Assembly: GCF_010119975.1 (NCBI RefSeq)
Contig: NZ_CP048222.1
Location: forward strand, 5,990,501 to 6,054,500
Origin: Rhodocytophaga rosea
GTDB taxonomy: Bacteria > Bacteroidota > Bacteroidia > Cytophagales > 172606-1
DNA: 64,000 bases
Direction of reading: 5' to 3'
The position numbers and the translations under genes were made by a program. This document shows, in pieces, positions 1-64,000 of this stretch (position 1 is its first letter; every line of letters begins with the position of its first letter). The notes beneath the pieces were generated by a model. The model saw nothing but the letters and a program-made list of their open reading frames with translations, was not told where the DNA came from and did no database searches.

Positions 1-720
1 TTAGAAAAGCTTACCTATGGAGCCGCCATTGAAAAAACAGGTGCTATGTTAAACAAAGAACAGAATTTGAATAATGAACCTGCTGCCTATCAGGAAGCAG
101 AGGTGGATGCACATAAAATATTAGTGAATATTAATGCGAGTACCTATTTACCTCAGAGAAAATATCCCGCAGCCCAATTCATAGATTTGCTTCGTAGCCT
201 GCAAACAAGGGCTAAAAACAATGCCTATCAATTTTACCTGACTGGTTCAGCAGATGAATATGCGTATGTGCAAAGGGTGGTAGAAAAGCTTCAGCAGCAT
301 AGAATAATGGCCTATAATGTGGCAGGCAAATGGAGCCTAAACCAATTGGTGCAGCAACTTTCCTCCTGCCGACTGTTTATTACCAATGATTCAGGCCCCA
401 TGCATTTATCCGTTTACATGCACATACCAACAATAGCACTTTGGGGGCCTACCCATTACCGGTATTTTGGCTATGAAAATGATGCTTTTGCCAGGCATGT
501 TTCCCTCAACAAATCATGTTCTCCTTGTTTTACCGATCCTGCAAGCGAAGCTGCCATTGCCTGCCAGGGAAAAATTTCTTGTATGCAGGAGATAAGTCCG
601 GAATGGATAGCAGGCCAGGCTGAAACCTGGATGAAACAACATACTTCTGCTTACCGGACTTACAAGGTGCCAAAGGGCTTATTACAAAGCGAATCTGAAA
701 AGAACCTGCTGTTACATTAA
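1..720 (+). CDS. Glycosyltransferase family 9 (heptosyltransferase-like), 5' partial
   Basis: The frame is open from the first base of the window, so the gene is cut at its N-terminus; the ATG at 46 is internal or only an alternative start. The visible 239 residues match the C-terminal half of GT9 enzymes, which add heptose or other sugars to lipopolysaccharide cores using nucleotide-sugar donors at the inner membrane face. The diagnostic stretch is the ITNDSGPMHL segment followed by PTIALWGPTHYR, the donor-binding region of the GT-B fold. Cysteines near the C-terminus (SCSPCF) are also common in the family. The next gene on the same strand is a GT87-like enzyme 23 nt downstream, suggesting a surface-glycan operon. 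The acceptor cannot be predicted. Confidence 0.85.
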   Translation, partial: LEKLTYGAAIEKTGAMLNKEQNLNNEPAAYQEAEVDAHKILVNINASTYLPQRKYPAAQFIDLLRSLQTRAKNNAYQFYLTGSADEYAYVQRVVEKLQQHRIMAYNVAGKWSLNQLVQQLSSCRLFITNDSGPMHLSVYMHIPTIALWGPTHYRYFGYENDAFARHVSLNKSCSPCFTDPASEAAIACQGKISCMQEISPEWIAGQAETWMKQHTSAYRTYKVPKGLLQSESEKNLLLH

Positions 721-743
721 AATAATATTATTATCCTCCAGAA

Positions 744-2048
744 ATGAAAGGCACAATGGATAGATACAGCCGTACACACAAAATTGCCTTATATATTCTG
801 GTATGTCTGCTTACGTTATATACTATCTGGAAAGGAATTATTCCAGCCTGGAAAGAATTAAACTCTGACTTCCCTAATTATTATTTATCTTCGAAGATAG
901 TGCTTGAAGGAAAAGACATGCATCGCTTGTATGAGGATGCTTGGTTTAACCAGAAGTTGCAAGAATTGGACTTGGCAGAACAAGGAAAATTCTCTCCCTT
1001 TCCTCCGGCTACCGCTTTTGTGATGCTTCCGATAGCCAGTTTAAAGCCGCTTACTGCCAAAAGAATATGGACGATCTGTAATATCTGCTTTTTGCTGCTT
1101 ACCATCTATTTTTTACAAAAAATAACTGCATGGCACTGGATATTCTGTGCTTTACTTATTTTGCTCACCGGTCAGGCTCTACTCAATAATTTTCGTTTAG
1201 GGCAATTATACCTGATGGTGGGCTGCACATTAGTATTCAGCCATTATCTGGTACAGCGGGGAAAAACTGGTATAGCTGGCAGTTTATTAGGTATTGTGGC
1301 CATCATCAAATACTTTCCAGTGGTGTTCATCGCCGGATATGCATTTACCGGAAACAGGCGGCTAACAATTTATGCAATAAGTACTATGCTTGTTTTGGTA
1401 TTCCTGCAAATAGGAGTGGTTGGAACAGGAGTGTTTGCAACCTACCTGGCTAAAGTATTATTACCTCATTTGCAAGGCGACCTTTCTATGCAAAGTCCGT
1501 ATGCCATTGCTTTTCAATCCTGGGAAAGTGTCTTGCGGAATGTATTTGTATTTCATCCTACAGAAAATCCGTCTCCTTTAATAAACTGGCCCACCGGTAA
1601 ATGGATGGTGCAAGGTATAATGTACGCTTGTATTGCTTTGACTACTATTTATGTATTGTGGCAATCCCATTTTCTTCAAAAGCCGGTTAAGCAATGGATA
1701 TATCTTTCCTTACCAGCCCTTGCCGCTTTTGTTTTATCGCCAGCTTCGGCTACCTATCATTATTTAATGCTAGTTTTTCCATTTGCTTTTATTTTGTTGG
1801 TGTTAAAAGCCGGTGAGGCATCAATTGTAATAACCGGCTGGTTTATTTTATTATATATGGGAATTGGCTGGCTCAATTATAATTATGTGTATAAGGTAAT
1901 GGAACCCATAGGCTGGCAGATATTTCTGTTTTACCCCCGCTTATGGTTATTGCTGCTGTTATATATCTCATACATTTGGTTTATTCACCTAAAGCTGATA
2001 AAAGTGCATGCATTATCTTTTCCCGAAAGAGTAAAAGCGGGATATTAG
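744..2048 (+). CDS. GT87-like (DUF2029) integral membrane glycosyltransferase
   Basis: A 434-residue polytopic protein with about 10-11 hydrophobic segments. The first loop after TM1 contains the SDFPNYYLSSKIVLEG segment typical of GT87/DUF2029 enzymes, GT-C-fold transferases that use polyprenyl-phosphate-linked sugars on the periplasmic side. Family members include the mycobacterial mannosyltransferases PimE-like proteins, but the sugar here is unknown. It follows the GT9 gene by 23 nt and is probably co-transcribed. A second ATG (MDR) lies four codons in and could be the true start. Its stop codon overlaps the stop codon of the convergent FkbM gene within TTAG. Confidence 0.8.
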   Translation: MKGTMDRYSRTHKIALYILVCLLTLYTIWKGIIPAWKELNSDFPNYYLSSKIVLEGKDMHRLYEDAWFNQKLQELDLAEQGKFSPFPPATAFVMLPIASLKPLTAKRIWTICNICFLLLTIYFLQKITAWHWIFCALLILLTGQALLNNFRLGQLYLMVGCTLVFSHYLVQRGKTGIAGSLLGIVAIIKYFPVVFIAGYAFTGNRRLTIYAISTMLVLVFLQIGVVGTGVFATYLAKVLLPHLQGDLSMQSPYAIAFQSWESVLRNVFVFHPTENPSPLINWPTGKWMVQGIMYACIALTTIYVLWQSHFLQKPVKQWIYLSLPALAAFVLSPASATYHYLMLVFPFAFILLVLKAGEASIVITGWFILLYMGIGWLNYNYVYKVMEPIGWQIFLFYPRLWLLLLLYISYIWFIHLKLIKVHALSFPERVKAGY

Positions 2049-2821
2049 AAATACAAAGGGAAGATACGCTGTAGCTTAAGAACATCTTTCTTAGAAAGTT
2101 TCTGCGTATTCCGGTTAATACATAAAAAATCTGCTTCCAGTTCAACTATATAAAACCTGGTTTTCAGAAATTGAATGGCTTGTGCTTTCTCCACAGCAGA
2201 CAGGTTGATGTGTTCAAAAAGTATCAGCAGAGGAGAATGTTTATTTAAATCTAACTGCGAAAGAATTTTCCAGTCATATCCTTCTGTATCAATGTGTAAA
2301 ATATCCAGTTTATCAATGCTATGTTTGCTGAAAAGTGCCTGCAAAGTAATTCCCTGAATGCTTGCCTCTACAATATAGTGTTCAAGTTTGCCATCTAAAT
2401 GTTTAGTAATGTTGTTTCTGTCAAACGACCCTAACTGATCAAAGCCTTTGGGGAGATCAGGTACATGCGAAATGGCATCTTCCTGTACCCAGTAAAATAG
2501 CTGAGAAGAGCCATCATTAACCGCTGCATTTTCAAACCTGAACCTTGAGTCTGATGGATAATTTTCTTGTAAACGTTTAAACAAATAAGGAACCGGTTCT
2601 ACAAACAATACTTTCCAGTGTGTATGCTCGTGAATAAGGTCGAAAAAAAGATCTCCGGTTTTGCCATCATGCGAACCGATATGTACAAGAGATAACGGCT
2701 CGTTTGTAACAAGTTTCCTGATCCAGTAGGCGCAGGAATGCGCAGGCGGGAACAACCGATGATACAGGAGTCTGGCAGTATTAATTACAAAACCAGGTAT
2801 ATTTTTCTGAAGCCCATCCAT
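2045..2821 (-). CDS. FkbM family methyltransferase
   Basis: A 258-residue soluble SAM-dependent methyltransferase. The SAM-binding glycine motif is seen in VHIGSHDGKTGD (about residues 45-57), followed by the acidic end of beta-2 in VLFVEPVPYLFKRL, and the family signature LHIDTEGYDWKIL lies about residue 175. FkbM-type enzymes O-methylate sugars or polyketides, and many sit in O-antigen or exopolysaccharide clusters, which fits the adjacent GT9 and GT87 genes. It is convergent with the GT87 gene and overlaps it at the stop codons. The substrate is inferred only from context. Confidence 0.85.
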   Translation of the reverse strand: MDGLQKNIPGFVINTARLLYHRLFPPAHSCAYWIRKLVTNEPLSLVHIGSHDGKTGDLFFDLIHEHTHWKVLFVEPVPYLFKRLQENYPSDSRFRFENAAVNDGSSQLFYWVQEDAISHVPDLPKGFDQLGSFDRNNITKHLDGKLEHYIVEASIQGITLQALFSKHSIDKLDILHIDTEGYDWKILSQLDLNKHSPLLILFEHINLSAVEKAQAIQFLKTRFYIVELEADFLCINRNTQKLSKKDVLKLQRIFPLYF

Positions 2822-2966
2822 TATTTATCGAAATCCTGATACAAGATAATAATGTTACTAAAAATCATCATATTCAGGTTATTGTAAAATTTGGATGTGC
2901 TATTATACAAAGTCGATTTTGTTTTCCAAAAGAAGTGGCTTCAATAATACCCATGTTTAAAATTAA

Positions 2967-4724
2967 TCACATAATAACTTCCTGTTTGCGTTCGCCGATC
3001 TGTTGCCGCCACATGGCATAATACAGCCCTTTTGTGGCTAATAGTTGCTCATGATTGCCCTGTTCTACAATTTTTCCTTTTTCCAGCACATAAATGGTAT
3101 CGGCATGCTTGATGGTAGAAAGCCGGTGGGCAATCAGAATGGTAATCTGTTCACGAATGGCAGATATCTCCCGTACAGTGGTAGTGATTTCTTCTTCAGT
3201 TAATGAGTCAAGAGCAGAGGTAGCTTCATCGAAAATGAGCAGGCGAGGATTGCGGATTAATGCCCTGGCAATAGAGAGCCGTTGCTTTTCCCCACCCGAC
3301 ATTTTAAGTCCGCCTTCGCCGATTTGTGTATCAATGCCTTTGTCTGACCGTGCTAATAAACTATTGATAGAAGCTTTTTGAAGTACTGCATAGATTTCTT
3401 CATCGGTGGCATCAGGTTTTACATAGAGCAGATTTTCTTTGATGGTCCCAGAAAACAGGTTCGTTTCCTGCGTTACAAATCCTAACTGACGCCGGGCTTC
3501 ATTGAGCCATATTTCTTTCCCCGGGGTGTTATTATAAAATATCTGGCCACTTACCGGCACATACAGCCCTACCAGCAATTTAACCAGAGTAGATTTGCCG
3601 GAGCCTGATGGACCAACAAAAGCAATGGTATCACCAGTATGGGCCTCAAAGGAAATTCCATCAAGCGCATTCTGTGTCGCATCTTTATGACGGAATACCA
3701 CCTGCTCGAAAAGTAATTGTTGCAAAGGACCTACATCAACGGCTGATTCCGGTTTTTTCTCAATCGGTTTTTGCAATAGTTCATTAAAGTTAAGCAAAGC
3801 TGCCTGTGCTTCCCGGTAGGCAAGAATCACAGTTCCTAATTCCTGCAAAGGACCGAATATGCCTACTGAAATAAATTGCATCGAAATCAGTTCGCCGGTA
3901 GAAAGTATATCATGGAAAATGAGCCAGAGCAAGGTAAACAGAATGGATTGCTTTAACAGAATAAGTGCTGAGCCTTGTAAAAACGAAAGTGTGCGTACTT
4001 GCTTCACTTTTTCCATTTCCAGCTGGAAGATTTGCTCAGTATGTTGTCGTAACCTCCGGATTTCGGCAAAGGTAAGTCCTAAACTCTTCACCAGTTCAAT
4101 GTTACGCAAGGATTCTGTGATGATGCCGGAGAGTTTGTTGGTAGCCCTATTGATGGAACGCTGCATGGTTTTGATTTTAGCGCTCAGCAGACTGGTCAGT
4201 CCGCCTAATACGCCAATGCCGATGATGAAAATAGGAACCAGTGCCCAGTGTTTAGTGATGGCATACCAGACCAGAAAACCGATGCCTACTAAAGAAGAAA
4301 AAAGAATATTAATAAAAGCGGTAATAAAACGTTCTGTATCCCGGCGCACCCGTTGCAGAATAGAAAGTGTTTCTCCACTGTTCTGAGTGCCATATTGCTC
4401 ATAAGAGAGGCGCAGTGTTTGCTTCAGTCCATCACTAAAAATCTGTACTCCGAATTTCTGTACCACCAGGTTGGTGAGATATTCCTGAAAAGCTTTGGCC
4501 AGACGGGAAAGTATGGCGATGCCTACAGCCAGTAACATTAATAATAATACACCTCTGATACGTTCTTCGGCAGGATCACGATAAGGAGGCGTAGCATACC
4601 GGTCAATAATTTGCCCGAAAATGACCGGATCGAGTAAGGCAAGTACCTGGCTCATGGCAGCCAGAAGCAAAGAGAGGAAGACTAAGCCCTGATGGGGTTT
4701 GAGGTAGCGGAGAAGTACATGCAT
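2967..4724 (-). CDS. ABC exporter, fused permease and ATPase (MsbA/LmrA type)
   Basis: A 585-residue half-transporter. The N-terminal half has six transmembrane helices (ABC type-1 exporter fold, about residues 1-310). The C-terminal nucleotide-binding domain shows a Walker A GPSGSGKST, a Q-loop in VTQETNLFSG, the signature MSGGEKQRLSIARAL, Walker B LLIFDEATSALD and the switch histidine in ILIAHRLS. All catalytic residues are present, so it should be active as a homodimer or as a heterodimer with an unlinked partner. Family substrates include lipid A, lipids, glycolipids and drugs. Proximity to glycosyltransferases makes a lipid or glycolipid cargo plausible but unproven. The 145 nt between this gene and FkbM show no clear terminator. 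Confidence 0.93.
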   Translation of the reverse strand: MHVLLRYLKPHQGLVFLSLLLAAMSQVLALLDPVIFGQIIDRYATPPYRDPAEERIRGVLLLMLLAVGIAILSRLAKAFQEYLTNLVVQKFGVQIFSDGLKQTLRLSYEQYGTQNSGETLSILQRVRRDTERFITAFINILFSSLVGIGFLVWYAITKHWALVPIFIIGIGVLGGLTSLLSAKIKTMQRSINRATNKLSGIITESLRNIELVKSLGLTFAEIRRLRQHTEQIFQLEMEKVKQVRTLSFLQGSALILLKQSILFTLLWLIFHDILSTGELISMQFISVGIFGPLQELGTVILAYREAQAALLNFNELLQKPIEKKPESAVDVGPLQQLLFEQVVFRHKDATQNALDGISFEAHTGDTIAFVGPSGSGKSTLVKLLVGLYVPVSGQIFYNNTPGKEIWLNEARRQLGFVTQETNLFSGTIKENLLYVKPDATDEEIYAVLQKASINSLLARSDKGIDTQIGEGGLKMSGGEKQRLSIARALIRNPRLLIFDEATSALDSLTEEEITTTVREISAIREQITILIAHRLSTIKHADTIYVLEKGKIVEQGNHEQLLATKGLYYAMWRQQIGERKQEVIM

Positions 4725-4994
4725 GAAATGAGTAGTAGGATTGGCTTTTTATTCTTACGGACAACAGGAAAATAATGGACAATTTCTCTATCATTTTGTT
4801 TGAATCAGCCATTATACCTGCTCTTGATTTTATAACTCCTAGAGCGCTGTTTTTGCTGCTTATTGTTTGCATCCATAACCTGATATAGCCTTAAAATGAA
4901 AGTATCATATACCTGAATTTATTCTGGGGTGTACTTGCATTTCTCTCATAATCACATACTTTAGCATTACTTTTTTACCTCAAACCATCATCCC

Positions 4995-6923
4995 ATGAAA
5001 CCTATTTTTACTATAGCAACCTGTTTATTAACAGTTGCCCTCTTCTCCACTTGTCAGAAAGCAGGCAATGAAACCAAGGATCAACAAACAGCCGGCAATA
5101 CTGAAAGTGTGAAGCAGTACACCATTGAGCAGTTTATGAACACCAGCAATGCGTTTGGTAGCTCTTTTTCGCCTGATGAACAGAAGATTCTGTTTTCCAC
5201 CAATAAAACAGGAATTTATAATGGGTTTGAAGTAGCTGTAACAGGTGGTGAAGCGAAGGCACTTACTTCCTCTAAGGATAATTCGGTATTTGCTATTTCA
5301 TATTTCCCTTATGACGAACGCATCCTCTATTCGAGTGACAAGGGCGGCAATGAAATCAGCCATATTTATGTAAAGAATACCGATGGCACTATGCAGGATT
5401 TAACACCGGATTCTACAGCAAAATCAGAGTTTTTTGCCTGGAGCTTCGATGAGAAAAGCTTCTTTTATGTCTCAAACAAACGCGACCGCCGCTATTTTGA
5501 TCTGTATGAAATGGACATAGCAACATTTAAACCTGTCTTGGTTTATAAAAATGATAAAGGATATGATGTCAGAAATATATCTAATGATAAAGCCTACTTG
5601 TCGCTGGTAAAATCTTATACCACCAACAACACCGACATGTATTTGTATGATATCAAAAAGAAGCAGCAAACGCTGTTAAGTAAGCATACCGGAGATGTCA
5701 ATTTTTCTCCGGCTACTTTTAGTTCCGATAGCAAAAAACTGCTGTATTTGACAGATGAAAACAATGAGTTTGCCTACCTGAAATCTTATGAAATAGGCAC
5801 AGGTAAGGTAGAAGAGGTAGAGAAAGCCAGCTGGGATATTATGTATTCGTATTATTCCAGAAATGGCAAATACCGGGTGACTGCTATTAACAATGATGCC
5901 CGTACAGAAATTAAAATTTACGATGGAACTACCAGCCATCCTGTCGCATTGGCCCAGTTGCCGGCCGGAGATATTATGTCAGTGGATTTCTCAAAAAGCG
6001 AAAAACGTATGGCTTTTTACCTGAGAAGTGCTACCTCTCCTGGAAATCTGTATGTTTATGATTTCGATACAAAAAAAGCTACCAGACTGACAGATACTAT
6101 AAGTCCGGATATTGAGGAAGCAGACCTGGTAGCAGGAGAAGTAATCCGGTATAAATCGTTTGATGGCATGGAAATTCCGGCCATACTTTATAAATCTAAA
6201 GGCATCGAATCTGGTGAAAAGCGCCCGGCTTTACTCGAAATTCATGGCGGACCAGGCGGACAAACCAGAGTAAACTATGATCCGCTGATCCAGTACCTGG
6301 TCAATCATGGCTATGTGATTCTGGCTGTTAATAACCGGGGCAGTTCAGGATATGGGAAAACTTTTTTGGCGGCTGATGATCTGAAACATGGCGATGTGGA
6401 TTTGAAAGATTGTATCGAATCTAAGAAGTTTTTGAATGCCACCGGATATGTAGATTCTACCAAAATAGGCATTATGGGTGGTAGTTATGGGGGATATATG
6501 ACCCTGGCAGCACTAGCTTTTGCCCCGCAGGAATTTGAGGTAGGGGTAGATATTTTTGGGGTAGCCAACTGGCTGCGGACCTTAAATAGTATTCCTCCTT
6601 ACTGGGAATCTTTCCGGGAAGCCTTGTACAAAGAACTGGGAAATCCAAAAACGGATTCGGTCGCTTTGTACAATAAATCTCCTTTATTCCATGCCGGTAA
6701 AATCGTAAAACCGCTTATCGTATTGCAAGGTGCCAACGACCCAAGGGTACTGAAAGTAGAATCTGATGAAATGGTAGAAGCTGTAAAGAAAAATAATGTG
6801 CCAGTGGAGTATCTGGTGTTTCCGGATGAAGGCCATGGATTTGTAAAAAAGGAAAACGAAATTAAGGGATATAAAGCTATTCTCGATTTTGTAGATAAAC
6901 ATTTAATGAAAAAGGCAATATGA
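4995..6923 (+). CDS. S9 family serine peptidase (DPP/acylaminoacyl-peptidase type), lipoprotein
   Basis: A 642-residue exported peptidase. The N-terminus is a lipoprotein signal with a lipobox ending at Cys20 (ALFSTC), so the protein should be lipid-anchored. Residues of about 45-400 form a WD40-like beta-propeller (repeated FSPDE and YSSDKGG motifs), followed by the alpha/beta-hydrolase domain. The catalytic triad is visible: Ser497 in GGSYGG, Asp582 in GANDPRV and His614 in EGHGF. The oxyanion-region HGGPGGQ is also present. S9 enzymes release dipeptides or acyl-amino acids from short peptides entering the propeller. It is a single-gene unit divergent from the ABC exporter. Confidence 0.93.
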   Translation: MKPIFTIATCLLTVALFSTCQKAGNETKDQQTAGNTESVKQYTIEQFMNTSNAFGSSFSPDEQKILFSTNKTGIYNGFEVAVTGGEAKALTSSKDNSVFAISYFPYDERILYSSDKGGNEISHIYVKNTDGTMQDLTPDSTAKSEFFAWSFDEKSFFYVSNKRDRRYFDLYEMDIATFKPVLVYKNDKGYDVRNISNDKAYLSLVKSYTTNNTDMYLYDIKKKQQTLLSKHTGDVNFSPATFSSDSKKLLYLTDENNEFAYLKSYEIGTGKVEEVEKASWDIMYSYYSRNGKYRVTAINNDARTEIKIYDGTTSHPVALAQLPAGDIMSVDFSKSEKRMAFYLRSATSPGNLYVYDFDTKKATRLTDTISPDIEEADLVAGEVIRYKSFDGMEIPAILYKSKGIESGEKRPALLEIHGGPGGQTRVNYDPLIQYLVNHGYVILAVNNRGSSGYGKTFLAADDLKHGDVDLKDCIESKKFLNATGYVDSTKIGIMGGSYGGYMTLAALAFAPQEFEVGVDIFGVANWLRTLNSIPPYWESFREALYKELGNPKTDSVALYNKSPLFHAGKIVKPLIVLQGANDPRVLKVESDEMVEAVKKNNVPVEYLVFPDEGHGFVKKENEIKGYKAILDFVDKHLMKKAI

Positions 6924-7057
6924 AAAACCTAAGCGGATCGCCTTTTATCCATCGCAGGCCTTGTACTACAGATAGAAACCTTGGGCACTAACCTGCGTTC
7001 AAGATGAAAGCTTGTTAAAGCTACAATAGAAACCAGAGGACATACGTCTATAAATAT

Positions 7058-7077
7058 TAGATTCTGTATTGAATCTA
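7058..7077. promoter_or_regulatory. Palindrome upstream of the vWA/PP2C/kinase island
   Basis: A perfect inverted repeat TAGATTC-N6-GAATCTA sits 58 nt before the vWA start codon, where an operator or promoter element would be expected. It is the only clear dyad in the 212-nt upstream gap. The binding protein is unknown, and no regulator gene lies in the island. Confidence 0.4.
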
Positions 7078-7135
7078 TACATAATGCTACTTTTTAAACT
7101 AAAATACATCATCACTCAAACCACCATATAATACA

Positions 7136-7774
7136 ATGAGAAGACTACCAGTCTATTTATTACTCGATACTTCCGGTTCTATGACCGGCGAACCGATTGA
7201 AGCGGTTAAAAATGGCGTTCAGGTTATGATCAGTTCCTTGCGGCAGAATCCACAGGCCATCGAAACGGCATTTATCAGCATTATTACTTTCGATAGTGCC
7301 GCCAAACAAGTGGTGCCCTTAACAGACCTGGCATCCTTTCAGATGGTAGATATTAAAGCGAGCGGCACAACCAGTCTGGGAGAAGCTTTGCGGCTGGTAT
7401 CCACCTGTATCGACAATGAAGTGACCAAAACAACAGCCGAACAAAAAGGCGACTGGAAACCGCTGGTATTTATTATGACAGATGGTATTCCCACCGATGA
7501 CTGGCAAAGCGGCCTGGATGAGTTTAAAAAGCGCAAAACAGCCTATACCGTTGCCTGTGCGGCTGGTGGCTCTGCTGACGCTAATCTTTTAAAGCAGATT
7601 ACGGAAAATGTGGTCAGCCTGGATACAGCCGATAGTCAGAGCATCGCTAAGTTTTTTACCTGGGTTTCTGCTTCTATTGGCGTTACGTCTACCAAAGTGG
7701 AGGATGCCGGCACAGAAGTGACCGGCTTAAGCGAACTGCCGCCGCCACCCTCAGAATTGAATATTGTAACATAG
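7136..7774 (+). CDS. TerY-like von Willebrand factor A (vWA) domain protein
   Basis: A 212-residue cytosolic protein that is almost entirely one vWA domain. The metal-ion-dependent adhesion site is intact: D11-T-S13-G-S15, a Thr at 78/79 in SGTTSLGEAL, and Asp116 in IMTDGIPTDDW. TerY-type vWA proteins occur with a PP2C phosphatase and a kinase in the 'TerY-P triad' described in comparative-genomic work on Ter stress systems, and this gene is directly followed by exactly those two partners. The C-terminal tail is proline-rich (PPPPSE). The role is inferred to be a metal-dependent scaffold or phosphorylation target. An inverted repeat occupies the gap to the next gene. Confidence 0.85.
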   Translation: MRRLPVYLLLDTSGSMTGEPIEAVKNGVQVMISSLRQNPQAIETAFISIITFDSAAKQVVPLTDLASFQMVDIKASGTTSLGEALRLVSTCIDNEVTKTTAEQKGDWKPLVFIMTDGIPTDDWQSGLDEFKKRKTAYTVACAAGGSADANLLKQITENVVSLDTADSQSIAKFFTWVSASIGVTSTKVEDAGTEVTGLSELPPPPSELNIVT

Positions 7775-7783
7775 GGTTAATTT

Positions 7784-7843
7784 AGTGAGTGATTGGGTGA
7801 ATGAGTGACTGTGTGAATTATGTTTATCACCCAATCACTCATT
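7784..7843. repeat. Intergenic inverted repeat with GAGTGA/TCACTC core
   Basis: Perfect 14-bp arms at 7787-7800 and 7827-7840 (GAGTGATTGGGTGA and its complement), extended one or two pairs outward, enclose a 26-nt loop that itself holds further GAATGAGTGA-type copies. The element lies inside the presumed operon between the vWA and PP2C genes. A related element occurs at 55808-55922. It could be an mRNA hairpin or a dispersed palindromic repeat; there is no U-tract, so it is not a classic terminator. Confidence 0.6.
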
Positions 7844-7881
7844 CACTCAACGAACTACCGACTTAGTAAACTTCAGCCCAC

Positions 7882-9288
7882 ATGAGCGAGGTAAAAAAAC
7901 TGGTAACGCAACTTTTAAAAGATCATCATATGTCTGTGCCTCATCACCGGAAGGAGTTGTTTGACAAATTTATAAATGACGAAAAAACCATTGCCGCCGC
8001 CAATAATATACTTGAACAGCAGAAAGAGCTTATGGCTACCTGGAAACAGAAAGACAGAATTGCAGAAATTATCGGGCAACCGGTTCGCCTGTTAAATGCA
8101 ACGGTAGGTAAATCCTATGAGGCCAGAATAGATTTCAATAAACTGGGCTGGAAAGATATTACTGCTTTTCAATTGGATGGCCTGGAACCTGTAGGATTAA
8201 GATACGATGATACAACCAAACAGATTACTGGTGTACCAACCAAGAGCGGCGATATAAAATTTACGTTTAAATTTAAAGTAGAAGGCCAGCCGGAAGAATC
8301 TGCTTTTAATGAGAAGCCAATCACACTCATCATTAACCCAGACCCAAAAAGTTTGTGGAAAAACCTGGAAAGTGATGCAACCGATCCCTATTGGAAAGAA
8401 GATAATATAACCGAGTTTGCTCCCTTGGGCGACCGGCATGTTCTGGTTTCCTCCAAAAGAGGGCGTTCTCATGCTAATGTGGGTTCGTTTCGGGAAGATG
8501 ATTTTGCTTTCTCTAACCTGGAAAATGGCTGGAGTATAGTGGTAGTATCGGATGGAGCCGGAAGTGCCAAACTTTCCCGGAAAGGTTCTGCGATGGCTTG
8601 CCAGGGTGTGGTGGCGTATTTTAAAGAACCTGAATCGCTTGAAAGTATGAAGGGGTTTGATGAACTGCTGCAGCAACATGTGAACAGCAAAGGCGATGAC
8701 ACCCAAAAGAAACTCACCCGTTTGGTCTATACTAACCTGGGTAAAGCGGCTTTCAGGGTTCACAAGCAACTGGAATCCTTTGCTGCCAAAGAAGGATTTA
8801 CGCTAAAAGATTTAAGCAGCACGCTGATTTTTACCCTATTTAAGAAGTATGATACCGGGTATGCCTTTCTTTCCTTTGGGGTAGGCGATTGTCCGATGGC
8901 CGTGTTGAATAGGGATGTTTCGCAGGTTACTTTACTCAACTGGCTGGATGTAGGAGAATTTGGCGGAGGAACCAGGTTTATTACCATGCCCGAAATTTTC
9001 CGGAGTGATAAGTTTGCCACCAGATTTGGCTTTAAACTGCTGGAGGATTTTTCATATCTGATTCTCATGTCGGATGGTATTTACGATCCCAAGTTTGCTG
9101 TGGAGGCCAATCTGCCAAATATTAAAAAATGGCAGGAATTTCTCTCTGATCTTCAGGGAAAAAATGAGGATGGCATCCAAGTAGACCTAAGTATAAACAA
9201 CCCGGATATTAAGGAGCAGTTTTCGCAGTGGATGGATTTCTGGAGTCCTGGCAACCATGATGACCGGACACTGGCCATCGTTTTTTAA
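7882..9288 (+). CDS. PP2C-family (PPM) protein phosphatase with N-terminal Ig-like domain
   Basis: A 468-residue protein. Residues of about 1-60 are helical and charged. Residues of about 64-155 look like an Ig/cadherin-like beta-sandwich, with the ITGVPTKSGDIKFTFKFKV pattern seen in putative-Ig repeats. Residues of about 185-468 form a PP2C domain with the metal-binding aspartates in FREDDFAF, VVSDGAGSAK, FGVGDCP, LMSDGIYDP and the terminal HDDRTLAIVF. PP2C enzymes remove phosphate from Ser/Thr using two Mn/Mg ions; here it would reverse the kinase encoded 57 nt downstream. There is no signal peptide, so the Ig-like module is cytosolic, which is unusual. Function within the triad is inferred from gene order. 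Confidence 0.85.
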   Translation: MSEVKKLVTQLLKDHHMSVPHHRKELFDKFINDEKTIAAANNILEQQKELMATWKQKDRIAEIIGQPVRLLNATVGKSYEARIDFNKLGWKDITAFQLDGLEPVGLRYDDTTKQITGVPTKSGDIKFTFKFKVEGQPEESAFNEKPITLIINPDPKSLWKNLESDATDPYWKEDNITEFAPLGDRHVLVSSKRGRSHANVGSFREDDFAFSNLENGWSIVVVSDGAGSAKLSRKGSAMACQGVVAYFKEPESLESMKGFDELLQQHVNSKGDDTQKKLTRLVYTNLGKAAFRVHKQLESFAAKEGFTLKDLSSTLIFTLFKKYDTGYAFLSFGVGDCPMAVLNRDVSQVTLLNWLDVGEFGGGTRFITMPEIFRSDKFATRFGFKLLEDFSYLILMSDGIYDPKFAVEANLPNIKKWQEFLSDLQGKNEDGIQVDLSINNPDIKEQFSQWMDFWSPGNHDDRTLAIVF

Positions 9289-9345
9289 GATTATTCATCA
9301 AATAAATATTCATCAGTAATTAACCAAATTTCAATTAAGCCCGCA

Positions 9346-10851
9346 ATGATAAAGTCAGTAAGCTCCATAATTACTCCTGGTAAAACCTATCAGTATGTCG
9401 ACAATGGGGAACCGATGCGGGGTGGTATGAAAGATGTGTATTTTGGGCCAGATAAGTCGTATGTAGTGGCCTTTTACCGGGAGAAACAGGATTTCAATTC
9501 CAGGGAACGGTTGAAGAAACTAGTCACAACTTACTATGACAGCTTTTTTAACCGGGAGGGCGGCGATTATTTTAAAGAGCTGTATTGCTGGCCTACCGAT
9601 ATGGTAGAGGAAAATGGAAAAGTAGGGTTGATTGTGCCAGCGTATAACAAAAATTTTTTCTTCAAAAAAGGCTATGCCACCAGTGAGGGCATTAAAGGAA
9701 AAGAAAAACAAGGATTGTGGTTTGCTTCAGCCAAATTCCGTAATAAACAGTTTGCCCTGCGGCTGGATGAAAGTGAACTCGGAAACTGGCTCAGCTATTT
9801 TCAGATCTGTGTAAAAATAGCCCGGGGCGTAAAACGCTTACATGCCGCTGGCTTGGCTCATTCCGATCTTTCCTACAAAAATGTACTCGTTGACCCCGTT
9901 AGCCGCTCTGCCACCATTATTGATATTGACGGACTGGTGGTACCTGGTTTGTATCCGCCGGATGTAATTGGTACGGCCGACTTTATTGCGCCCGAAGTGT
10001 TAGCTACCAAACACTTACCTTTAAGAGATCCAAACCGCAAACATGCCAACCGCACCACCGACCTGCATGCCTTGCCAGTTATGATCTACCTATATCTGTT
10101 ATACCGGCATCCGTTGAAAGGTGGAAAAGTGCATTCGATGGATACAGAGGAGGACGATTTACTATCAATGGGGGAGAAGGCACTCTTTATCGAACATCCG
10201 ACCGATACGTCCAACCGGCCAAAACTGGATCAAGTTTCCAAATGGGCATTGCCCTGGGCAGATGTGACTAAACTACCATACACTATTACCGGTCCTTATC
10301 TGAAAGCATTGTTTGACGGGGCGTTTATTGCTGGCTTACATAATCCGAATCTGAGGCCCAATGCAGACCAGTGGGAACAGGCATTACTGAAAACAACCGA
10401 TCTGATGCAGCCTTGCAGCAATACCAACTGCGAACAGAAATGGTTTGTGTTTGATAATACCACTTCTCCCAAATGTCCGTTTTGCGGCACACCTGTAAAA
10501 GGCACCTTGCCGGTACTGGATTTATATTATCAGTTCAAGCCAACCGTTTGGAAGCCGGAAAATCACCGGCTGATGGTATACAATAACCAGTATTTGTTTC
10601 AATGGTATGTAAACCGGAATATAGTACGGAATGAAAAGCTTACTGACGAGCAGAAAGTACCGGTTGGCTATTTTGCTTTTCACCAGAGCAAATGGGTATT
10701 CGTGAATCAGAAGCTCACTTCGCTAAAAGACCTGACGGAAAATAAGGATGTGCCGGTGAATACGATGGTAGACATTACGGATGGCAAACGCCTGTTATTA
10801 TCTAATGAAGAAGGAGGAAGGGTGGTAATTGTGACCATGGCAAATAAATAG
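9346..10851 (+). CDS. Serine/threonine protein kinase with C-terminal zinc ribbon (TerY-P triad kinase)
   Basis: A 501-residue kinase. The N-lobe has a divergent glycine loop (RGGMKDVYF, residues 25-33) and a VVAFYRE strand where the usual VAIK lysine is not obvious. The catalytic loop H172-S-D174-L-S-Y-K-N179 is intact, as are the metal-binding DID-G at 193-196 and the IAPEVL segment. After about residue 355 there is a zinc ribbon with Cys357, 362, 377 and 380 (C-X4-C and C-X2-C), then a beta-rich C-terminal domain of about 100 residues that I cannot name. It has no membrane segment. Position after the vWA and PP2C genes marks it as the triad kinase; likely substrates are the vWA protein or downstream membrane proteins. 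Confidence 0.85.
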   Translation: MIKSVSSIITPGKTYQYVDNGEPMRGGMKDVYFGPDKSYVVAFYREKQDFNSRERLKKLVTTYYDSFFNREGGDYFKELYCWPTDMVEENGKVGLIVPAYNKNFFFKKGYATSEGIKGKEKQGLWFASAKFRNKQFALRLDESELGNWLSYFQICVKIARGVKRLHAAGLAHSDLSYKNVLVDPVSRSATIIDIDGLVVPGLYPPDVIGTADFIAPEVLATKHLPLRDPNRKHANRTTDLHALPVMIYLYLLYRHPLKGGKVHSMDTEEDDLLSMGEKALFIEHPTDTSNRPKLDQVSKWALPWADVTKLPYTITGPYLKALFDGAFIAGLHNPNLRPNADQWEQALLKTTDLMQPCSNTNCEQKWFVFDNTTSPKCPFCGTPVKGTLPVLDLYYQFKPTVWKPENHRLMVYNNQYLFQWYVNRNIVRNEKLTDEQKVPVGYFAFHQSKWVFVNQKLTSLKDLTENKDVPVNTMVDITDGKRLLLSNEEGGRVVIVTMANK

Positions 10852-10933
10852 AAGCTTCTGTGATCAAAACCGCAACAAAATAGAGCTATAAACCGATTTA
10901 ACTCATTGATAAACTATAAAACAAAATAAGAAT

Positions 10934-12001
10934 ATGAGACTCAAACCTGCAGGTATTATAATTGTTTTGCTGATCATAGGCGTGCTAGGATATTTTGCGC
11001 TTGCACCCAGGTTTTCTGGCTTGAAAGGAGAGAATACAACTGATACGGCTCCTACTACCGAAGTTCCTGAAAATGCGACTCCTCCCAATAACCCAGCCAG
11101 CCCCGATAAATCTACTGCTGACAATACTAAAACTGGTCCGGCAACTAGCTCCACTGATGCAGATGCGGAGGTACGCGAATTTAATTATACACCCGAAAAG
11201 CCGGAGAATGGAGCAATGCGTGGAGTAGTAGAAGTGGGAGCTACTGGTTTCAACTCTTTCGTGATCAATATGGACAATCAGAAGCGCTGGGAAATTGTAT
11301 CGAAAGATTTTGGTCAATCACTGGCCTACGAAGGTCTGGCTACCACCGAAGACATCCGGGCTGGTCTGAAAAAATACCTGGCCATGATGTTTGACAAAGG
11401 CGTACATAAAACCGATATGCACTTTGTCATTTCTTCTGGTGCACAAAAAGAACCTAAAACTGCCACTATTAGTAATGAATTGAAGAAAATGGGGTATGTG
11501 GTAAATAATGTAAATCCGGAACAGGAAGCTAAGTATGGATTTAACGCCACGGTACCGCCATCTTTTGCCGATAACTCTTTTATGGTAGACATTGGTTCTG
11601 GAAATACGAAAGTGTCCTGGGAAGAAAATGGCAGTTTAAAATCTATAGAACTACCGGGTGCCAAATATTATGAAAAAGGAACGTCTGATACAGAGGTGTA
11701 TAACCAGGTGAAAAGCCAGATGAACAAAGTACCAGAAAGCAAACGCAATGTAGGTTTTATTATCGGGGGAGTACCGTTTACCTTAGCGAATCAGCACCGC
11801 AAAGGAGAAGAACGGTATACCGTATTAAAAGCACCAGGAGCCTATACAGCCGCTGATAAAAAAATGGGCTCAGGTTTAAATATCTACAAAGCCATTGTAG
11901 ACGCTACCAATACCGATACTTTCGTATTCGACTGGGATGCCAACTTTACTATTGGTTTCTTACTAAATCTGAAAAAACAACCTTCTGCCGCCGCCTTATG
12001 A
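10934..12001 (+). CDS. Membrane-anchored ASKHA-fold (actin/Ppx-GppA-like) protein
   Basis: A 355-residue protein with one N-terminal transmembrane helix (residues of about 6-27), a Thr/Pro/Asn-rich linker (about 30-80), and a globular domain. The domain shows two ASKHA-like phosphate loops, VVEVGATGFNSF and FMVDIGSGNTKVSW, spaced as in actin/Hsp70/Ppx-GppA proteins. Between them lie FVISSGA and the PEQEAKYGF segment, which recalls the Ppx/GppA family. The C-terminal domain is therefore probably a nucleotide- or polyphosphate-binding fold. With the helix at the N-terminus it should face the periplasm if the positive-inside rule holds (R2, K4 before the helix). That would be odd for an ATPase. 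The stop overlaps the next start (ATGA). Similarity is motif-based only. Confidence 0.6.
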   Translation: MRLKPAGIIIVLLIIGVLGYFALAPRFSGLKGENTTDTAPTTEVPENATPPNNPASPDKSTADNTKTGPATSSTDADAEVREFNYTPEKPENGAMRGVVEVGATGFNSFVINMDNQKRWEIVSKDFGQSLAYEGLATTEDIRAGLKKYLAMMFDKGVHKTDMHFVISSGAQKEPKTATISNELKKMGYVVNNVNPEQEAKYGFNATVPPSFADNSFMVDIGSGNTKVSWEENGSLKSIELPGAKYYEKGTSDTEVYNQVKSQMNKVPESKRNVGFIIGGVPFTLANQHRKGEERYTVLKAPGAYTAADKKMGSGLNIYKAIVDATNTDTFVFDWDANFTIGFLLNLKKQPSAAAL

Positions 12002-12753
12002 GTTTTTTAAAGCAGCTATTAACGCCATTCATAGAGTTTGATGAAGACAAAAAAAAGGAGCAGCAACAGGGAAGCAAACCTTCTGCTGCTCCTATACAAC
12101 CACCTGTACCGCCTCCCATACCCAATACACCTCCGCCCATTGATGAAAATGCGCAGCATCCCTTAGTAACAGGAAAAGGCAGTACCACCACACCCAATCA
12201 ACCCCCTGCCGCTCAGATACCGACGTTTTCGCCCTCTGGTACTTTATCTGGGCCGTTACCAGAGCATGAAGAGTATTTTGAAAAACTGATCGAAGACCAC
12301 AACGCCAGAAATCCGCTTTTTCAGGGAACAGATTTTAAAGAATTTGTAGACAGCAAAGTAGATATTGATGACATACAGGATGAAGCCCTGAAATATCAAA
12401 CGGCTTATAATATTCTGAAAGGTTCAGGCCTTACCAAAGAAAAACTGCTTTCCACCGGACAGGAATATATGAACCTGATTGGCCGGGATCTGAATGCTTT
12501 TCAGAGCGCCCAGGCTTTGCAATATAAAAAAGAAGTAGGTCAGAAGGATCAACTCATTCAGAAAAAAGCCGAAGAATTGCAAGCTTTATCGCAGAAGATG
12601 AATGCGTTGAAAAGCGAAATCAATCAACTCTCTCAGGAAGTGAATCTTACCAAAGATAAACTCAATACCACCAAAAACTCTTTTCTATTAGCTGGAGAAA
12701 ACAAGCAGAAAGAAATTCAGACAGAATTGCAGAAAATTGCCAAATATTTTTAA
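11998..12753 (+). CDS. Proline-rich coiled-coil protein of the kinase island
   Basis: A 251-residue hydrophilic protein that I do not recognise. Residues of about 18-95 are rich in proline, threonine and glutamine (PPVPPPIPNTPPP), probably disordered. Residues of about 95-165 are a compact helical region (EYFEKLIEDHNARNPLF, KYQTAYNILKGSG). Residues of about 175-251 are a predicted coiled coil with heptad leucines (LQALSQKMNALKSEINQL). It starts inside the stop codon of the preceding ASKHA gene, implying translational coupling and equal dosage. There is no signal peptide or membrane helix. It may be an adaptor linking the kinase module to the membrane proteins. Confidence 0.7.
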   Translation: MSFLKQLLTPFIEFDEDKKKEQQQGSKPSAAPIQPPVPPPIPNTPPPIDENAQHPLVTGKGSTTTPNQPPAAQIPTFSPSGTLSGPLPEHEEYFEKLIEDHNARNPLFQGTDFKEFVDSKVDIDDIQDEALKYQTAYNILKGSGLTKEKLLSTGQEYMNLIGRDLNAFQSAQALQYKKEVGQKDQLIQKKAEELQALSQKMNALKSEINQLSQEVNLTKDKLNTTKNSFLLAGENKQKEIQTELQKIAKYF

Positions 12754-12839
12754 AATGCTTACGGTTTGAAGTTCCGTTTTTATAGATTCAAACTCTATTT
12801 GGTAAATATTGCCCCAATACAAATAGTAGTTGAAATCTT

Positions 12840-13616
12840 ATGAGAGGAATTTTACGAAGCTTTTTCCTGATTATTAATTATAAAACCTTACTGGTTACTG
12901 CCCTGGCTGTACTCTCTAGTTATCTTTGCTTTAAATATGGACTAACAGCCAAGTTTCCGGATATGCTGGTAGGGGTTGCCATAGTTTTTCCAGTGGTGTT
13001 CTCTATTGGTTCTGCCTACAACCGCCGGGAATTGGCACTTCAGCGGTTTTCCGATTTTAAAGGGAATGCCATTGCCGTCTATTATGCTTCCCGTGACTGG
13101 ACGTCTGACAAAAATAATGACCTGCCGCAGCGCATCCGGGTATTAGTGGGCGAAATGGTGGTAATTATGAGAGATATGTTTAAAACACATCATCATGGTA
13201 ACTGGCAGGAAAATGAAAGAAAATTGTATGCCTGTTTTTCCGCTTTATCCCAGTTAACCATGGAAATGCGGAAGTTTGGGGTGCAAAGTGGAGAAATCTC
13301 CCGCGTAAGTCAGTATGTAAACCGAATGATCATCGCTTTTGATAATATCAAGATTATTCATGCTTACCGGACTCCCATCACCCTGCGGGCATACAGCAAA
13401 GTGTTTATCTACATTTTTCCTATTATATACGGACCCTATTTTGCCAGTACCTTCCGGGAATATTCGGCTAATTTAGAATATGTAATGCCTATTCTTTACA
13501 GCTTTATTCTGGTGAGCCTGGATAACATACGGGATCATCTGGAGCATCCTTTCGACGATGTGGGCGAAGATGATATCCGCTTCGATGAATCTGATATTGT
13601 AGCACACATGCATTAG
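12840..13616 (+). CDS. Polytopic membrane protein, bestrophin-like (uncertain)
   Basis: A 258-residue protein with about four hydrophobic segments: two near the N-terminus (LLVTALAVLSSYLCF and LVGVAIVFPVVFSIG) and two near the C-terminus (VFIYIFPIIYGPYFA and VMPILYSFILVSL). Between them is a long cytosolic stretch beginning SAYNRRELALQRF and containing YYASRDW. The arrangement and the YRTPITLRAYSKVF segment resemble bestrophin-type anion channels, but identity is low and the call is tentative. It is the last gene of the co-directional island, 86 nt after the coiled-coil gene, so it could be the effector of the phospho-relay. A short 7-bp dyad at 13615-13637 covers the convergent gene ends. 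Confidence 0.55.
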   Translation: MRGILRSFFLIINYKTLLVTALAVLSSYLCFKYGLTAKFPDMLVGVAIVFPVVFSIGSAYNRRELALQRFSDFKGNAIAVYYASRDWTSDKNNDLPQRIRVLVGEMVVIMRDMFKTHHHGNWQENERKLYACFSALSQLTMEMRKFGVQSGEISRVSQYVNRMIIAFDNIKIIHAYRTPITLRAYSKVFIYIFPIIYGPYFASTFREYSANLEYVMPILYSFILVSLDNIRDHLEHPFDDVGEDDIRFDESDIVAHMH

Positions 13617-13623
13617 CAGATTT

Positions 13624-14064
13624 TTATTGGATCTGCTCAGGTTTGAGCCCAATAGAAGCTTGTCCATTATCCGGATTAAACGGTACGGAACTATGTGCAT
13701 GAGTGATCTTCCATTTGCCGTTCAACTTCGCATAACAGGTTGTTTCCCTCCACCACATATTGAGTTTGTTCCCATTAGTATTGACAGCATCAATATGATT
13801 CATACTGGTACAATAGGCGATAGTTTCGGAGACATGAATCCCAATATTTCTGATCTCAAAATTTTTAATTTCAGCCAATGTAGAGAGCCATTCTTGTAAA
13901 CGTTTTTTCACGGCATTTTTCCCATGATGTTCCAATGGATCAATAATGTCAAAGAGTATCACATCATTACTGTAATCCTGGGTAGCCATATCAATGTCTT
14001 TAGCTTTAACACCCTTCACCCGGTTGTTGATAATATCCCGAATGCTGGCTTTTTCAGTATCCAT
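13624..14064 (-). CDS. NTF2-like (SnoaL/DUF4440-type) protein
   Basis: A 146-residue soluble protein of the NTF2-like cone fold: helix-rich start (IRDIINNRVKGVKAKDIDMATQDYS), then VILFDIIDPLEHHGKNAVKKRLQEWL, and a beta-sheet end with MWWRETTCYAKLNGKWKITHAHSSVPF. This order and the terminal GKWKITHAHSS motif are typical of SnoaL-like domains used as small-ligand binding or isomerase folds. No substrate can be assigned. It is convergent with the membrane protein of the kinase island (7 nt between stop codons) and stands alone, with 57 nt to the next minus-strand gene. Confidence 0.8.
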   Translation of the reverse strand: MDTEKASIRDIINNRVKGVKAKDIDMATQDYSNDVILFDIIDPLEHHGKNAVKKRLQEWLSTLAEIKNFEIRNIGIHVSETIAYCTSMNHIDAVNTNGNKLNMWWRETTCYAKLNGKWKITHAHSSVPFNPDNGQASIGLKPEQIQ

Positions 14065-14121
14065 ATTTCCTCTTCTGTTAACTGTATTAATCTATTGCTA
14101 ATTACTAGAAACTGTTGAATA

Positions 14122-15666
14122 TCAGAACAGTTTCCCCCGTTCCATATGAATTTTTAATTCTGGTTTATATTGTCCTATGGCTTCTACTACTTCCTTGGAA
14201 ACAGATGTTTCATTGACATATACATCTTCCAGGGCTGGGAACTGTAAAATATGCAGAATCTGTCCATCATTGATTGCTGTGGAAGATAGGTCTAAAATTT
14301 TCAAGTTTTGTAAAGTTGAAAGATGCACCAGTCCTGTCCCCTTAATCTGCGTTTGCTGCAAGTATAACTCCTGTAGATTCGCCATCTGGCCAATATGATA
14401 GAGGGCATCATCGGTAATATTACTGGCTATAAAAGAGGCTTTGGTAATGCTCCCAAACAGTGGTTGAAGGGTAGGTAAATCATTATCTTCGAAAGCCGAA
14501 GGCGGAAAAGGCATAGAAAGCGTAATGGCTTTTTCTTCATAGGGATCAATCCGGAGTACATATTTATCATCCTTTTGAGAAACGGTTTGTATGAGTTTTT
14601 CCAGCCCCTGTTGCTGCAAAACTCTGGCTTGCTGCTGTGCTTCAATTTCTGCCAGGTAAGTTGTTAGGAAAGAGGCAACCTTTACATCTTTGGAGGCTTC
14701 CTGTACTTTTAAGGTAGTATCCGCTCCTTTGTCTATCCACCAGGATAGTAGGGTGATTTCCTCTTTGGTGAGCGAAATTTTTCCTTTGGGCGGCATCCGG
14801 TCATCATCATCTTCAGGCAGCATAAGCCGCTTGTAGAGTTCGCTATCCGCAGCCGAGCCTGGTTTCAGCGTCGGATGTTCGCTTTTTCCACCTTTCAGCA
14901 TCTCCTGGTAGGAAGTCATGATCAGGTCGCCTTTGGCTTTGTTTTCATTGTGACAGCTCATGCATTTTCTATCCAGAACCGGCTTAAGCATGTCTTCGTA
15001 CACCAGCATTTGCTCGACAGGCTTGGGTTGCCAGTTGTCTTTTGTTTTGATCAAAGTGGGCATGTATTCAGTTAAATATTCACTCCCATGTGTTAAAGAT
15101 CCTCCCTGATGACTGGTAAATACAAGTATAAAATTGGCCAGAACAAGCGAAGAGAGATAATAGGCATAGCTTACTTTAGAAGTGGAGTGTGAATAGCTCA
15201 AAAACAAGTACAGGGCTATGGCTGAAAAAGAAGTTAATAATACACCTCCCCACATATGCTGATCCATGGTAGTACCTATATACTCGCCTGTATAATACAG
15301 CATAAATCCCAACCCTACCGAAACCAGGCTGCTTACAAAACTTATTCCCAGTAGTATCCCAATAGTAGAAGAAGAAATAGTCCACAAACGAAATTTTCTG
15401 GCTAACTCAAAAACTAAAGCTATCCCTATCAATACTACCGGAAAATGAACCAGTAGCGGATGAAAGCGGCCAAAGAAATAGATAATACCAGGAGCCGTAG
15501 CTTTAGAAGGGGGAAGTAATGGCAAAAAGAGACCAGCAACAGCAAGTACTAAAAACAGAAAGCGGTACTGTATAATTGATTTTTTTAAGGAGTGAAACCA
15601 GGGATGTATGTGTTGCATTAAGGAATTTAAATATGTTACTAAAATGGTTGGATAAAGGACAACCAT
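14122..15666 (-). CDS. DUF2231 membrane / c-type cytochrome / leucine-rich repeat fusion protein
   Basis: A 514-residue fusion. The N-terminal third has about five transmembrane helices with a GRFHPLLVHFPVVLIG segment typical of DUF2231. A planctomycete-type cytochrome C domain follows, with a single haem site CMSCH (about residue 238), DRMPPKGK and a C-terminal TLLSWWIDKGAD. The last 110 residues contain leucine-rich repeats (LQELYLQQTQIKGTGLVHL, LKILDLSSTAI). A start at MQHIHPWF 16 codons downstream is also possible. The cytochrome domain should be periplasmic. It lies upstream of the DUF1552/DUF1592 pair on the same strand and shares the haem-domain type, so a common role in redox-linked processing of an unknown substrate is inferred. 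Confidence 0.82.
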   Translation of the reverse strand: MVVLYPTILVTYLNSLMQHIHPWFHSLKKSIIQYRFLFLVLAVAGLFLPLLPPSKATAPGIIYFFGRFHPLLVHFPVVLIGIALVFELARKFRLWTISSSTIGILLGISFVSSLVSVGLGFMLYYTGEYIGTTMDQHMWGGVLLTSFSAIALYLFLSYSHSTSKVSYAYYLSSLVLANFILVFTSHQGGSLTHGSEYLTEYMPTLIKTKDNWQPKPVEQMLVYEDMLKPVLDRKCMSCHNENKAKGDLIMTSYQEMLKGGKSEHPTLKPGSAADSELYKRLMLPEDDDDRMPPKGKISLTKEEITLLSWWIDKGADTTLKVQEASKDVKVASFLTTYLAEIEAQQQARVLQQQGLEKLIQTVSQKDDKYVLRIDPYEEKAITLSMPFPPSAFEDNDLPTLQPLFGSITKASFIASNITDDALYHIGQMANLQELYLQQTQIKGTGLVHLSTLQNLKILDLSSTAINDGQILHILQFPALEDVYVNETSVSKEVVEAIGQYKPELKIHMERGKLF

Positions 15667-15727
15667 TAATAATATAATAGATAATTAATTTTTATTACTT
15701 AATATGTTGAATACCTGTACGCCGTCC

Positions 15728-15760
15728 TTACTTTCTTTGTCATTGCTACAAAGAAAGTAA
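15728..15760. repeat. 13-bp stem hairpin of the TTACTTTCTTTG type
   Basis: Arms TTACTTTCTTTGT (15728-15740) and its exact complement (15748-15760) enclose a 7-nt loop. The downstream sequence (CAAAGAAAAATCT, then a GC-rich segment with a TTTTTTCGGGCC run) looks like an intergenic repeat unit. A structurally similar hairpin sits at 46783-46816. It may terminate transcription on either strand or be a dispersed palindrome. Confidence 0.55.
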
Positions 15761-15913
15761 CAAAGAAAAATCTAGAAAAAACAATGCTTCCCCGCTTAAG
15801 GCCTGCGCATTGCCCGCTGTTTTTTCGGGCCACCTCGCATGGAATTTTTATTTTGAATAATATTAGTACTTGATATAGTCAGTTCTTAATCTTTCCGCTT
15901 CAAAAACTTTGAT

Positions 15914-16288
15914 TTACTTATCAATTGCATTTGCCGCAATGAGGCTATCACATTTTCTTTTAATATTTTCCCACATACCTTCACCATATTTCTTTTCCAG
16001 ATACGCTTTTACTTCCTGGTTATAATACTCTGATCCATTTAGTAATTCAGTTGTCACTACACATCCTACATAGTTGTATTCAAATTCATACTGTTGGGCT
16101 ACCTGATTCCTTACTTGAGGCATAACTGGTAATCCAATGGCAATGTATTGGACTTTGCCTTTTTTAAGATCTTGTCGAGCAGTCCAACTATTATAGGGAG
16201 TAAATAATCCAAATGAAACACGAAGCCAAACATAAAGTCCAGCAAATAGCAAAACTCCTAACAGGCAGTAAGAAATCTTCTTTTTCAA
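15914..16288 (-). CDS. Hypothetical membrane-anchored protein
   Basis: A 124-residue protein that I do not recognise. One N-terminal hydrophobic helix (residues of about 6-28, with KKK before it) would anchor or export it. The rest is mixed polar sequence with GKVQYIAIGLPVMPQ and YEFEYNYVGCVVTTELLNG, then a charged helical end. Two cysteines (about 81 and 112) could form a disulphide if exported. It sits between the DUF2231-cytochrome fusion and the DUF1552 gene, separated from both by non-coding gaps, so there is no strong operon context. Confidence 0.65.
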   Translation of the reverse strand: MKKKISYCLLGVLLFAGLYVWLRVSFGLFTPYNSWTARQDLKKGKVQYIAIGLPVMPQVRNQVAQQYEFEYNYVGCVVTTELLNGSEYYNQEVKAYLEKKYGEGMWENIKRKCDSLIAANAIDK

Positions 16289-16346
16289 ACTTGTTTGAAT
16301 CTTTTAAATCTTATTAAATTAACTGTAAACAATGACTATTGACCAA

Positions 16347-17723
16347 TTAAGCATAAATCTCACTCAATTCACCTGTACTATCAGCAAAGCATTCCATTGG
16401 AATATCTAGAACACGCATCATTGATAGATATAAATTGGAAAGCGGCGTATTCTCTTCAAATTTGAGATTCTGCCCAGTCTTTAACTTGCCGCCTCCTTTT
16501 CCACCTACCACCACCGGTAAGTTGCGCGGGGCGTGCCGGTTGCCATCCCGCAGTTCAGACGTGTAGATGACCATACAGTTATCCAGTACCGTACCTTCTC
16601 CTTCCGGGAAGGATTTTAATCTTTCCAGCAGATACGCATACTGGCCCACATGCCACTGATTGATCCGCATGTATTGTTCCAGCACACCAGGATTATTCTG
16701 GTGATGAGAAATCTGATGATGACTGCCATGTACACCTTCCAGAAAGGAGAAATTGCGGTTGCTCACCGAGTTTCCAAACATAAAGGTACTTACCCTGGTG
16801 GCATCACTCCAGAAAGCCAGCGCCATAACATCCAGCATCTGACGGGTTTTTTCGGTAATATCCGTTCCCAGATAGGCTTCTGCTTCGTCAATGCGCATAT
16901 TCAGATGCGTCAGTTCTTTTTGCAGCTCTGGGGTGATCTGGTGTTTAAAGGCTTTGATCTTTTCCTCATTATCAATCCGCTTTTCTACCGAACGGATGGA
17001 TTCCAGGTACTCTTCCAGCTTGTCCTGGTCAGAACGGCCTAATTTGCGTTGCAGGGCATCGGTATCTTCTTTTACAATATCCAGCACACTTTGTTTCCAT
17101 CGTTCATTTTTGGGCTTGGCATTCGGCAATACACCCCGGAACAAGCGGTCGAAAGCCATACGGGGTTCTATTTCTTTGGAACAAGGCATACTCTTGGTTT
17201 TCCAGGAAATATTGCAGCCATATAATCTGGTAAACCCTACATTGGTATCAATACCCGGACTGATCTGTTCCAGGCCATATTGCAGGGAATCAAATACGGT
17301 GTCTGTGCCTTTGTGCCTGGCAATAATCTGGTCGAGGGAAGTGCCGCCGCTATCCAGGTTATCGCCGGTCGTTTTATAAATAGGCAGACTGGTGAGAATA
17401 TTAGCCGTTTTGGCATAATGTCCATCAGCTCCCGGAAAGTTCGAATACTTATTAGTCAGCTCATTCAGTACCAGAATATCGTCTTTTACCTTGGCCAAGG
17501 GTTGCAGAATCGGAGAAAGTTCAAAATTCCGCCCAACCTGAGCCGGTGTCCACATATCCGGATGCACACCGTTGGGTACATACAAAAATGCAAAACGGAC
17601 AGGTTTTTTAGCAATAGAATAGATGCTTTTACCTGGGGGAACCATCGCCTGCAGAAACGGCAGGGCGATACATGCGCCTAATCCTTTTAACATACGCCGA
17701 CGGGAAATATGCCAGTTACTCAT
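16347..17723 (-). CDS. DUF1552 domain protein with Tat-type signal
   Basis: A 458-residue exported protein. The N-terminus carries a twin-arginine motif (SRRRMLKGLGACIALPF), so it is probably sent folded across the membrane. The body is the DUF1552 family, with RFAFLYVPNGVHPDMWTP at the start, GGTSLDQIIA, and the conserved C-terminal YTSELRDGNRHAPRNLPVVVGG. DUF1552 proteins are partners of DUF1592/DUF1588/DUF1585 cytochrome proteins and belong to the wider sulfatase/alkaline-phosphatase-like fold group by some descriptions; no biochemical activity is established here. The partner gene ends 5 nt upstream, so the two form an operon. Confidence 0.9.
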   Translation of the reverse strand: MSNWHISRRRMLKGLGACIALPFLQAMVPPGKSIYSIAKKPVRFAFLYVPNGVHPDMWTPAQVGRNFELSPILQPLAKVKDDILVLNELTNKYSNFPGADGHYAKTANILTSLPIYKTTGDNLDSGGTSLDQIIARHKGTDTVFDSLQYGLEQISPGIDTNVGFTRLYGCNISWKTKSMPCSKEIEPRMAFDRLFRGVLPNAKPKNERWKQSVLDIVKEDTDALQRKLGRSDQDKLEEYLESIRSVEKRIDNEEKIKAFKHQITPELQKELTHLNMRIDEAEAYLGTDITEKTRQMLDVMALAFWSDATRVSTFMFGNSVSNRNFSFLEGVHGSHHQISHHQNNPGVLEQYMRINQWHVGQYAYLLERLKSFPEGEGTVLDNCMVIYTSELRDGNRHAPRNLPVVVGGKGGGKLKTGQNLKFEENTPLSNLYLSMMRVLDIPMECFADSTGELSEIYA

Positions 17724-17728
17724 GTGCT

Positions 17729-19690
17729 TTATTTTTTAGTCAATACCTTAAATTTATCTGTATTATCGTTTACCTTGTAGCGGAATGGATAGCTGTTCAC
17801 GAGTTCAATCATGAACATTTCCGTATTGAAATCATTTTGCAGCAGGTTGTCTACCAGTTGTTTCATATACGTTTCATCCACAAATTCGACTGAACGTCCA
17901 ATGGAATAGGTAAACATTTTTTCTGCCAGCACCCGGGCAAACGCTTCCTTTTTGGTGAGCAGGATTTTCTTCAACTCCATAGGTCCATTGAACACTTCTC
18001 CACTCGATAAGGTATCCCAGGCAATGATCGGTTGGTCGCCATAGCTATTGCGCCACCTGCCAATGGCATCAAAATTTTCTAAGCCAAATCCAACCGGGTC
18101 CATTTTCTGGTGGCAACTCTGGCAATCCGGTTTCGAGCGGTGAAACACCAGCAGATCACGGATACTGGCACCTTCCGCAGCCGCTTCTTCCTCCGGCAAT
18201 TGACCAGCATCAGGCGGGGGAGGAGGAGCAGGAGTGCCTAAAATTTCTTCTAACACCCATTTGCCACGTAATACCGGACTAGTTCTGAGCGGCAAAGAAG
18301 TAGCCGTCAGCACACTTCCCATTCCAAGTATTCCACCACGGGTACGGTCCTGCAAAGTAACCTTCCGCATCTGTTCTCCCCTTACGCCAGGAATGCCGTA
18401 ATGTCGGGCTAGTTCTTCGTTTAGGAAAGTATAATCACTGTCGAGCAGGTCCAGGAAATTTTTGCGCTCGGTTAGTACATGATGAAAATAGTCTGACATC
18501 TCCTGGTACATGGCTTTCCTCAGCGAAGGCGTAAATTCAGGAAAACGTTCCGGGTCTACCGGGCTTGTTTCTTTCAGTTTACTGATGCCAAACCACTGGG
18601 TAGAAAAACTTTCCGAAAAACGCTTTGCCCTCGGATCTTTCAACATGCGCTGTACCTGTTTGCTGAGTACAGCCGGATTATGCAAATCATCCCGGTAAGC
18701 TACTTCAAAGAGTTCCTGATCGGGAAAGGTAGACCAGAGGAAATATGACAAACGGTTGGCCAGTTCGAAGTTACTCAAGGCAAATGGCTGACCCAGTGGT
18801 TGCTCATCTTCTATGCGGTATAAAAACTTAGGCGAAAGCAGAACAGTTTTAAAGGTTTCTTTTACAGCCAGTTCATACCTGTTTTCTTCTTCAGTGCCTT
18901 CGTATACTTTTTTGAATAAATTCAGTAATGGCTCTTTTTCTTCGGGTTTTAAAAACCTACGATACGCTTTACTGGCAAAAGGTATAATTACTTTTTCGGC
19001 TTTTTCCGCTGCTATATCGGCGGTAGTAGTAGAGGAAAAAACAGTTATAAACCAGTTGACAATCTGTTGCCAGAATGATTCCTGATAAGGGTTGGGAACA
19101 AGGGTGCGCCACAGTTTCTCATCGGCATAGGCTTTTTCCAGGATAATATCTGCCGCATCGTAATAGCGTTCCATTTTAAGCGGAGTCAGGAACATGGTAC
19201 GGGCAAAATTATCGAAACCTGCGCCACCAGAACCGTCTGCCGGAAAATAGGCTTTTGCGTCAAAATCCACACCTGTCAAACTCAATACTGAATAGCGGTA
19301 CTCGTCATGGCTCAATCGTCTGGCAACTACCCGTCCGGGATTGCTTGCTCCTTCTTTTAAAGCATTATTCAGAATTTGATTGACGTATTTTACAAGCGTA
19401 TCTTGTTCTTCATGCGACATCCGGGGTTTGCTCATCGGGGGCATTTCTCCCTCTTGTACCAGTTTGAGTGCTTTCATCCACAAGTGGCCTGACCTGGCTA
19501 TTCTTTTTTCTTCATTAAACCCTTCCAGCAGAACACCTCCTTCCATTTTGCTTTCTTTGTGGCAGGAAACACAATGCTTTTCCACAATCAACCGGATGGC
19601 TTTTATATTTTCCGGCTCAGGGTCAGCACCCAGTGCGGCAATATACGCTCCTGAAAAAATAAGTAGGAATACGCTTACTTTTTGCAGCAT
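17729..19690 (-). CDS. DUF1592 domain c-type cytochrome protein (PSCyt1-DUF1587-1595-1592-1588-1585 architecture)
   Basis: A 653-residue exported protein with a signal peptide (residues of about 1-20). An N-terminal haem site C40-V-S-C43-H44 belongs to a planctomycete-type cytochrome C domain. The multi-DUF core follows, with [32 protein letters not shown] and [11 protein letters not shown]. Near the C-terminus a second haem-type site [22 protein letters not shown] is followed by the DUF1585 end [14 protein letters not shown]. This set is abundant in Planctomycetes and in some Bacteroidota; its substrate is unknown. Transcribed 5 nt ahead of DUF1552, it is the first gene of a two-gene operon. 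Confidence 0.9.
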
Positions 19691-20046
19691 AGAAATGAAG
19701 GTGGTTTAAAACGATAAAGAAGCTTTTTCTTCATAGAAGAATGAAGCTCCTATACTATCTCGTTTGATTTTGGTTTAAAAGGCACCATAAGTTACTGCTT
19801 TTTTCCTGGAAATAGAATTTTTCAAAGGAAAAACTACATTATTATTCCAATTTTTATTCTGGATTGAAATAAATGCGAGAGTATTTTAATCAAAAGAGTT
19901 GTAAGAAGATAAAAAGACAGGAGAAATAGCCCTAATTTATATTGAAGTTTACTACTATGAAGAATACTCAAAAGAAGAATGATTTATGTATAATTCGTTC
20001 CTCTTTTGAGTATTCTATAGATAGATTTTTAGTGCAAAATTTACTA
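19691..20046. other. Intergenic region, no gene seen
   Basis: This 356-nt gap separates the permease 3' end from the DUF1592 promoter. It contains no ORF I can support. The only clear structure is the long inverted repeat listed at 19961-20016. The promoter of the DUF1552/1592 operon should lie at its left end. Confidence 0.6.
19961..20016. repeat. 15-bp inverted repeat downstream of the FtsX permease
   Basis: Perfect arms AGAATACTCAAAAGA (19961-19975) and its complement (20002-20016) enclose 26 nt. The element starts 30 nt after the permease stop on the minus strand. It lacks a U-tract, so it is either a Rho-dependent or processing hairpin or a repeat. Confidence 0.5.
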
Positions 20047-22731
20047 TCAATCCATTCTCAATGAATCAACCGGATTCGTTCTGGAAACTCTGATCGTTTG
20101 AGAGCCAATGGTAACGATTCCTAATGTAAATAACAGGGCTGATCCAAGCAGGAGAATATCCAGTCCAAAATCTACCCGGTTAGGAAAGTTTTGGAGCCAC
20201 ACATTATTGGCCATATAGCTTAAAGGCGCTCCAATGAGTACAGATATAAAAAGAATAGTTAAAAAACCTCTGGACAGGAGCAACATGATACCCATATTAC
20301 CGGCGCCCAGCACTTTGCGGATGCCTACTTCTTTCATTTTTCTTTCAGCGGTATACGTAGCCATTCCCAGCATCCCTAAACAGGCAATGGTGATAGCCAG
20401 AAAAGCAATAAAGCCAATGACAGAAACTACATCCAGGATGCCCTGATGGGTGGCGGCTAGTTGTTCATCGAAAAATTCATACTTCAGCGGATGTATAGGA
20501 TCGATATTTTTCCAGGTATCTTCAATTTTTGAAATAGTTCCATTCAGACCGTTACCGGCTACTTGTACGTTCACATATTTGAAATTTTCGGGCTGGTTGT
20601 GCAATACCAGTGGGCCGATTTCATTGGTATTGAGCAGTAATTTATAACGGAAGTTTTCTACCACCCCAATCACCTCTACTACTTCTTTATTCCAGTTTAC
20701 TTCCAAAGTTTGACCAATAATCTGGGAGGGATGCGTATAGCCTAATTCCTTCACTGCACTTTCATTTACCAGAATAAACCGGTCAGCGGATTCGCCTGAT
20801 GCCGGTAAATGTTTGCCGGCCAGTAGTTTGATCTGAAGATTGTCGATAAATTTTTCATCCGTATGCAGTATCCACATGTTTGTAAACTCTGCTTCAGTAC
20901 CTGGTTTTCGCAAGCCTATTCCATTGGAAGTACCGGTAGCCGGAATAATATCTGTGGCAGAAATAGCCGATACACCCGGAATAGATCGCAGTTGAGCAGA
21001 AACTTTCTGGTAATCGTTGCCTTGCAGTTCAATGTTGATGATGTTGTTTGTGTTGAACTTATAGTCAAATTCAAGGAAATGCTGAAATTGTTTGTAGATT
21101 AGAATGGAGGAAGTGATAAAAAAAAGGGAGATCACAAACTGGAATACACTCAATACTTTGCGCATCCCCAGTTTTCCTGGCCGCATACGATCCAGATTTT
21201 TGAGTACATATACGGGCTGAAATCCCGATAAATGTAAGGCAGGATACACACCGGCAATAATACCGATCAGCAACGCCAATCCAAAGAATAGCAGGTATAC
21301 CACAAGCGTAGATTCCAGTTCAAAATGTAAAAACTGATTAATCCAGAGTCCTTTAAAGGCAGGTTTAATAAGGGTCAGCAGTATAATTGCCATGAGTAAA
21401 GAAAGCAGTGCCGTCATGATAGATTCACTTAAAAACTGAAAAATGAGGTCTTTTCTTTTGGCTCCGTTCACTTTACGTACCCCAATTTCTTTCGCTCTGG
21501 TGAGTGCTCTGGCTACCGATAAATTAGTATAATTAAGACAGGCCGAAACCATAATTACAATTGCCAGAACAGATAAAAAGTAATAGATCATCAGTGGCAG
21601 GCGGTAGGTTATTTCATTACTAAGTAAATCTGTATTGATATCAGAAAACTTCTGTCCAATCAGCTGAAAACCATCAAATTCTTTTAATGAAGTATATTTT
21701 TGACGTACTACTTGCTGTAAAGAAGCATTCAAGTCGGACTGAGTTTTGGTTGGGTCAAGCAGTACATACGTCCAGGTTTGGTGATGATCTTCCCATTTAT
21801 CAGTAAGGTTAATGATTTTATTATCCCGGTATAAAGCCTGCAACGAAGCCGAAGAAACCAGTACATCGAAAGCCAAGTGTGATTTATAATTTTTATCTGC
21901 GATAATACCTGTTATGGTAAAATTTCCCCAGGAAACAGGGGGAGAATCTTTACCACTTTTCTGCAGGTAATGTAATCCCCGGTCTGTAAACTGAACCGTT
22001 TTACCAATTGGGTTTTCATTGTTGAACAAACGGCGGGCTACCTCACCGGTAATGACCATTGAATTTGGTTCTGCCAAGGCATTTTGTGAATTGCCTTGCG
22101 CAAGTTCATAACTGAAGATGGTAAAAAATGCAGGGTCGGTGAAAAAACCACGCATTTCTACCACTTGTTGCTTATATACGGCATCTCCACCGACACCTGA
22201 AAACAGTTGTGTAGCTTCATCAATATTGGCGTACTCCTTTTTTAGCGTACTTACCAGCGGAAAAGGGGTAGTCGCATAAGGTTGACTGGCTTCTTTGGGT
22301 TTGGATAAGATGCGGTAAATGCTATCTTTATTTACATGAAACTGATCGTAGCTTCTCTGATCGGCCAGCATCAGAATAATGAGCATACACACCGACATAG
22401 CAACTGCCAGTCCAAAGATGTTGATAAAAGAAAATGCTTTATGGCGGAGCAGGTTTCTGAAAGCGACTTTAAAGTAGTTATTAATCATATCCGGGTAAAG
22501 CGTAAAAGTAGGTTTGGAAGAGGATTTTCGTTTTAGTACAGCAGATGGAATATAGGCCAGTACATCCTTAAAATAGTAGTTTCGGGCTTTGCCTGGTGAC
22601 ATTCGCTGGGCACGCAGATGATACCGCTCCTGCAGATCACCTATAATTTCCTCTGCCTGATCGTGGTGGCAAATCCAGGTGAAGAGCTTTTCCGGCCATT
22701 TAGGGAGTAATGAATTTTCTGGCTTTTTCAT
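20047..22731 (-). CDS. FtsX/MacB-type ABC transporter permease with permease-prefix domain
   Basis: An 894-residue membrane protein. The first 85 residues form the cytosolic 'permease prefix' helix region (CHHDQAEEIIGDLQERYHLR) that is characteristic of transporters paired with PadR regulators. A MacB-like core follows: TM at about 100-120, a large periplasmic domain, three TMs with the FtsX signature ALTRAKEIGVRKVNGAKRKDL, a second periplasmic domain, and a final TM bundle with AERKMKEVGIRKVLGA. No ATPase gene is adjacent. Such permeases move antimicrobials or lipoproteins, or transmit mechanical force. The PadR gene ends 14 nt upstream, so the regulator and permease form one operon. Confidence 0.9.
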   Translation of the reverse strand: MKKPENSLLPKWPEKLFTWICHHDQAEEIIGDLQERYHLRAQRMSPGKARNYYFKDVLAYIPSAVLKRKSSSKPTFTLYPDMINNYFKVAFRNLLRHKAFSFINIFGLAVAMSVCMLIILMLADQRSYDQFHVNKDSIYRILSKPKEASQPYATTPFPLVSTLKKEYANIDEATQLFSGVGGDAVYKQQVVEMRGFFTDPAFFTIFSYELAQGNSQNALAEPNSMVITGEVARRLFNNENPIGKTVQFTDRGLHYLQKSGKDSPPVSWGNFTITGIIADKNYKSHLAFDVLVSSASLQALYRDNKIINLTDKWEDHHQTWTYVLLDPTKTQSDLNASLQQVVRQKYTSLKEFDGFQLIGQKFSDINTDLLSNEITYRLPLMIYYFLSVLAIVIMVSACLNYTNLSVARALTRAKEIGVRKVNGAKRKDLIFQFLSESIMTALLSLLMAIILLTLIKPAFKGLWINQFLHFELESTLVVYLLFFGLALLIGIIAGVYPALHLSGFQPVYVLKNLDRMRPGKLGMRKVLSVFQFVISLFFITSSILIYKQFQHFLEFDYKFNTNNIINIELQGNDYQKVSAQLRSIPGVSAISATDIIPATGTSNGIGLRKPGTEAEFTNMWILHTDEKFIDNLQIKLLAGKHLPASGESADRFILVNESAVKELGYTHPSQIIGQTLEVNWNKEVVEVIGVVENFRYKLLLNTNEIGPLVLHNQPENFKYVNVQVAGNGLNGTISKIEDTWKNIDPIHPLKYEFFDEQLAATHQGILDVVSVIGFIAFLAITIACLGMLGMATYTAERKMKEVGIRKVLGAGNMGIMLLLSRGFLTILFISVLIGAPLSYMANNVWLQNFPNRVDFGLDILLLGSALLFTLGIVTIGSQTIRVSRTNPVDSLRMD

Positions 22732-22745
22732 AGAGGCTATAATAT

Positions 22746-23090
22746 TTATCTGGCCATATCAATTTTAGGTAAAGCCTGAGGCAGGATGCGGCCCCATAAA
22801 CTTTCTCTTACCGAGCGGACATCATGCAAAATCCGGCTGCCGGCAGGGGTAACAGTAAAAAGCCTTTTTCTTCGGCCTCCCCGTTCTTTGGTTGCTTCGC
22901 CCATGTAGGAGTTTACCATTCCTTTATCCTCCAGACGTTGCAGGGCCGCATGTACGGCCCCTGTACTTACGGTGTTGCCAGTCGCTGATTCGAGTTCTTC
23001 GGCAATCATCACACTATAGGCATTGGGTGTGAGTACGGCTACTGTCAGCAGCACTACTTCTTCAAATTCTCCTAGGTCGCTTCTTCGCAT
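22746..23090 (-). CDS. PadR family transcriptional regulator
   Basis: A 114-residue winged-helix protein: LGEFEEVVLLTVAVLTPNAYSVMIAEELE, then the recognition region TGNTVSTGAVHAALQRLEDKGMV and the wing with ERGGRRKRLFTVTPAG. The short C-terminal helix is the PadR dimerisation arm. PadR proteins usually repress their own operon and the downstream transporter until a ligand (phenolic, antibiotic) binds. It precedes the permease by 14 nt, so autoregulation of both is likely. No clear operator was identified in the AT-rich upstream region. Confidence 0.92.
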   Translation of the reverse strand: MRRSDLGEFEEVVLLTVAVLTPNAYSVMIAEELESATGNTVSTGAVHAALQRLEDKGMVNSYMGEATKERGGRRKRLFTVTPAGSRILHDVRSVRESLWGRILPQALPKIDMAR

Positions 23091-23274
23091 AATTACTTAT
23101 TAATAGAGTATTTTTCTGATTACTTCCATTTCTGTATGCCAAATGCCTGCCAGGTTTATAAGTTGTTATAAATCAGCAAAATACTTTCTTGTTCTTTTAA
23201 AATAGGGTTTCAAAAGTGTTCGGATACGTACAGTGAGTGTCTGTAGATGAACATGGGTGGGATAGATAAAATAA

Positions 23275-23305
23275 GAGCAGTATATGTTCTGATCATATAC
23301 TGCTC
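23275..23305 (-). terminator. Probable rho-independent terminator of the M81 peptidase gene
   Basis: A perfect 12-bp stem (GAGCAGTATATG and its complement) with a 7-nt loop lies 61 nt past the M81 stop codon. On the minus strand the stem is followed by TTATTTTATCT, a weak U-rich tract. Confidence 0.6.
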
Positions 23306-23365
23306 CATGATTATTCTAAGTTGGAAACAAAAGCAACAGCAAACCTGGCCTTTTAAATTGCTCTT

Positions 23366-24991
23366 TTACTTCACTAGTTCTGAAGAAGGAACAAGTTTAG
23401 CGGAAAGATCTGGCTCTGGTATATTTTTATCCAGGGGAAACATAGGGCGCTTGATTCTTTTGTAACCCAGCCGTTCCAGGTTCTGATCTACACCTCCGGG
23501 AGTTAAAGCCAGTAACCAATCAGCCCGCATGTTATACAGTTCAGGTTCCAGGTAACCGATTTTTACTACCACAATATCTGCTTTCCGGGGCTGAAGACCT
23601 AATCTGGTAAAATCAATTTCCTTGTGATAGGGCTTGCGTTTCTGAGTAACAATTACGGATACGCTTCCTGCTTTTACCACTACTTCTACTTCGGCATTGG
23701 CATCGCCACGCTCTATAGCGGTTATGGTTCCTTTTAATTTTACAGGAGGCGCATACCGGGCATCTACTTTGGCGCCTGCATATTCATCTACTTGTCCACC
23801 AACTCCTACGGAAATGGCTTTTTTTACCAGTTCCGGACCAGGAATAGAAGCATAAATCAGCGAAGGACCTTTATCTGTTTTAAATTCCGGACGGGCCAGT
23901 ATTTCCTTTAGTGTCCAGGTAACATCACCGGCTCCTCCGGCTGTAGGATTGTCTCCGGAATCGCTGATAAAGAAAGGATGTTTGCTGCTGGCAATGGCTT
24001 TATCCAGACTTTCCTGCAAAGTGGCAGTGGGCGCTACAAAAGTGAATTTAGCTTTTGCATCCCAGAAACTTTTAGCCAGCTTTTCGGCTGTACTAGTCAC
24101 TTTTCCTTTGTCATCGCCTGTTACCATTACTACCGCATGATTGCGGGGTTCATCGGCCCAGGGATAGCCTACCCAGATGGCGGCATCAATAATCCCTTCC
24201 TGTGTAGCAGCTGGTGCAACCGCCTGATAAATGCTTTTAGCCGGTTCTATACGGGTGCTGGTTTGTTCACCAGGCAACAGGATGGGAATAGGAATCCAAG
24301 CTTTGTATTTGGGCTTTCCTTTTCCGCTTTCCAGCCGTTTAAGCAAATTTTCCAGTGCCCGTTGTTTGGTTTCCATGGCATCTTCATGCGGAGCCATCCG
24401 GTAACAGGTAATCAGGTCGGTATTTTCGGCCAGCCGCCAGGAAACATTTCCATGCAAATCCATGGTCGTAGAGATAAGAGTCTGTTTGCCGATCACTTTC
24501 CTAACTCTCTGGATAAAATCGCCTTCCGGATCATCCAGTCCTACCACGCTCATGGCACCATGGAGGTCAAAAAACAACCCATCGTAAGGCGCATATTTTT
24601 TAAGCGAGTCCAGCGTTTTGCCTACCAATGATTCATACGCTTCCCTGGTAACTGTTCCTCCGGGTAATGATTTACCTACAACGGTCGGAATATAAGTGGC
24701 CCGTTTACGAAGGGGAGAGTCAGTTGATAAGAAAGGGTAGGAGGTGAAAACAGTTTCGCCATATTTCGCACGAAACGCTTCTTCATGGGTAAGTGCCGGA
24801 GAAAACGTACTCGATTCTATGCCTAAACCAGCAATAGCAATACGTGGAAGCGCTTTGCTTTGTATCGTCCCAATTGCAGCTTTTTCCGGATTCCAACTAG
24901 TATAAAAGGCTTTTAGTGGCTGAAGAAACGAAATATGTATACCAATGTATAAGCTACATGTGATGAGGAGGACAATTACAGATTTTACCAT
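23366..24991 (-). CDS. M81 family metallopeptidase (MlrC / microcystinase C-like)
   Basis: A 541-residue protein with an N-terminal hydrophobic segment (residues of about 3-25) that should export or anchor it. The M81 start motif RIAIAGLGIESSTFSP (about 50-65) is clear, followed by LFFDLHGAMSVVG, STTMDLHGNVS and YRMAPHEDAMET, which supply the zinc-binding Asp/His residues seen in MlrC. The C-terminal DUF1485-type region begins after about 300 (FISDSGDNPTAGGAGD). MlrC cleaves linearised microcystin, but most homologues have no known substrate. It is a monocistronic gene with a likely terminator downstream. Confidence 0.88.
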   Translation of the reverse strand: MVKSVIVLLITCSLYIGIHISFLQPLKAFYTSWNPEKAAIGTIQSKALPRIAIAGLGIESSTFSPALTHEEAFRAKYGETVFTSYPFLSTDSPLRKRATYIPTVVGKSLPGGTVTREAYESLVGKTLDSLKKYAPYDGLFFDLHGAMSVVGLDDPEGDFIQRVRKVIGKQTLISTTMDLHGNVSWRLAENTDLITCYRMAPHEDAMETKQRALENLLKRLESGKGKPKYKAWIPIPILLPGEQTSTRIEPAKSIYQAVAPAATQEGIIDAAIWVGYPWADEPRNHAVVMVTGDDKGKVTSTAEKLAKSFWDAKAKFTFVAPTATLQESLDKAIASSKHPFFISDSGDNPTAGGAGDVTWTLKEILARPEFKTDKGPSLIYASIPGPELVKKAISVGVGGQVDEYAGAKVDARYAPPVKLKGTITAIERGDANAEVEVVVKAGSVSVIVTQKRKPYHKEIDFTRLGLQPRKADIVVVKIGYLEPELYNMRADWLLALTPGGVDQNLERLGYKRIKRPMFPLDKNIPEPDLSAKLVPSSELVK

Positions 24992-25163
24992 AAAGAAAAT
25001 AAAAAACTAATCAGATGGTGGTTAAAATGAAACTAGTAAATCAAACAGCTATTTCAAACTCTTAGCACCTCTAATTTAGAGAGTAAGAATTAATTTACAA
25101 TATTATTAGTTGAATATGTGAGTTTGCTGGTAGAAGTGGAATTTGCACAATATACTCTCTGTG

Positions 25164-26507
25164 TTAGTTTTTCTGCAGCGAATGTTTGGCTACTCTCCAT
25201 AAAATCCGGGGACTAAGTAAACTGGTGGGTGGTTCAAGCATATTCATTACTTTCAGAAAGGCGGCACCCACTACTGTATCATGGTGTGTAGCCTTGTGAA
25301 CTCTGTCAATATAGGCATTGATCAGATTGGTGCCAGGGGCTTTTTTACCTTTGGTCTCCGGAAACCTGAAATCTTCTCCTACCGCTGTTTGCCAGGGAAT
25401 ATCCACGATTTTTGCTACTTTTTTAAAATAAGGTTTAGCCAGGCCATCCAAAGTATTATTTGTTTGCAGGAGAGTTTCCAGAGCCAATGCCTGCATCGCA
25501 GCAGAAGTCATTCCCTGGCCATAAAATGGGTTAAAACTACAGGCAGCATCGCCTAATACCAGATATCTATCGGGGAAATGGTCCATTTTTTCATAATGGT
25601 GACGCAAACTGGCCGGAAATTTATAGCTAATAATGTCGGATAAAGGCTTGTTGTGAGTAATGATGTTGTATACATCTGGTGCAGGTAAACTTTTAGCAAA
25701 CGCATTAAATCCTTCTTCATCCGTTGGGGCATGATCGCCATGCCAGCCAGCTAATCCCACCATCCATCTGTTGCCTTCCACCGGAAATACACCGCCTGCC
25801 CTTCGTTGCCGGGGTGCCTGCGGTGTAATAAAAATCCATTTTAGATTTTCGGGCTGTGTCTCCTTCCGTTCAAACAAGCGGGTAGCGTACCCAACTCCAC
25901 AGGTAACAATACTTTCGGGAGGTTTTTTATATCCTAATTCCTCCAGCCATTTAGGTGTTCTGGAACCGCGGCCGCTGGCATCCACTATCAAATCAGCTAG
26001 TAGTGTTTCAGGAGCCGTCTCCTGACCAGTTTTGATGAGTTGTACACCAGTTATCTGCTTATTATTTTCACTTGCTATGAGTTTTTGTACGGAATAACCA
26101 TCTTTTAAGGTCACATTGGGAAGATCCAGTACCCGCTTACGAATCTGCCATTCTAAAAAGGGCCTGCTGGTAATTACGCCTTTCATGCCAAATTCAAAAT
26201 TAGCCCGGTAACCTCCATAGCAATACCACTGCATAGTTTGCGCCATATCCATGATCGGTATCCCATCTGTCTGTAATCCCTCCAGCAGGTCTGGAAAATA
26301 ACCTGTTATGATTTTTAATCCTTCTACCAGTAAGCCATGCAAATGACGTGTCTGAGGTTGCCCTTTCCGGGATTCAGGCAGGTTATGCACCGGATCACGT
26401 TCTATGATCGTTACGTTTTCAAAATGATTACTCAGCACACGGGCCGCCAGCAAGCCAGCCAGACTGCCACCAATCACCAGAGCTGATTTTCCCAGATTCT
26501 TTTCCAT
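25164..26507 (-). CDS. FAD-dependent monooxygenase / geranylgeranyl-reductase-like oxidoreductase
   Basis: A 447-residue flavoprotein. The dinucleotide-binding motif is VIGGSLAGLLAARVL at residues of about 11-25, the acidic end of beta-2 is TIIERD, and the second FAD motif is YLVLGDAACSFNPFYGQGM at about 315-333, where GD contacts the FAD ribityl chain. A DASGRGSRTP motif lies at about 175. This order is that of PHBH-type single-component hydroxylases. No membrane segment is seen. The substrate is unknown. It is a lone gene between M81 and a decayed sensor gene. Confidence 0.85.
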   Translation of the reverse strand: MEKNLGKSALVIGGSLAGLLAARVLSNHFENVTIIERDPVHNLPESRKGQPQTRHLHGLLVEGLKIITGYFPDLLEGLQTDGIPIMDMAQTMQWYCYGGYRANFEFGMKGVITSRPFLEWQIRKRVLDLPNVTLKDGYSVQKLIASENNKQITGVQLIKTGQETAPETLLADLIVDASGRGSRTPKWLEELGYKKPPESIVTCGVGYATRLFERKETQPENLKWIFITPQAPRQRRAGGVFPVEGNRWMVGLAGWHGDHAPTDEEGFNAFAKSLPAPDVYNIITHNKPLSDIISYKFPASLRHHYEKMDHFPDRYLVLGDAACSFNPFYGQGMTSAAMQALALETLLQTNNTLDGLAKPYFKKVAKIVDIPWQTAVGEDFRFPETKGKKAPGTNLINAYIDRVHKATHHDTVVGAAFLKVMNMLEPPTSLLSPRILWRVAKHSLQKN

Positions 26508-26836
26508 ATAAGTAAGCTAGTGGCTGTAAATAGAGAAGTAGTTAAGAGTATCATGAAAAGGGTATAGATTTTATGCGATTGGAAAATGCCTACTCTATGT
26601 AGTTGAATATGATAGCAAGCAGACACCATAGGAACTCAGTAAAATTAACCATAAATTCAATAGCTGAAAGTATATAATTACTTTGTTAAACCAGGATTTT
26701 TTCGGAACACAGGTTACAAGCAGATTTATTTAAATAGTTAGGAATCAGCTATGTTAAATAGATTTTATAATTAACTTAGTATCTATAGTTCTAGCAGACG
26801 TTTATAAGCCCTGCACCACCTTTTCCTTTATACACC
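26508..26836. other. Intergenic region, no gene seen
   Basis: This 329-nt AT-rich gap lies between the divergent monooxygenase and the sensor pseudogene. It contains no supportable ORF, hairpin or RNA gene. It must contain the monooxygenase promoter. Confidence 0.55.
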
Positions 26837-27331
26837 ATGAGATATCTTGTCGTGTTATATATCCTGGTAAGTTTTGGTTCTGCTGTTTGTGCACAAGTAA
26901 AAAAAGTTACTTTTGAAGCCATTAACAGTAGCCACGGATTATCTCAACAAACCGTTAACTGCATCCTATAGGATAGCGAAGGATTTATGTGGTTGGCACC
27001 AGAGATGGTTTAAATAAGTATGACGGCTACAAAATAACCACGTATGAAAGCAATCCCATAAAGGATAGCAGCCTTAGTAGCAGCCATATTACTGCACTGC
27101 ATGAAGACAAGCAGCATAATCTTTAGATTGGTACAACAGCCGGATTAAACCGCTTCGACAGCCGCACAGGTACATTTGCTATATTTTAGCATTCTTTCAA
27201 TAACGCGGCTACCAACTGGTACTATAATATGGTGCATGCTATCCTTAAAAAGAATAATGGGAGTTTATGGGTAGGCACCAGTAAAGGTGTGTTAATACTA
27301 TATCTGGTTAGTTTATATATTCTGGGAGAGC
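26837..27331 (+). pseudogene. Two-component sensor (Reg_prop beta-propeller, HTCS-type) pseudogene, truncated by an IS
   Basis: Translation from ATG 26837 gives a signal peptide (MRYLVVLYILVSFGSAVCAQ) and the start of a ligand-sensing propeller (INSSHGLSQQTVNCIL). A TAG at 26969 replaces an expected Gln codon, and a 1-nt deletion near 26993 breaks the conserved GFMWFGTRDGLNKYDG. Reading on in the new frame restores propeller repeats (HITALHEDKQHNL-stop-IGTTAGLNRF, GSLWVGTSKG), with two more TAG codons at about 27124 and 27187. The kinase part is missing; the sequence stops matching at about 27300, just before the IS630 element. It is a relic of a hybrid sensor of the type that controls glycan-use loci. 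Confidence 0.8.
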
Positions 27332-28437
27332 TAAGTAAGAGTACACAATTAAGTATAAGATTTTGGCAAATTGTATCTTTGCTTATGCGTTATATCAAGA
27401 AGATTACAGACAAGCAAAAACAAGACTTAGAGAAGATTCATAAAGATAGTAAAAGTTATCAGGAACGTAACCGTTGCCAATGTATACTGTTATCCAATCA
27501 AGGCTATCAAGTACAGAAGTTAGCAAGCATTTTTCAAGTAAGTCAGTTAAGTATTTATAAGTGGTTTGATCGCTTTGAGAAAACAGGTGTGGTAGGGTTA
27601 AAGAACCAAAAAGGGAAAGGCAGAAAACCCATCCTTACTACCAGTAATGCTACCCATGTTGAAGTAGTGGAAAATAGCATAGAGAAAGAAAAACAACAAC
27701 TTAAATTAGCTAAGCGAGAGATAGAAGCTAAATTAGGCACGGCTATGAGTGAGATGACCTTGAAGCGGTTTTTAAAAAAATTGACTACCGATGGAAACGT
27801 TTCCGTAAATGGATAAAGCCATTGCAAAACAAAGAAGCATATGAGCAGAAAGTCAAGCGATTACATGCTTTGCTTTATTTGGCACAGACAGGCAGTATAG
27901 ATTTATATTTTGGAGACGAATCAGGGTTTTGCCTTACCCCTTGTGTACCTTATGGATGGATCAAAAAAGGCGAATACGCCCCTATTTTATCCCAAAGAAG
28001 TACAAGGATAAATGTATTTGGCTTGTTAAGTACAAATAATGAGTTGCTTACTTATCAGAAAAGTGGGAGTCTAAACGCTGACTTTATCATTGAATGTGTA
28101 GAGGCCTTCTCAACATCTATTTCCAAGTTTACTGTCATAGTCTTAGACAACGCCTCCTGGCATACATGTGGCCTATGGGAAGTCAAAAAAGAAGAATGGG
28201 AACAGAAAGGATTATACATCTTTTTGCTGCCTAAGTATAGTCCTCATCTTAACAGGATCGAACGATTTTGGAAGCAGGTGAAATATCATTGGCTCAAAGC
28301 CGAAGACTATCTGTCTGTAGAAGCGCTTAAGGAGGCACTTTATACCATCTTTTCAGGATTGGGTACTTACTTTAAACTTGATTTTAAAAAACTTGAAGTA
28401 GATGAAAATATTATACTTAATTGTGTTTAATTACTTA
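27332..28437 (+). mobile_element. IS630-family insertion sequence
   Basis: Matching terminal sequences ACACAATTAAGTATAA (27343-27358) and its exact complement (28411-28426) are inverted. The similarity continues outward with mismatches to TA dinucleotides at 27332-27333 and 28436-28437. IS630/Tc1-mariner elements insert at TA and duplicate it, so these TAs mark the probable borders, giving an element of about 1.1 kb. The right repeat lies inside the last codons of the transposase. The element interrupts or flanks the sensor pseudogene. Confidence 0.75.
27385..28430 (+). CDS. IS630-family transposase, two frames joined by a probable -1 frameshift
   Basis: Frame 1 runs 27385-27816 with the helix-turn-helix region (YQVQKLASIFQVSQLSIYKW, then GRKPIL). 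The second frame (stop-free until TAA at 28428) holds the DDE domain: Asp in YFGDESGFCL, Asp in VIVLDNASWH and Glu in SPHLNRIERFW. The frames meet at seven consecutive A residues (27774-27780). A -1 slip there reads LKK-IDYRWKRFRKWI, which is the expected family sequence, and gives a protein of about 348 residues, the usual IS630 length. All three catalytic residues are intact, so it may be active if frameshifting occurs. Without slippage, frame 1 ends with VSVNG. The alternative is a recent inactivating indel. Confidence 0.82.
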
Positions 28438-28514
28438 ACAATCATAACTCCTGGACATTATATTGGAGAAATGGTTTTCACTTTGCTTACCATTACTTAA
28501 AACGTTTATATAGA

Positions 28515-29543
28515 TCATTTCAAATGACGCTTAAAAAACTCGTTGGCCAACCTGCTCACCTCAACATGTACCTGTTGCCTGCTGACCGAGGGATCATCGG
28601 AAAAAATGAGCGGAGCCGACATTTTAAGCCCTTCATTTGCTTCGTTGAGCATGACATAATGCCCGGTTTTTCCTTTAAATTCATAATAATCCGAGCCGCT
28701 GATTAACTTATGAAAATGTAGGGCATTTGTTTGAACTGGCGTTATACTGTCACTTTGTGATCCAATAATATAAACCGGTCGATTAATTTCTTGTACTTGC
28801 CGTTTATCAATAAAACCTGCGCCTAGCGCCGGAGAAATAGCAAAAAATGCTCTAATTCGATTGTCTTTTAACGTAGGAATTACTTTACTGCCAGCTATAA
28901 GACTACTGTCATCGAGGTAGTGAGAAAGACCAGGAAATTCGGGTACTTCCAGCTCTTTTTTACCTGTGGTTTTGAGATAGTTACTTAATGCCTCGTTATT
29001 AACTACTGCACCCGCTAAAGCCAGTACGGTATATCCTCCAAAAGAAAAACCTGCTGCACCAACTCTTTGCTGATCAATCACACGGCTTAGTTCCTTTTCT
29101 CCAAGTAAAGCGGTGAGTGCAAAACTAATATCCAGAGGCCGTTCCCAGGTTTTTACAAATTCCAGAGGGAGTTTATGTTCATAGGTATTACCCCAATGGT
29201 CGACGGCAGCCACGATAAAACCACTTTGCACTAAACTTTGCGCCAGCCATTCTATAGTAAGCCTGCCACCTCCGGTACCATGCGATAACAGAATCAATGG
29301 CAGCTTGCGGGAAGGTAACCTACCATTCTGCACGGTATGCTTCCGGGTAAAAGGGGAGAACACCTTGTCTTTGGGTTTGAGTGAATCCTCTGTCGGATAC
29401 CAGATTTCTGTAACGATAGGGCGGTTACGGCTTTTATCGGTAAAAGTAAGCGTACGTTCCCCAATATTCAGTACTGGCTGGGTTTGTGCAAAAATTTGTT
29501 GGATAGATAAGATAAACAGGACGATCAGAATTTGCTTGAGCAT
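28515..29543 (-). CDS. Exported alpha/beta hydrolase (chlorophyllase / PAF-acetylhydrolase-like)
   Basis: A 342-residue protein with a cleavable signal peptide (about 1-20, ending QIFAQ). The hydrolase fold shows the oxyanion loop LLSHGTGGG, the nucleophile elbow GFSFGGY, an acid in GSQSDSITPV and a histidine in GKTGHYVML, so the triad appears complete. Such proteins hydrolyse esters; the substrate is unknown. It lies immediately downstream of the IS630 element in opposite orientation and is 67 nt from a Crp/Fnr regulator on the same strand, which may control it. Confidence 0.85.
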   Translation of the reverse strand: MLKQILIVLFILSIQQIFAQTQPVLNIGERTLTFTDKSRNRPIVTEIWYPTEDSLKPKDKVFSPFTRKHTVQNGRLPSRKLPLILLSHGTGGGRLTIEWLAQSLVQSGFIVAAVDHWGNTYEHKLPLEFVKTWERPLDISFALTALLGEKELSRVIDQQRVGAAGFSFGGYTVLALAGAVVNNEALSNYLKTTGKKELEVPEFPGLSHYLDDSSLIAGSKVIPTLKDNRIRAFFAISPALGAGFIDKRQVQEINRPVYIIGSQSDSITPVQTNALHFHKLISGSDYYEFKGKTGHYVMLNEANEGLKMSAPLIFSDDPSVSRQQVHVEVSRLANEFFKRHLK

Positions 29544-29610
29544 GTGTATTGGAAATGATGAGCAAAGCTATTTCTTCTGCACTTCAAAAACATTGACAAA
29601 AGTCAACAAA

Positions 29611-30180
29611 TCAGATTTTTGATTTTAATCGGCTTAATGTTTCCTGAGAAATTCCCAGATAATCGGCGATGATCTTGGCAGGCAGGCGTTGTATCATTTC
29701 GGGATACTGTTGCATCAGGGCATCATAGCGTGATTTAGAATCCATAGTAATAAAGCTTTCGATCCGTTGTATGGAAGCAATATAATCAAGTTCTAACCTA
29801 ATACGGTCCATGGTTTCCCAGCCAGGCACCTCCTTATAAAGCATTTGCCTGTCAGGGTAGCTAAGCAAGAGTAATTCAGAAGGTTCAAGGGTTTGAATAG
29901 AAGCCAGAGAAGGCTGGTGTAAGATGAAACTTGGAAAAGCGGTGCCCATCCGGCCTTCAAAAATCAGAAAACGGGTAGATTCGCTTCCGTCTTCACCGGT
30001 TAAAAATACCCGCAAACAACCTTTCAAGACAAAATAAATATGCCTGGCAATATCACCTTTATGTAAAAGTATCTGGTTTCGTTTTGTAGATTTTGGCTTA
30101 AAACAACTACTTACCAATTGCTCTTGTTGAGGAGAAAGAGTGATTTTACCTTCCAGAAATTTTTTCAAAGCCGGATGCAT
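29611..30180 (-). CDS. Crp/Fnr family transcriptional regulator
   Basis: A 189-residue regulator. Residues of about 20-120 form the cyclic-nucleotide-binding jelly roll (KGDIARHIYFVLKGCLRVF, ESTRFLIFEGRMG), and the C-terminus is a winged helix-turn-helix with LPAKIIADYLGISQETLSRLKSKI. The glycine/arginine pattern of true cAMP binders is not evident, which is common in Bacteroidota members. It could regulate the downstream hydrolase (same strand, 67 nt) or the divergent gene at 30310. A palindrome GAAAGT-N5-ACTTTC at 30229-30245 lies between the divergent genes. Confidence 0.88.
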   Translation of the reverse strand: MHPALKKFLEGKITLSPQQEQLVSSCFKPKSTKRNQILLHKGDIARHIYFVLKGCLRVFLTGEDGSESTRFLIFEGRMGTAFPSFILHQPSLASIQTLEPSELLLLSYPDRQMLYKEVPGWETMDRIRLELDYIASIQRIESFITMDSKSRYDALMQQYPEMIQRLPAKIIADYLGISQETLSRLKSKI

Positions 30181-30228
30181 AAAATTATTGAAAAGTTATA
30201 ATACTGTGAATTATATACATTCCTGTGC

Positions 30229-30245
30229 GAAAGTTATATACTTTC
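30229..30245. promoter_or_regulatory. Palindromic operator candidate between divergent genes
   Basis: GAAAGT-TATAT-ACTTTC is a perfect 17-bp dyad centred 57 nt before the Crp/Fnr start and 73 nt before the beta-propeller lipoprotein start. It could be a regulator site, but the AT-rich context raises the chance of coincidence. Confidence 0.3.
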
Positions 30246-30309
30246 AAAACAAAGCTGGCGGCGGGAAAGTATAGTATCATAACAAACTTCACCTAAACCT
30301 TCATTCGCT

Positions 30310-31380
30310 ATGCACGCCTCTAAACTCAATTTCCAAAAAAACCTTAAAAAATCAACATTCCTGTTTTTTGCCTGCGTAATTGTATTTTCACTTACTTCCT
30401 GCTCGGATGAGCAGTGGGATCAACTTTTGGGTCTGGCTCGTGATAAAGATAAAACCAGCATACCAGATAAAATCACCTTCACCAAACCTGCCTTATATCC
30501 GGAGGGCGTAAGCCATGATGCCAGAGGCAAACGGTTTCTGGTAAGTTCGGTGAGGTTTGGCACGATTGGCGAAGTAACATATAATGGCAGCTATACTCCC
30601 TTTATAGAGGATGATGACCTGATTTCTACCATTGGCATCAAAGTAGACGAAAGCCGCAAGCGAATTCTGGTGGCTGTATCCGACCCTGGGGCCGGAGAAA
30701 AAACTTCTCCACAAACGGTGGGCAAATTAGCAGCCCTGGGCATTTATGATCTTACGACTGGTAGCCGAATCAGGTTTATAAATTTAGGTGCTTTACGTCC
30801 CCAAGGTGGGCATTTTGCCAATGACATTACCCTTGATGCGCAGGGGAATGCATACATTACAGATAGTTTTTCGCCTATTATTTACAAAGTAGATGTGAAT
30901 GGAAATGCTTCCGTATTTTTTGAAGATACAGATTTTGCCACTGCTCCAGGTGCCTTTGGTTTTAATGGCATCGTCTATCACCCGTCTGGTTACCTGATTG
31001 CTGGTTTTTCCAGGGATAATAAACTGATCAGAATAGCTGTAAGTGAGCCTGCAACCTGGAGTGAAGTTTCCCTGGATACACCCCTGATGGGCCCCGATGG
31101 ATTGTTATTGAGTAAAAATGGTAAAGAATTAATTGTTGTAAACAATGCCGGAGGTGTAGCCCCAGGCAAAGTGATCGCTTTTAACAGTGAAAATAACTGG
31201 GAGAGTGCTACAGCAGGTAATACATTCACGACTGATCCGGTTATGCCTACTACAGCTACCGCTTATAAGAATGAAGTGTTTGTAGTATATGCATATCTGA
31301 ACCGGCTGTTTTCGGGCGTCCAGCCGCCGGTTGCTGATTTTGCGGTACAAAAAGTGCCTTTTACCACAAATAATTATTAA
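30310..31380 (+). CDS. SMP-30/gluconolactonase-like beta-propeller lipoprotein
   Basis: A 356-residue protein with a hydrophobic leader ending in a lipobox (FSLTSC, Cys about 31), so it is probably lipid-anchored. The mature part is a six-blade-type propeller with YPEGVSHDARGKRFLVSS, GGHFANDITLDAQGNAYITDS, FNGIVYHPSGYLIAG and GPDGLLLSKNGKELIVVNN, matching SMP-30/gluconolactonase/LRE-like folds. The family binds a metal and hydrolyses lactones, but catalytic residues cannot be fixed by eye here. The gene is divergent from the Crp/Fnr regulator with a 129-nt shared upstream region. Confidence 0.8.
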   Translation: MHASKLNFQKNLKKSTFLFFACVIVFSLTSCSDEQWDQLLGLARDKDKTSIPDKITFTKPALYPEGVSHDARGKRFLVSSVRFGTIGEVTYNGSYTPFIEDDDLISTIGIKVDESRKRILVAVSDPGAGEKTSPQTVGKLAALGIYDLTTGSRIRFINLGALRPQGGHFANDITLDAQGNAYITDSFSPIIYKVDVNGNASVFFEDTDFATAPGAFGFNGIVYHPSGYLIAGFSRDNKLIRIAVSEPATWSEVSLDTPLMGPDGLLLSKNGKELIVVNNAGGVAPGKVIAFNSENNWESATAGNTFTTDPVMPTTATAYKNEVFVVYAYLNRLFSGVQPPVADFAVQKVPFTTNNY

Positions 31381-31598
31381 GAAATAATCTACAAACGTAT
31401 GTTTGTTAATCTCATCCTTTTCTCACTAGAGAAGGGGATGTGATTTCTTATATGAAGCAGGAAGAGGTGGAAATTAAAGATACTTTCAAACTTGCTTTAA
31501 GGTATTTTTATAATTCGTATACCAAAAAACTAATAAACAATAACGCGCACTTTAACTTCAGAATAAAGTATGCATATTTGCACTTTTACTTGATAAGA

Positions 31599-32735
31599 AT
31601 GCGTTTACAAACCAAGCAGCGGATATCCCTCAGTGTATTTTTCTTTCTTTCCGGTTTTAGTTTTGCCAGCTGGGCTTCCAGAATACCTACCATTAAATCG
31701 GATTTTCAGCTCAACGAAGCGCAATTAGGTAATATTCTACTCACCATGCCCATCAGTTCTTTAATTGGACTCCCTTTTTCCGGATGGCTGGTAAGCAGGT
31801 TTGATAGCCGCTTTCCCTTAACGGTTGCTTTTTTACTCAATGCAGTTTGTCTTTCGCTGATTGCTTTTGCAGATACAACTGTTACGCTGGTCATGGCCGT
31901 GTTTATCTTCGCCTTAACGATGCGCATCTTTAACATTTCTGTGAATACGCAGGCCATTCATCTGCAAAAACAATATGAACGCAAAATAAATGGTTCCTTT
32001 CATGGCCTGTGGAGTACTGGCGGCATTGTAGGCGTAGGATTTACCACCTTGCTGCTTGCCTTTCAGGTTTCTATGATTCACCACTTACTAATCGTTTCAG
32101 GCATCGCTATTTTAGTTACTCTTTATTTCTACCGGTTTTTACTCAGAAATGATAAATCTCCTTCCGGTAATAAGCTCACCTTTGGAAAACCTGATCCCTA
32201 TATTTTGCACTTAGGCTTGCTCGTGTTTTGTGCCGCTATATGCGAAGGTGGCATGTTTGACTGGAGTGGCATTTATTTTCAGCAGATCGTGCAGGTAGAT
32301 ATATTCACTACCGGCTACCTGGTGTTTATGGCGTTTATGGCTTTGTCTAGGTTTATTTCTGATATGCTGATTGAAAAAATTGGTATGCCTGCTACCTATA
32401 TCTTCAGTTCGGTGCTTATTGTTTCTGGCATCCTGCTTTCGATTCTCTTCCCTACATTCTGGCCGGCACTGATCGGGTTCTCCCTGGTAGGCTTTGGAAC
32501 AGCAGCTGTAATTCCCATGACCTATAGCTTAGCTGGAGCCTCTTCCAAATATTCTCCTGGTATGGCTATTTCCCTGATTGCTACATTTGGAATAATTGGA
32601 ATGCTGCTTGGACCGCCTATGATTGGCTACCTGGCACATGCTTTTAGTTTGAAAGTATCTTTTGTAGCCTTCGCACTTGCCGGATTTATGCTAATCCCTA
32701 TTTCTCGGTCGTTTTTTAAAATCAATAAATTATAA
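31599..32735 (+). CDS. Major facilitator superfamily transporter
   Basis: A 378-residue protein with about 12 hydrophobic segments. I place the start at ATG 31599 (MRLQTKQRISLSVFFF), because a frame opened farther upstream at 31440 adds 53 residues of non-MFS, AT-rich sequence. The first helix FFFLSGFSFASWASRIPTIK and the loop with FDSRFPLTVAFLLNA match sugar/drug MFS proteins of the YbjJ/FucP-like type. The second half has EGGMFDWSGIYFQQ and RFISDMLIEKIG. The transported compound is unknown. It follows the propeller lipoprotein gene by 218 nt. Confidence 0.87.
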   Translation: MRLQTKQRISLSVFFFLSGFSFASWASRIPTIKSDFQLNEAQLGNILLTMPISSLIGLPFSGWLVSRFDSRFPLTVAFLLNAVCLSLIAFADTTVTLVMAVFIFALTMRIFNISVNTQAIHLQKQYERKINGSFHGLWSTGGIVGVGFTTLLLAFQVSMIHHLLIVSGIAILVTLYFYRFLLRNDKSPSGNKLTFGKPDPYILHLGLLVFCAAICEGGMFDWSGIYFQQIVQVDIFTTGYLVFMAFMALSRFISDMLIEKIGMPATYIFSSVLIVSGILLSILFPTFWPALIGFSLVGFGTAAVIPMTYSLAGASSKYSPGMAISLIATFGIIGMLLGPPMIGYLAHAFSLKVSFVAFALAGFMLIPISRSFFKINKL

Positions 32736-32828
32736 CAGAAACAATCAATCTAAGAATATATTCCTAGAATTGCCTGATATTTTTCTGACTTTCCCTTTAG
32801 CATTAATCCCAGCCTTGTCTGTGAGAAA

Positions 32829-33077
32829 TTATTCATCAAATAAGTGGGGTTGTTTAATCTGCTCAAATCCGGAAAACATATCATCTAAGTCTGTTTCTAT
32901 TTCCTTTTGTTCATAAGGATCTTGAGCTGCTACAAATAAGGTTGTATTTGGCCGTACAATAGCTTCCTCCAGGATTATCTTTACATTTTCCATTTTTTCT
33001 ATCCCATAGCCAGGTACGGTCACATCTTCTACCTCCTTAAATAACTCATCCGATTGAAAGATAATACGTATGTTCAT
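32829..33077 (-). CDS. Small hypothetical protein
   Basis: An 82-residue acidic soluble protein of unknown function. No family is recognised. It starts MNIRIIFQSDELF, has mixed beta-alpha propensity and ends in an acidic helix (ETDLDDMFSGFEQ). There is no signal peptide or cysteine. Amino-acid composition is normal for a coding frame, and no competing ORF overlaps it. Gaps on both sides mean no operon context. Confidence 0.55.
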   Translation of the reverse strand: MNIRIIFQSDELFKEVEDVTVPGYGIEKMENVKIILEEAIVRPNTTLFVAAQDPYEQKEIETDLDDMFSGFEQIKQPHLFDE

Positions 33078-33686
33078 AGATGTAAAATTGAGTGAATATA
33101 GTATACGTTAATTATTAAAAATGTTTGCTTCAATTGAGTACTTTTATCTAACCAGCCTTTATCAATCTGCGCAATGAGTAACTAATACGGGGAAATTTTA
33201 TTGTAAGCTATTTATTATTTAGGTAATGATACAACCTTGCCTACATCCTAGATATATTTTATGCGCTCAAATTTTTATCCTATCTCACCAACACTATATA
33301 TGGTTAACCTGCATACAATGTATAATTGATTTTTCTAAAATTATCCTACTATCTTAGTTATATGACAAAGATAGTACATTTAAATGAATTAATTTTTTTA
33401 TATTTTTTAATGCTATAGTCTAATTTACTTGGTATAGATGCTTTATAACGCACGCTTAATCAAAAATGGTATAAGACCTTAAATAAAATAGAAGAAGCTC
33501 AATTGCGTGAATCGGCAAAAACGTATAACTGCCTGTACCTCACCAGAAGTAATCAGGAGAGAAGGTTACCTTCTATTTTCAGGATTATTACATTCGTACT
33601 AGCCAGCCCATTGTGTGGGAAAGGAAACCAAAACAATAGAATGCCTTATCATCTATGACTCAATAGCTTTTGTATGACTTCAGGAA
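33078..33686. other. Intergenic region, possible gene relic
   Basis: These 609 nt are very AT-rich. Around 33490-33660 a plus-strand frame without an ATG reads like coding sequence (EEAQLRESAKTYNCLYLTR), so a decayed small gene is possible, but I recognise no family. No RNA gene or strong hairpin was seen. Confidence 0.35.
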
Positions 33687-33986
33687 TTAGTATTGATGAT
33701 CAGGGCAGGGAGTGGATATTTGTTCGATTTTTTCACTCAATATCTGATGCATGGTTTCGGCATCAATGCCCGCTGTATTGAACCATAATACCCGGGTATA
33801 CATTTTATCGAGTGTTACGAAAACAGCAGATTTCCAGAAATCCATATTGATTCTTAAATCCTGTAAATCTGCTTGCAAATTAGCAGGAGAAACCTCAGCC
33901 AAGAGATCGAGAATATGGAATACTATTTCTCTTTGTTGCGAGAAAGGCTTGTTACTGAAAGGTTGTATTAGTTTTTCTATTAACAT
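33687..33986 (-). CDS. Small hypothetical protein
   Basis: A 99-residue soluble protein that I do not recognise. It is mainly helical (EKLIQPFSNKPFSQQREIVFHILDLLAEV) with one central beta-like stretch (FWKSAVFVTLDKMYTRVLWF). It has no signal peptide, membrane helix or known motif. It lies alone between two long non-coding gaps. The composition looks like a real gene. Confidence 0.5.
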   Translation of the reverse strand: MLIEKLIQPFSNKPFSQQREIVFHILDLLAEVSPANLQADLQDLRINMDFWKSAVFVTLDKMYTRVLWFNTAGIDAETMHQILSEKIEQISTPCPDHQY

Positions 33987-34666
33987 TTGTGTAATGTGTT
34001 AGAGCTTTTGAGTATTTATTGATATGGATGTGCCCTAAAAGTTTAATACGATCCTGGTATGTAAGGTAAGTGACTATTTGTTCAATATTTTAATCATTAT
34101 TAAGGCAGGTTTCCTGATGTAAAAGGATTTCTATTGACAGGCTATTCATAGCAGTGCGGCAATAGCTGGCGAAAATAAATCTATAACTTATCAATAAATG
34201 CGCTATTGACACACAGTAATCTACTATAACTAAGTATTTCTGAGAGAAAGCTATTTGTTTGGCAGGGAAGTTCTAAAATATAATTTGTTTCTATTCACTG
34301 ATAAAAGTGTAATGCTAAGATATAAGTAAGATTTACAGCGGAATTTAAATGATATGTATAGCAGCTAGTTTACCTATCTGGTTGTATGAACTGCCCTAAA
34401 ACAATAGCCTGATGGATGCAATACAATGATTGCCTGTCAGCTTGCCAACCGGCTTTGGAAACTGCTTTCTCCTTTTGGAAACCGGTAAAATAATGCTTCT
34501 GCCATAAGTATCATCGGCTACATTACCTGGTGGATGTCATCGTTCACCAACCTATCCACAAATTTACCATCATAGTACGAATTATCTGTTAGAAATATTA
34601 TATTGAGCTGATTTAAATAGTACCAGCAACCTATTAAAATTTGAAAAATATTACTGTTGTAAAAAT
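33987..34666. other. Intergenic region, no gene seen
   Basis: These 680 nt are AT-rich with stops in all frames. No ORF over about 40 codons with good composition, no RNA gene and no strong repeat was found. The right end carries the promoter of the Crp/Fnr regulator at 34667. Confidence 0.45.
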
Positions 34667-35311
34667 ATGATTAGTCAACCTTTGAATTATATACATAAGT
34701 TTTCTGAATTTTTTGAACCTGCTTTACTTGCTGATCTGGAAGCAAAGTCTATGCTGATGGAAGTAAAAAGTGGAGATACTATGCTTAATATCGGGCAAAC
34801 CATCCGGGCTGTGCCGCTTTTAGTGAGTGGGGCGGTTAAAGTAAGCCGCATTAATGATGAAGGACAGGAATTGTTATTGTATTATGTAAAAGAAGGCGAA
34901 AGCTGTGCTATGACCTTTAACTGCTGTATGCTTGCGCAAAATAGTGTCATTAAAGCAACAGCTGAAGAAGACAGCGTATTGGTTTGTATTCCTGTCGGAC
35001 TGATGGAAGAATGGATGGTAAAATATGCCTCCTGGAAAAGATATGTAATGACCACCATACTCAGCCGCTTTACCGAAATGATCAAGTGTATTGATGAGGT
35101 AGCCTTTAAGAAAATGGATGAAAGGCTGATCGGCTACCTGAAAGAAAAATCAAAGATTACCGGATCATCCGTGCTGAATCTTACCCATCAGCAAATCGGA
35201 GATGAACTGGGAACCAACCGGGTGGTCATTTCAAGGCTATTAAAAAAACTCGAAAACGATAACAAACTGCTCATCTATAACAAACAAATCAAACTGCTGA
35301 AAGATTTGTAA
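34667..35311 (+). CDS. Crp/Fnr family transcriptional regulator
   Basis: A 214-residue regulator. The sensory jelly roll spans about residues 20-135 (SGDTMLNIGQTIRAVPLLVSG, LYYVKEGESCAMTFNCCML), and the winged helix lies about 150-214 with LTHQQIGDELGTNRVVISRLLKKLE. Several cysteines (about 84, 88, 89, 109) occur in or near the sensory domain, which might allow redox sensing but do not form the classical Fnr iron-sulphur pattern. The stop codon lies inside the first of two tandem palindromes (35306-35345), directly before the peroxiredoxin gene. The simplest reading is that this protein, or a relative, binds there and controls peroxiredoxin. Confidence 0.9.
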   Translation: MISQPLNYIHKFSEFFEPALLADLEAKSMLMEVKSGDTMLNIGQTIRAVPLLVSGAVKVSRINDEGQELLLYYVKEGESCAMTFNCCMLAQNSVIKATAEEDSVLVCIPVGLMEEWMVKYASWKRYVMTTILSRFTEMIKCIDEVAFKKMDERLIGYLKEKSKITGSSVLNLTHQQIGDELGTNRVVISRLLKKLENDNKLLIYNKQIKLLKDL

Positions 35312-35323
35312 CATTTGTTACAA
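35306..35323. promoter_or_regulatory. Crp/Fnr-type operator, site 1
   Basis: Perfect 18-bp palindrome TTGTAAC-ATTT-GTTACAA. It has the length and 4-nt centre expected of a Crp/Fnr dimer site. It overlaps the stop codon of the upstream Crp/Fnr gene. Confidence 0.7.
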
Positions 35324-35327
35324 CAGC

Positions 35328-35345
35328 TTGTAACCATTGTTACAG
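35328..35345. promoter_or_regulatory. Crp/Fnr-type operator, site 2
   Basis: TTGTAAC-CATT-GTTACAG is the same motif with one terminal mismatch. Its centre is 22 bp from site 1, about two helical turns, so both dimers would sit on one DNA face. A -7-like CATATTTG occurs at 35366-35373. Confidence 0.7.
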
Positions 35346-35416
35346 CATCATATGATGGCTCGGTGCATATTTGTATTGTTAATTAATTATTTCAAAACAA
35401 TATAAATACATACACC

Positions 35417-36085
35417 ATGAGCTTACGATTAAACAACACCGCACCGGATTTTACGGCAGAAACAACAAAGGGCACAATCCGTTTTCACGAATGGATCGGC
35501 GAAGGCTGGGCTATGCTTTTTTCACATCCCAAAGATTTTACGCCTGTATGTACCACAGAACTAGGCTATATGGCCAGAATAGAACCTGAGTTTGCCAAGC
35601 GCAATTGCAAGATCATTGGCCTCAGCGTAGATCCGGTAGAAAGCCATTTGAAGTGGGAAAAAGATATTAAGGAAACACAGGGCACTGCTGTGAGCTACCC
35701 TATGATCGGTGATCCAACATTGACCATTGCCAAATTGTATGATATGCTTCCTGCCGAAGAACCCGGCACTTCTGAAGGAAGAACGGCCGCTACCAATCAA
35801 ACCGTACGTTCTGTATTTATGATCGGCCCCGACAAAAAAATAAAACTGCAACTTACCTATCCCATGACCACCGGCCGCAACTTCAATGAAATTCTGCGTG
35901 TGCTGGATTCTATGCAACTCACGGCTGCTCATAAAGTAGCTACTCCGGTAAACTGGAATGAGGGAGAAGATGTGATCATCGTTCCGGCTGTATCTGATGC
36001 AGAAGCAAAAGAAAAATATCCGCAAGGATGGAAAACCATTAAACCGTATCTGCGCATTGTTTCTCAACCATCTAAATTAAATTAA
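35417..36085 (+). CDS. 1-Cys peroxiredoxin (Prx6 type)
   Basis: A 222-residue thioredoxin-fold peroxidase. The peroxidatic Cys45 lies in FTPVCTTELG, the Prx6 signature; there is no second conserved Cys, so it should use the 1-Cys mechanism. The C-terminal extension with VATPVNWNEGEDVIIVP and PQGWKTIKPYLR is that of the Prx6 subfamily. It reduces hydrogen or organic peroxides in the cytosol with an outside thiol donor. Tandem Crp/Fnr-type palindromes sit 72-111 nt upstream. A small membrane gene follows by 2 nt, so they are co-transcribed. Confidence 0.95.
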   Translation: MSLRLNNTAPDFTAETTKGTIRFHEWIGEGWAMLFSHPKDFTPVCTTELGYMARIEPEFAKRNCKIIGLSVDPVESHLKWEKDIKETQGTAVSYPMIGDPTLTIAKLYDMLPAEEPGTSEGRTAATNQTVRSVFMIGPDKKIKLQLTYPMTTGRNFNEILRVLDSMQLTAAHKVATPVNWNEGEDVIIVPAVSDAEAKEKYPQGWKTIKPYLRIVSQPSKLN

Positions 36086-36087
36086 GT

Positions 36088-36300
36088 ATGAAAGCTCCTG
36101 TATCAATGCGTATCTTTTTTGCTTTTATGAGCGCCATGCTGTGGACGGGAATTTATTTTACCGGTTTTTCAGTAGTAAATTGGTTACTCTATTTGCCTGC
36201 TGCTGTTTCCCTGTTCGCTGCCATTACGGGCATTTGTCCGAGCTTAATGGTCATTACTAAACTAATGGACCTTAACCAAAAGCAGGCTTCCATTAAATAA
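36088..36300 (+). CDS. Small DUF2892-like membrane protein
   Basis: A 70-residue protein with two hydrophobic helices (IFFAFMSAMLWTGIYFTGF and LLYLPAAVSLFAAITGICPSL). The second helix with its GICPS end matches the YgaP-type DUF2892 transmembrane hairpin, often encoded with rhodanese or peroxidase genes. It starts 2 nt after the peroxiredoxin stop, clearly in the same transcript. Its Cys could link sulphur redox to the membrane, but this is inference. Confidence 0.75.
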   Translation: MKAPVSMRIFFAFMSAMLWTGIYFTGFSVVNWLLYLPAAVSLFAAITGICPSLMVITKLMDLNQKQASIK

Positions 36301-36464
36301 TTCCTCATAAAATTATGTGTAACTGTAGCAGGTGCTGGATTTGGTGATATGAAAACCCAGCACCCTGCTTTCAGAATAAACCGGTGATCATCTTGATCTT
36401 ACATTGATAGATCAAAACGACACTTTTCTTTGGCTTTTCAAAGCTGAATGTGTTGTTTGGACAA

Positions 36465-36509
36465 AAACCAGCTAATGCTGTAAGCAATCTTTACAGCATT
36501 AGCTGGTTT
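36465..36509 (-). terminator. 19-bp hairpin, probable terminator of the HxlR gene
   Basis: Perfect arms of 19 bp (AAACCAGCTAATGCTGTAA and its complement) with a 7-nt loop. On the minus strand the stem is followed by TTTTTGT, so it can terminate the HxlR transcript; the plus side has only a short T run but may also stop the peroxiredoxin operon. The remaining 339-nt gap (36301-36639) has no gene. Confidence 0.65.
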
Positions 36510-36639
36510 GCCAGAAGAGCGAAGCTACATCTCCTTAAATTATGTTTTATTGAGTTGTAACGCATCTTGCTTTGTGGGAAAAGCCTTAATGGCAACTATA
36601 AAATTTTGACTAAAAAAAGAAGAATCTGATTTAGAACTA

Positions 36640-36978
36640 TTACTTACCGATAACCTCCTTGCGATGAGCTAAACCCCAATAATGAAGCTCATCCAATACT
36701 TTTTCCAGAGACAAACCATGTGAAGTAACGGAATACTCAACCGTTGGGGGAAAAGTATCATATACTTTTCTGTCTATTAGCTTGTTTGCTTCCAGACTTT
36801 TTAACTCTTTGGAAAGAGTTTTATCTGTTATTCCTTGAACTTCTCTTGCTATTTGCTTAAACCTTTTAGGCCCTTGCGACAAGGAAAAAAGAATAAGCAA
36901 TTTCCATCTGCCTTCCACTGCTTCAAGTGCATCCCTTATAGAAAGCATTGTTGTTGGGCAACCACTTTTTGATAACAT
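36640..36978 (-). CDS. HxlR family winged-helix regulator
   Basis: A 112-residue protein with the HxlR core: DALEAVEGRWKLLILFSLSQGPKRF, the recognition helix region ITDKTLSKELKSLEANKLI and the wing YDTFPPTVEYSVTSHG. The only cysteine is Cys7 near the N-terminus, the position used for thiol sensing in YodB/HypR-type members. It is divergent from a DoxX gene, with a 111-nt spacer that contains an imperfect dyad (37006-37044), so it probably represses DoxX under reducing conditions. The redox role is inferred from family knowledge. Confidence 0.9.
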   Translation of the reverse strand: MLSKSGCPTTMLSIRDALEAVEGRWKLLILFSLSQGPKRFKQIAREVQGITDKTLSKELKSLEANKLIDRKVYDTFPPTVEYSVTSHGLSLEKVLDELHYWGLAHRKEVIGK

Positions 36979-37005
36979 ATCATTTTCATTTTTACATTAC
37001 TTCCA

Positions 37006-37044
37006 AACTGGATAGCGCTTTCCAAAGAGGAAGTGCTATCAGTT
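37006..37044. promoter_or_regulatory. Imperfect dyad in the HxlR/DoxX intergenic region
   Basis: AACTGGATAGCGCTTTCC (37006-37023) is imperfectly complementary to GGAAGTGCTATCAGTT (37029-37044), and a GGATAGC half-repeat follows at 37045. HxlR dimers bind such dyads between divergent genes. It is the best operator candidate here. Confidence 0.45.
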
Positions 37045-37089
37045 GGATAGCAAATATATTTTATTTTGTGCCAGGTAAAGAACAACAAT

Positions 37090-37524
37090 ATGACTAGAGC
37101 GCAAAAAATATCAAAAACAATGAATTTGATTCTTTGGGTAACACAAGTACTTATAGCCACCAGTTTTATTTGGGCTGCTTCCATGAAATTGTTTGCGCCC
37201 GACGACAAATTAGCCCAGATGTGGCCCTGGACAGCAGATAATGCTATATTGGTAAAATTAACGGGCGTGATAGACTTAACAATTGGCATCGGACTGGTAT
37301 TGCCTGTATTGTTTCACAGGCAGGCCAGGCTGACAATTTATGCAGCTTATGGAACAATTGCCCTTATGACAGCAGCCAGTATTTTTCACATTTCAAGAGG
37401 CGAAGCATCACAGGTTGGTGTAAACCTATTCTTTGCCATCCTTGCCTTATTCATTGTATGGGGAAGAGCCAACAAGCATCCTAAAATTAGGATAAACGAA
37501 GAACAAGCACTCCCCAGGTGTTGA
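37090..37524 (+). CDS. DoxX-like membrane protein
   Basis: A 144-residue protein with four hydrophobic segments (LILWVTQVLIATSFIWAASM, AILVKLTGVIDLTIGIGLVLPVLF, and two C-terminal helices), the DoxX-like arrangement with MKLFAPDDKLAQMWPW after the first helix. I start at ATG 37090; an in-frame TTG at 37066 would add eight residues. DoxX-like proteins are linked to thiol and oxidative stress. It is divergent from the HxlR gene that likely controls it. The downstream gene is on the same strand but 98 nt or more away. Confidence 0.82.
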   Translation: MTRAQKISKTMNLILWVTQVLIATSFIWAASMKLFAPDDKLAQMWPWTADNAILVKLTGVIDLTIGIGLVLPVLFHRQARLTIYAAYGTIALMTAASIFHISRGEASQVGVNLFFAILALFIVWGRANKHPKIRINEEQALPRC

Positions 37525-37622
37525 GAAAAGGGCTGAGGCTGTAAATTTAGTAATAGGGCTTCAAAATATTCTGCTTGGGCAGTAACCGAATCGTTATACT
37601 ATATAAACTGGCCATTTGAAAT

Positions 37623-37784
37623 ATGATACCAGGTTTAGTCTTACTCTGGCTATTTGTTGTTTTTCAAACAAGCTCCTGTCAGTCACTCTGTTTAAAAGAA
37701 AATACATTGAGTAAACAAGCCCACCGCCATGGCCTTTATACCCGGAAAACAGAATACTTCCAGAAATTTACCAAATTTTCGTAA
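37623..37784 (+). CDS. Possible 53-residue lipoprotein
   Basis: This short frame starts ATG ATA CCA and has a hydrophobic leader (LVLLWLFVVFQTSSC) ending in a lipobox-like Cys, then a basic tail rich in Lys/His/Gln. It is the only ORF in the 368-nt gap between DoxX and the first GH43 gene. No family is recognised, and it could be chance. Confidence 0.3.
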   Translation: MIPGLVLLWLFVVFQTSSCQSLCLKENTLSKQAHRHGLYTRKTEYFQKFTKFS

Positions 37785-37892
37785 ATGATTTTCAGTTAAA
37801 GATATTGCTATAGATATAATAGTTGACAGAAATAACTATTTTTAACGGCTGCCTCAGTTCCACACAAGAAAAAGGATATACTTACTATTACT

Positions 37893-38894
37893 ATGAAAAA
37901 TCCGGGTTTGACTTTACTAGCTTGTTTATTTTTTTCATTCCTGCTTAAGGCGCAGGAAAATAGGTTAAGCCCAGTCAGACAAAATATTCCGCTGGATTCC
38001 ATAGTCTTGAGTGATCCTTTTATTCTTACAGATCCTAAAACAAAACTGTACTACATGACCGGAACCGGCGGCATGTTATGGAAGAGTAAAGATTTGAAGC
38101 TTTGGGATGGCCCCTATAAAGTGACCCAGACTGACTCAAACTCCTGGATGGGACCTAAACCAATGATATGGGCTGCCGAAATTCATGCTTTTAAAAACAA
38201 GTACTATTATTTTGCAACTTTCACCAACCGCTCTGTCAAGATAGATACCGTTAAGGACAATATCATCGAACGGAGAGCCTGCCATGTACTGGTAGGCGAC
38301 AAACCTGAAGGTCCTTATTTACCTATGAAAGATCCTACTTATCTGCCTGCCCATATGCCTACTCTGGATGGAACGCTCTGGATTGATAAAGATGGAAAGC
38401 CCTATATGGTTTACTGTTACGAATGGCTGCAAAACCTGAATGGGACTATTGAAAAAATTGAAATGAAGCCTGACTTAAGTGGTACGATAGATACAGGAAA
38501 GGTTTTATTCCGTGCCAGTGATGCTCCCTGGAGCCGTGAAAAGGACGAGAAAGGCAAGGACCGCCCAAATAAAGTAACAGACGGTCCCTATCTGTTCTAT
38601 ACAAAAACCGGCCGGTTGGGTATGATATGGACCAGCTGGATTTATGATGTATATACACAAGGCGTTGCTTATTCAGAAAGTGGCACCCTGGATGGGCCCT
38701 GGATTCAGGAAAAAGATCCGATCACTCCTCCCAATTATGGTCATGGAATGTTGTTCCGCACGTTGGAGGGCAAACTATTGATGTGCATTCATAGTCATAA
38801 AAGCGTAAACGGCCGCAATCGCCGCATTCCACATTTATTTGAAGCAGATGTATCAAGCGATAAGTTAGTGGTTGGTAAGCCCTATTTACCTTAA
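37893..38894 (+). CDS. Glycoside hydrolase family 43, secreted
   Basis: A 333-residue enzyme with a signal peptide (about 1-20). The five-bladed propeller of GH43 is recognisable: the catalytic base Asp in LSDPFILTDP, the pKa-tuning Asp in MPTLDGTLWID, and the acid region KVTDGPYLFYTKTG, where Asp stands near the usual Glu, as in several GH43 subgroups. GH43 enzymes remove or cut alpha-L-arabinofuranosyl or beta-D-xylosyl residues by inversion. It faces the convergent GH43 at 39000 and starts the glycan-use region. Confidence 0.85.
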   Translation: MKNPGLTLLACLFFSFLLKAQENRLSPVRQNIPLDSIVLSDPFILTDPKTKLYYMTGTGGMLWKSKDLKLWDGPYKVTQTDSNSWMGPKPMIWAAEIHAFKNKYYYFATFTNRSVKIDTVKDNIIERRACHVLVGDKPEGPYLPMKDPTYLPAHMPTLDGTLWIDKDGKPYMVYCYEWLQNLNGTIEKIEMKPDLSGTIDTGKVLFRASDAPWSREKDEKGKDRPNKVTDGPYLFYTKTGRLGMIWTSWIYDVYTQGVAYSESGTLDGPWIQEKDPITPPNYGHGMLFRTLEGKLLMCIHSHKSVNGRNRRIPHLFEADVSSDKLVVGKPYLP

Positions 38895-38960
38895 ATAGAA
38901 CATAATACTACCAGTCACTGCCTTCATTTAACTAATAATCCATACATGAATATTTTACTT

Positions 38961-38992
38961 TCAAGCCTTTGACCAGAAGGGCAAAGGCTTGA
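38961..38992. terminator. Hairpin between convergent GH43 genes
   Basis: A perfect 11-bp stem (TCAAGCCTTTG and its complement, 10-nt loop) lies 67 nt past one stop and 8 nt past the other. No long U-tract follows on either strand, so the terminator call is moderate. Confidence 0.4.
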
Positions 38993-38999
38993 GTAATTA

Positions 39000-40178
39000 T
39001 TACTTGTTACTGACACTTTTGGCTATACCTGAGGGAAGCTTTTGCGGGGTAGTGGTAGGTCCAAAAACGGTTATTTTTCCGTTTTTTACTTCCATCCTGT
39101 CAACAAAAACCACTCTTTCCTCTCCAGTTTTGGCTGTTCTTCCGTGATAAACGCAAAACATTTCTTTGCCATCCGGGGAGTAGGCAATGCTGTTGTGCCC
39201 GGTTCCTGTTACGAGGCCACCCTTATCGGTATTTTTCTGCAAAATGGGATTGTTGGACGCTTTTTTAAATGGACCTAACGGCGAAGAGGAGGTGGCATAT
39301 CCGATGGCATAATTGGCTCCGCCGAAATGGTTGGCCGAATACATAATATAGAAAATATTGTCTTTTTTGAAGGTGACTGATCCTTCTGTCCAGCGGCGGT
39401 TTACTTCGCGGGATGTAACCGAGCGGCTTTCCCATTCTGCCTGTTTATCACTTAAATGAGTGGGTGGCTGCAGGATTAAAACCGGTTCTCCGATAACTCC
39501 GGAAAAATCTGGTTTGATCTGAATGCCATATACCCAGCTTTCTTCAATTTCCTGGTACCAACCTTTCTTCCTGGCCAGGTCCGCCACTTCACTTTCGACC
39601 GGATGTTTATAGCAAGCCCGTGAGTAATACAAATAGAATTTGCCATCTGTATCAAAAAAAACATTGGCATCAATAATAGGATAGCCAGGATCAAAAATAG
39701 GCTGCTTGTTCAGATCAATAAATGGACCGGTAGGCTTGTCGGCAACGGCCACTCCGATTCTGAAATTTTCCAATTCCTTGGTAGGGTTTTCCTTCCACTG
39801 TGCACTGTAAAACAGGTAAAACTTACCTTTTACCTCATACACTTCAGGTGCCCAGTAAGCCCCTTCCCAGCCAGCCTGTGGATCGCTCCACCCATTTGTA
39901 TTGTCATGAAAATATACCTGCCCTTCCGGCTTCCAGTTTACCAAATCTTTTGAAGAATATGCAGCAAACCCCTTATTGGCTCCTCCACCAGTGCCATACA
40001 TATAATAACTTCCATTGGTGTACAACACATATGGGTCTCCGAACTGAACAGGCAAAGGATTAGAATAAGTGGCTTTTTTTGTGGCAATGCTTTGAGTAGT
40101 TTGGGCCATACCCGGGTATAAAGCCAGAGCAGTAACCAAGAAAAAAAGGAGCAGTAACTTTTTCATTGGGACTTTCAT
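39000..40178 (-). CDS. Glycoside hydrolase family 43, secreted
   Basis: A 392-residue enzyme when started at MKVPMKKLLLLFF, which gives a normal signal peptide ending GMAQ. Upstream in-frame ATGs at 40208 and 40349 only add non-signal sequence. GH43 motifs: base Asp in VQFGDPYVLYTNG, second Asp in IIDANVFFDTDG, acid Glu in RRWTEGSVTF, and the C-terminal GTGHNSIAYSPDGKEM. This profile resembles beta-xylosidase/arabinofuranosidase subgroups. It is transcribed away from SusC, with a 415-nt shared upstream region, and is likely exported to the periplasm. Confidence 0.85.
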   Translation of the reverse strand: MKVPMKKLLLLFFLVTALALYPGMAQTTQSIATKKATYSNPLPVQFGDPYVLYTNGSYYMYGTGGGANKGFAAYSSKDLVNWKPEGQVYFHDNTNGWSDPQAGWEGAYWAPEVYEVKGKFYLFYSAQWKENPTKELENFRIGVAVADKPTGPFIDLNKQPIFDPGYPIIDANVFFDTDGKFYLYYSRACYKHPVESEVADLARKKGWYQEIEESWVYGIQIKPDFSGVIGEPVLILQPPTHLSDKQAEWESRSVTSREVNRRWTEGSVTFKKDNIFYIMYSANHFGGANYAIGYATSSSPLGPFKKASNNPILQKNTDKGGLVTGTGHNSIAYSPDGKEMFCVYHGRTAKTGEERVVFVDRMEVKNGKITVFGPTTTPQKLPSGIAKSVSNK

Positions 40179-40593
40179 TTTTTCTTTAAATGTAGATAAA
40201 TTTTTCATAGCAATGCTTTGATGGGTACTGTAAATGGCCTGATGGAAAAGAGAAGCTTTCACTGCTTGACTGCCTGTAGTTATACTTAAGGCACATGGAA
40301 GGGATTGCTGTTCAACAGTTGGAGTAATCCTATTCAACTTTCGGTTCACTAATAGACAAATAGGACTACTCCTAAACTCAATAAATTTTTCTTCCTGATG
40401 TCTTTCTGACCCATGAGGAAAAACACAAATAAAAATGATAATAAAATATATTCTTTAAAGGTGTGTAATATGTAATTTTTATACCTTGAGGAATTGCATT
40501 ATTAAAATAAATATTTACATTTAACATAGCGTAACTTGCTTAATTTACCTGATTTATTAGTAAATTATTTTTAACCTTTCTTACAACAAACCA
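40179..40593. other. Divergent GH43/SusC upstream region
   Basis: These 415 nt contain the promoters of the divergent GH43 and the SusCD run. They are very AT-rich near 40440-40590. I saw no ORF, clear -33/-7 pair or operator I would defend. Confidence 0.4.
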
Positions 40594-43500
40594 ATGAACA
40601 AAAAAATTTACAAAATGAAGGCACTCCCCCTGCTTTTAGCAGCAATGCTGATAGGCGGGTTGGAATGTCAGGCTCAAGTGCAGGCTATGAGAATAGATAA
40701 GATTCCTAGCCACCAGCCAGCCATGGTAGTTGCTGTAAATAACCCGGCTGACTTCAGCAATGGCACTAATCTGCTTCAAGCAGAAAACAGGAATAAGATG
40801 GAAGGAATATCCAAACCAGTAGACATACAAATCAGTGGAAAAGTAACAGATGAATCAGGAACAGGTCTGCCGGGAGTAAATGTGCTGATCAAAGGTACGG
40901 CTACTGGCACCACTACCAGTGCAGAGGGTAACTATTCACTCACGGCTCCCGATGGAAATGGTACCCTGGTATTTTCCTACATAGGCTATGCTACTCAGGA
41001 AGTTGCGATTAATAACCGTTCCGCCATTAATGTTTCTCTTGTACCTGATGTTCAGTCTTTGAGCGAAGTGGTGGTAGTGGGATATCAGACACAGAAACGG
41101 AGCGATATTGTGGGTGCAGTAGGTGTAGTAGATACGGACGAAATTAAAAAAGTGCAAGCTGGTAGTGTGGGGGAATTATTACAAGGCCGGGCAGCGGGCG
41201 TAACCGTTACTTCAAGTGGCGCGCCAGGCCAGGCTTCAGCTATTAAAATACGGGGTACTAATTCCATTAATGGCCAGGATAGTCCTTTATATGTGATTGA
41301 TGGGATGTTTATTAATGGAGCTTTTCCTGATTTTAATCCAAATGATGTAGAATCTATCCAGGTATTAAAAGATGCCGCGGCAACGGCCATGTATGGTTCC
41401 CGGGGTATGAACGGCGTTGTAATTATTACGACCAAACGTGGTAAACAAGGCGCTCCTGCTATTAGCTACAATACCTATGTGGGTGCTCAAACTGTACCCA
41501 GACGTTTGCCTTTAATGAATGCAGCGCAGTTCAAACAAGCCATCACTACAGCCTATGCCAATAACGGTGAGCCAGCCCCTACACTCTCAGAAAACGTAGA
41601 CACCGACTGGCAGGATGCTATGTTCAAGACTGGTTTAATCACGGACCATAACCTTACGGTTTCAGGTGGAGGCGAAAATGCCAGCTATCTGGTGTCTGGT
41701 AACTTCTTTTTTCAGGATGGAACTATTAAAGGCCCTTCTTTCCGCAGGTATCAGATCCGGGTGAATACGGATATGAAGAAAGGCAGGATTAGAATAGGCG
41801 AGAACTTAATGTTGTCGCGCAACCTGACCAGCAATGTAAATGGACTACCTTTTCTGGATGTTTTGCAAATGTTTCCCACCATTCCGGTATATGATCCCAA
41901 TAACAGGAGTGGATATGGTTATGGAAGAGGCAATCTGAATAATACGTTTGCCACCAACCCGGTAGGCTTACAGGAACATTACAGCAATAAAACAACCAGT
42001 GCCAAAGTATTCGGTTCTGCTTTTGCCGAAGTAACCATATTTGATTTTCTGACCTACAAATTGAATATGGGTCTGGATTACTCCCAGTTCTCTACCAAAT
42101 ATTTCGAACGGATTGGTGCGCTTCGCCAGAATAATCCCGATGGTGGACCAGCCTTCGTAGATGACAGAGCAGGGGAATTCTTTAATATTCTGGTAGAAAA
42201 TACCCTGAATTTTAATAAAACCTTTGGTAAACATTCCCTTTCAGCATTGGTAGGATATACCCAGCAGAAAGATAATTACAAAGAGGTATTTGCCCATATT
42301 GAAGGAATTAACGGAGAATATTGGGTACAGAACAATGGTACGACCAGTCCGCGGACCAATGGATTTATGAACCAGCGTACATTGGCTTCCTGGCTGGGAA
42401 GTATCAACTATTCATTTGCTGATAAATACCTGATTCAATTAAATGCACGCCGCGATGGCTCTTCCATATTTACAGACGATAATCAATATGGTGTTTTCCC
42501 TTCCGCCTCTTTAGGATGGCGGGTAAGTAAGGAAGGTTTTATGCAGGCTGCGCCATTTATCAGCGATCTTAAATTACGGGCCAGTTATGGAGAAGTAGGC
42601 AGCCAGGCCATAGGAATTTTAGATAACTTCGCAGAGGGGCCTTACCGGATCAGCCCAACCATCGATTATAATCAGAACTATATATTTAATAATGGCATTG
42701 CCTTAGGTGCTATCAACCGTCAGCTGGTAAATCCTAACATAAAATGGGAACGAAAAGCTACAACCAATGTGGGAATAGATGTAGCATTGCTAGAAAACCG
42801 GATTTTGTTTAGTGCGGATTATTTTATTTCCCGCACCAAAGACTTATTGCTGGAGGTGCCGATTCCACTGACAGCAGGCAATACGGGAGTTAATCCAATT
42901 GATAACCTGGCTTCTATCCAGAATAAAGGCGTGGAGTTTGCCCTCACCTATCAGAACCAGGTAGGACAATTCAAGTACAGCGCCTCTGCTAACGTTACCT
43001 CTATCCGCAACAAGGTACTGGGATTAATACCTGCTAATAACAATCAGCCTATTTATGGAAATTTACAATTGATACGTCTGGCTGTAGATGAGCCTATTTC
43101 ATTCTATGCCCTTAAAATGGATGGTATTTACCAGAACCAGGCAGAAGTAGATGCATCAGGGATTCAAGGCGTAGCGCCAGGTGATATCCGTTTTATAGAT
43201 ACCAATGGGGATAAGGTGATTAACCTAGAGGGCGACCGCCAGCGGGTGGGTTCTCCCTTTCCAACCCTTGAGTATGGATTAAACCTGACAGGTTCCTATA
43301 TGGGATTTGACCTAACAGCATTTTTTGCTGGAGTAGGTGGCAACAAAATTTTTAATGAAGGCCGCTGGTGGAATGGCCGTTCCGATGATAACTTCAATTA
43401 CCGTTCTGATGAACCTTTCTGGACAGGTGAAGGTACTTCCAACACAGTACCCAAACCAAAGCATGGTGGCTCAGGCCTCAATGCCGTTGTGCAATCAGAC

Positions 43501-43770
43501 CGATGGATTGAAAAAGGTGATTACTTACGTCTGAAAACGGTACAACTGGGGTATAGCCTGCCGGCTTCATTGGTGCAAAACCTGAAAGTGTTTTCAAACC
43601 TGCGTGTATATGTATCCGGCCAGAATGTATTTACGATCACCAAATACAAAGGCTATAGCCCTGAAGTAACGGGTGCTTTCGGCAGAACACGTAGTTTGGA
43701 CAGAGGCCAGGATATAGGCAACTTCCCGGCACCACGCATTTTGAGTGCAGGTTTACAAGCAGGCTTTTAA
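40594..43770 (+). CDS. SusC/RagA family TonB-dependent outer-membrane transporter
   Basis: A 1058-residue protein. A signal peptide (about 1-27) is followed by a short linker, then a carboxypeptidase-D-like domain (ISGKVTDESGTGLPGVNVLIKG, about 80-165), a TonB-box-like segment, the plug (IKIRGTNSINGQDSPLYVIDG and MYGSRGMNGVVIITTK) and a 22-strand barrel ending in aromatic-rich strands. SusC proteins import oligosaccharides captured by the partner SusD, powered by TonB. The SusD gene follows by 43 nt. No ECF sigma/FecR pair is adjacent, so control is probably by a regulator elsewhere. Confidence 0.96.
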   Translation: MNKKIYKMKALPLLLAAMLIGGLECQAQVQAMRIDKIPSHQPAMVVAVNNPADFSNGTNLLQAENRNKMEGISKPVDIQISGKVTDESGTGLPGVNVLIKGTATGTTTSAEGNYSLTAPDGNGTLVFSYIGYATQEVAINNRSAINVSLVPDVQSLSEVVVVGYQTQKRSDIVGAVGVVDTDEIKKVQAGSVGELLQGRAAGVTVTSSGAPGQASAIKIRGTNSINGQDSPLYVIDGMFINGAFPDFNPNDVESIQVLKDAAATAMYGSRGMNGVVIITTKRGKQGAPAISYNTYVGAQTVPRRLPLMNAAQFKQAITTAYANNGEPAPTLSENVDTDWQDAMFKTGLITDHNLTVSGGGENASYLVSGNFFFQDGTIKGPSFRRYQIRVNTDMKKGRIRIGENLMLSRNLTSNVNGLPFLDVLQMFPTIPVYDPNNRSGYGYGRGNLNNTFATNPVGLQEHYSNKTTSAKVFGSAFAEVTIFDFLTYKLNMGLDYSQFSTKYFERIGALRQNNPDGGPAFVDDRAGEFFNILVENTLNFNKTFGKHSLSALVGYTQQKDNYKEVFAHIEGINGEYWVQNNGTTSPRTNGFMNQRTLASWLGSINYSFADKYLIQLNARRDGSSIFTDDNQYGVFPSASLGWRVSKEGFMQAAPFISDLKLRASYGEVGSQAIGILDNFAEGPYRISPTIDYNQNYIFNNGIALGAINRQLVNPNIKWERKATTNVGIDVALLENRILFSADYFISRTKDLLLEVPIPLTAGNTGVNPIDNLASIQNKGVEFALTYQNQVGQFKYSASANVTSIRNKVLGLIPANNNQPIYGNLQLIRLAVDEPISFYALKMDGIYQNQAEVDASGIQGVAPGDIRFIDTNGDKVINLEGDRQRVGSPFPTLEYGLNLTGSYMGFDLTAFFAGVGGNKIFNEGRWWNGRSDDNFNYRSDEPFWTGEGTSNTVPKPKHGGSGLNAVVQSDRWIEKGDYLRLKTVQLGYSLPASLVQNLKVFSNLRVYVSGQNVFTITKYKGYSPEVTGAFGRTRSLDRGQDIGNFPAPRILSAGLQAGF

Positions 43771-43813
43771 GCTGGCAAGCGTAAATAATTTCAAAACCTA
43801 AATTGATTCAAAC

Positions 43814-45391
43814 ATGAAAATACATAAAGTACTGTTATCGCTATCGCTGACTTTTGGCCTGTGTATAACAGCCTGTGAGAAGGAAGAAAACCTTCTTAAC
43901 AAAAGCAACCCGAATGCACAAACGCAGGGGAATTTTTGGAAAACAGAAGCGGATGCCATCAATGGCATCAATGCAACCTATGCCAATATGCAAAACCGGA
44001 CAATCACGCTCTGGGAGATATTCCATTATGATATGCGGTCAGACGAAGGTTATAGTCAGAGTCCCTGGACAGAATTAGCCAATGTGGGTAAGTTCATCAT
44101 CAATGATTATAATATTGCCTTTGTTCGTGAAATGTACACAGATGTATACCGGACCATTTACCGGAGCAATCAGGTGATAACCTTAGTTCCAAATATACAA
44201 ATGGATGACAAGCTAAAAAGCCGTATTCTGGCAGAAGCCAAATTTATCCGGGCGCATATGTATTTCAAACTGGTTACGCTTTGGGGAGGTGTTCCTATTA
44301 TCACAACCATCCAGCTACCCACCGACCGTCCGCAACAGGCAACGGAAGCAGAGGTATGGGCACAGATTGAGAAGGATTTTACAGAAGCAAAAGCTGATCT
44401 TTGGACCAAGGCTGAATATACTGGTAATAATGTAGGCCGGGTTTCTAAAGAAGGAGCTACGGCGTACCTGGGCAGGGTATTTCTACAGCAAAAAAAATAT
44501 ACAGAAGCGGCTGCCCAGTTTAAGGAAATTATCGATATGGTTCCTGCCAAGTTTGATCTGATGCCCGAATTTAAAGATAATTTCACAGAGGAATTTGAAA
44601 ATAATAAAGAATCCTTGTTTGAAATTCAGTTTGCCAACAACAATGGAAAAGTGAGCGGTTTCCCTATTTATGACGCTGCCGGGGGCGATGAAACCAGTGA
44701 AAGAGCGCAATTCTTTGGCGTACGAACCTCAGATTTTCCGGCCCCTGAAGTAGTGGGCGGCTGGTGTGATGGCCAGCCTACCAAATGGCTGTTAAACCAG
44801 TTTTTAATTGAAAAGGATAAGGATGGAAACGTTGACCCACGCCTGCAGTATACCTTGTACTATAAGCATCCAGGTGAACTGCTTTTCGGCAAAACGTATG
44901 AAGAAAGAAAAATTGATGAGAACCAACGTTTCTGGAAAAAATATACCAATTATTTTAAATCAACAGAAGGGTATTTCTCCGGAATCAATACCCGGGACCT
45001 CCGGCTGGCAGATATATACCTGATGTATGCAGAAGCCTTGAATGAGTTAGGCCGCACAGCAGAAGCCATTCCATTTGCTAACCGGGTGCGTGAACGGTCG
45101 AATATGAATCCTTTAGATATAGGCTTAGGGCAGGTTGCTTTCCGGGAAAGGCTTCGCCACGACCGGGTACTTGAACTGGCAGGCGAAAGCAAACGCTTTC
45201 TGGATATGAAGCGGTATGGAATACTAGGTCCTGAGTTAGCCGGTCCTACACCTGACCTTCCTGCGAATGTGGCTGATTTTGATACCGAGTTCAAAAACTT
45301 TGTAAAAGGAAAATCAGAATACCTGCCCATACCTCTCTATGAAATTGATGCCTTAGGCGCAGGTAAAATCAAACAGAATCCGGGTTATTAG
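43814..45391 (+). CDS. SusD/RagB family glycan-binding lipoprotein
   Basis: A 525-residue lipoprotein with lipobox GLCITAC (Cys about 21). SusD hallmarks: NFWKTEADAINGINATYANMQ, the TPR-rich core (RILAEAKFIRAHMYFKLVTLWGGVPI, AYLGRVFLQQKKYTEAAAQFKEI) and the C-terminal LRLADIYLMYAEALNELG with RERLRHDRVLELAGESKRFLDM. It lies on the cell surface as a lid on SusC and binds the oligosaccharide. It is translated 43 nt after SusC and followed by a strong hairpin terminator. Confidence 0.96.
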   Translation: MKIHKVLLSLSLTFGLCITACEKEENLLNKSNPNAQTQGNFWKTEADAINGINATYANMQNRTITLWEIFHYDMRSDEGYSQSPWTELANVGKFIINDYNIAFVREMYTDVYRTIYRSNQVITLVPNIQMDDKLKSRILAEAKFIRAHMYFKLVTLWGGVPIITTIQLPTDRPQQATEAEVWAQIEKDFTEAKADLWTKAEYTGNNVGRVSKEGATAYLGRVFLQQKKYTEAAAQFKEIIDMVPAKFDLMPEFKDNFTEEFENNKESLFEIQFANNNGKVSGFPIYDAAGGDETSERAQFFGVRTSDFPAPEVVGGWCDGQPTKWLLNQFLIEKDKDGNVDPRLQYTLYYKHPGELLFGKTYEERKIDENQRFWKKYTNYFKSTEGYFSGINTRDLRLADIYLMYAEALNELGRTAEAIPFANRVRERSNMNPLDIGLGQVAFRERLRHDRVLELAGESKRFLDMKRYGILGPELAGPTPDLPANVADFDTEFKNFVKGKSEYLPIPLYEIDALGAGKIKQNPGY

Positions 45392-45414
45392 TAGGAGGTA
45401 TTGATAAGATTTTC

Positions 45415-45468
45415 AATTACGTAAGCGGCAAGTATTAACCTTGCTGCTTACGTAATTTTGTTTCTTTT
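45415..45468 (+). terminator. Terminator after the SusCD pair
   Basis: An 18-bp stem (AATTACGTAAGCGGCAAG with one G-U pair, 7-nt loop TATTAAC) is followed by TTGTTTCTTTT. It lies 24 nt after the SusD stop and can attenuate read-through into the next GH43 gene. Confidence 0.75.
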
Positions 45469-45583
45469 AGATAAGAGGTTAACTCATGTCATTTCCTGAT
45501 TTCTCCGAATCTGCTTCACTCTTTTTAGTATTTCTATCTGGAATGTAGTTTTTTATTTCTTTAATGCCCTTACTGATAATCTC

Positions 45584-46612
45584 TTGTCACAAGTAATCAC
45601 TTTAATTTCTGGATTTAACAAAAGCTTTATAATCACTGCTATTATCCTCTTAGCAAGTTTGGCTTATCACGTGCCTGTTTCAGCCCAGTCCGAAAAAATA
45701 CCGGCACATGATCCGGTAATGATTAAACAAGGGGATACCTACTATCTTTTTTGTACCGGGCGGGGTATTTCTGTGTGGTCATCTCCGGATATGGAGTCAT
45801 GGAAGAAAGAAAAGCCAGTATTTAATACAGCACCTGCCTGGGCAGTAGAGGCAATTCCAGGCTTCAAAAATCACATCTGGGCACCCGATATTTCATTTCA
45901 TAACGAGAAGTATTATCTTTTTTATTCGGTTTCGGCTTTTGGGAAAAATACTTCCTGTATTGGTCTTGTCACCAATAAAACCTTAAACCCCAATGATCCT
46001 GACTATAAATGGGAAGACCATGGAAAGATCATACAGTCGGTACCTGGCCGGGATATGTGGAATGCCATTGATCCGAACTTGATTCGTGATGAGGAGGGAA
46101 CAGCCTGGTTATCGTTTGGTTCCTTCTGGAATGGCCTGAAACTGGTAAAAATGAAAAACGATTTAACAGCGATAGCCGAGCCGCAGGAATGGTATACGGT
46201 TGCCAGCCGCCCCCGAACTTATGGAATTGCCGATTCTTTAGCCGGGAATGCAGCGATTGAGGCGCCGTTCATTTTTAATAAAGACAAATACTATTACCTG
46301 TTTGCTTCCTTCGATCACTGCTGCCGGGGTGTAAACAGCACCTATAAAATAGTAGTAGGCCGCTCTGAACAAGTTAAAGGTCCTTATGTAGACAAAACCG
46401 GAAAGAAGATGGCTGAAGGAGGCGGTTCCATTGTACTGGAAGGCAATAATGCCTGGTATGGTGTAGGTCACAACTCAGCCTACACATTTAATGGAACAGA
46501 CTACCTGGTTTTTCATGGATACGATGCTTCAGAAAATGGAAAATCAAAATTAAGAATTGAAAAACTCACCTGGGATGCTCAGGGATGGCCAGTTGTGCTG
46601 GTGGAGAAGTAG
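45584..46612 (+). CDS. GH43 endo-alpha-1,5-L-arabinanase-like enzyme, secreted
   Basis: A 342-residue protein. The frame has no ATG before the signal peptide, so TTG 45584 is the likely start. The leader ends PVSAQ. Motifs match endo-arabinanases: PAHDPVMIKQGDTYYLF with the base Asp, WAPDISFHNEKYYLFYSVS, IDPNLIRDEEGTAWLSFGSFW, IEAPFIFNKDKYYYLFASFD with acid Glu, CCRGVNSTYKIVVGRS and a metal/site histidine in GHNSAYTFNG. It should cut alpha-1,5-linked arabinan internally, giving oligomers for SusCD. This is the strongest hint of the locus substrate. Confidence 0.88.
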   Translation: MSQVITLISGFNKSFIITAIILLASLAYHVPVSAQSEKIPAHDPVMIKQGDTYYLFCTGRGISVWSSPDMESWKKEKPVFNTAPAWAVEAIPGFKNHIWAPDISFHNEKYYLFYSVSAFGKNTSCIGLVTNKTLNPNDPDYKWEDHGKIIQSVPGRDMWNAIDPNLIRDEEGTAWLSFGSFWNGLKLVKMKNDLTAIAEPQEWYTVASRPRTYGIADSLAGNAAIEAPFIFNKDKYYYLFASFDHCCRGVNSTYKIVVGRSEQVKGPYVDKTGKKMAEGGGSIVLEGNNAWYGVGHNSAYTFNGTDYLVFHGYDASENGKSKLRIEKLTWDAQGWPVVLVEK

Positions 46613-46782
46613 TTGAATTTATATTTCGAATTCGAACTAAAACAAAAAAATAAAACAAATATTCCATGTGCGGGAGGATAAATGAAAAGCGGGGTGAGCG
46701 TAAGCTTTGTGTGTAGAAGCATTTTTTATTTTGCCACAATTACATTGGCTCTCTTCGCATTCGCATGCTTGAGAGTTTTTTG

Positions 46783-46816
46783 TTACTTTTATTTTGGGCA
46801 AGCAAAATAAAAGTAA
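46783..46816. repeat. 14-bp stem hairpin of the TTACTTTTATTTTG type
   Basis: Arms TTACTTTTATTTTG (46783-46796) and exact complement (46803-46816) with a 6-nt loop. It lies in the 299-nt gap before the FG-GAP gene and resembles the hairpin at 15728-15760. It could be a terminator or dispersed palindrome; a second CTTTACTTTT copy follows at about 46842. Confidence 0.55.
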
Positions 46817-46911
46817 AGACGGCCTGAGTTACAAGGCGCCTCTTTACTTTTACAAATACAAATTTTAACCCAACCCGATAATCCAATACAATAATTCCCT
46901 ATAATCTTAAA

Positions 46912-49900
46912 ATGCAAAACTTTATTAAAAACAGTGTATTGTTACTTGTTATACTGTTATTGACCATGAGTTGTAAACAGGTGACTCAAACACTGTTTGA
47001 ACCGCTTTCTCCCACTACTACACATATTAATTTTAGCAATACCCTTGTAGAGACAGATACCCTTAATTTGCTTGAATTTGCTTATTTCTATAATGGGGGT
47101 GGAGTCGGAATTGGAGATGTTAACAACGATGGGTTATCTGACATTTATTTTACAGGCAATCAGGTGTCCAGCCAGCTCTATCTGAACAAAGGCAATCTGC
47201 AATTCGAAGATATTACCAAAAGTGCCGGTGTTGGCACCGACCGCTGGGCTAGGGGAGTAGCCATGGTAGATATCAATATGGATGGTTTACTGGACATATA
47301 TGTGAGTGTATCAGGTACAACGCGGATAAGTAAAATGGAGAATCTGCTGTTTATCAACCAGGGAAATGATGCATCGGGAAAACCTGCCTTTAAAGAATCA
47401 GCTATAGAGTATGGCTTAGCAGATACTGCCCATACCACGCAAACCGCCTTTATGGATTACGACCGCGATGGTGACCTGGATGCCTATTTACTGACTAATG
47501 CGATCGAGTCTTTTTCTCCCAATACGTCACGGCCCAAAAAAATAAAGGGAGAAGGTTTGAGTACAGACCGCCTCTATCGCAATGAAGGGGTAGGGGCAAA
47601 CGGGCATCCCATATTTAAAGATGTTTCGAAGGAAGCTGGTATTACGATTGAAGGCTACGGGTTAGGAATAGCCGTCAGTGATTTAAATCGCGATGGATGG
47701 CCGGATATTTACTGCGCCAATGACTTTGTAAGCAATGATCTGGTATGGATTAATAATGGGGACGGGACTTTTACCGATCAGGCAGCTACTTACCTACAAC
47801 ACCAGAGTTATAATGGCATGGGCATCGATATTGCAGACTTCAATAATGATGGCTTACAAGACATTGTTGTACTCGATATGCTGCCGGAAGATAATAAGCG
47901 GCAAAAAACGATGGGAGGAGCCATAAAATATGAAAAGTATATTCTGGATACCACCAATGGATACCAGCCTCAATTTGTCCGCAATACCCTGCAATTGAAC
48001 CGGGGAGCCAGGCCAGTAGCTGGCAAAGATAGTAGCAACAAATCAATTCCCATTTTTAGTGAAATTGGCCAACTGGCCGGTGTAAGCAATACTGACTGGA
48101 GCTGGAGTGCCTTATTTGCTGATTTTGACAATGATGGCTACCGAGACTTATTTATTACCAATGGCTATGCGAAAGACATTACAGACCTGGATTATGTAAT
48201 GTATCATCAGCAAGAAACCTATTTTGGTGACCGGGAATCAATCCGGGCCAAGCAACGGGAACTGTCTAAAAAACTGCCGGCTGTAAAAGTCCATAATTAT
48301 ATCTATCAGAATAGGGGAGACCTTACCTTCGCCGATCAATCCAATGCCTGGGGACTTTCGCAGCCTACGCTTTCTAACGGAGCGGCCTATGCAGATATGG
48401 ATAATGATGGCGACCTGGATCTGGTGGTGAATAATATTAATGAGCCTGCCGGAATTTATAAGAATAATGCCGCTGATTGGGCAAAGAATACTTCTTCAGG
48501 CATAGAATCCAACTATCATTTTTTACGAATAAAAGTAAATGGCCCGGCATCCAACCGGCAAGCATTGGGAGCCAGCATCCGTCTGCGGTATGGTGCCCAT
48601 ACACAGGTACATGAACATTCGGTATACAGAGGATTTCAATCTACGGTAGAAAACACAATCCATTTCGGGCTGGGTACAGCAAACCAGGTGGATTCTCTTG
48701 AAATTACATGGCCAGACGGAAAGTATCAGTTGTTGCGTCAGGTAAAAGCAAACCAGTTGCTTACTATCGATTACAAGGACGCCAGAGAACTTTCTCCGGT
48801 TCCTACGATTCCCCTTCAACCTTTATTTACAGAAACAAGCCAAATTTTAGGAATTGATTATGTACATAAAGAGAATCATTATATTGATTTTAAAAGTCAG
48901 CCACTGTTACATCAGAAATACTCCCGGAATGGCCCTGGTATAGCCGTAGGCGATGTAAATGGAGATGGTTTAGAAGACTTTTTTGTGGGAGGTGCTTCTG
49001 GCTCATCCGGAAAAGTATTTCTGCAACATCAGCCATCATCCTGGCAACCAGCCAGATTTACCAGTTTTACTATTGATCTGGAAGGTAAAAAAGAAGAAGA
49101 TATGGGAAGTTTACTTTTTGATGCAGACAGCGATGGTGACCTGGATTTATATGTGGTGAGCGGAGGGAGTGAGTTTACTTCTGCCACCGGGCTTTACCAG
49201 GACAGGTTATATATAAATGATGGAAAAGGCAATTTTACAAAAGACACCACCGCTTTACCTCAGGAAAGTGAGAGTGGGTCCTCGGTAACAGCTGCCGATT
49301 TTGACCGGGATGGAGACCTGGATCTTTTTGTTGCAGGAAGGGTTTCTCCCCATGCGTATCCGTATGCCCCTCAAAGTTATTTGCTGCGAAACGACAAAGG
49401 AAAATTCATAAATGTTACCCGTGAAGTAAATCCGGATTTGCAGACGATTGGTATGGTAAGCTCAGCTCTATGGACTGATTTTGACAATGACGGATGGGTA
49501 GATTTACTCCTGGCCGGAGAATGGATGCCTCTCACTTTTTTTAAGAACCAGAAAGGGAAATTTGTTAATGTAACAGATGATACAGGTCTTACCCATACTT
49601 CCGGCTGGTGGAATAGCCTGGCAGGAGGAGATTTTGACAACGATGGAGATATTGATTACATAGCTGGAAATCTTGGGAATAACTCCAAGTTTAAAGCCTC
49701 TCCCAAGGAGCCGGTTTGTGTATATGCCAGTGATTTTGATAACAGCGGCACTTTAGACCCGGTGCTTTGTTACTATCTACCCGGAGCCGATGGTAAACGG
49801 GTTTCTTATCCGGCCCACCCCAGAGATGAACTGATTACCCAGATGACAAGTATGCGGAGGCGCTTTGTAACGTTTGCCGATTATGCAGCCGCCAGCACAA

Positions 49901-50529
49901 AAGATCTTTTTACAGAAGAAGAGTTAGAGAAAGCCTATGTTGGCCGTAGTGAATATTTTCAGAGCAGCTATGTGGAAAACCTAGGAAAAGGAAAATTTTC
50001 TATCAAACCCTTACCAGTGGAGGCACAATTTGCACCTGTTTTCGGGATGCTGTGTAATGACTATGATGGAGATGGTAACCTGGATTTGCTCTTATCTGGT
50101 AATTCGTATGCGCCCGACATAAAAACAGGACAGTACGATGCCTTGCTGGGCTTATACTTAAAAGGTGATGGAAAAGGGAATTTCAAGCCAGTGCCGGCAG
50201 CGGAAAGCGGTTTTTATGTGGAAGGTGATGCCAAAGGTATGGCAGAACTCCTGTTAGGAGATGGAAATTTACTATTGCTTTCAGCAGTTAATTCCGGTAA
50301 ACTAAAGAGCCATGTGTTAAGTAAGCCGAAACTTTCTCATACGATTAAACTTGGATCATTGGATGCCTATGCAGAAATTACATTTTCCAATGGGAAAAAG
50401 CGGAGGCAGGAAAGTTATTATGGTTCCACTTACCTTTCCCAATCTTCACGTGTATTGTTCATACCTATGCAGCCAGCTTCCATTAATATTACTGAGTATG
50501 CTGGTAAGCGCAGAATGGTGAAGGAATAG
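46912..50529 (+). CDS. FG-GAP/VCBS repeat and ASPIC/UnbV domain lipoprotein
   Basis: A 1205-residue exported protein with a lipobox leader (LLLTMSC, Cys about 21). It consists of two sets of beta-propeller FG-GAP repeats with calcium-binding DxDxDG loops (GDVNNDGLSDIYF, DYDRDGDLDAYL, DFDNDGYRDLFI; second set GDVNGDGLEDFFV, DFDRDGDLDLFV). An ASPIC/UnbV-type domain lies between (about 560-610, ALGASIRLRYGAHTQVHEH, IHFGLGTANQVDSLEITWPDGK). Such giants are common in Bacteroidota glycan-use loci and are thought to bind or process carbohydrate; activity here is unknown. It is the fourth gene of the plus-strand run and unusually large. Confidence 0.9.
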   Translation: MQNFIKNSVLLLVILLLTMSCKQVTQTLFEPLSPTTTHINFSNTLVETDTLNLLEFAYFYNGGGVGIGDVNNDGLSDIYFTGNQVSSQLYLNKGNLQFEDITKSAGVGTDRWARGVAMVDINMDGLLDIYVSVSGTTRISKMENLLFINQGNDASGKPAFKESAIEYGLADTAHTTQTAFMDYDRDGDLDAYLLTNAIESFSPNTSRPKKIKGEGLSTDRLYRNEGVGANGHPIFKDVSKEAGITIEGYGLGIAVSDLNRDGWPDIYCANDFVSNDLVWINNGDGTFTDQAATYLQHQSYNGMGIDIADFNNDGLQDIVVLDMLPEDNKRQKTMGGAIKYEKYILDTTNGYQPQFVRNTLQLNRGARPVAGKDSSNKSIPIFSEIGQLAGVSNTDWSWSALFADFDNDGYRDLFITNGYAKDITDLDYVMYHQQETYFGDRESIRAKQRELSKKLPAVKVHNYIYQNRGDLTFADQSNAWGLSQPTLSNGAAYADMDNDGDLDLVVNNINEPAGIYKNNAADWAKNTSSGIESNYHFLRIKVNGPASNRQALGASIRLRYGAHTQVHEHSVYRGFQSTVENTIHFGLGTANQVDSLEITWPDGKYQLLRQVKANQLLTIDYKDARELSPVPTIPLQPLFTETSQILGIDYVHKENHYIDFKSQPLLHQKYSRNGPGIAVGDVNGDGLEDFFVGGASGSSGKVFLQHQPSSWQPARFTSFTIDLEGKKEEDMGSLLFDADSDGDLDLYVVSGGSEFTSATGLYQDRLYINDGKGNFTKDTTALPQESESGSSVTAADFDRDGDLDLFVAGRVSPHAYPYAPQSYLLRNDKGKFINVTREVNPDLQTIGMVSSALWTDFDNDGWVDLLLAGEWMPLTFFKNQKGKFVNVTDDTGLTHTSGWWNSLAGGDFDNDGDIDYIAGNLGNNSKFKASPKEPVCVYASDFDNSGTLDPVLCYYLPGADGKRVSYPAHPRDELITQMTSMRRRFVTFADYAAASTKDLFTEEELEKAYVGRSEYFQSSYVENLGKGKFSIKPLPVEAQFAPVFGMLCNDYDGDGNLDLLLSGNSYAPDIKTGQYDALLGLYLKGDGKGNFKPVPAAESGFYVEGDAKGMAELLLGDGNLLLLSAVNSGKLKSHVLSKPKLSHTIKLGSLDAYAEITFSNGKKRRQESYYGSTYLSQSSRVLFIPMQPASINITEYAGKRRMVKE

Positions 50530-50589
50530 AAAGTCTGCTTCTACAATAACTTTACTCATGCTATTTGCCTCTTTAACCTAAAAAGACAT

Positions 50590-51648
50590 ATGAAATTAAA
50601 TACTCTACTGCTATATATACAAGTAAATGTCTGCTTCCGCTTATTTATGTGTTTGGCTTGTATGAGTATGCTTTCTTTTGAAGCAAGCGCAGATACACCT
50701 ACTTTTAAAAATCCCATTCTCACAGAAGGTCCTGACCCCTGGGTATATAAGCATACCGATGGCAATTACTATATGATGGTTACCAGGGGAAACCGCCTGG
50801 ATGTATGGAAGTCCCGTTCACTTTCAAACATTGCTCAGAGTACTCCTGTTACGCTGTGGAAAAAACCAGATTCCGGCCCCAACAGCCGTGACATCTGGGC
50901 ACCTGAGATTCATTTTCTGCAAGGGAAATGGTATATCTATTATACAGCCACTGATGCAAAAAATCCCGGAGATGCTACCCGATATGTATTTGTGCTTGAA
51001 AATTCTTCTAAAGACCCCCTGCAGGGTACCTGGCAGGACAAGGGGAAAGTCAATACAAAATATTCAGGATTGGATGGCTCCTTATTTACACACAAAGGCA
51101 AATTGTATTTCATGTATTCGGCGTATGTGGGTCCGCAAAGTGTACTTTGTATTGCGCCCATGCAAAATCCCTGGACACTTGCTTCTGAGGAAGTAATGAT
51201 TGCCAAACCAACTTTTCAATGGGAAAAACATAAGGAAAGAGAAATACTGGAAGGCCCACAGATATTAAGAGGAAAGAAGGGTACTTTGCACATTGTTTAC
51301 TCAGCCAGTGCTTGCTGGGACGATAATTATTCTTTAGGCATGCTTACCGCTTCCGATAACAGTAACCTGCTGGACCCTAAATCCTGGCAAAAATCTTCCT
51401 CGCCTGTGTTCAGCAAATCAGATGTGAATAAAGTATTCGGACCTGGCCATAATAGTTTTACTACTTCTCCGGATGGCACAGAAGACTGGATTGTATACCA
51501 CGGAAAAGACATAGCCAATGGAGAATGTTCGGGCCGGAGTACCCGCATACAGAAATTCAGCTGGAAGCCTGATGGTACACCTGATTTTGGTATTCCTCTG
51601 GCCACTTCAACGCCTGTTAAGGTACCTTCAGGAGAAAAGCCAAACTAA
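50590..51648 (+). CDS. Glycoside hydrolase family 43, secreted
   Basis: A 352-residue enzyme with a signal peptide ending EASA. GH43 motifs: FKNPILTEGPDPWVYKHTDGNYYMM with the base Asp, DIWAPEIHFLQGKWYIYYTATD, LDGSLFTHKGKLYFMYSAY with the middle Asp, and ILEGPQILRGKKGTLHIVYSAS with the acid Glu. The end GPGHNSFTTSPDG and RIQKFSWKPDGTPDFG match alpha-L-arabinofuranosidase-type subgroups. It is exo-acting by family analogy and should remove side or terminal arabinose. It follows the FG-GAP gene by 60 nt. Confidence 0.87.
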   Translation: MKLNTLLLYIQVNVCFRLFMCLACMSMLSFEASADTPTFKNPILTEGPDPWVYKHTDGNYYMMVTRGNRLDVWKSRSLSNIAQSTPVTLWKKPDSGPNSRDIWAPEIHFLQGKWYIYYTATDAKNPGDATRYVFVLENSSKDPLQGTWQDKGKVNTKYSGLDGSLFTHKGKLYFMYSAYVGPQSVLCIAPMQNPWTLASEEVMIAKPTFQWEKHKEREILEGPQILRGKKGTLHIVYSASACWDDNYSLGMLTASDNSNLLDPKSWQKSSSPVFSKSDVNKVFGPGHNSFTTSPDGTEDWIVYHGKDIANGECSGRSTRIQKFSWKPDGTPDFGIPLATSTPVKVPSGEKPN

Positions 51649-51738
51649 ATATTTGGCATAGCAGGCGTCTTTTATAAAAACTTTCTATTTTCATCCGGGT
51701 CAGATACATTCAAAGTTGGGTTAAGAAATTTTATATTA

Positions 51739-53076
51739 ATGTGTACAAACTTCTTATTTCGGCAAGCGCTTATATTTTTTACCATTGCTTCTTTTATAAA
51801 TAGTTCCTGCATTTTAACGAAAAAGCCCGGCATAAAGACAAATCAGACACTGAGTAATGCTCAGGTAATCCGCCCCAGAGTAATAGTCAGTACAGATATT
51901 GGAGGCAGCGACCCTGATGATTTTCAGTCCATGATTCATTATCTGATGTATGCCGATAAATTTGAAACCGAGGGGCTAGTCGCTTCACCTTATGGTGAGG
52001 GCAGAAAAAGTCACATTTTCCAAATGCTGGACCTGTATGAAAAAGACTATCCGAAACTAAAAGCACATTCGCCTTTATTTCCAACGCCTGATCAACTTCG
52101 TATGGTAACCAGGCAGGGAGAGATTAACAAAGCACCGGAAAAAGGCTGGCGCACCGCTACTGAAGGTTCTGAATGGATCATACAATGTGCCCGGAAGAAA
52201 AGTAGTCAGCCACTATGGATATTAGTGTGGGGCGGACTGGAAGATGTTGCCCAGGCTTTACATGATGCGCCGGATATTACCGGCAACATACGGGTATACT
52301 GGATTGGCGGCCCCAATAAAAAATGGAGTGTGCAGGCATATCAGTACATCGCCAGAAACTTTCCTGACTTGTGGATGATCGAGTCGAATGCTACCTACCG
52401 TGGATGGACCATTGACGGAGAGACAAACAGCGGCTATGACAACAAAACATTTTATGAAAAGTATATCCAGGGTAAGGGAGCCATGGGAAAAGATTTTGGA
52501 AATTACTATCAAGGCATGCTTAAGATGGGCGATTCCCCTTCAGTGGGATACCTGTTGTCTGGCAATCCGGACGATCCTACCGCTACTGGCTGGGGTGGAA
52601 GTTATATTCCCCTTAGGCACAGTGCCAGAAGAGTATTTGAAAGACACACCACACTAAGGGATGAAGTGCCGGTTTTCGGTATTATTGAATGGGTATTATC
52701 CGGGCCAGACCGGGGAAAGGCAATAGATGAACCCTGTATATGGATGGAGGTCGACGGACAAAAGATAGATGGATTTTATATAGGGAAAGGCAAATACAAA
52801 ATTCGGTTTGTTCCCAAAGAAGCAAAAAAATGGAAGTATCAGGTGGTAAGTGATGCACCGGAATTGCATGGAAAAAGTGGCGGGTTTACCAGTACTGATT
52901 CCTGGCCGGGTGAGCCACATAAAGATAATATGGTACATCTACATAAATGGTGGAGTGATAGTACCGCACCGGAAAACTATTTAGGGAAACACCAGGGCGG
53001 AAATACCATTTACCGCTGGAGAAAAACGTACCTGGAAGATTGGGCGAAACGCTGGGTATGGTTATCTGCTGACTAA
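51739..53076 (+). CDS. DUF1593 / nucleoside-hydrolase-like protein
   Basis: A 445-residue exported protein with a lipobox-like leader (FINSSC, Cys about 25). Residues of about 45-310 match DUF1593, an inosine-uridine nucleoside-hydrolase-like fold, with VIVSTDIGGSDPDDFQSM supplying the calcium-binding Asp cluster and WILVWGGLEDVAQAL after it. The C-terminal 130 residues form a beta-rich domain. DUF1593 proteins appear with glycan-use genes, sometimes noted as cellulose-binding. The Asp cluster suggests N- or O-glycosidic cleavage of a small sugar compound, but no activity is proven. It ends the glycan-use run. Confidence 0.85.
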   Translation: MCTNFLFRQALIFFTIASFINSSCILTKKPGIKTNQTLSNAQVIRPRVIVSTDIGGSDPDDFQSMIHYLMYADKFETEGLVASPYGEGRKSHIFQMLDLYEKDYPKLKAHSPLFPTPDQLRMVTRQGEINKAPEKGWRTATEGSEWIIQCARKKSSQPLWILVWGGLEDVAQALHDAPDITGNIRVYWIGGPNKKWSVQAYQYIARNFPDLWMIESNATYRGWTIDGETNSGYDNKTFYEKYIQGKGAMGKDFGNYYQGMLKMGDSPSVGYLLSGNPDDPTATGWGGSYIPLRHSARRVFERHTTLRDEVPVFGIIEWVLSGPDRGKAIDEPCIWMEVDGQKIDGFYIGKGKYKIRFVPKEAKKWKYQVVSDAPELHGKSGGFTSTDSWPGEPHKDNMVHLHKWWSDSTAPENYLGKHQGGNTIYRWRKTYLEDWAKRWVWLSAD

Positions 53077-53435
53077 TATACCTATTTAGCTTTCAGGTTT
53101 TAAGTATGCAACAGAAACGAAATTTCAGAGAAGCTATATTATATTTTACTCAGCTCAAATCATGTATAATGGGTGGCGACTGCAAGAGAGCTGACCCCTA
53201 TTATTAAATGCGAAGAAGAATGCATATTGCTATTATAAAGCCCAAATCTAATATTTGCCGTATATCCCTTGACACTATTCGTGCATTCTTTAACACAGTT
53301 AGTTTAATATTTCAATGGCCTAACATCGCTCAGAGTATGTTCTTGAAAAAAGTTAATTGAACATCTAAATACTTATACCCTATATTATAGACAATTGATC
53401 TTCAATTAATTATTTTCGACCAGAACAATTTTAAT
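53077..53435. other. Intergenic region, no gene seen
   Basis: This 359-nt AT-rich gap separates the DUF1593 gene from the convergent DUF3078 gene. No supportable ORF or RNA gene was found, and no strong terminator hairpin is visible for either gene. Confidence 0.5.
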
Positions 53436-54413
53436 TTAGCTTCCGAACTTATAAGAGAATCCCACACCTAAAGTTTGTTTGAACTGCAATCTCGGTCCTA
53501 CCGTTGTTTTTGTTTCTATGCCATCTACTTTTCGCGTGACCGGCGTTTTAATATCATTGTCGTAGATCATATGAATAAACAAGCTGGCGGCAATGTATTC
53601 GTTTACCTTCATATTTACGGCGTTTTCGAAGTTGAGGTCAATGTTTTTGCGGTTGGCAATATTGCGGTCCGTATAGTTATTAAACAAGTTCAGTTTCGAT
53701 TGTACGTTTACATTCTTCATTACCTCCTTTTTAAACCTGGCTTCCAGTGCTGCACCAAATTCCGGACGGAAACTATGACCATCCCGTATCTTGTTGCGGC
53801 CGGCATCGAAAATGGCTTTTTCTACACCGAAGGCCCCAGAATCGGCCAGTATAGGATCTAATACAAAAGTACCTTTTCCGGTAGCAGGCGAGAGAAACAG
53901 AGAGAAATACTTATTGGGTTTATAATCCAGACCAAGAGAAAGTATCACATAGCCGGGCGCCATAAACTTAGAGATCACCACAGAATCGTTGGGATATTTA
54001 TAGCCCGGTGCAAACTGGCTGTTAAAACTGGTAATGGCAGAATAATTGAATTTTCCTGTCGCTTTTTTGCTGAACTTGGAGTTAAATGCAATCCTGTCTT
54101 CATTTTTACGAAGGCCGCTTTCAGCTAACCTGGTAAGGCCATATCCTAAATCTATTGCATTTTCCCAGCGGGAGGTACTATCCTTATTTTTATGATGAGC
54201 AAAAAAACTGCTGAGTACCGTACCGGAAATAGCATTTTCGCCGCCGCCTACCCAGTTGGCCAGAGATACCTGATTGAAGTTGAGTTGAAAGAAACCACCG
54301 GTTTTCCAGAGTTTTAGTTTGGGTTTAGCCTTGGTGGAATCCTGGGCGTGAGCATGGAATGAAAATAATATAATCAGAAAAATGTAAAAAGTGTATCGGT
54401 TTATTTGTTTCAT
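53436..54413 (-). CDS. DUF3078 outer-membrane protein
   Basis: A 325-residue protein from ATG 54413 (MKQINRYTFYIFLIILF), which gives a clean signal peptide ending AHAQ; an upstream ATG at 54464 adds 17 non-signal residues. The DUF3078 start is seen in GGFFQLNFNQVSLANWVGGGENAISG. Alternating polar/apolar strands (GDLGYGLTRLAE-like, YVILSLGLDYKPNKYFSLFLSPATGKG) and the terminal VGFSYKFGS aromatic end point to a beta-barrel in the outer membrane. DUF3078 proteins are conserved in Bacteroidota; function unknown. It stands alone on the minus strand. Confidence 0.88.
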   Translation of the reverse strand: MKQINRYTFYIFLIILFSFHAHAQDSTKAKPKLKLWKTGGFFQLNFNQVSLANWVGGGENAISGTVLSSFFAHHKNKDSTSRWENAIDLGYGLTRLAESGLRKNEDRIAFNSKFSKKATGKFNYSAITSFNSQFAPGYKYPNDSVVISKFMAPGYVILSLGLDYKPNKYFSLFLSPATGKGTFVLDPILADSGAFGVEKAIFDAGRNKIRDGHSFRPEFGAALEARFKKEVMKNVNVQSKLNLFNNYTDRNIANRKNIDLNFENAVNMKVNEYIAASLFIHMIYDNDIKTPVTRKVDGIETKTTVGPRLQFKQTLGVGFSYKFGS

Positions 54414-54596
54414 GTATCTGAAAAAATGGACACTAAGATGTTTAGGAATGAAAAAAGCCCGCAAATATCGGGCTTGACTGATTAAGGAAATAGGTTAACA
54501 GCGAAAATTATCATTTAATATCAACTCTTTCCCATTGTATCAATGATCATTCCAGGTAATGAATTCAGCTAGTAGGTAACATTCTGCCGGTTGGAT

Positions 54597-55778
54597 TTAC
54601 TCAGTTTTCTGCTCGCTATCTGTTCCTATAATTTGTTCCAGATCGCTGGGCGCTTGCTGATCTTCCACTTTTTCAGCCCGGATATCCGGAAGAATTTCAG
54701 GATCGATATAGCCTTTGCTGGCTGCATGTTTGGCAGCAACTACCGTATCAGGCACTAAGAGCATTTCAACACCGAGTTGTTTAGCCTGTAAAATTATTTT
54801 CTGCACCGAACTATCCCGTATATCCTGGCTCACATCCCTAATATATACAGCCAGAATACGTCCTGGAAATTCCTGAATTACCTGCAAATAAATTTCCGGA
54901 TCATGCTGTCCGCTGTCGCCGATGAGAATAAAAGGCAATCCTTCGCAGGTATTAAGAATGAGTTTGATCTTGTCAAACTTATGGTTGTGGTGGGTAGATT
55001 TGATAAACTGTTCGCGGTCGATGCCCAGATCACGCAATAGGAAAGGACCTTTGGGAATACCTTGTACGATGCAAAAATCTACCAGCAGGTCATACAAATT
55101 CCAGGAACTGCTGGAGACGAAAAACAAAGGATTAAACAAGGAACTATCTGGTCCGCTTTGTAGTGCCCGGTAAAATGCTGCTACCCCTTCAAAAGCTAGG
55201 CGTGTGCGTGAGTTATTTAAAAAGGTAAGTTTGGCGGCTTTCATCAGACTCGTAGCATTCGTTTGCAGAATGGTATCATCCACATCCGAAATGATTCCGA
55301 ACTGGCTGCCTGCATTGGGCGTAAGAATGGTTCCGGAAGCCCGAATATCACCCTGTCCTTCATATATTTCATCCAGCAAACGGAGTTCTATTGTATGCCA
55401 GGCTCTGGTAGGTGGAAGGGGTTCTTGCGGCCTAAAACGCACTTCAAAATATCCTTCAACATCGGTAATTACTTCCTGTGTTACACCGGCAAATGTGGCT
55501 TCTACCCGTACCCCTGGAATTTCAACGCTGGCAAACCGCTTATATGTAGAAAGTAGATTCTGCCAGACTGTATCATTATCTCCGGCGGCTACAATACCTT
55601 TGTCTTTGAGTACCCGGCCTTTCAGGTAAATTTCATTGGCATTGCCAAACCCCCGGTAAGGCAGAATCATAACGGGACCTAAATTGCCCAGGCGCTGCCG
55701 TAATCTGTATTTGAGTTTGTCGAAGCGGTCGTCGGCATTACTGGCAACACGCATCAAAATCTGTTTCCATTGTGACAT
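54597..55778 (-). CDS. APP1-like phosphatidate phosphatase domain protein (DUF2183)
   Basis: A 393-residue cytosolic protein started at ATG 55778 (MSQWKQILMRVASNADDRFDK). A longer frame to 55868 runs through an inverted repeat and gives no plausible leader. The HAD-type catalytic motif is GIISDVDDTILQTNA at about 157-171 (two Asp), followed by FVSSSSWNLYDLL, and an ILIGDSGQHDPEIY motif at about 275. This order is that of the APP1 catalytic domain, which removes phosphate from phosphatidic acid in yeast; bacterial members are uncharacterised. The region before it (about 90-140) resembles a beta-sandwich. It is monocistronic and divergent from the GHMP kinase gene. Confidence 0.87.
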   Translation of the reverse strand: MSQWKQILMRVASNADDRFDKLKYRLRQRLGNLGPVMILPYRGFGNANEIYLKGRVLKDKGIVAAGDNDTVWQNLLSTYKRFASVEIPGVRVEATFAGVTQEVITDVEGYFEVRFRPQEPLPPTRAWHTIELRLLDEIYEGQGDIRASGTILTPNAGSQFGIISDVDDTILQTNATSLMKAAKLTFLNNSRTRLAFEGVAAFYRALQSGPDSSLFNPLFFVSSSSWNLYDLLVDFCIVQGIPKGPFLLRDLGIDREQFIKSTHHNHKFDKIKLILNTCEGLPFILIGDSGQHDPEIYLQVIQEFPGRILAVYIRDVSQDIRDSSVQKIILQAKQLGVEMLLVPDTVVAAKHAASKGYIDPEILPDIRAEKVEDQQAPSDLEQIIGTDSEQKTE

Positions 55779-55807
55779 AGCTTTGCGTTGGTTAAATGGG
55801 TGAATGA

Positions 55808-55922
55808 GCGAATGAGTGACTGAGTGAAAGATTACAATTTTTGTTCTACAGATTGAAGGGTCTGCCATTACCTTTAATATATACGTAGATCCAATCTCTC
55901 ATCTACTCAATCACTCATTCGC
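55808..55922. repeat. Intergenic inverted repeat with GAATGAGTGA core
   Basis: Arms GCGAATGAGTGACTGAGT (55808-55825) and ACTCAATCACTCATTCGC (55905-55922) pair over 18 bp with one G-U. The core is shared with the element at 7784-7843. It spans the 5' leader of the APP1-like gene. Confidence 0.6.
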
Positions 55923-56031
55923 TTCGGTACTATTCTACGTGAAAATATCAAAAAAATGTGCGTTCCAGTGAAACATACTTGAATTTTAACTAAACTTACC
56001 ACGATCACCGCTTTGTGAATATTTAATATAT

Positions 56032-57027
56032 ATGATTATAGAATCGAGAGCCTATGCCAGGGCAGGCTTGCTGGGCAATCCTTCAGATGGCTATTTTGGT
56101 AAAACCATTTCTATTATTGTCAAAAATTTTGGCGCCCGTATTTCGCTTTATCAGTCACCTGAGTTACACATTGAGCCCCAGGAACAAGATCTTACTACTT
56201 ACCGGAATATCTATCATTTGCGGGATGCTGTGAGCCTGACGGGATACAATGGCGGTATTCCGTTGATAAAAGCAGCTATCAAAAAATTCTGTGAATATTG
56301 CGAAGAGAACAACACCAGGCTGAGTAATAAAAATTTTACCGTCCGGTATGCTTCTTCCATTCCCAGACAGGTTGGACTTGCTGGCTCAAGTGCCATTATT
56401 ATTGCTACCATGCGCGCTTTGATGCAGTTCTATTCAGTAAAGATTCCCCTGGAAATATTGCCGAATTTGGCCTTATCTGCCGAAAAAGATGAGCTTGGCA
56501 TCAATGCCGGTATGCAGGACCGGGTAATTCAGTCTTATGAAGGCTGCGTGTATATGAACTTTGATAAGAAAATAATGGAAGAAAAAAAATACGGGCAATA
56601 CGAACGCATAGAACCGGCTTTGCTGCCTAAATTATATATCGCCTATAAAACATCCTTAGGAAAAGTATCCGGCACAGTTTTCAATGACATCCGCGCCCGG
56701 TACGATAAAGGAGATGCACATGTGATTGATACCCTCAGTAAAATTGCCAGCCTGGCAGAGCGTGGAAAAGAAGTGATCCGGCAGAAAGACTATGAGACCT
56801 TGTTTCACCTGATGAATGAAAATTTCGACCTTCGCTGCAAAATCATGAATATCAGCGAAAGCAATATGGAACTGATTAACACCGCCAGAAGTTGTGGGGC
56901 ATCAGCTAGTTTTACAGGTTCCGGCGGCTCTATTATCGGCATGTATACCGACGATGAAATGCTTAACAAACTGGTAGTTAAACTTAAAAACCTCAACGCC
57001 AGAGTGATTAAACCATATATTGTGTAA
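56032..57027 (+). CDS. GHMP-superfamily sugar kinase, glucuronokinase-like
   Basis: A 331-residue kinase. The substrate-loop start ARAGLLGNPSDGYFGKTISI (about 9-28), the ATP motif PRQVGLAGSSAIIIATMRAL (about 111-130) and the C-terminal motif GASASFTGSGGSIIGMY (about 288-304) define the GHMP fold. The NAGMQDRVIQSYEGCVYMNFD segment is characteristic of the plant-type glucuronokinases, which make glucuronate-1-phosphate. It is followed by GalU, the enzyme type that uses sugar-1-phosphates to make UDP-sugars, so a salvage route to UDP-glucuronate or a similar sugar is plausible. A tandem 8-bp repeat separates the two genes. Other sugar specificities cannot be excluded. Confidence 0.85.
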   Translation: MIIESRAYARAGLLGNPSDGYFGKTISIIVKNFGARISLYQSPELHIEPQEQDLTTYRNIYHLRDAVSLTGYNGGIPLIKAAIKKFCEYCEENNTRLSNKNFTVRYASSIPRQVGLAGSSAIIIATMRALMQFYSVKIPLEILPNLALSAEKDELGINAGMQDRVIQSYEGCVYMNFDKKIMEEKKYGQYERIEPALLPKLYIAYKTSLGKVSGTVFNDIRARYDKGDAHVIDTLSKIASLAERGKEVIRQKDYETLFHLMNENFDLRCKIMNISESNMELINTARSCGASASFTGSGGSIIGMYTDDEMLNKLVVKLKNLNARVIKPYIV

Positions 57028-57028
57028 A

Positions 57029-57092
57029 GAATTACAGAATTACAGAATTACAGAATTACAGAATTACAGAATTACAGAATTACAGAATTACA
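57029..57092 (+). repeat. Tandem repeat, 8 perfect copies of GAATTACA
   Basis: An uninterrupted array of eight 8-bp units directly after the GHMP kinase stop codon (2 nt) and 96 nt before galU. It is a short-sequence repeat prone to copy-number change by slippage. It is not a CRISPR array because there are no spacers. It lies in the leader of galU. Confidence 0.9.
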
Positions 57093-57188
57093 TTTCTTTA
57101 ACCACTTATTTATTCAATTATTGAGGCCTTCAGTAATTCTATCAGCGAACTATCAACTACCAACTTTTAAAAATTCAGACATTTCATT

Positions 57189-58097
57189 ATGATCAGAAAA
57201 GCAGTAATACCAGCCGCCGGATTAGGCACCCGTTTTTTACCAGCCACCAAGGCACAACCCAAAGAAATGCTTCCCATTATCGATACACCCACCATTCAGT
57301 ATGTGGTGCAGGAAGCAGTAGATTCTGGTATTGAAGACATCCTTATTATTTCCGGAAAAGGAAAACGGGCCATAGAAGACCATTTTGACCGTAATTTTGA
57401 GCTGGAAGCCCGCTTAGAAGAAAAAGAGGATACTTTATACAATGAAATCCGCCGGCTGGCTGATATGGCTCATATTCATTTTATCCGCCAGAAAGAAATC
57501 AATGGCCTGGGTGATGCCATTTATTATGCCCGTCACCACACCGGCAATGAACCTTTTGCCGTATTGCTGGGCGATACGATTATAGATTCCGTAATTCCGG
57601 TTACCCAGCAACTAATTGACATTTACGAACAATACCGCTGCACTGTGATTGCAGTAGAAGAAGTGCCGAAAGACAAAGTTTCCCGTTATGGCATTGTAGG
57701 CGGAAAAAAGCTCAGCGACTCACTCATGGAACTGAATCAATTGATCGAAAAACCTTCCATTGAAAAAGCGCCTTCTAATCTGGCCATTGCCGGGCGGTAT
57801 ATTCTCACGCCGGAAATCTATAAAGCCATCGAACAAACACCCAAAGGCAAAGGAAACGAAATCCAGCTAACCGATGCGTTCCTACGCCTGCTGAAAGGGG
57901 AGAATATTTACTCGCATACCATCGAAGGCAAACGGTATGATATCGGCAACAAACTCGACTTTTTGAAAACAACCGTTGAATTTGCCCTCCGCCGGAAAGA
58001 ATTTGCTGCCCCATTTGCTGCTTTTCTACAGGAAACCGTAGCTTCTTTGTCGCCTGAACTTATCAGCGAAGGCAAGAAAATAGCAGATAACTCCTAA
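57189..58097 (+). CDS. galU: UTP--glucose-1-phosphate uridylyltransferase
   Basis: A 302-residue nucleotidyltransferase. The N-terminal signature AVIPAAGLGTRFLPATKAQPKEMLPI (uridine phosphate loop with the activating Lys) is intact, followed by IQYVVQEAVDSGIEDILIISG, the metal/sugar region LLGDTI and the sugar-binding Lys/Glu stretch IEKPSIEKAPSNLAIAGRYIL. The end GKRYDIGNKLDF is also typical of GalU. It makes UDP-glucose from UTP and glucose-1-phosphate for envelope glycans. Downstream of the glucuronokinase-like gene it may accept other sugar-1-phosphates. Its leader holds an 8-bp tandem repeat that could affect expression. Confidence 0.95.
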   Translation: MIRKAVIPAAGLGTRFLPATKAQPKEMLPIIDTPTIQYVVQEAVDSGIEDILIISGKGKRAIEDHFDRNFELEARLEEKEDTLYNEIRRLADMAHIHFIRQKEINGLGDAIYYARHHTGNEPFAVLLGDTIIDSVIPVTQQLIDIYEQYRCTVIAVEEVPKDKVSRYGIVGGKKLSDSLMELNQLIEKPSIEKAPSNLAIAGRYILTPEIYKAIEQTPKGKGNEIQLTDAFLRLLKGENIYSHTIEGKRYDIGNKLDFLKTTVEFALRRKEFAAPFAAFLQETVASLSPELISEGKKIADNS

Positions 58098-58124
58098 CCT
58101 ACACTCTAAAACCTATTTCAGGCA

Positions 58125-58820
58125 ATGAAGCAATTAGCCATTGTTACCGGTGTTTCCGGGAATTTAGGACAAGCCGTAGCTCAAAACTTGCTCCAGAAAG
58201 ATATACAGGTAATTGGAACGATACGAACAGAGGAAAGCCTGCCCGAACTTGAGAAGCATAGCCATTTTGAAAAGTACACACTGGATGTAACCCAGGAAGA
58301 AGCCTGTAAACAATTGGTGACATATGCTGCCAATACCTATGGAAAAATACACATAGCGGCGCTTACGGTAGGCGGTTTTGCTATGGGTAATCTCCAGGAA
58401 ACGGATGGGGCCAGCCTCAAGAAAATGTTTGCCATGAACTTTGAATCAGCCTATTACCTGGCCAGAGAAGTTTTTGTTCAAATGGCCAAACACGCCGAGG
58501 GAGGACATATTTTTCTGGTGGGAGCCAGGCCTGCCTTATTGCCGGAGGCCGGAAAACATATGGTGGCCTATGCTTTATCAAAATCGCTGCTTTTTTCTCT
58601 GGCTGAAATTCTAAATGCAGAGGGCAATAAGAAAAATGTAGTAACTACCGTAATTGTTCCCAGTACCATTGATACTCCCCAGAACCGAGTGGCTATGCCG
58701 GATGCGAAGTTTGCCAACTGGGTGCAGCCCTCTGATATAGCTGAAATTATCAGCTTTACTGCTTCCGATGCAGCAAAGGTTATACGGGAGCCGGTAATTA
58801 AGGTGTATGGGAATGCTTGA
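58125..58820 (+). CDS. Short-chain dehydrogenase/reductase (SDR)
   Basis: A 231-residue Rossmann enzyme. The NAD(P)-binding motif is TGVSGNLGQAVA (about 8-19), the middle motif is in ALTVGGFAMGN, and the catalytic Tyr/Lys pair is in YALSKSLL (about 150-157), with a Gly-Ala-Arg stretch before it replacing the usual Ser region. The substrate is unknown. It follows galU by 27 nt and is likely co-transcribed, perhaps acting on a sugar or lipid. It is a complete single-domain classical SDR. Confidence 0.88.
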   Translation: MKQLAIVTGVSGNLGQAVAQNLLQKDIQVIGTIRTEESLPELEKHSHFEKYTLDVTQEEACKQLVTYAANTYGKIHIAALTVGGFAMGNLQETDGASLKKMFAMNFESAYYLAREVFVQMAKHAEGGHIFLVGARPALLPEAGKHMVAYALSKSLLFSLAEILNAEGNKKNVVTTVIVPSTIDTPQNRVAMPDAKFANWVQPSDIAEIISFTASDAAKVIREPVIKVYGNA

Positions 58821-58899
58821 GAGAAAATGAAGATTAGTCATATAACCCAATTTTAGATATTAAATGGCGCTTGTATTATGATTTGATATCATAAAAATA

Positions 58900-59243
58900 A
58901 TGTCCCCAACAATTAAAAGACAATTTGTAATATTCGCTTTTATACTTCTTTGTCAAATAGCAGTGTGTTGGGAACATTTAGGTCCAACTCATGGTGTTAC
59001 ACCTCAGAAAGACCCAGTACCTATGTTGACCCAATGGGAGCAGATTTATATCTTATGAAAGGTAAAGTAATAGGAAAGAAAAGAGTAAGCGAGATTGATC
59101 CTTGGAATCCAATGGTAAAAGTCGAAACATGGAGAGAAGTTAACCTGCTGAAAGATTGGTTTATTAAAGCAATTTTCTTTTTTCAAATCTTGGTTTATGG
59201 GATAATAATCAAGGTAGCTAAGGATAAAGAGAATACTAACTAA
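58900..59243 (+). pseudogene. Possible frame-disrupted small membrane-protein gene
   Basis: ATG 58900 opens a 52-codon frame with a leader-like N-terminus (IKRQFVIFAFILLCQIAVC) that stops at 59058. The overlapping frame from about 58950 to 59243 lacks a leader but ends in a hydrophobic helix (WFIKAIFFFQILVYGIIIKV) and charged tail. Read together with one shift they look like one small exported/anchored protein. It may instead be a short intact gene starting at ATG 59034 (MGADLYLMKGKVIGKK). No family is recognised. Confidence 0.35.
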
Positions 59244-59251
59244 ATAGATAT

Positions 59252-61357
59252 ATGTCTATGAAAACATTCACCCTGTTTCTATTATATATAGCTGTTTCAA
59301 TTTCTGCACTTGCACAAGATTCCTATAACTTTTATGTATCTCCAACCGGCAATGATGCAGCAAGTGGAACCAGTCAGGAAATGCCTTTTGAGAGTATAGA
59401 AAAAGCCCGTCTGGCTGTGCAAGCGTTGAAAAAGGAAGGGAAATTTAATAAGCCAGTAACTGTTTATCTTAGAGAAGGCACCTATTATCTTGAAAAGCCG
59501 CTTATATTCACCCAGGATGATTCCGGCACAGAGGAAATTCCTATTACGTATACCGCATATCCCAACGAGAAAGTAACGATTCATGGCGGAAAAGCCATTA
59601 CCGGCTGGAAAAAATATAAGAAGGATATCTGGATAGCTCAGGTTCCGGAAGCGAAACAAGGGACATGGTCATTCCGGCAATTGTATGTAAATGGAACATT
59701 AAAACAGCGGGCCAGAATACCTAACCAGGGTTTTTTACGGGTAAAAGGTTTTCCCGATGGAGGGCCAGAAGTACATTACCATACCGACTGCCAGCGTTTC
59801 GAATACGCCAATCAGGACATTAATCCGGCCTGGACCAACCTGACCGATGTAGAAGTAATCGTTTACCATTTCTGGACAGATTCACATTTGCCTATTCAAT
59901 CTATTAATTCCAAAAACAGGATTGTTACTTTTAAGCACAAAGCTGGTAAAGTATTTACCAATGATTTTACCAAAGAAGGAGCCAGATATATTGTAGAAAA
60001 TGTATGGGAAGGTCTGGATACCCCCGGAGAATGGTACCTGAACAAAAAAACAGGACTTTTATACTATTATGCCCAGCCTGGAGAAAACTTGACTAAGGCT
60101 GAAGTAATTGCCCCGGTATCTCCGGCATTCATTCATCTGGAAGGAAAACCATTGGAAAATAAACCTGTAGCTTACCTTACGTTCAGCAACCTGAATTTTC
60201 AGTATACTAATTTCGAGTTACCCCCAGGTAATTCCAATGACCAGCAGGGATCTGCCAGTGTACCTGCTGCGATTACTATGAGTGGTGCCCAGCACTGCAC
60301 ATTCGATAATTGCCGCATTCAGAATATCGGAACTTTTGCTTTTGAAATCAATCCTGGAAGCCGCTATAACCGGATTTCTTCCTGTGAAATGAGCTATCTG
60401 GCTGCCGGTGGAATCAGAATAAACGGCGGAAACACAGCAGATCATCCTTTGCTGCGTACCGGTTACAATCAGATTACTGATAATTTACTGCATCATTATG
60501 GAGAGGTATTTCCTTCTGCAGTTGGCTTGCTACTCATGCATACCCACCACAATGAAATCCTGCACAATGAGATTCACCATGGCTGGTATACCGGCATTTC
60601 GGCAGGCTGGGTTTGGGGCTACAAACACAGCATCAGTACTCATAATCTGATCGCCTATAATCATATTCACCACATCGGAGGCGATGGATTGCTATCGGAT
60701 ATGGGTGGGATTTATACGCTGGGTGTATCACCCGGAACTGTACTCCGCAATAACCTGATTCATGATGTAAATGCCAATCATTATGGCGGCTGGGGCATTT
60801 ATAATGACGAAGGTACTACCCACTTGCTGATTGAAAACAACATTGTGTATAATACCAAGTTTGCTCCCTATAACATACATTTCTGTAAGGAAGTAACCGT
60901 TCGTAATAATATATTCGCTTTCGGTAAACTTGAACAGATTAGCCGCCACCGGATGGAGCCGCATACAAGTGTGTATTTTGAAAATAATATTGTGTACTGG
61001 AAAGAAGGTGAGCTGTTTTCTCAAAACTGGAAAGACAAGCCCTATACTTTTCATGTATCAGCCATAAATCCGGACCAGGAATTGAACAGCACATTTGAAG
61101 CTAATTATAACCTGTATTATAACCCTTCGTTACCGGCTGATTCTATGAAATACAATGGATTAACTTTCGCTGAATGGCAGGCCAGAGGGAAAGATACACA
61201 TTCGAAATATGCGGACCCACTATTTGTGGACGCTAATAACTATGATTTTCACTTAAAGCCAGAGTCACCAGCGTTACAACTTGGATTTCAGCCGATAGAC
61301 ATGAGCAGGGTAGGCGTAAGAAGAAAGGAAGCAGAAGTAAATAAACCGAAAGATTAA
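59252..61357 (+). CDS. Secreted right-handed beta-helix protein (GH141/pectinase-like)
   Basis: A 701-residue exported protein with a signal peptide ending SALAQ. The mature start FYVSPTGNDAASGTSQEMPFESIEKAR and the DSGTEEIPITYTAYPNEKVTIHGG pattern introduce a right-handed parallel beta-helix with many Asn-ladder turns (HNLIAYNHIHHIGGDGLLSDMGGIYTLG, NIVYNTKFAPYNIHFCKEV). The overall layout resembles GH141 proteins that act on pectic side chains, but the catalytic residues cannot be assigned by eye. It is 8 nt after a small doubtful ORF and about 6 kb from the arabinan-type locus. A role in glycan breakdown is likely. Confidence 0.8.
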   Translation: MSMKTFTLFLLYIAVSISALAQDSYNFYVSPTGNDAASGTSQEMPFESIEKARLAVQALKKEGKFNKPVTVYLREGTYYLEKPLIFTQDDSGTEEIPITYTAYPNEKVTIHGGKAITGWKKYKKDIWIAQVPEAKQGTWSFRQLYVNGTLKQRARIPNQGFLRVKGFPDGGPEVHYHTDCQRFEYANQDINPAWTNLTDVEVIVYHFWTDSHLPIQSINSKNRIVTFKHKAGKVFTNDFTKEGARYIVENVWEGLDTPGEWYLNKKTGLLYYYAQPGENLTKAEVIAPVSPAFIHLEGKPLENKPVAYLTFSNLNFQYTNFELPPGNSNDQQGSASVPAAITMSGAQHCTFDNCRIQNIGTFAFEINPGSRYNRISSCEMSYLAAGGIRINGGNTADHPLLRTGYNQITDNLLHHYGEVFPSAVGLLLMHTHHNEILHNEIHHGWYTGISAGWVWGYKHSISTHNLIAYNHIHHIGGDGLLSDMGGIYTLGVSPGTVLRNNLIHDVNANHYGGWGIYNDEGTTHLLIENNIVYNTKFAPYNIHFCKEVTVRNNIFAFGKLEQISRHRMEPHTSVYFENNIVYWKEGELFSQNWKDKPYTFHVSAINPDQELNSTFEANYNLYYNPSLPADSMKYNGLTFAEWQARGKDTHSKYADPLFVDANNYDFHLKPESPALQLGFQPIDMSRVGVRRKEAEVNKPKD

Positions 61358-61520
61358 TTACACAGCTGATTTTGTAAAAAAGCATTCCACTGAAGTCCTG
61401 GCGCGCAACCCATTGACCTGTTAATGCTTTTCGCAGCATCAAATACATGCGTTTTACTACATCACCACAAATCGTTGATTTATTGTTTTATTTTTTCGAG
61501 CCATTACCGGCATGCTTAAT

Positions 61521-62003
61521 CTAATCCCAGTCCCAGTCAAAATCATGGCCATCATTATCACCATCTAAGCCTGAGCTGGCAAAAGGAGCTTTTGCATAAA
61601 TACCCAGGCAGGTATACGTAGTTTTATTCACCCGGCGCAAACGGAAATCAGCTCCCAGAAAATAGTTTGCCCATAAGGAACCCTGCATTCCCAGATGAGT
61701 GCCTCCTTGCCGGGTATTGAACTCCAGCACCGGACCACAGGCAATACCCGCCAGGCCAAACCCGGTTTGCAGTTCACTATAGAGACGTAATTTGCCAGAT
61801 TCAACTTCCACGCCCCCATCAACGCTGTAATAAAAATGTTCAAGGTTCCAGTAGGCCACTTCCAGAGAATATGAAACGCGAGGTTTTTCTCCGCCAAAAT
61901 TAAAATGAATCATTGGACCAACAGACCATATTTGTTGAGAAAATCCGGTATGCCACATTGCCAAAATTAATAAGGCTAGTAAGCAAAGTTTTTTTCGTAT
62001 CAT
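61521..62003 (-). CDS. Small predicted outer-membrane beta-barrel or periplasmic protein
   Basis: A 160-residue exported protein with a signal peptide (about 1-22, ending GFSQ). The mature part alternates hydrophobic and polar residues in strand-like stretches (WSVGPMIHFNFGG, RVSYSLEVAYWNL, KLRLYSELQTGFGLAGIACGPVLEF) with aromatic ends. The C-terminus is strikingly acidic (GDNDGHDFDWDWD), which could bind calcium. No family is recognised. It is a lone gene on the minus strand. Confidence 0.65.
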   Translation of the reverse strand: MIRKKLCLLALLILAMWHTGFSQQIWSVGPMIHFNFGGEKPRVSYSLEVAYWNLEHFYYSVDGGVEVESGKLRLYSELQTGFGLAGIACGPVLEFNTRQGGTHLGMQGSLWANYFLGADFRLRRVNKTTYTCLGIYAKAPFASSGLDGDNDGHDFDWDWD

Positions 62004-62201
62004 CCTTTTTATATTTTAGCTGAACATAAAACGCTATATCCGATGTGTAATATAAAGCGCTGTCGGCATGAATGGAGATGAGACAAAATCAAAGTCTTTT
62101 CTGGGCAAGTATGAAATCAGCCTGAATCAGCAGAAAAATAAGTTCAGCTGGGTGCATCTTGTTAAATAAATACAAGTCTGTAATTGACCTGCTATATAGA
62201 T

Positions 62202-62843
62202 ATGAATAGCTTATATTTTGCCCATAATTGGAGAAGTGGCCGTTTAATTTTGCTTCTTTCTATACTTTATATTTTTACTTGTACACCTGAAGCATTTTCA
62301 CAGCAGAAGTTTCAAAATGGTTATATCATTAACCTGGAAGGAGACACTATAACCGGGTTAATTCACTTAAAAAGGCATACATTGAAATCGGGTATCGTGT
62401 ATTATAAAGACCAGGCTTTACGGAAAGAAATTGCATATACCCCCTCTGAAATAAAGGGTTTTTTTGTAAATGATGAAATGTATAGAAGTGCTGTGGTTGG
62501 AATGGAAATGCATTCTTCATCCGCCAATAACCTTCCCCATGCACAAGTAGGACGACCAACAGTTGATACCGTATTCATTCAGGTATTAATCACCGGCAAA
62601 AAAAGCTTACTCCGGATGATAGATGTTAAAGGTAAAGCCCACTATTTAATTAATGATGGAAGTATATTCAAAGGTCATCAAGTAATACTAAATAAAGTAA
62701 GCTTTAAGAATCAATTGAAAGCATATTTGCAAGATTGTCCTTCCATTGATGGCATTATATCCACTTCCAGGTATCAATACAATAGCCTCAAAAAAGTGTT
62801 TGATACCTATTACAGTTGCAATCAGATAAAACAAAATATATAA
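62202..62843 (+). CDS. Hypothetical exported protein
   Basis: A 213-residue protein of unknown family. The preferred start is ATG 62202 (MNSLYFAHNW); an in-frame TTG at 62184 would add six residues. A hydrophobic leader (LILLLSILYIFTCTPEAFSQ) directs export. The mature part begins QKFQNGYIINLEGDTITGLIHLKR and has IAYTPSEIKGFFVNDEMY, a pattern seen in Bacteroidota proteins of unknown function with small beta repeats. The downstream 300 nt show no partner gene. Confidence 0.6.
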   Translation: MNSLYFAHNWRSGRLILLLSILYIFTCTPEAFSQQKFQNGYIINLEGDTITGLIHLKRHTLKSGIVYYKDQALRKEIAYTPSEIKGFFVNDEMYRSAVVGMEMHSSSANNLPHAQVGRPTVDTVFIQVLITGKKSLLRMIDVKGKAHYLINDGSIFKGHQVILNKVSFKNQLKAYLQDCPSIDGIISTSRYQYNSLKKVFDTYYSCNQIKQNI

Positions 62844-63146
62844 AAGACCCTGTAAAGTTAGTGTTGAAACTTTCCTCAAAGTAGATAGTTCTTCGAGTAA
62901 GTTAGAATAAAGTAATATATAGAGTATGAAAATTGGGAGGTACTATCTTTATCTTATCTTTTGAATATCATACTATCAAGTTGAATCCCCTGTAACGATA
63001 TATTGCCCAGTTGGTAAAGCAGGTATATTTATCAACTCAAGTATTTCTGATGCCATAGCTGTTTTCGGAAACAATCACCAAACGTAAGTAGAATATCTAA
63101 GTTCAGTGTTACTATTTCTCCAGGAAATATGGACTTGCAACAAAAT
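62844..63146. other. Intergenic region before the IS3 element
   Basis: These 303 nt contain no supportable gene. The left end of the IS3 element probably lies near 63147 (TGTGGACAA), but the matching end is outside the window, so the border is not proven. Confidence 0.4.
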
Positions 63147-64000
63147 TGTGGACAATAAATTAAGCAACTAACACATATTGATTTAAAAGTTGCTCCATCT
63201 GGGCTGGTGTTCTATATCCCAGAGAGGAATGCAGTCTTTTCCTGTTGTACCAGATTTCTATATATTCAAAAACAGTGGTAGCCGCTTGCTGCTGATGGGC
63301 AAACTTATAATCATATACACATTCCACTTTCAGGGTCTTAAAGAAGCTTTCTGCGACAGCATTATCCCAACAATTCCCTTTTCGACTCATGCTTGGCTTA
63401 ATAAGAGGATATGTACCTAATTCTTGCCTAAATTCATCACAGGCATACTGTATACCCCTGTCTGAATGAAATATTAGAGGTTGGATCACGGGCCTGTTTT
63501 TTATAGCCATTTTTAATGCTGCTATTGTCGTCTCTTTGGCCTTCATGGTTTTACTCAAGGCGAGAGCCAATAATCTTTCTGTCTGCCAAATCCAGTACCA
63601 CCGTAAGATATAGCCAACCTGTAATGGTTCTGATATAAGTGGACCCGATGCTGACATCGTCTGCAGGTCCATGTCTGATACCCAGGCCTGACCTGTTGCA
63701 TTAGCTGTAAAATTTCGATCCAGTAGATTTTCACTCACCGGATAGCTATGCTTTGAATCCGTAGTGACCTTATACCTTTTAATTCTTTTTGCCCTAAGCT
63801 CAGCCTGCTTCATTAAGCGGGCAACCCTGGGTCTGGAAACTGAAATGTTATTCGCTTTCAAGGCTTTACTGATTCTTGGGCTACCATAGGTCTGGCCACT
63901 CTCCTTATGGATCACTCTGATCTGTTGAAGAATTTCCCGGTTCTCTGTAGCTCGTTTAGATGGCTCACTGTTTATCCATCCATAATATCCACTTTTACTT
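63147..64000 (-). mobile_element. IS3-family insertion sequence, partial at right edge
   Basis: The element is recognised from its OrfB transposase and the TG-starting sequence at about 63147, 13 nt beyond the transposase stop. The rest, including OrfA and the other terminal repeat, lies outside the window. Confidence 0.65.
63160..64000 (-). pseudogene. IS3-family OrfB transposase, frame-disrupted internally and cut by the window edge
   Basis: The frame is open to the last base (SKSGYYGWINSEPSKRATENREIL upstream of the GTG at 63915), so the N-terminus is outside. HTH-like and rve (DDE) regions are recognisable: QAWVSD with the first Asp, IFHSDRGIQYACDEF with the second, and NCWDNAVAESFFKTLK with Glu, then WYNRKRLHSSLGYRTPAQM. 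Between the first and second Asp the frame reads non-family residues; the expected STYIRTITGWLYLTVVLDLADRKIIG is encoded in another frame at about 63565-63645. A surplus of 29 nt near 63641-63672 plus 1 nt near 63560 explains this. The transposase is probably inactive. Confidence 0.72.

Follow-up and report, generated by a model that had tools for sequence, protein, structure and literature searches.

A TerY-P triad followed by a Ppx/GppA-fold protein and a coiled-coil partner in Rhodocytophaga rosea: a possible envelope phospho-relay

TerY-P triads, reportedly the subject of a paper by Anantharaman et al. in 2012, are present in many bacteria, and to our knowledge no target has been established for them. 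What such a triad might act on is the question raised by a locus in Rhodocytophaga rosea, located in the 64-kb stretch of DNA analysed here (the window). Six ORFs, designated A to F, lie on the + strand with the boundaries first assigned to them, and the one-strand arrangement of all six given in the initial annotation is correct. The first three encode the triad, and the five-gene version of the system, A to E, provides a short list of candidate triad partners, namely D and E, which makes the question of the target testable. Since the five genes recur in related bacteria, they probably constitute a real envelope signalling system.

The triad and its relatives

A (7136..7774, 212 aa) is a stand-alone vWA protein of the TerY/YegL type (Pfam VWA, 8e-15) and is 30% identical to Escherichia coli YegL (E 5e-21). 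Its MIDAS is intact, as originally described, with D11, S13, S15, T78 and D116 invariant in 24/24 rows (the window and the 23 loci discussed below). B (7882..9288, 468 aa) is a PP2C phosphatase (PP2C_2, 3e-29) whose PP2C domain, at residues 193-420, is preceded by an N-terminal extension; it aligns with E. coli PphC (BLASTP E 6e-4; hhalign probability 90.6). C (9346..10851, 501 aa) is a protein kinase (Pkinase, 1e-9) with the C-terminal zinc ribbon that had been proposed for it, at residues 357-380. The ribbon cysteines C357, C362, C377 and C380 (CxxxxC...CPFC) are invariant in 6/6 kinases, and the last 120 residues have no fold assignment. C and E. coli YegI align colinearly, the ribbon included (hhalign probability 90.2; BLASTP alone, E 0.49). 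No transmembrane segments are predicted in A, B or C. With these three Pfam matches, that of the kinase above cut-off, and both the MIDAS and the zinc ribbon conserved, A-B-C is, by sequence, a TerY-P triad, having the same three components (a vWA protein, a PP2C phosphatase and a kinase with a C-terminal zinc ribbon) that are named in the portion of PMC11090510 available to us.

The three proteins also align over their domains with the E. coli triad YegL-PphC(YegK)-YegI, in which PphC dephosphorylates the membrane-bound kinase YegI, according to the accessible part of PMC13232886. C differs from the membrane-bound YegI of that source in having no predicted transmembrane segment, and the N-terminal extension of B is missing from PphC (253 aa). 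In strain K-12 the HSP70-family gene yegD adjoins the triad, on the other strand.

Kinase relatives at E <= 1e-20 occur in 11/395 sampled genomes, the window included, and C is 59-72% identical to the kinases of the 10 others. Neighbourhoods were retrieved for the sister triads L171-L177, and gene content is given for four of these (L172, L174, L176 and L177). In all four the kinase gene is followed by one for a membrane transporter, namely TerC (L172 and L174), a Na/Ca exchanger (L176) or a P-type cation ATPase (L177, where TerD also adjoins the triad), a pattern that we count in favour of the relay proposed below. The kinase identity and the TerC and TerD neighbours point to common descent with the triads of Ter operons. 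Each of the four has two or three vWA genes, whereas the triad described here has one short vWA.

Ter genes next to the triad are common, though not universal, in TerY-P systems; here neither TerC nor TerD adjoins it, and D and E follow instead. The initial annotation held that no TerC or TerD gene is present, which is true of TerD throughout the genome (no match) and of TerC within the window, with three copies found elsewhere in the genome. A TerB_C profile likewise found no match in the genome, a result that is uninformative because the control searches were silent too. Among A-E, no transporter was recognised with Pfam.

A five-gene unit and a module without the triad

D (10934..12001, 355 aa) and the coiled-coil protein E (11998..12753, 251 aa), the latter assigned from this overlap, its predicted model and gene order, overlap by 4 bp (ATGA), in agreement with the translational coupling suggested earlier. 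Conservation was assessed in 80 loci, the best 80 of 450 stretches obtained in a scan for D with two patterns, DIGSGNTK and E[LMV]GA[ST]GFNS, and ordered by similarity to the D of the window. Because the loci were found with those patterns, some of the conservation of the motifs in them is built in by the selection, and loci retrieved with D cannot reveal triads that lack it. A-B-C-D-E occur in the same order and strand in 23 of these best 80, spanning three orders of Bacteroidota. B lies between A and C in the window and in all 23, and the A proteins are 91-94% identical to that of the window over the best segment. E is directly 3' of D in 23/23 loci where D follows C, and in 22 the D-E spacing is between -4 and 11 nt; the value of -80 in L097 arises because the script took an upstream start. 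The gap between C and D is below 100 nt in 20/23, the longer gaps being those of L119 (189 nt), L081 (220 nt) and L082, where an inserted ORF widens it to 1860 nt.

The sixth gene does not belong to this unit. F (12840..13616) encodes a membrane protein with a weak, sub-threshold resemblance to bestrophins as its only Pfam match (Bestrophin_2, 13.1 bits vs a cut-off of 27). It has no match in any of the best 80 of 450 loci and is on a different contig from the unit in the sister species Rhodocytophaga aerolata, so the unit comprises five genes. The proposed co-occurrence of six genes is thus upheld for A-E and fails for F. The E-F interval has no terminator-like site, and co-transcription of F with E is therefore possible.

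The downstream genes are not found with every triad. In both genomes of the window's own family that carry C's kinase, D and E come after the kinase, and the same is true of the 23 loci found with D. The kinase search also reached 10 more distant genomes, in none of which a D match lies beside the kinase, leaving the window as the only case among the 11/395; the expectation that relatives would keep these genes beside the triad is accordingly met near at hand and not further away. Relatives of D with E below 1e-90 occur in 8/395 sampled genomes. The converse arrangement is frequent. The ORF picker dropped the D of L117, which left 79 loci with 80 D genes to classify, and these, from the best 80 of 450, sort as 51 in which D lies with a membrane coiled-coil protein, P, and no adjacent triad, 23 in the C-D-E order and 6 others. 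As triads without D occur in 10 genomes and D genes without a triad make up 51/80, the two halves are not tied to each other in every genome, a point against the relay proposed below. A refined reading of the sequence data makes D-E an older module, more often found without the triad.

The arrangement with P bears some likeness to PSP (PspA) systems as presented in the available text of PMC11237479, in that D-E is paired with a membrane coiled-coil protein. A further likeness is that in 16/80 loci (Sphingobacterium; best 80 of 450) the neighbours of D include an SPFH/Band-7 gene and one for a zinc-ribbon protein. P itself differs, and its identification as PspA was not established: one of four P proteins scanned (L099) scores 15.8 bits against PspA_IM30, below the cut-off of 33.9, and the other three have no match up to E 1. 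The main text of PMC11237479, as far as it was available, contains none of the words vWA, TerY and ASKHA. A literature search by title yielded nothing, among the matches listed, on the A-E unit or on an exported Ppx/GppA-like protein.

Proteins D and E

The AlphaFold2 model of D (pLDDT 77) is matched best in Foldseek by Aquifex Ppx/GppA 1t6d (E 4.2e-14, TM-score 0.52/0.61). Ranks 1-31 are Ppx/GppA enzymes and NTPDase structures appear from rank 32 on, with identities to the structural matches of 12-17%; the sole Pfam match of the window copy, to Ppx-GppA, is sub-threshold, and one relative (L015) lies just above the cut-off. As modelled, D is a divergent Ppx/GppA-fold protein, and with its N-terminal signal anchor it corresponds to the membrane-anchored ASKHA-fold protein recognised at first. 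The catalytic Glu is E198, which aligns with the glutamate altered in the PPX E114A chain, lies outside the scan patterns and is invariant in 81/81 rows (the best 80 of 450 and the window); the motif-2 Asp, D219, is also invariant. D has these residues and the fold in common with the Ppx/GppA family, but the motif-2 Glu of those enzymes (GGGSxE), which we take to be a metal ligand, is replaced by K226. In motif 1 the Asp is replaced by Glu and the usual SN/TN is absent. The motif-2 lysine is invariant in 13 rows of an alignment (A3), and is also found in L003, sequences obtained by whole-protein or profile searches, while its presence in 81/81 rows is biased by the pattern DIGSGNTK.

A second difference from the family is that D is anchored, with about five residues before a single anchor and a linker of about 50 residues after it, and therefore offers the kinase little. 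The charge bias across the anchor points to a C-terminus on the outside in 78/80 D genes (best 80 of 450), the score of L103 resting on a doubtful start. Lipobox-like leaders, judged by eye, are present in four relatives (L003, L018, L056 and L057), and in L015 the next gene, encoding an OmpA-domain protein, has a leader nearly identical to that of D. The ASKHA domain is accordingly predicted to face the periplasm, which would place this branch of the Ppx/GppA fold on the outward side, an unexpected place for such a domain. D may act as either a sensor or an enzyme, at the input or the output of the switch.

The predicted model of E has a low-confidence, Pro-rich N-terminal third, a small helical domain and a long helix, and comparison with solved structures gave coiled coils and chance-level matches only. 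Near the N-terminus is an amphipathic 13-residue stretch with a moment of 0.46 (0.45 and 0.34 in two relatives, 0.13 in one control peptide); the model has no helix in the first 54 residues, which argues against a membrane helix there.

A possible relay and its alternatives

The reading that we favour, at slightly less than an even chance, is that A-E form a five-gene envelope phospho-relay, in which a cytoplasmic switch is coupled through E to periplasmic D. The periplasmic domain of D would bind, and perhaps slowly hydrolyse, a phosphate-rich ligand such as polyphosphate, a nucleotide or a lipid pyrophosphate. E would lie on the inner membrane face and connect the anchor of D to the triad; C would phosphorylate E, most likely in its linker containing Pro, Ser and Thr, and B would reset it, with A holding the complex together through its MIDAS metal site. 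The outcome might be an altered stability of the membrane or envelope under stress, a task in which D-E probably also serves beside P where no triad adjoins it (51/80 of the D genes classified). The membrane sensor or stress relay suggested in the initial annotation remains a reasonable hypothesis. In a bolder and rather doubtful version, D would represent a novel type of extracytoplasmic receptor, in which a Ppx/GppA-fold domain has become a periplasmic sensor of polyphosphate, alarmone-like nucleotides or lipid pyrophosphates and is read via E by the eukaryotic-type kinase/phosphatase/vWA switch. If true, this would be a transmembrane kinase system with a former phosphohydrolase as its sensor domain, and many other Bacteroidota would use the same receptor without the kinase.

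The same features of D could instead mark it as an active periplasmic phosphohydrolase, acting on polyphosphate or nucleotides as the output enzyme of the switch. The fold, the NTPDase structures in the Foldseek list (NTPDases of this kind are secreted) and the invariance of the catalytic Glu and motif-2 Asp in the best 80 of 450 relatives agree with this, but the lysine at motif 2 (13 rows of A3 and L003), the altered motif 1 and the predicted location of the kinase and the D domain on opposite membrane faces make it unlikely. Only a little less plausible is a role in metal or ion homeostasis, with the triad sensing metal via the MIDAS and zinc ribbon and the envelope module that it controls standing in for TerC or a cation pump. 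The TerC, TerD, P-type cation ATPase and Na/Ca exchanger neighbours of the four sister triads are consistent with such a role, as is a metal-sensing hypothesis for Ter systems quoted in the accessible part of PMC11090510; the lack of a TerD match in the genome and of a recognised transporter in A-E argues against it. It is quite improbable that D-E and the triad merely share a mobile stretch and act separately. Each half does occur without the other (10 triads; 51/80 D genes, best 80 of 450), and the cassette tree departs from the taxonomic orders, in a test run after an earlier tree had been seen and on a group set by taxonomy, but E directly follows D in the 23 cassette loci and C and D are less than 100 nt apart in 20.

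A role as an anti-phage system, with the TerY-P-like systems in Gao et al. 2020 as relatives, is improbable, though less so than a merely shared mobile stretch. In the available text of PMC11090510, the TerY-P-like modules that protect against phage have an OB-fold kinase, and CoCoNuT-associated triads have nuclease and helicase genes. These share the three enzyme classes with the locus described here, in which a zinc-ribbon kinase lies beside D and E. PADLOC matches C to PD-T4-6 (2.9e-5), mad6 and MkoA, but neither A nor B has a match at E 1 or better, and no nuclease was recognised among A-E with Pfam. Among 10 neighbours in the window, only one protein, an ABC transporter, has PADLOC matches at 1e-5 (mad3 and mad8). 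For the 23 loci a script chose as neighbours at most two ORFs per side with a length of 150 aa or more, some perhaps not genes; among 77 of the 78 listed (the long protein L098:1-4761 was left out), eight PADLOC models have a single-protein match each at 1e-8. The suggestion of a defence island thus found no support in the PADLOC searches of A-F and of both sets of near neighbours. The 77 neighbours include at least three integrase-core and at least two transposase Pfam matches, among the first 25 of 98 families.

No Bacteroidota-type promoter was found in 6800-14200, and the whole 64 kb has 2, vs 3.35 expected; sigma-70-like and terminator-like sites are not above shuffled sequence. The gap between A and B (7772-7882) folds at -39.9 kcal/mol (z -5.8) and contains, by RNA-fold score and arms, a hairpin-forming inverted repeat on the + strand (7793..7850, arms 7793-7816 and 7827-7850) that is a possible attenuator. 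The A-B gaps of Hymenobacter and Rufibacter are also hairpin-rich, and A may therefore be produced on its own or in excess, which counts against the relay.

Gene content and extent of the cassette

The region at 7136-13616 holds six ORFs, all on the + strand and all real by an ORF check of the window, in a genome assembled as a single 8.98-Mb contig. On the basis of Pfam matches, the first three encode a vWA protein (A, 7136-7774), a PP2C phosphatase (B, 7882-9288) and a protein kinase (C, 9346-10851), and conserved cysteines show a C-terminal zinc ribbon in C, which bears out the triad proposed in the initial annotation. The fourth protein (D, 10934-12001) has a sub-threshold Pfam match to Ppx-GppA, the fifth (E, 11998-12753) has weak profile matches of coiled-coil type, and the sixth (F, 12840-13616) has a weak Pfam match to Bestrophin_2. 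Hydropathy analysis detects no transmembrane segment in A, B, C or E and a single one in D (residues 6-24); with a structural model containing an ASKHA domain, this supports the membrane-anchored ASKHA-fold protein described at that position.

A profile of D, built from a 13-row alignment of its relatives (A3), was scanned over species genomes and picked out 450 stretches that code for a relative; the best 80 of these were retained. In 23 of these best 80 loci the order and strand of A-B-C-D-E are the same; these loci come from Rhodocytophaga, Rufibacter, Hymenobacter, Telluribacter, Segetibacter, Flavisolibacter, Cnuella, Ilyomonas and Desertivirga, and from two MAGs named less precisely. Best-segment identities to the window copies are 91-94% for A, 81-91% for C, 67-79% for D, 58-74% for B and 51-76% for E, and the closest named genome found, Rhodocytophaga aerolata (L080), shares 83% identity over four cassette proteins joined. 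F is unmatched throughout the 80 D loci, and in R. aerolata it lies on a different contig (C110) from D and C (both C147). The unit is thus five genes and not six: of the island originally proposed, A to E are retained and F is not.

A 2012 paper is reportedly the work cited for the TerY-P triad. No title on the five-gene unit was found in the literature covered, which leaves out most subscription papers, where an earlier mention is possible. Passages of two papers describe TerY-P triads (PMC11090510, PMC4978471), and a passage of another refers to kinase genes whose neighbours encode PP2C and vWA proteins (PMC7159879).

Triads and D-E modules apart from one another

Loci found by way of D are unable to reveal triads that lack it, so a separate search was started from the kinase. 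The 395 phylum genomes searched, among them that of the window, include 11 with a kinase match at E <= 1e-20, namely the window and ten others that are 59-72% identical. A D search of the phylum sample matched 56 genomes; two of the ten (G491 and G522) are among them, but with the match on another contig or far off, and the other eight are not. As none of the ten has an adjacent D, the D-E partnership is, on the sequences compared, a mark of the closer kinase branch (81-91%) and not of every relative of the triad. The expected persistence of downstream genes beside related triads therefore holds for D and E in the 23 D-found loci and fails for D in the ten kinase-found genomes.

Four of the ten sister-triad neighbourhoods were examined. 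Two (L172 and L174) contain three vWA genes, PP2C, kinase and then TerC; another (L176) has a Na/Ca exchanger in place of TerC, and the last (L177) reads TerD, TerD, two vWA genes, PP2C, kinase and P-type cation ATPase. The gene 3' of the kinase is thus variable, encoding a membrane protein in all four. Escherichia coli yegL-pphC-yegI also aligns with the window triad, although the kinase pair (C and YegI) does so at the profile level only. In E. coli K-12, yegD, of the HSP70 family, adjoins that triad (L160:675-6129); that two different ASKHA proteins stand beside triads in distant phyla may reflect coincidence or convergence.

Conversely, 51 of the 80 D genes have E-like and P genes directly upstream, P being a membrane coiled-coil protein, while 23 follow the kinase and six have neither arrangement. 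A, B and C have no match in the flanks of D loci other than the 23 cassette loci. E can be aligned with the E-like proteins, the most distant of which are 18-25% identical, and P has two predicted transmembrane segments in 47 of 52 cases and one in five. The four P proteins scanned are not PspA by profile. In L015 (5135-11808, one strand), E-P-D is followed by an OmpA-domain protein whose leader resembles that of D, then by an ABC permease (from a sub-threshold Pfam match) and an ABC ATPase (by inspection), and the coiled-coil protein has two helices; ORF sizes in L016 are near-identical. This row is possibly a complete envelope system without a kinase. In a Sphingobacterium locus (L122:9916-12193), E-P-D is followed on the opposite strand by two genes, one for a zinc-ribbon protein and one for an SPFH/Band-7 protein, and the clusters of these two genes each recur in 16 of the 80 loci. 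A lipoprotein-like D lies beside a WGR-domain/beta-propeller protein at L018:1288-3787, and two D copies lie side by side at L159:9001-11190 and G491:C7:65451-72011.

Within the family, D is found in eight of eight genomes and the kinase in two of eight, both of the window's genus; a third kinase match (9e-5) spans residues 156-256 only. In the class sample, the D protein search matched three of 198 genomes, own included. In a tree of A to D joined, Desertivirga (Sphingobacteriales) groups with two Cytophagales rows, one of them Telluribacter; a single clade of Cytophagales cassette copies is rejected (AU p 2.5e-50, in a quick tree with one long branch flagged). The cassette has probably been transferred between orders, the alternative being old copies followed by losses.

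Proteins D and E and a proposed mechanism

The AlphaFold2 model of D (mean pLDDT 77) comprises the anchor helix, a low-confidence linker (28-78) and the ASKHA domain. Ppx/GppA enzymes take ranks 1-31 among the PDB matches of that domain, and NTPDases appear from rank 32 on. The glutamate altered in the PPX E114A chain aligns, via the genome's own Ppx/GppA protein L181, with E198 of D, which is invariant in 81 of 81 rows. In motif 2 (GGGSxE), the glutamate, a metal ligand in Ppx/GppA enzymes, is replaced by Lys226. Among the 80 loci of the scan, the search pattern itself partly selects for this lysine; it is also present in 13 of 13 A3 rows and in L003, which come from whole-protein or profile searches. 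Two ordinary Ppx/GppA genes are located elsewhere in the genome. In 78 of 80 D genes the charges flanking the anchor favour placement of the domain outside, and pattern matching detects a lipobox in none of the 80; four leaders (L003, L018, L056 and L057) were judged lipobox-like by eye.

In the model of E (mean pLDDT 74, pTM 0.45), the first third is of low confidence and contains no helix up to residue 54; the model also has a small helical domain at residues 88-141 and a helix of 100 residues. E and two relatives have short amphipathic stretches close to the N-terminus; the E model has no helix there.

The sequences establish the gene order, its conservation and the domains; beyond this, D is predicted to face the periplasm and E the cytoplasm. 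E may serve as both bridge and kinase substrate, D would sense, or act enzymatically on, a phosphate-rich ligand, and the vWA protein could be a metal-dependent scaffold; signalling in either direction is compatible with this arrangement. The ten triads without D and the 51 D genes without the triad count against this reading. An envelope stress function is preferred over defence, mainly because the triad-less D-E module has an envelope-like context. For defence, PADLOC matches kinase C weakly to PD-T4-6 and others, as would be expected of other kinases too.

The A-B intergenic hairpin

A strong hairpin (z -5.8) lies between the vWA and PP2C genes at 7793-7850. In seven of eight Hymenobacter and Rufibacter loci the A-B gap has a z of -2.0 or lower against mononucleotide shuffles; some of these gaps' hairpins (L083-L087) are followed by T-rich stretches. 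The hairpin-rich gaps look as if the vWA gene were produced in excess and, with the window's own hairpin, make a single A-E transcript putative only. A TCACTCA-rich sequence at 55805-55827 is related to the A-B hairpin, with 3 mismatches.
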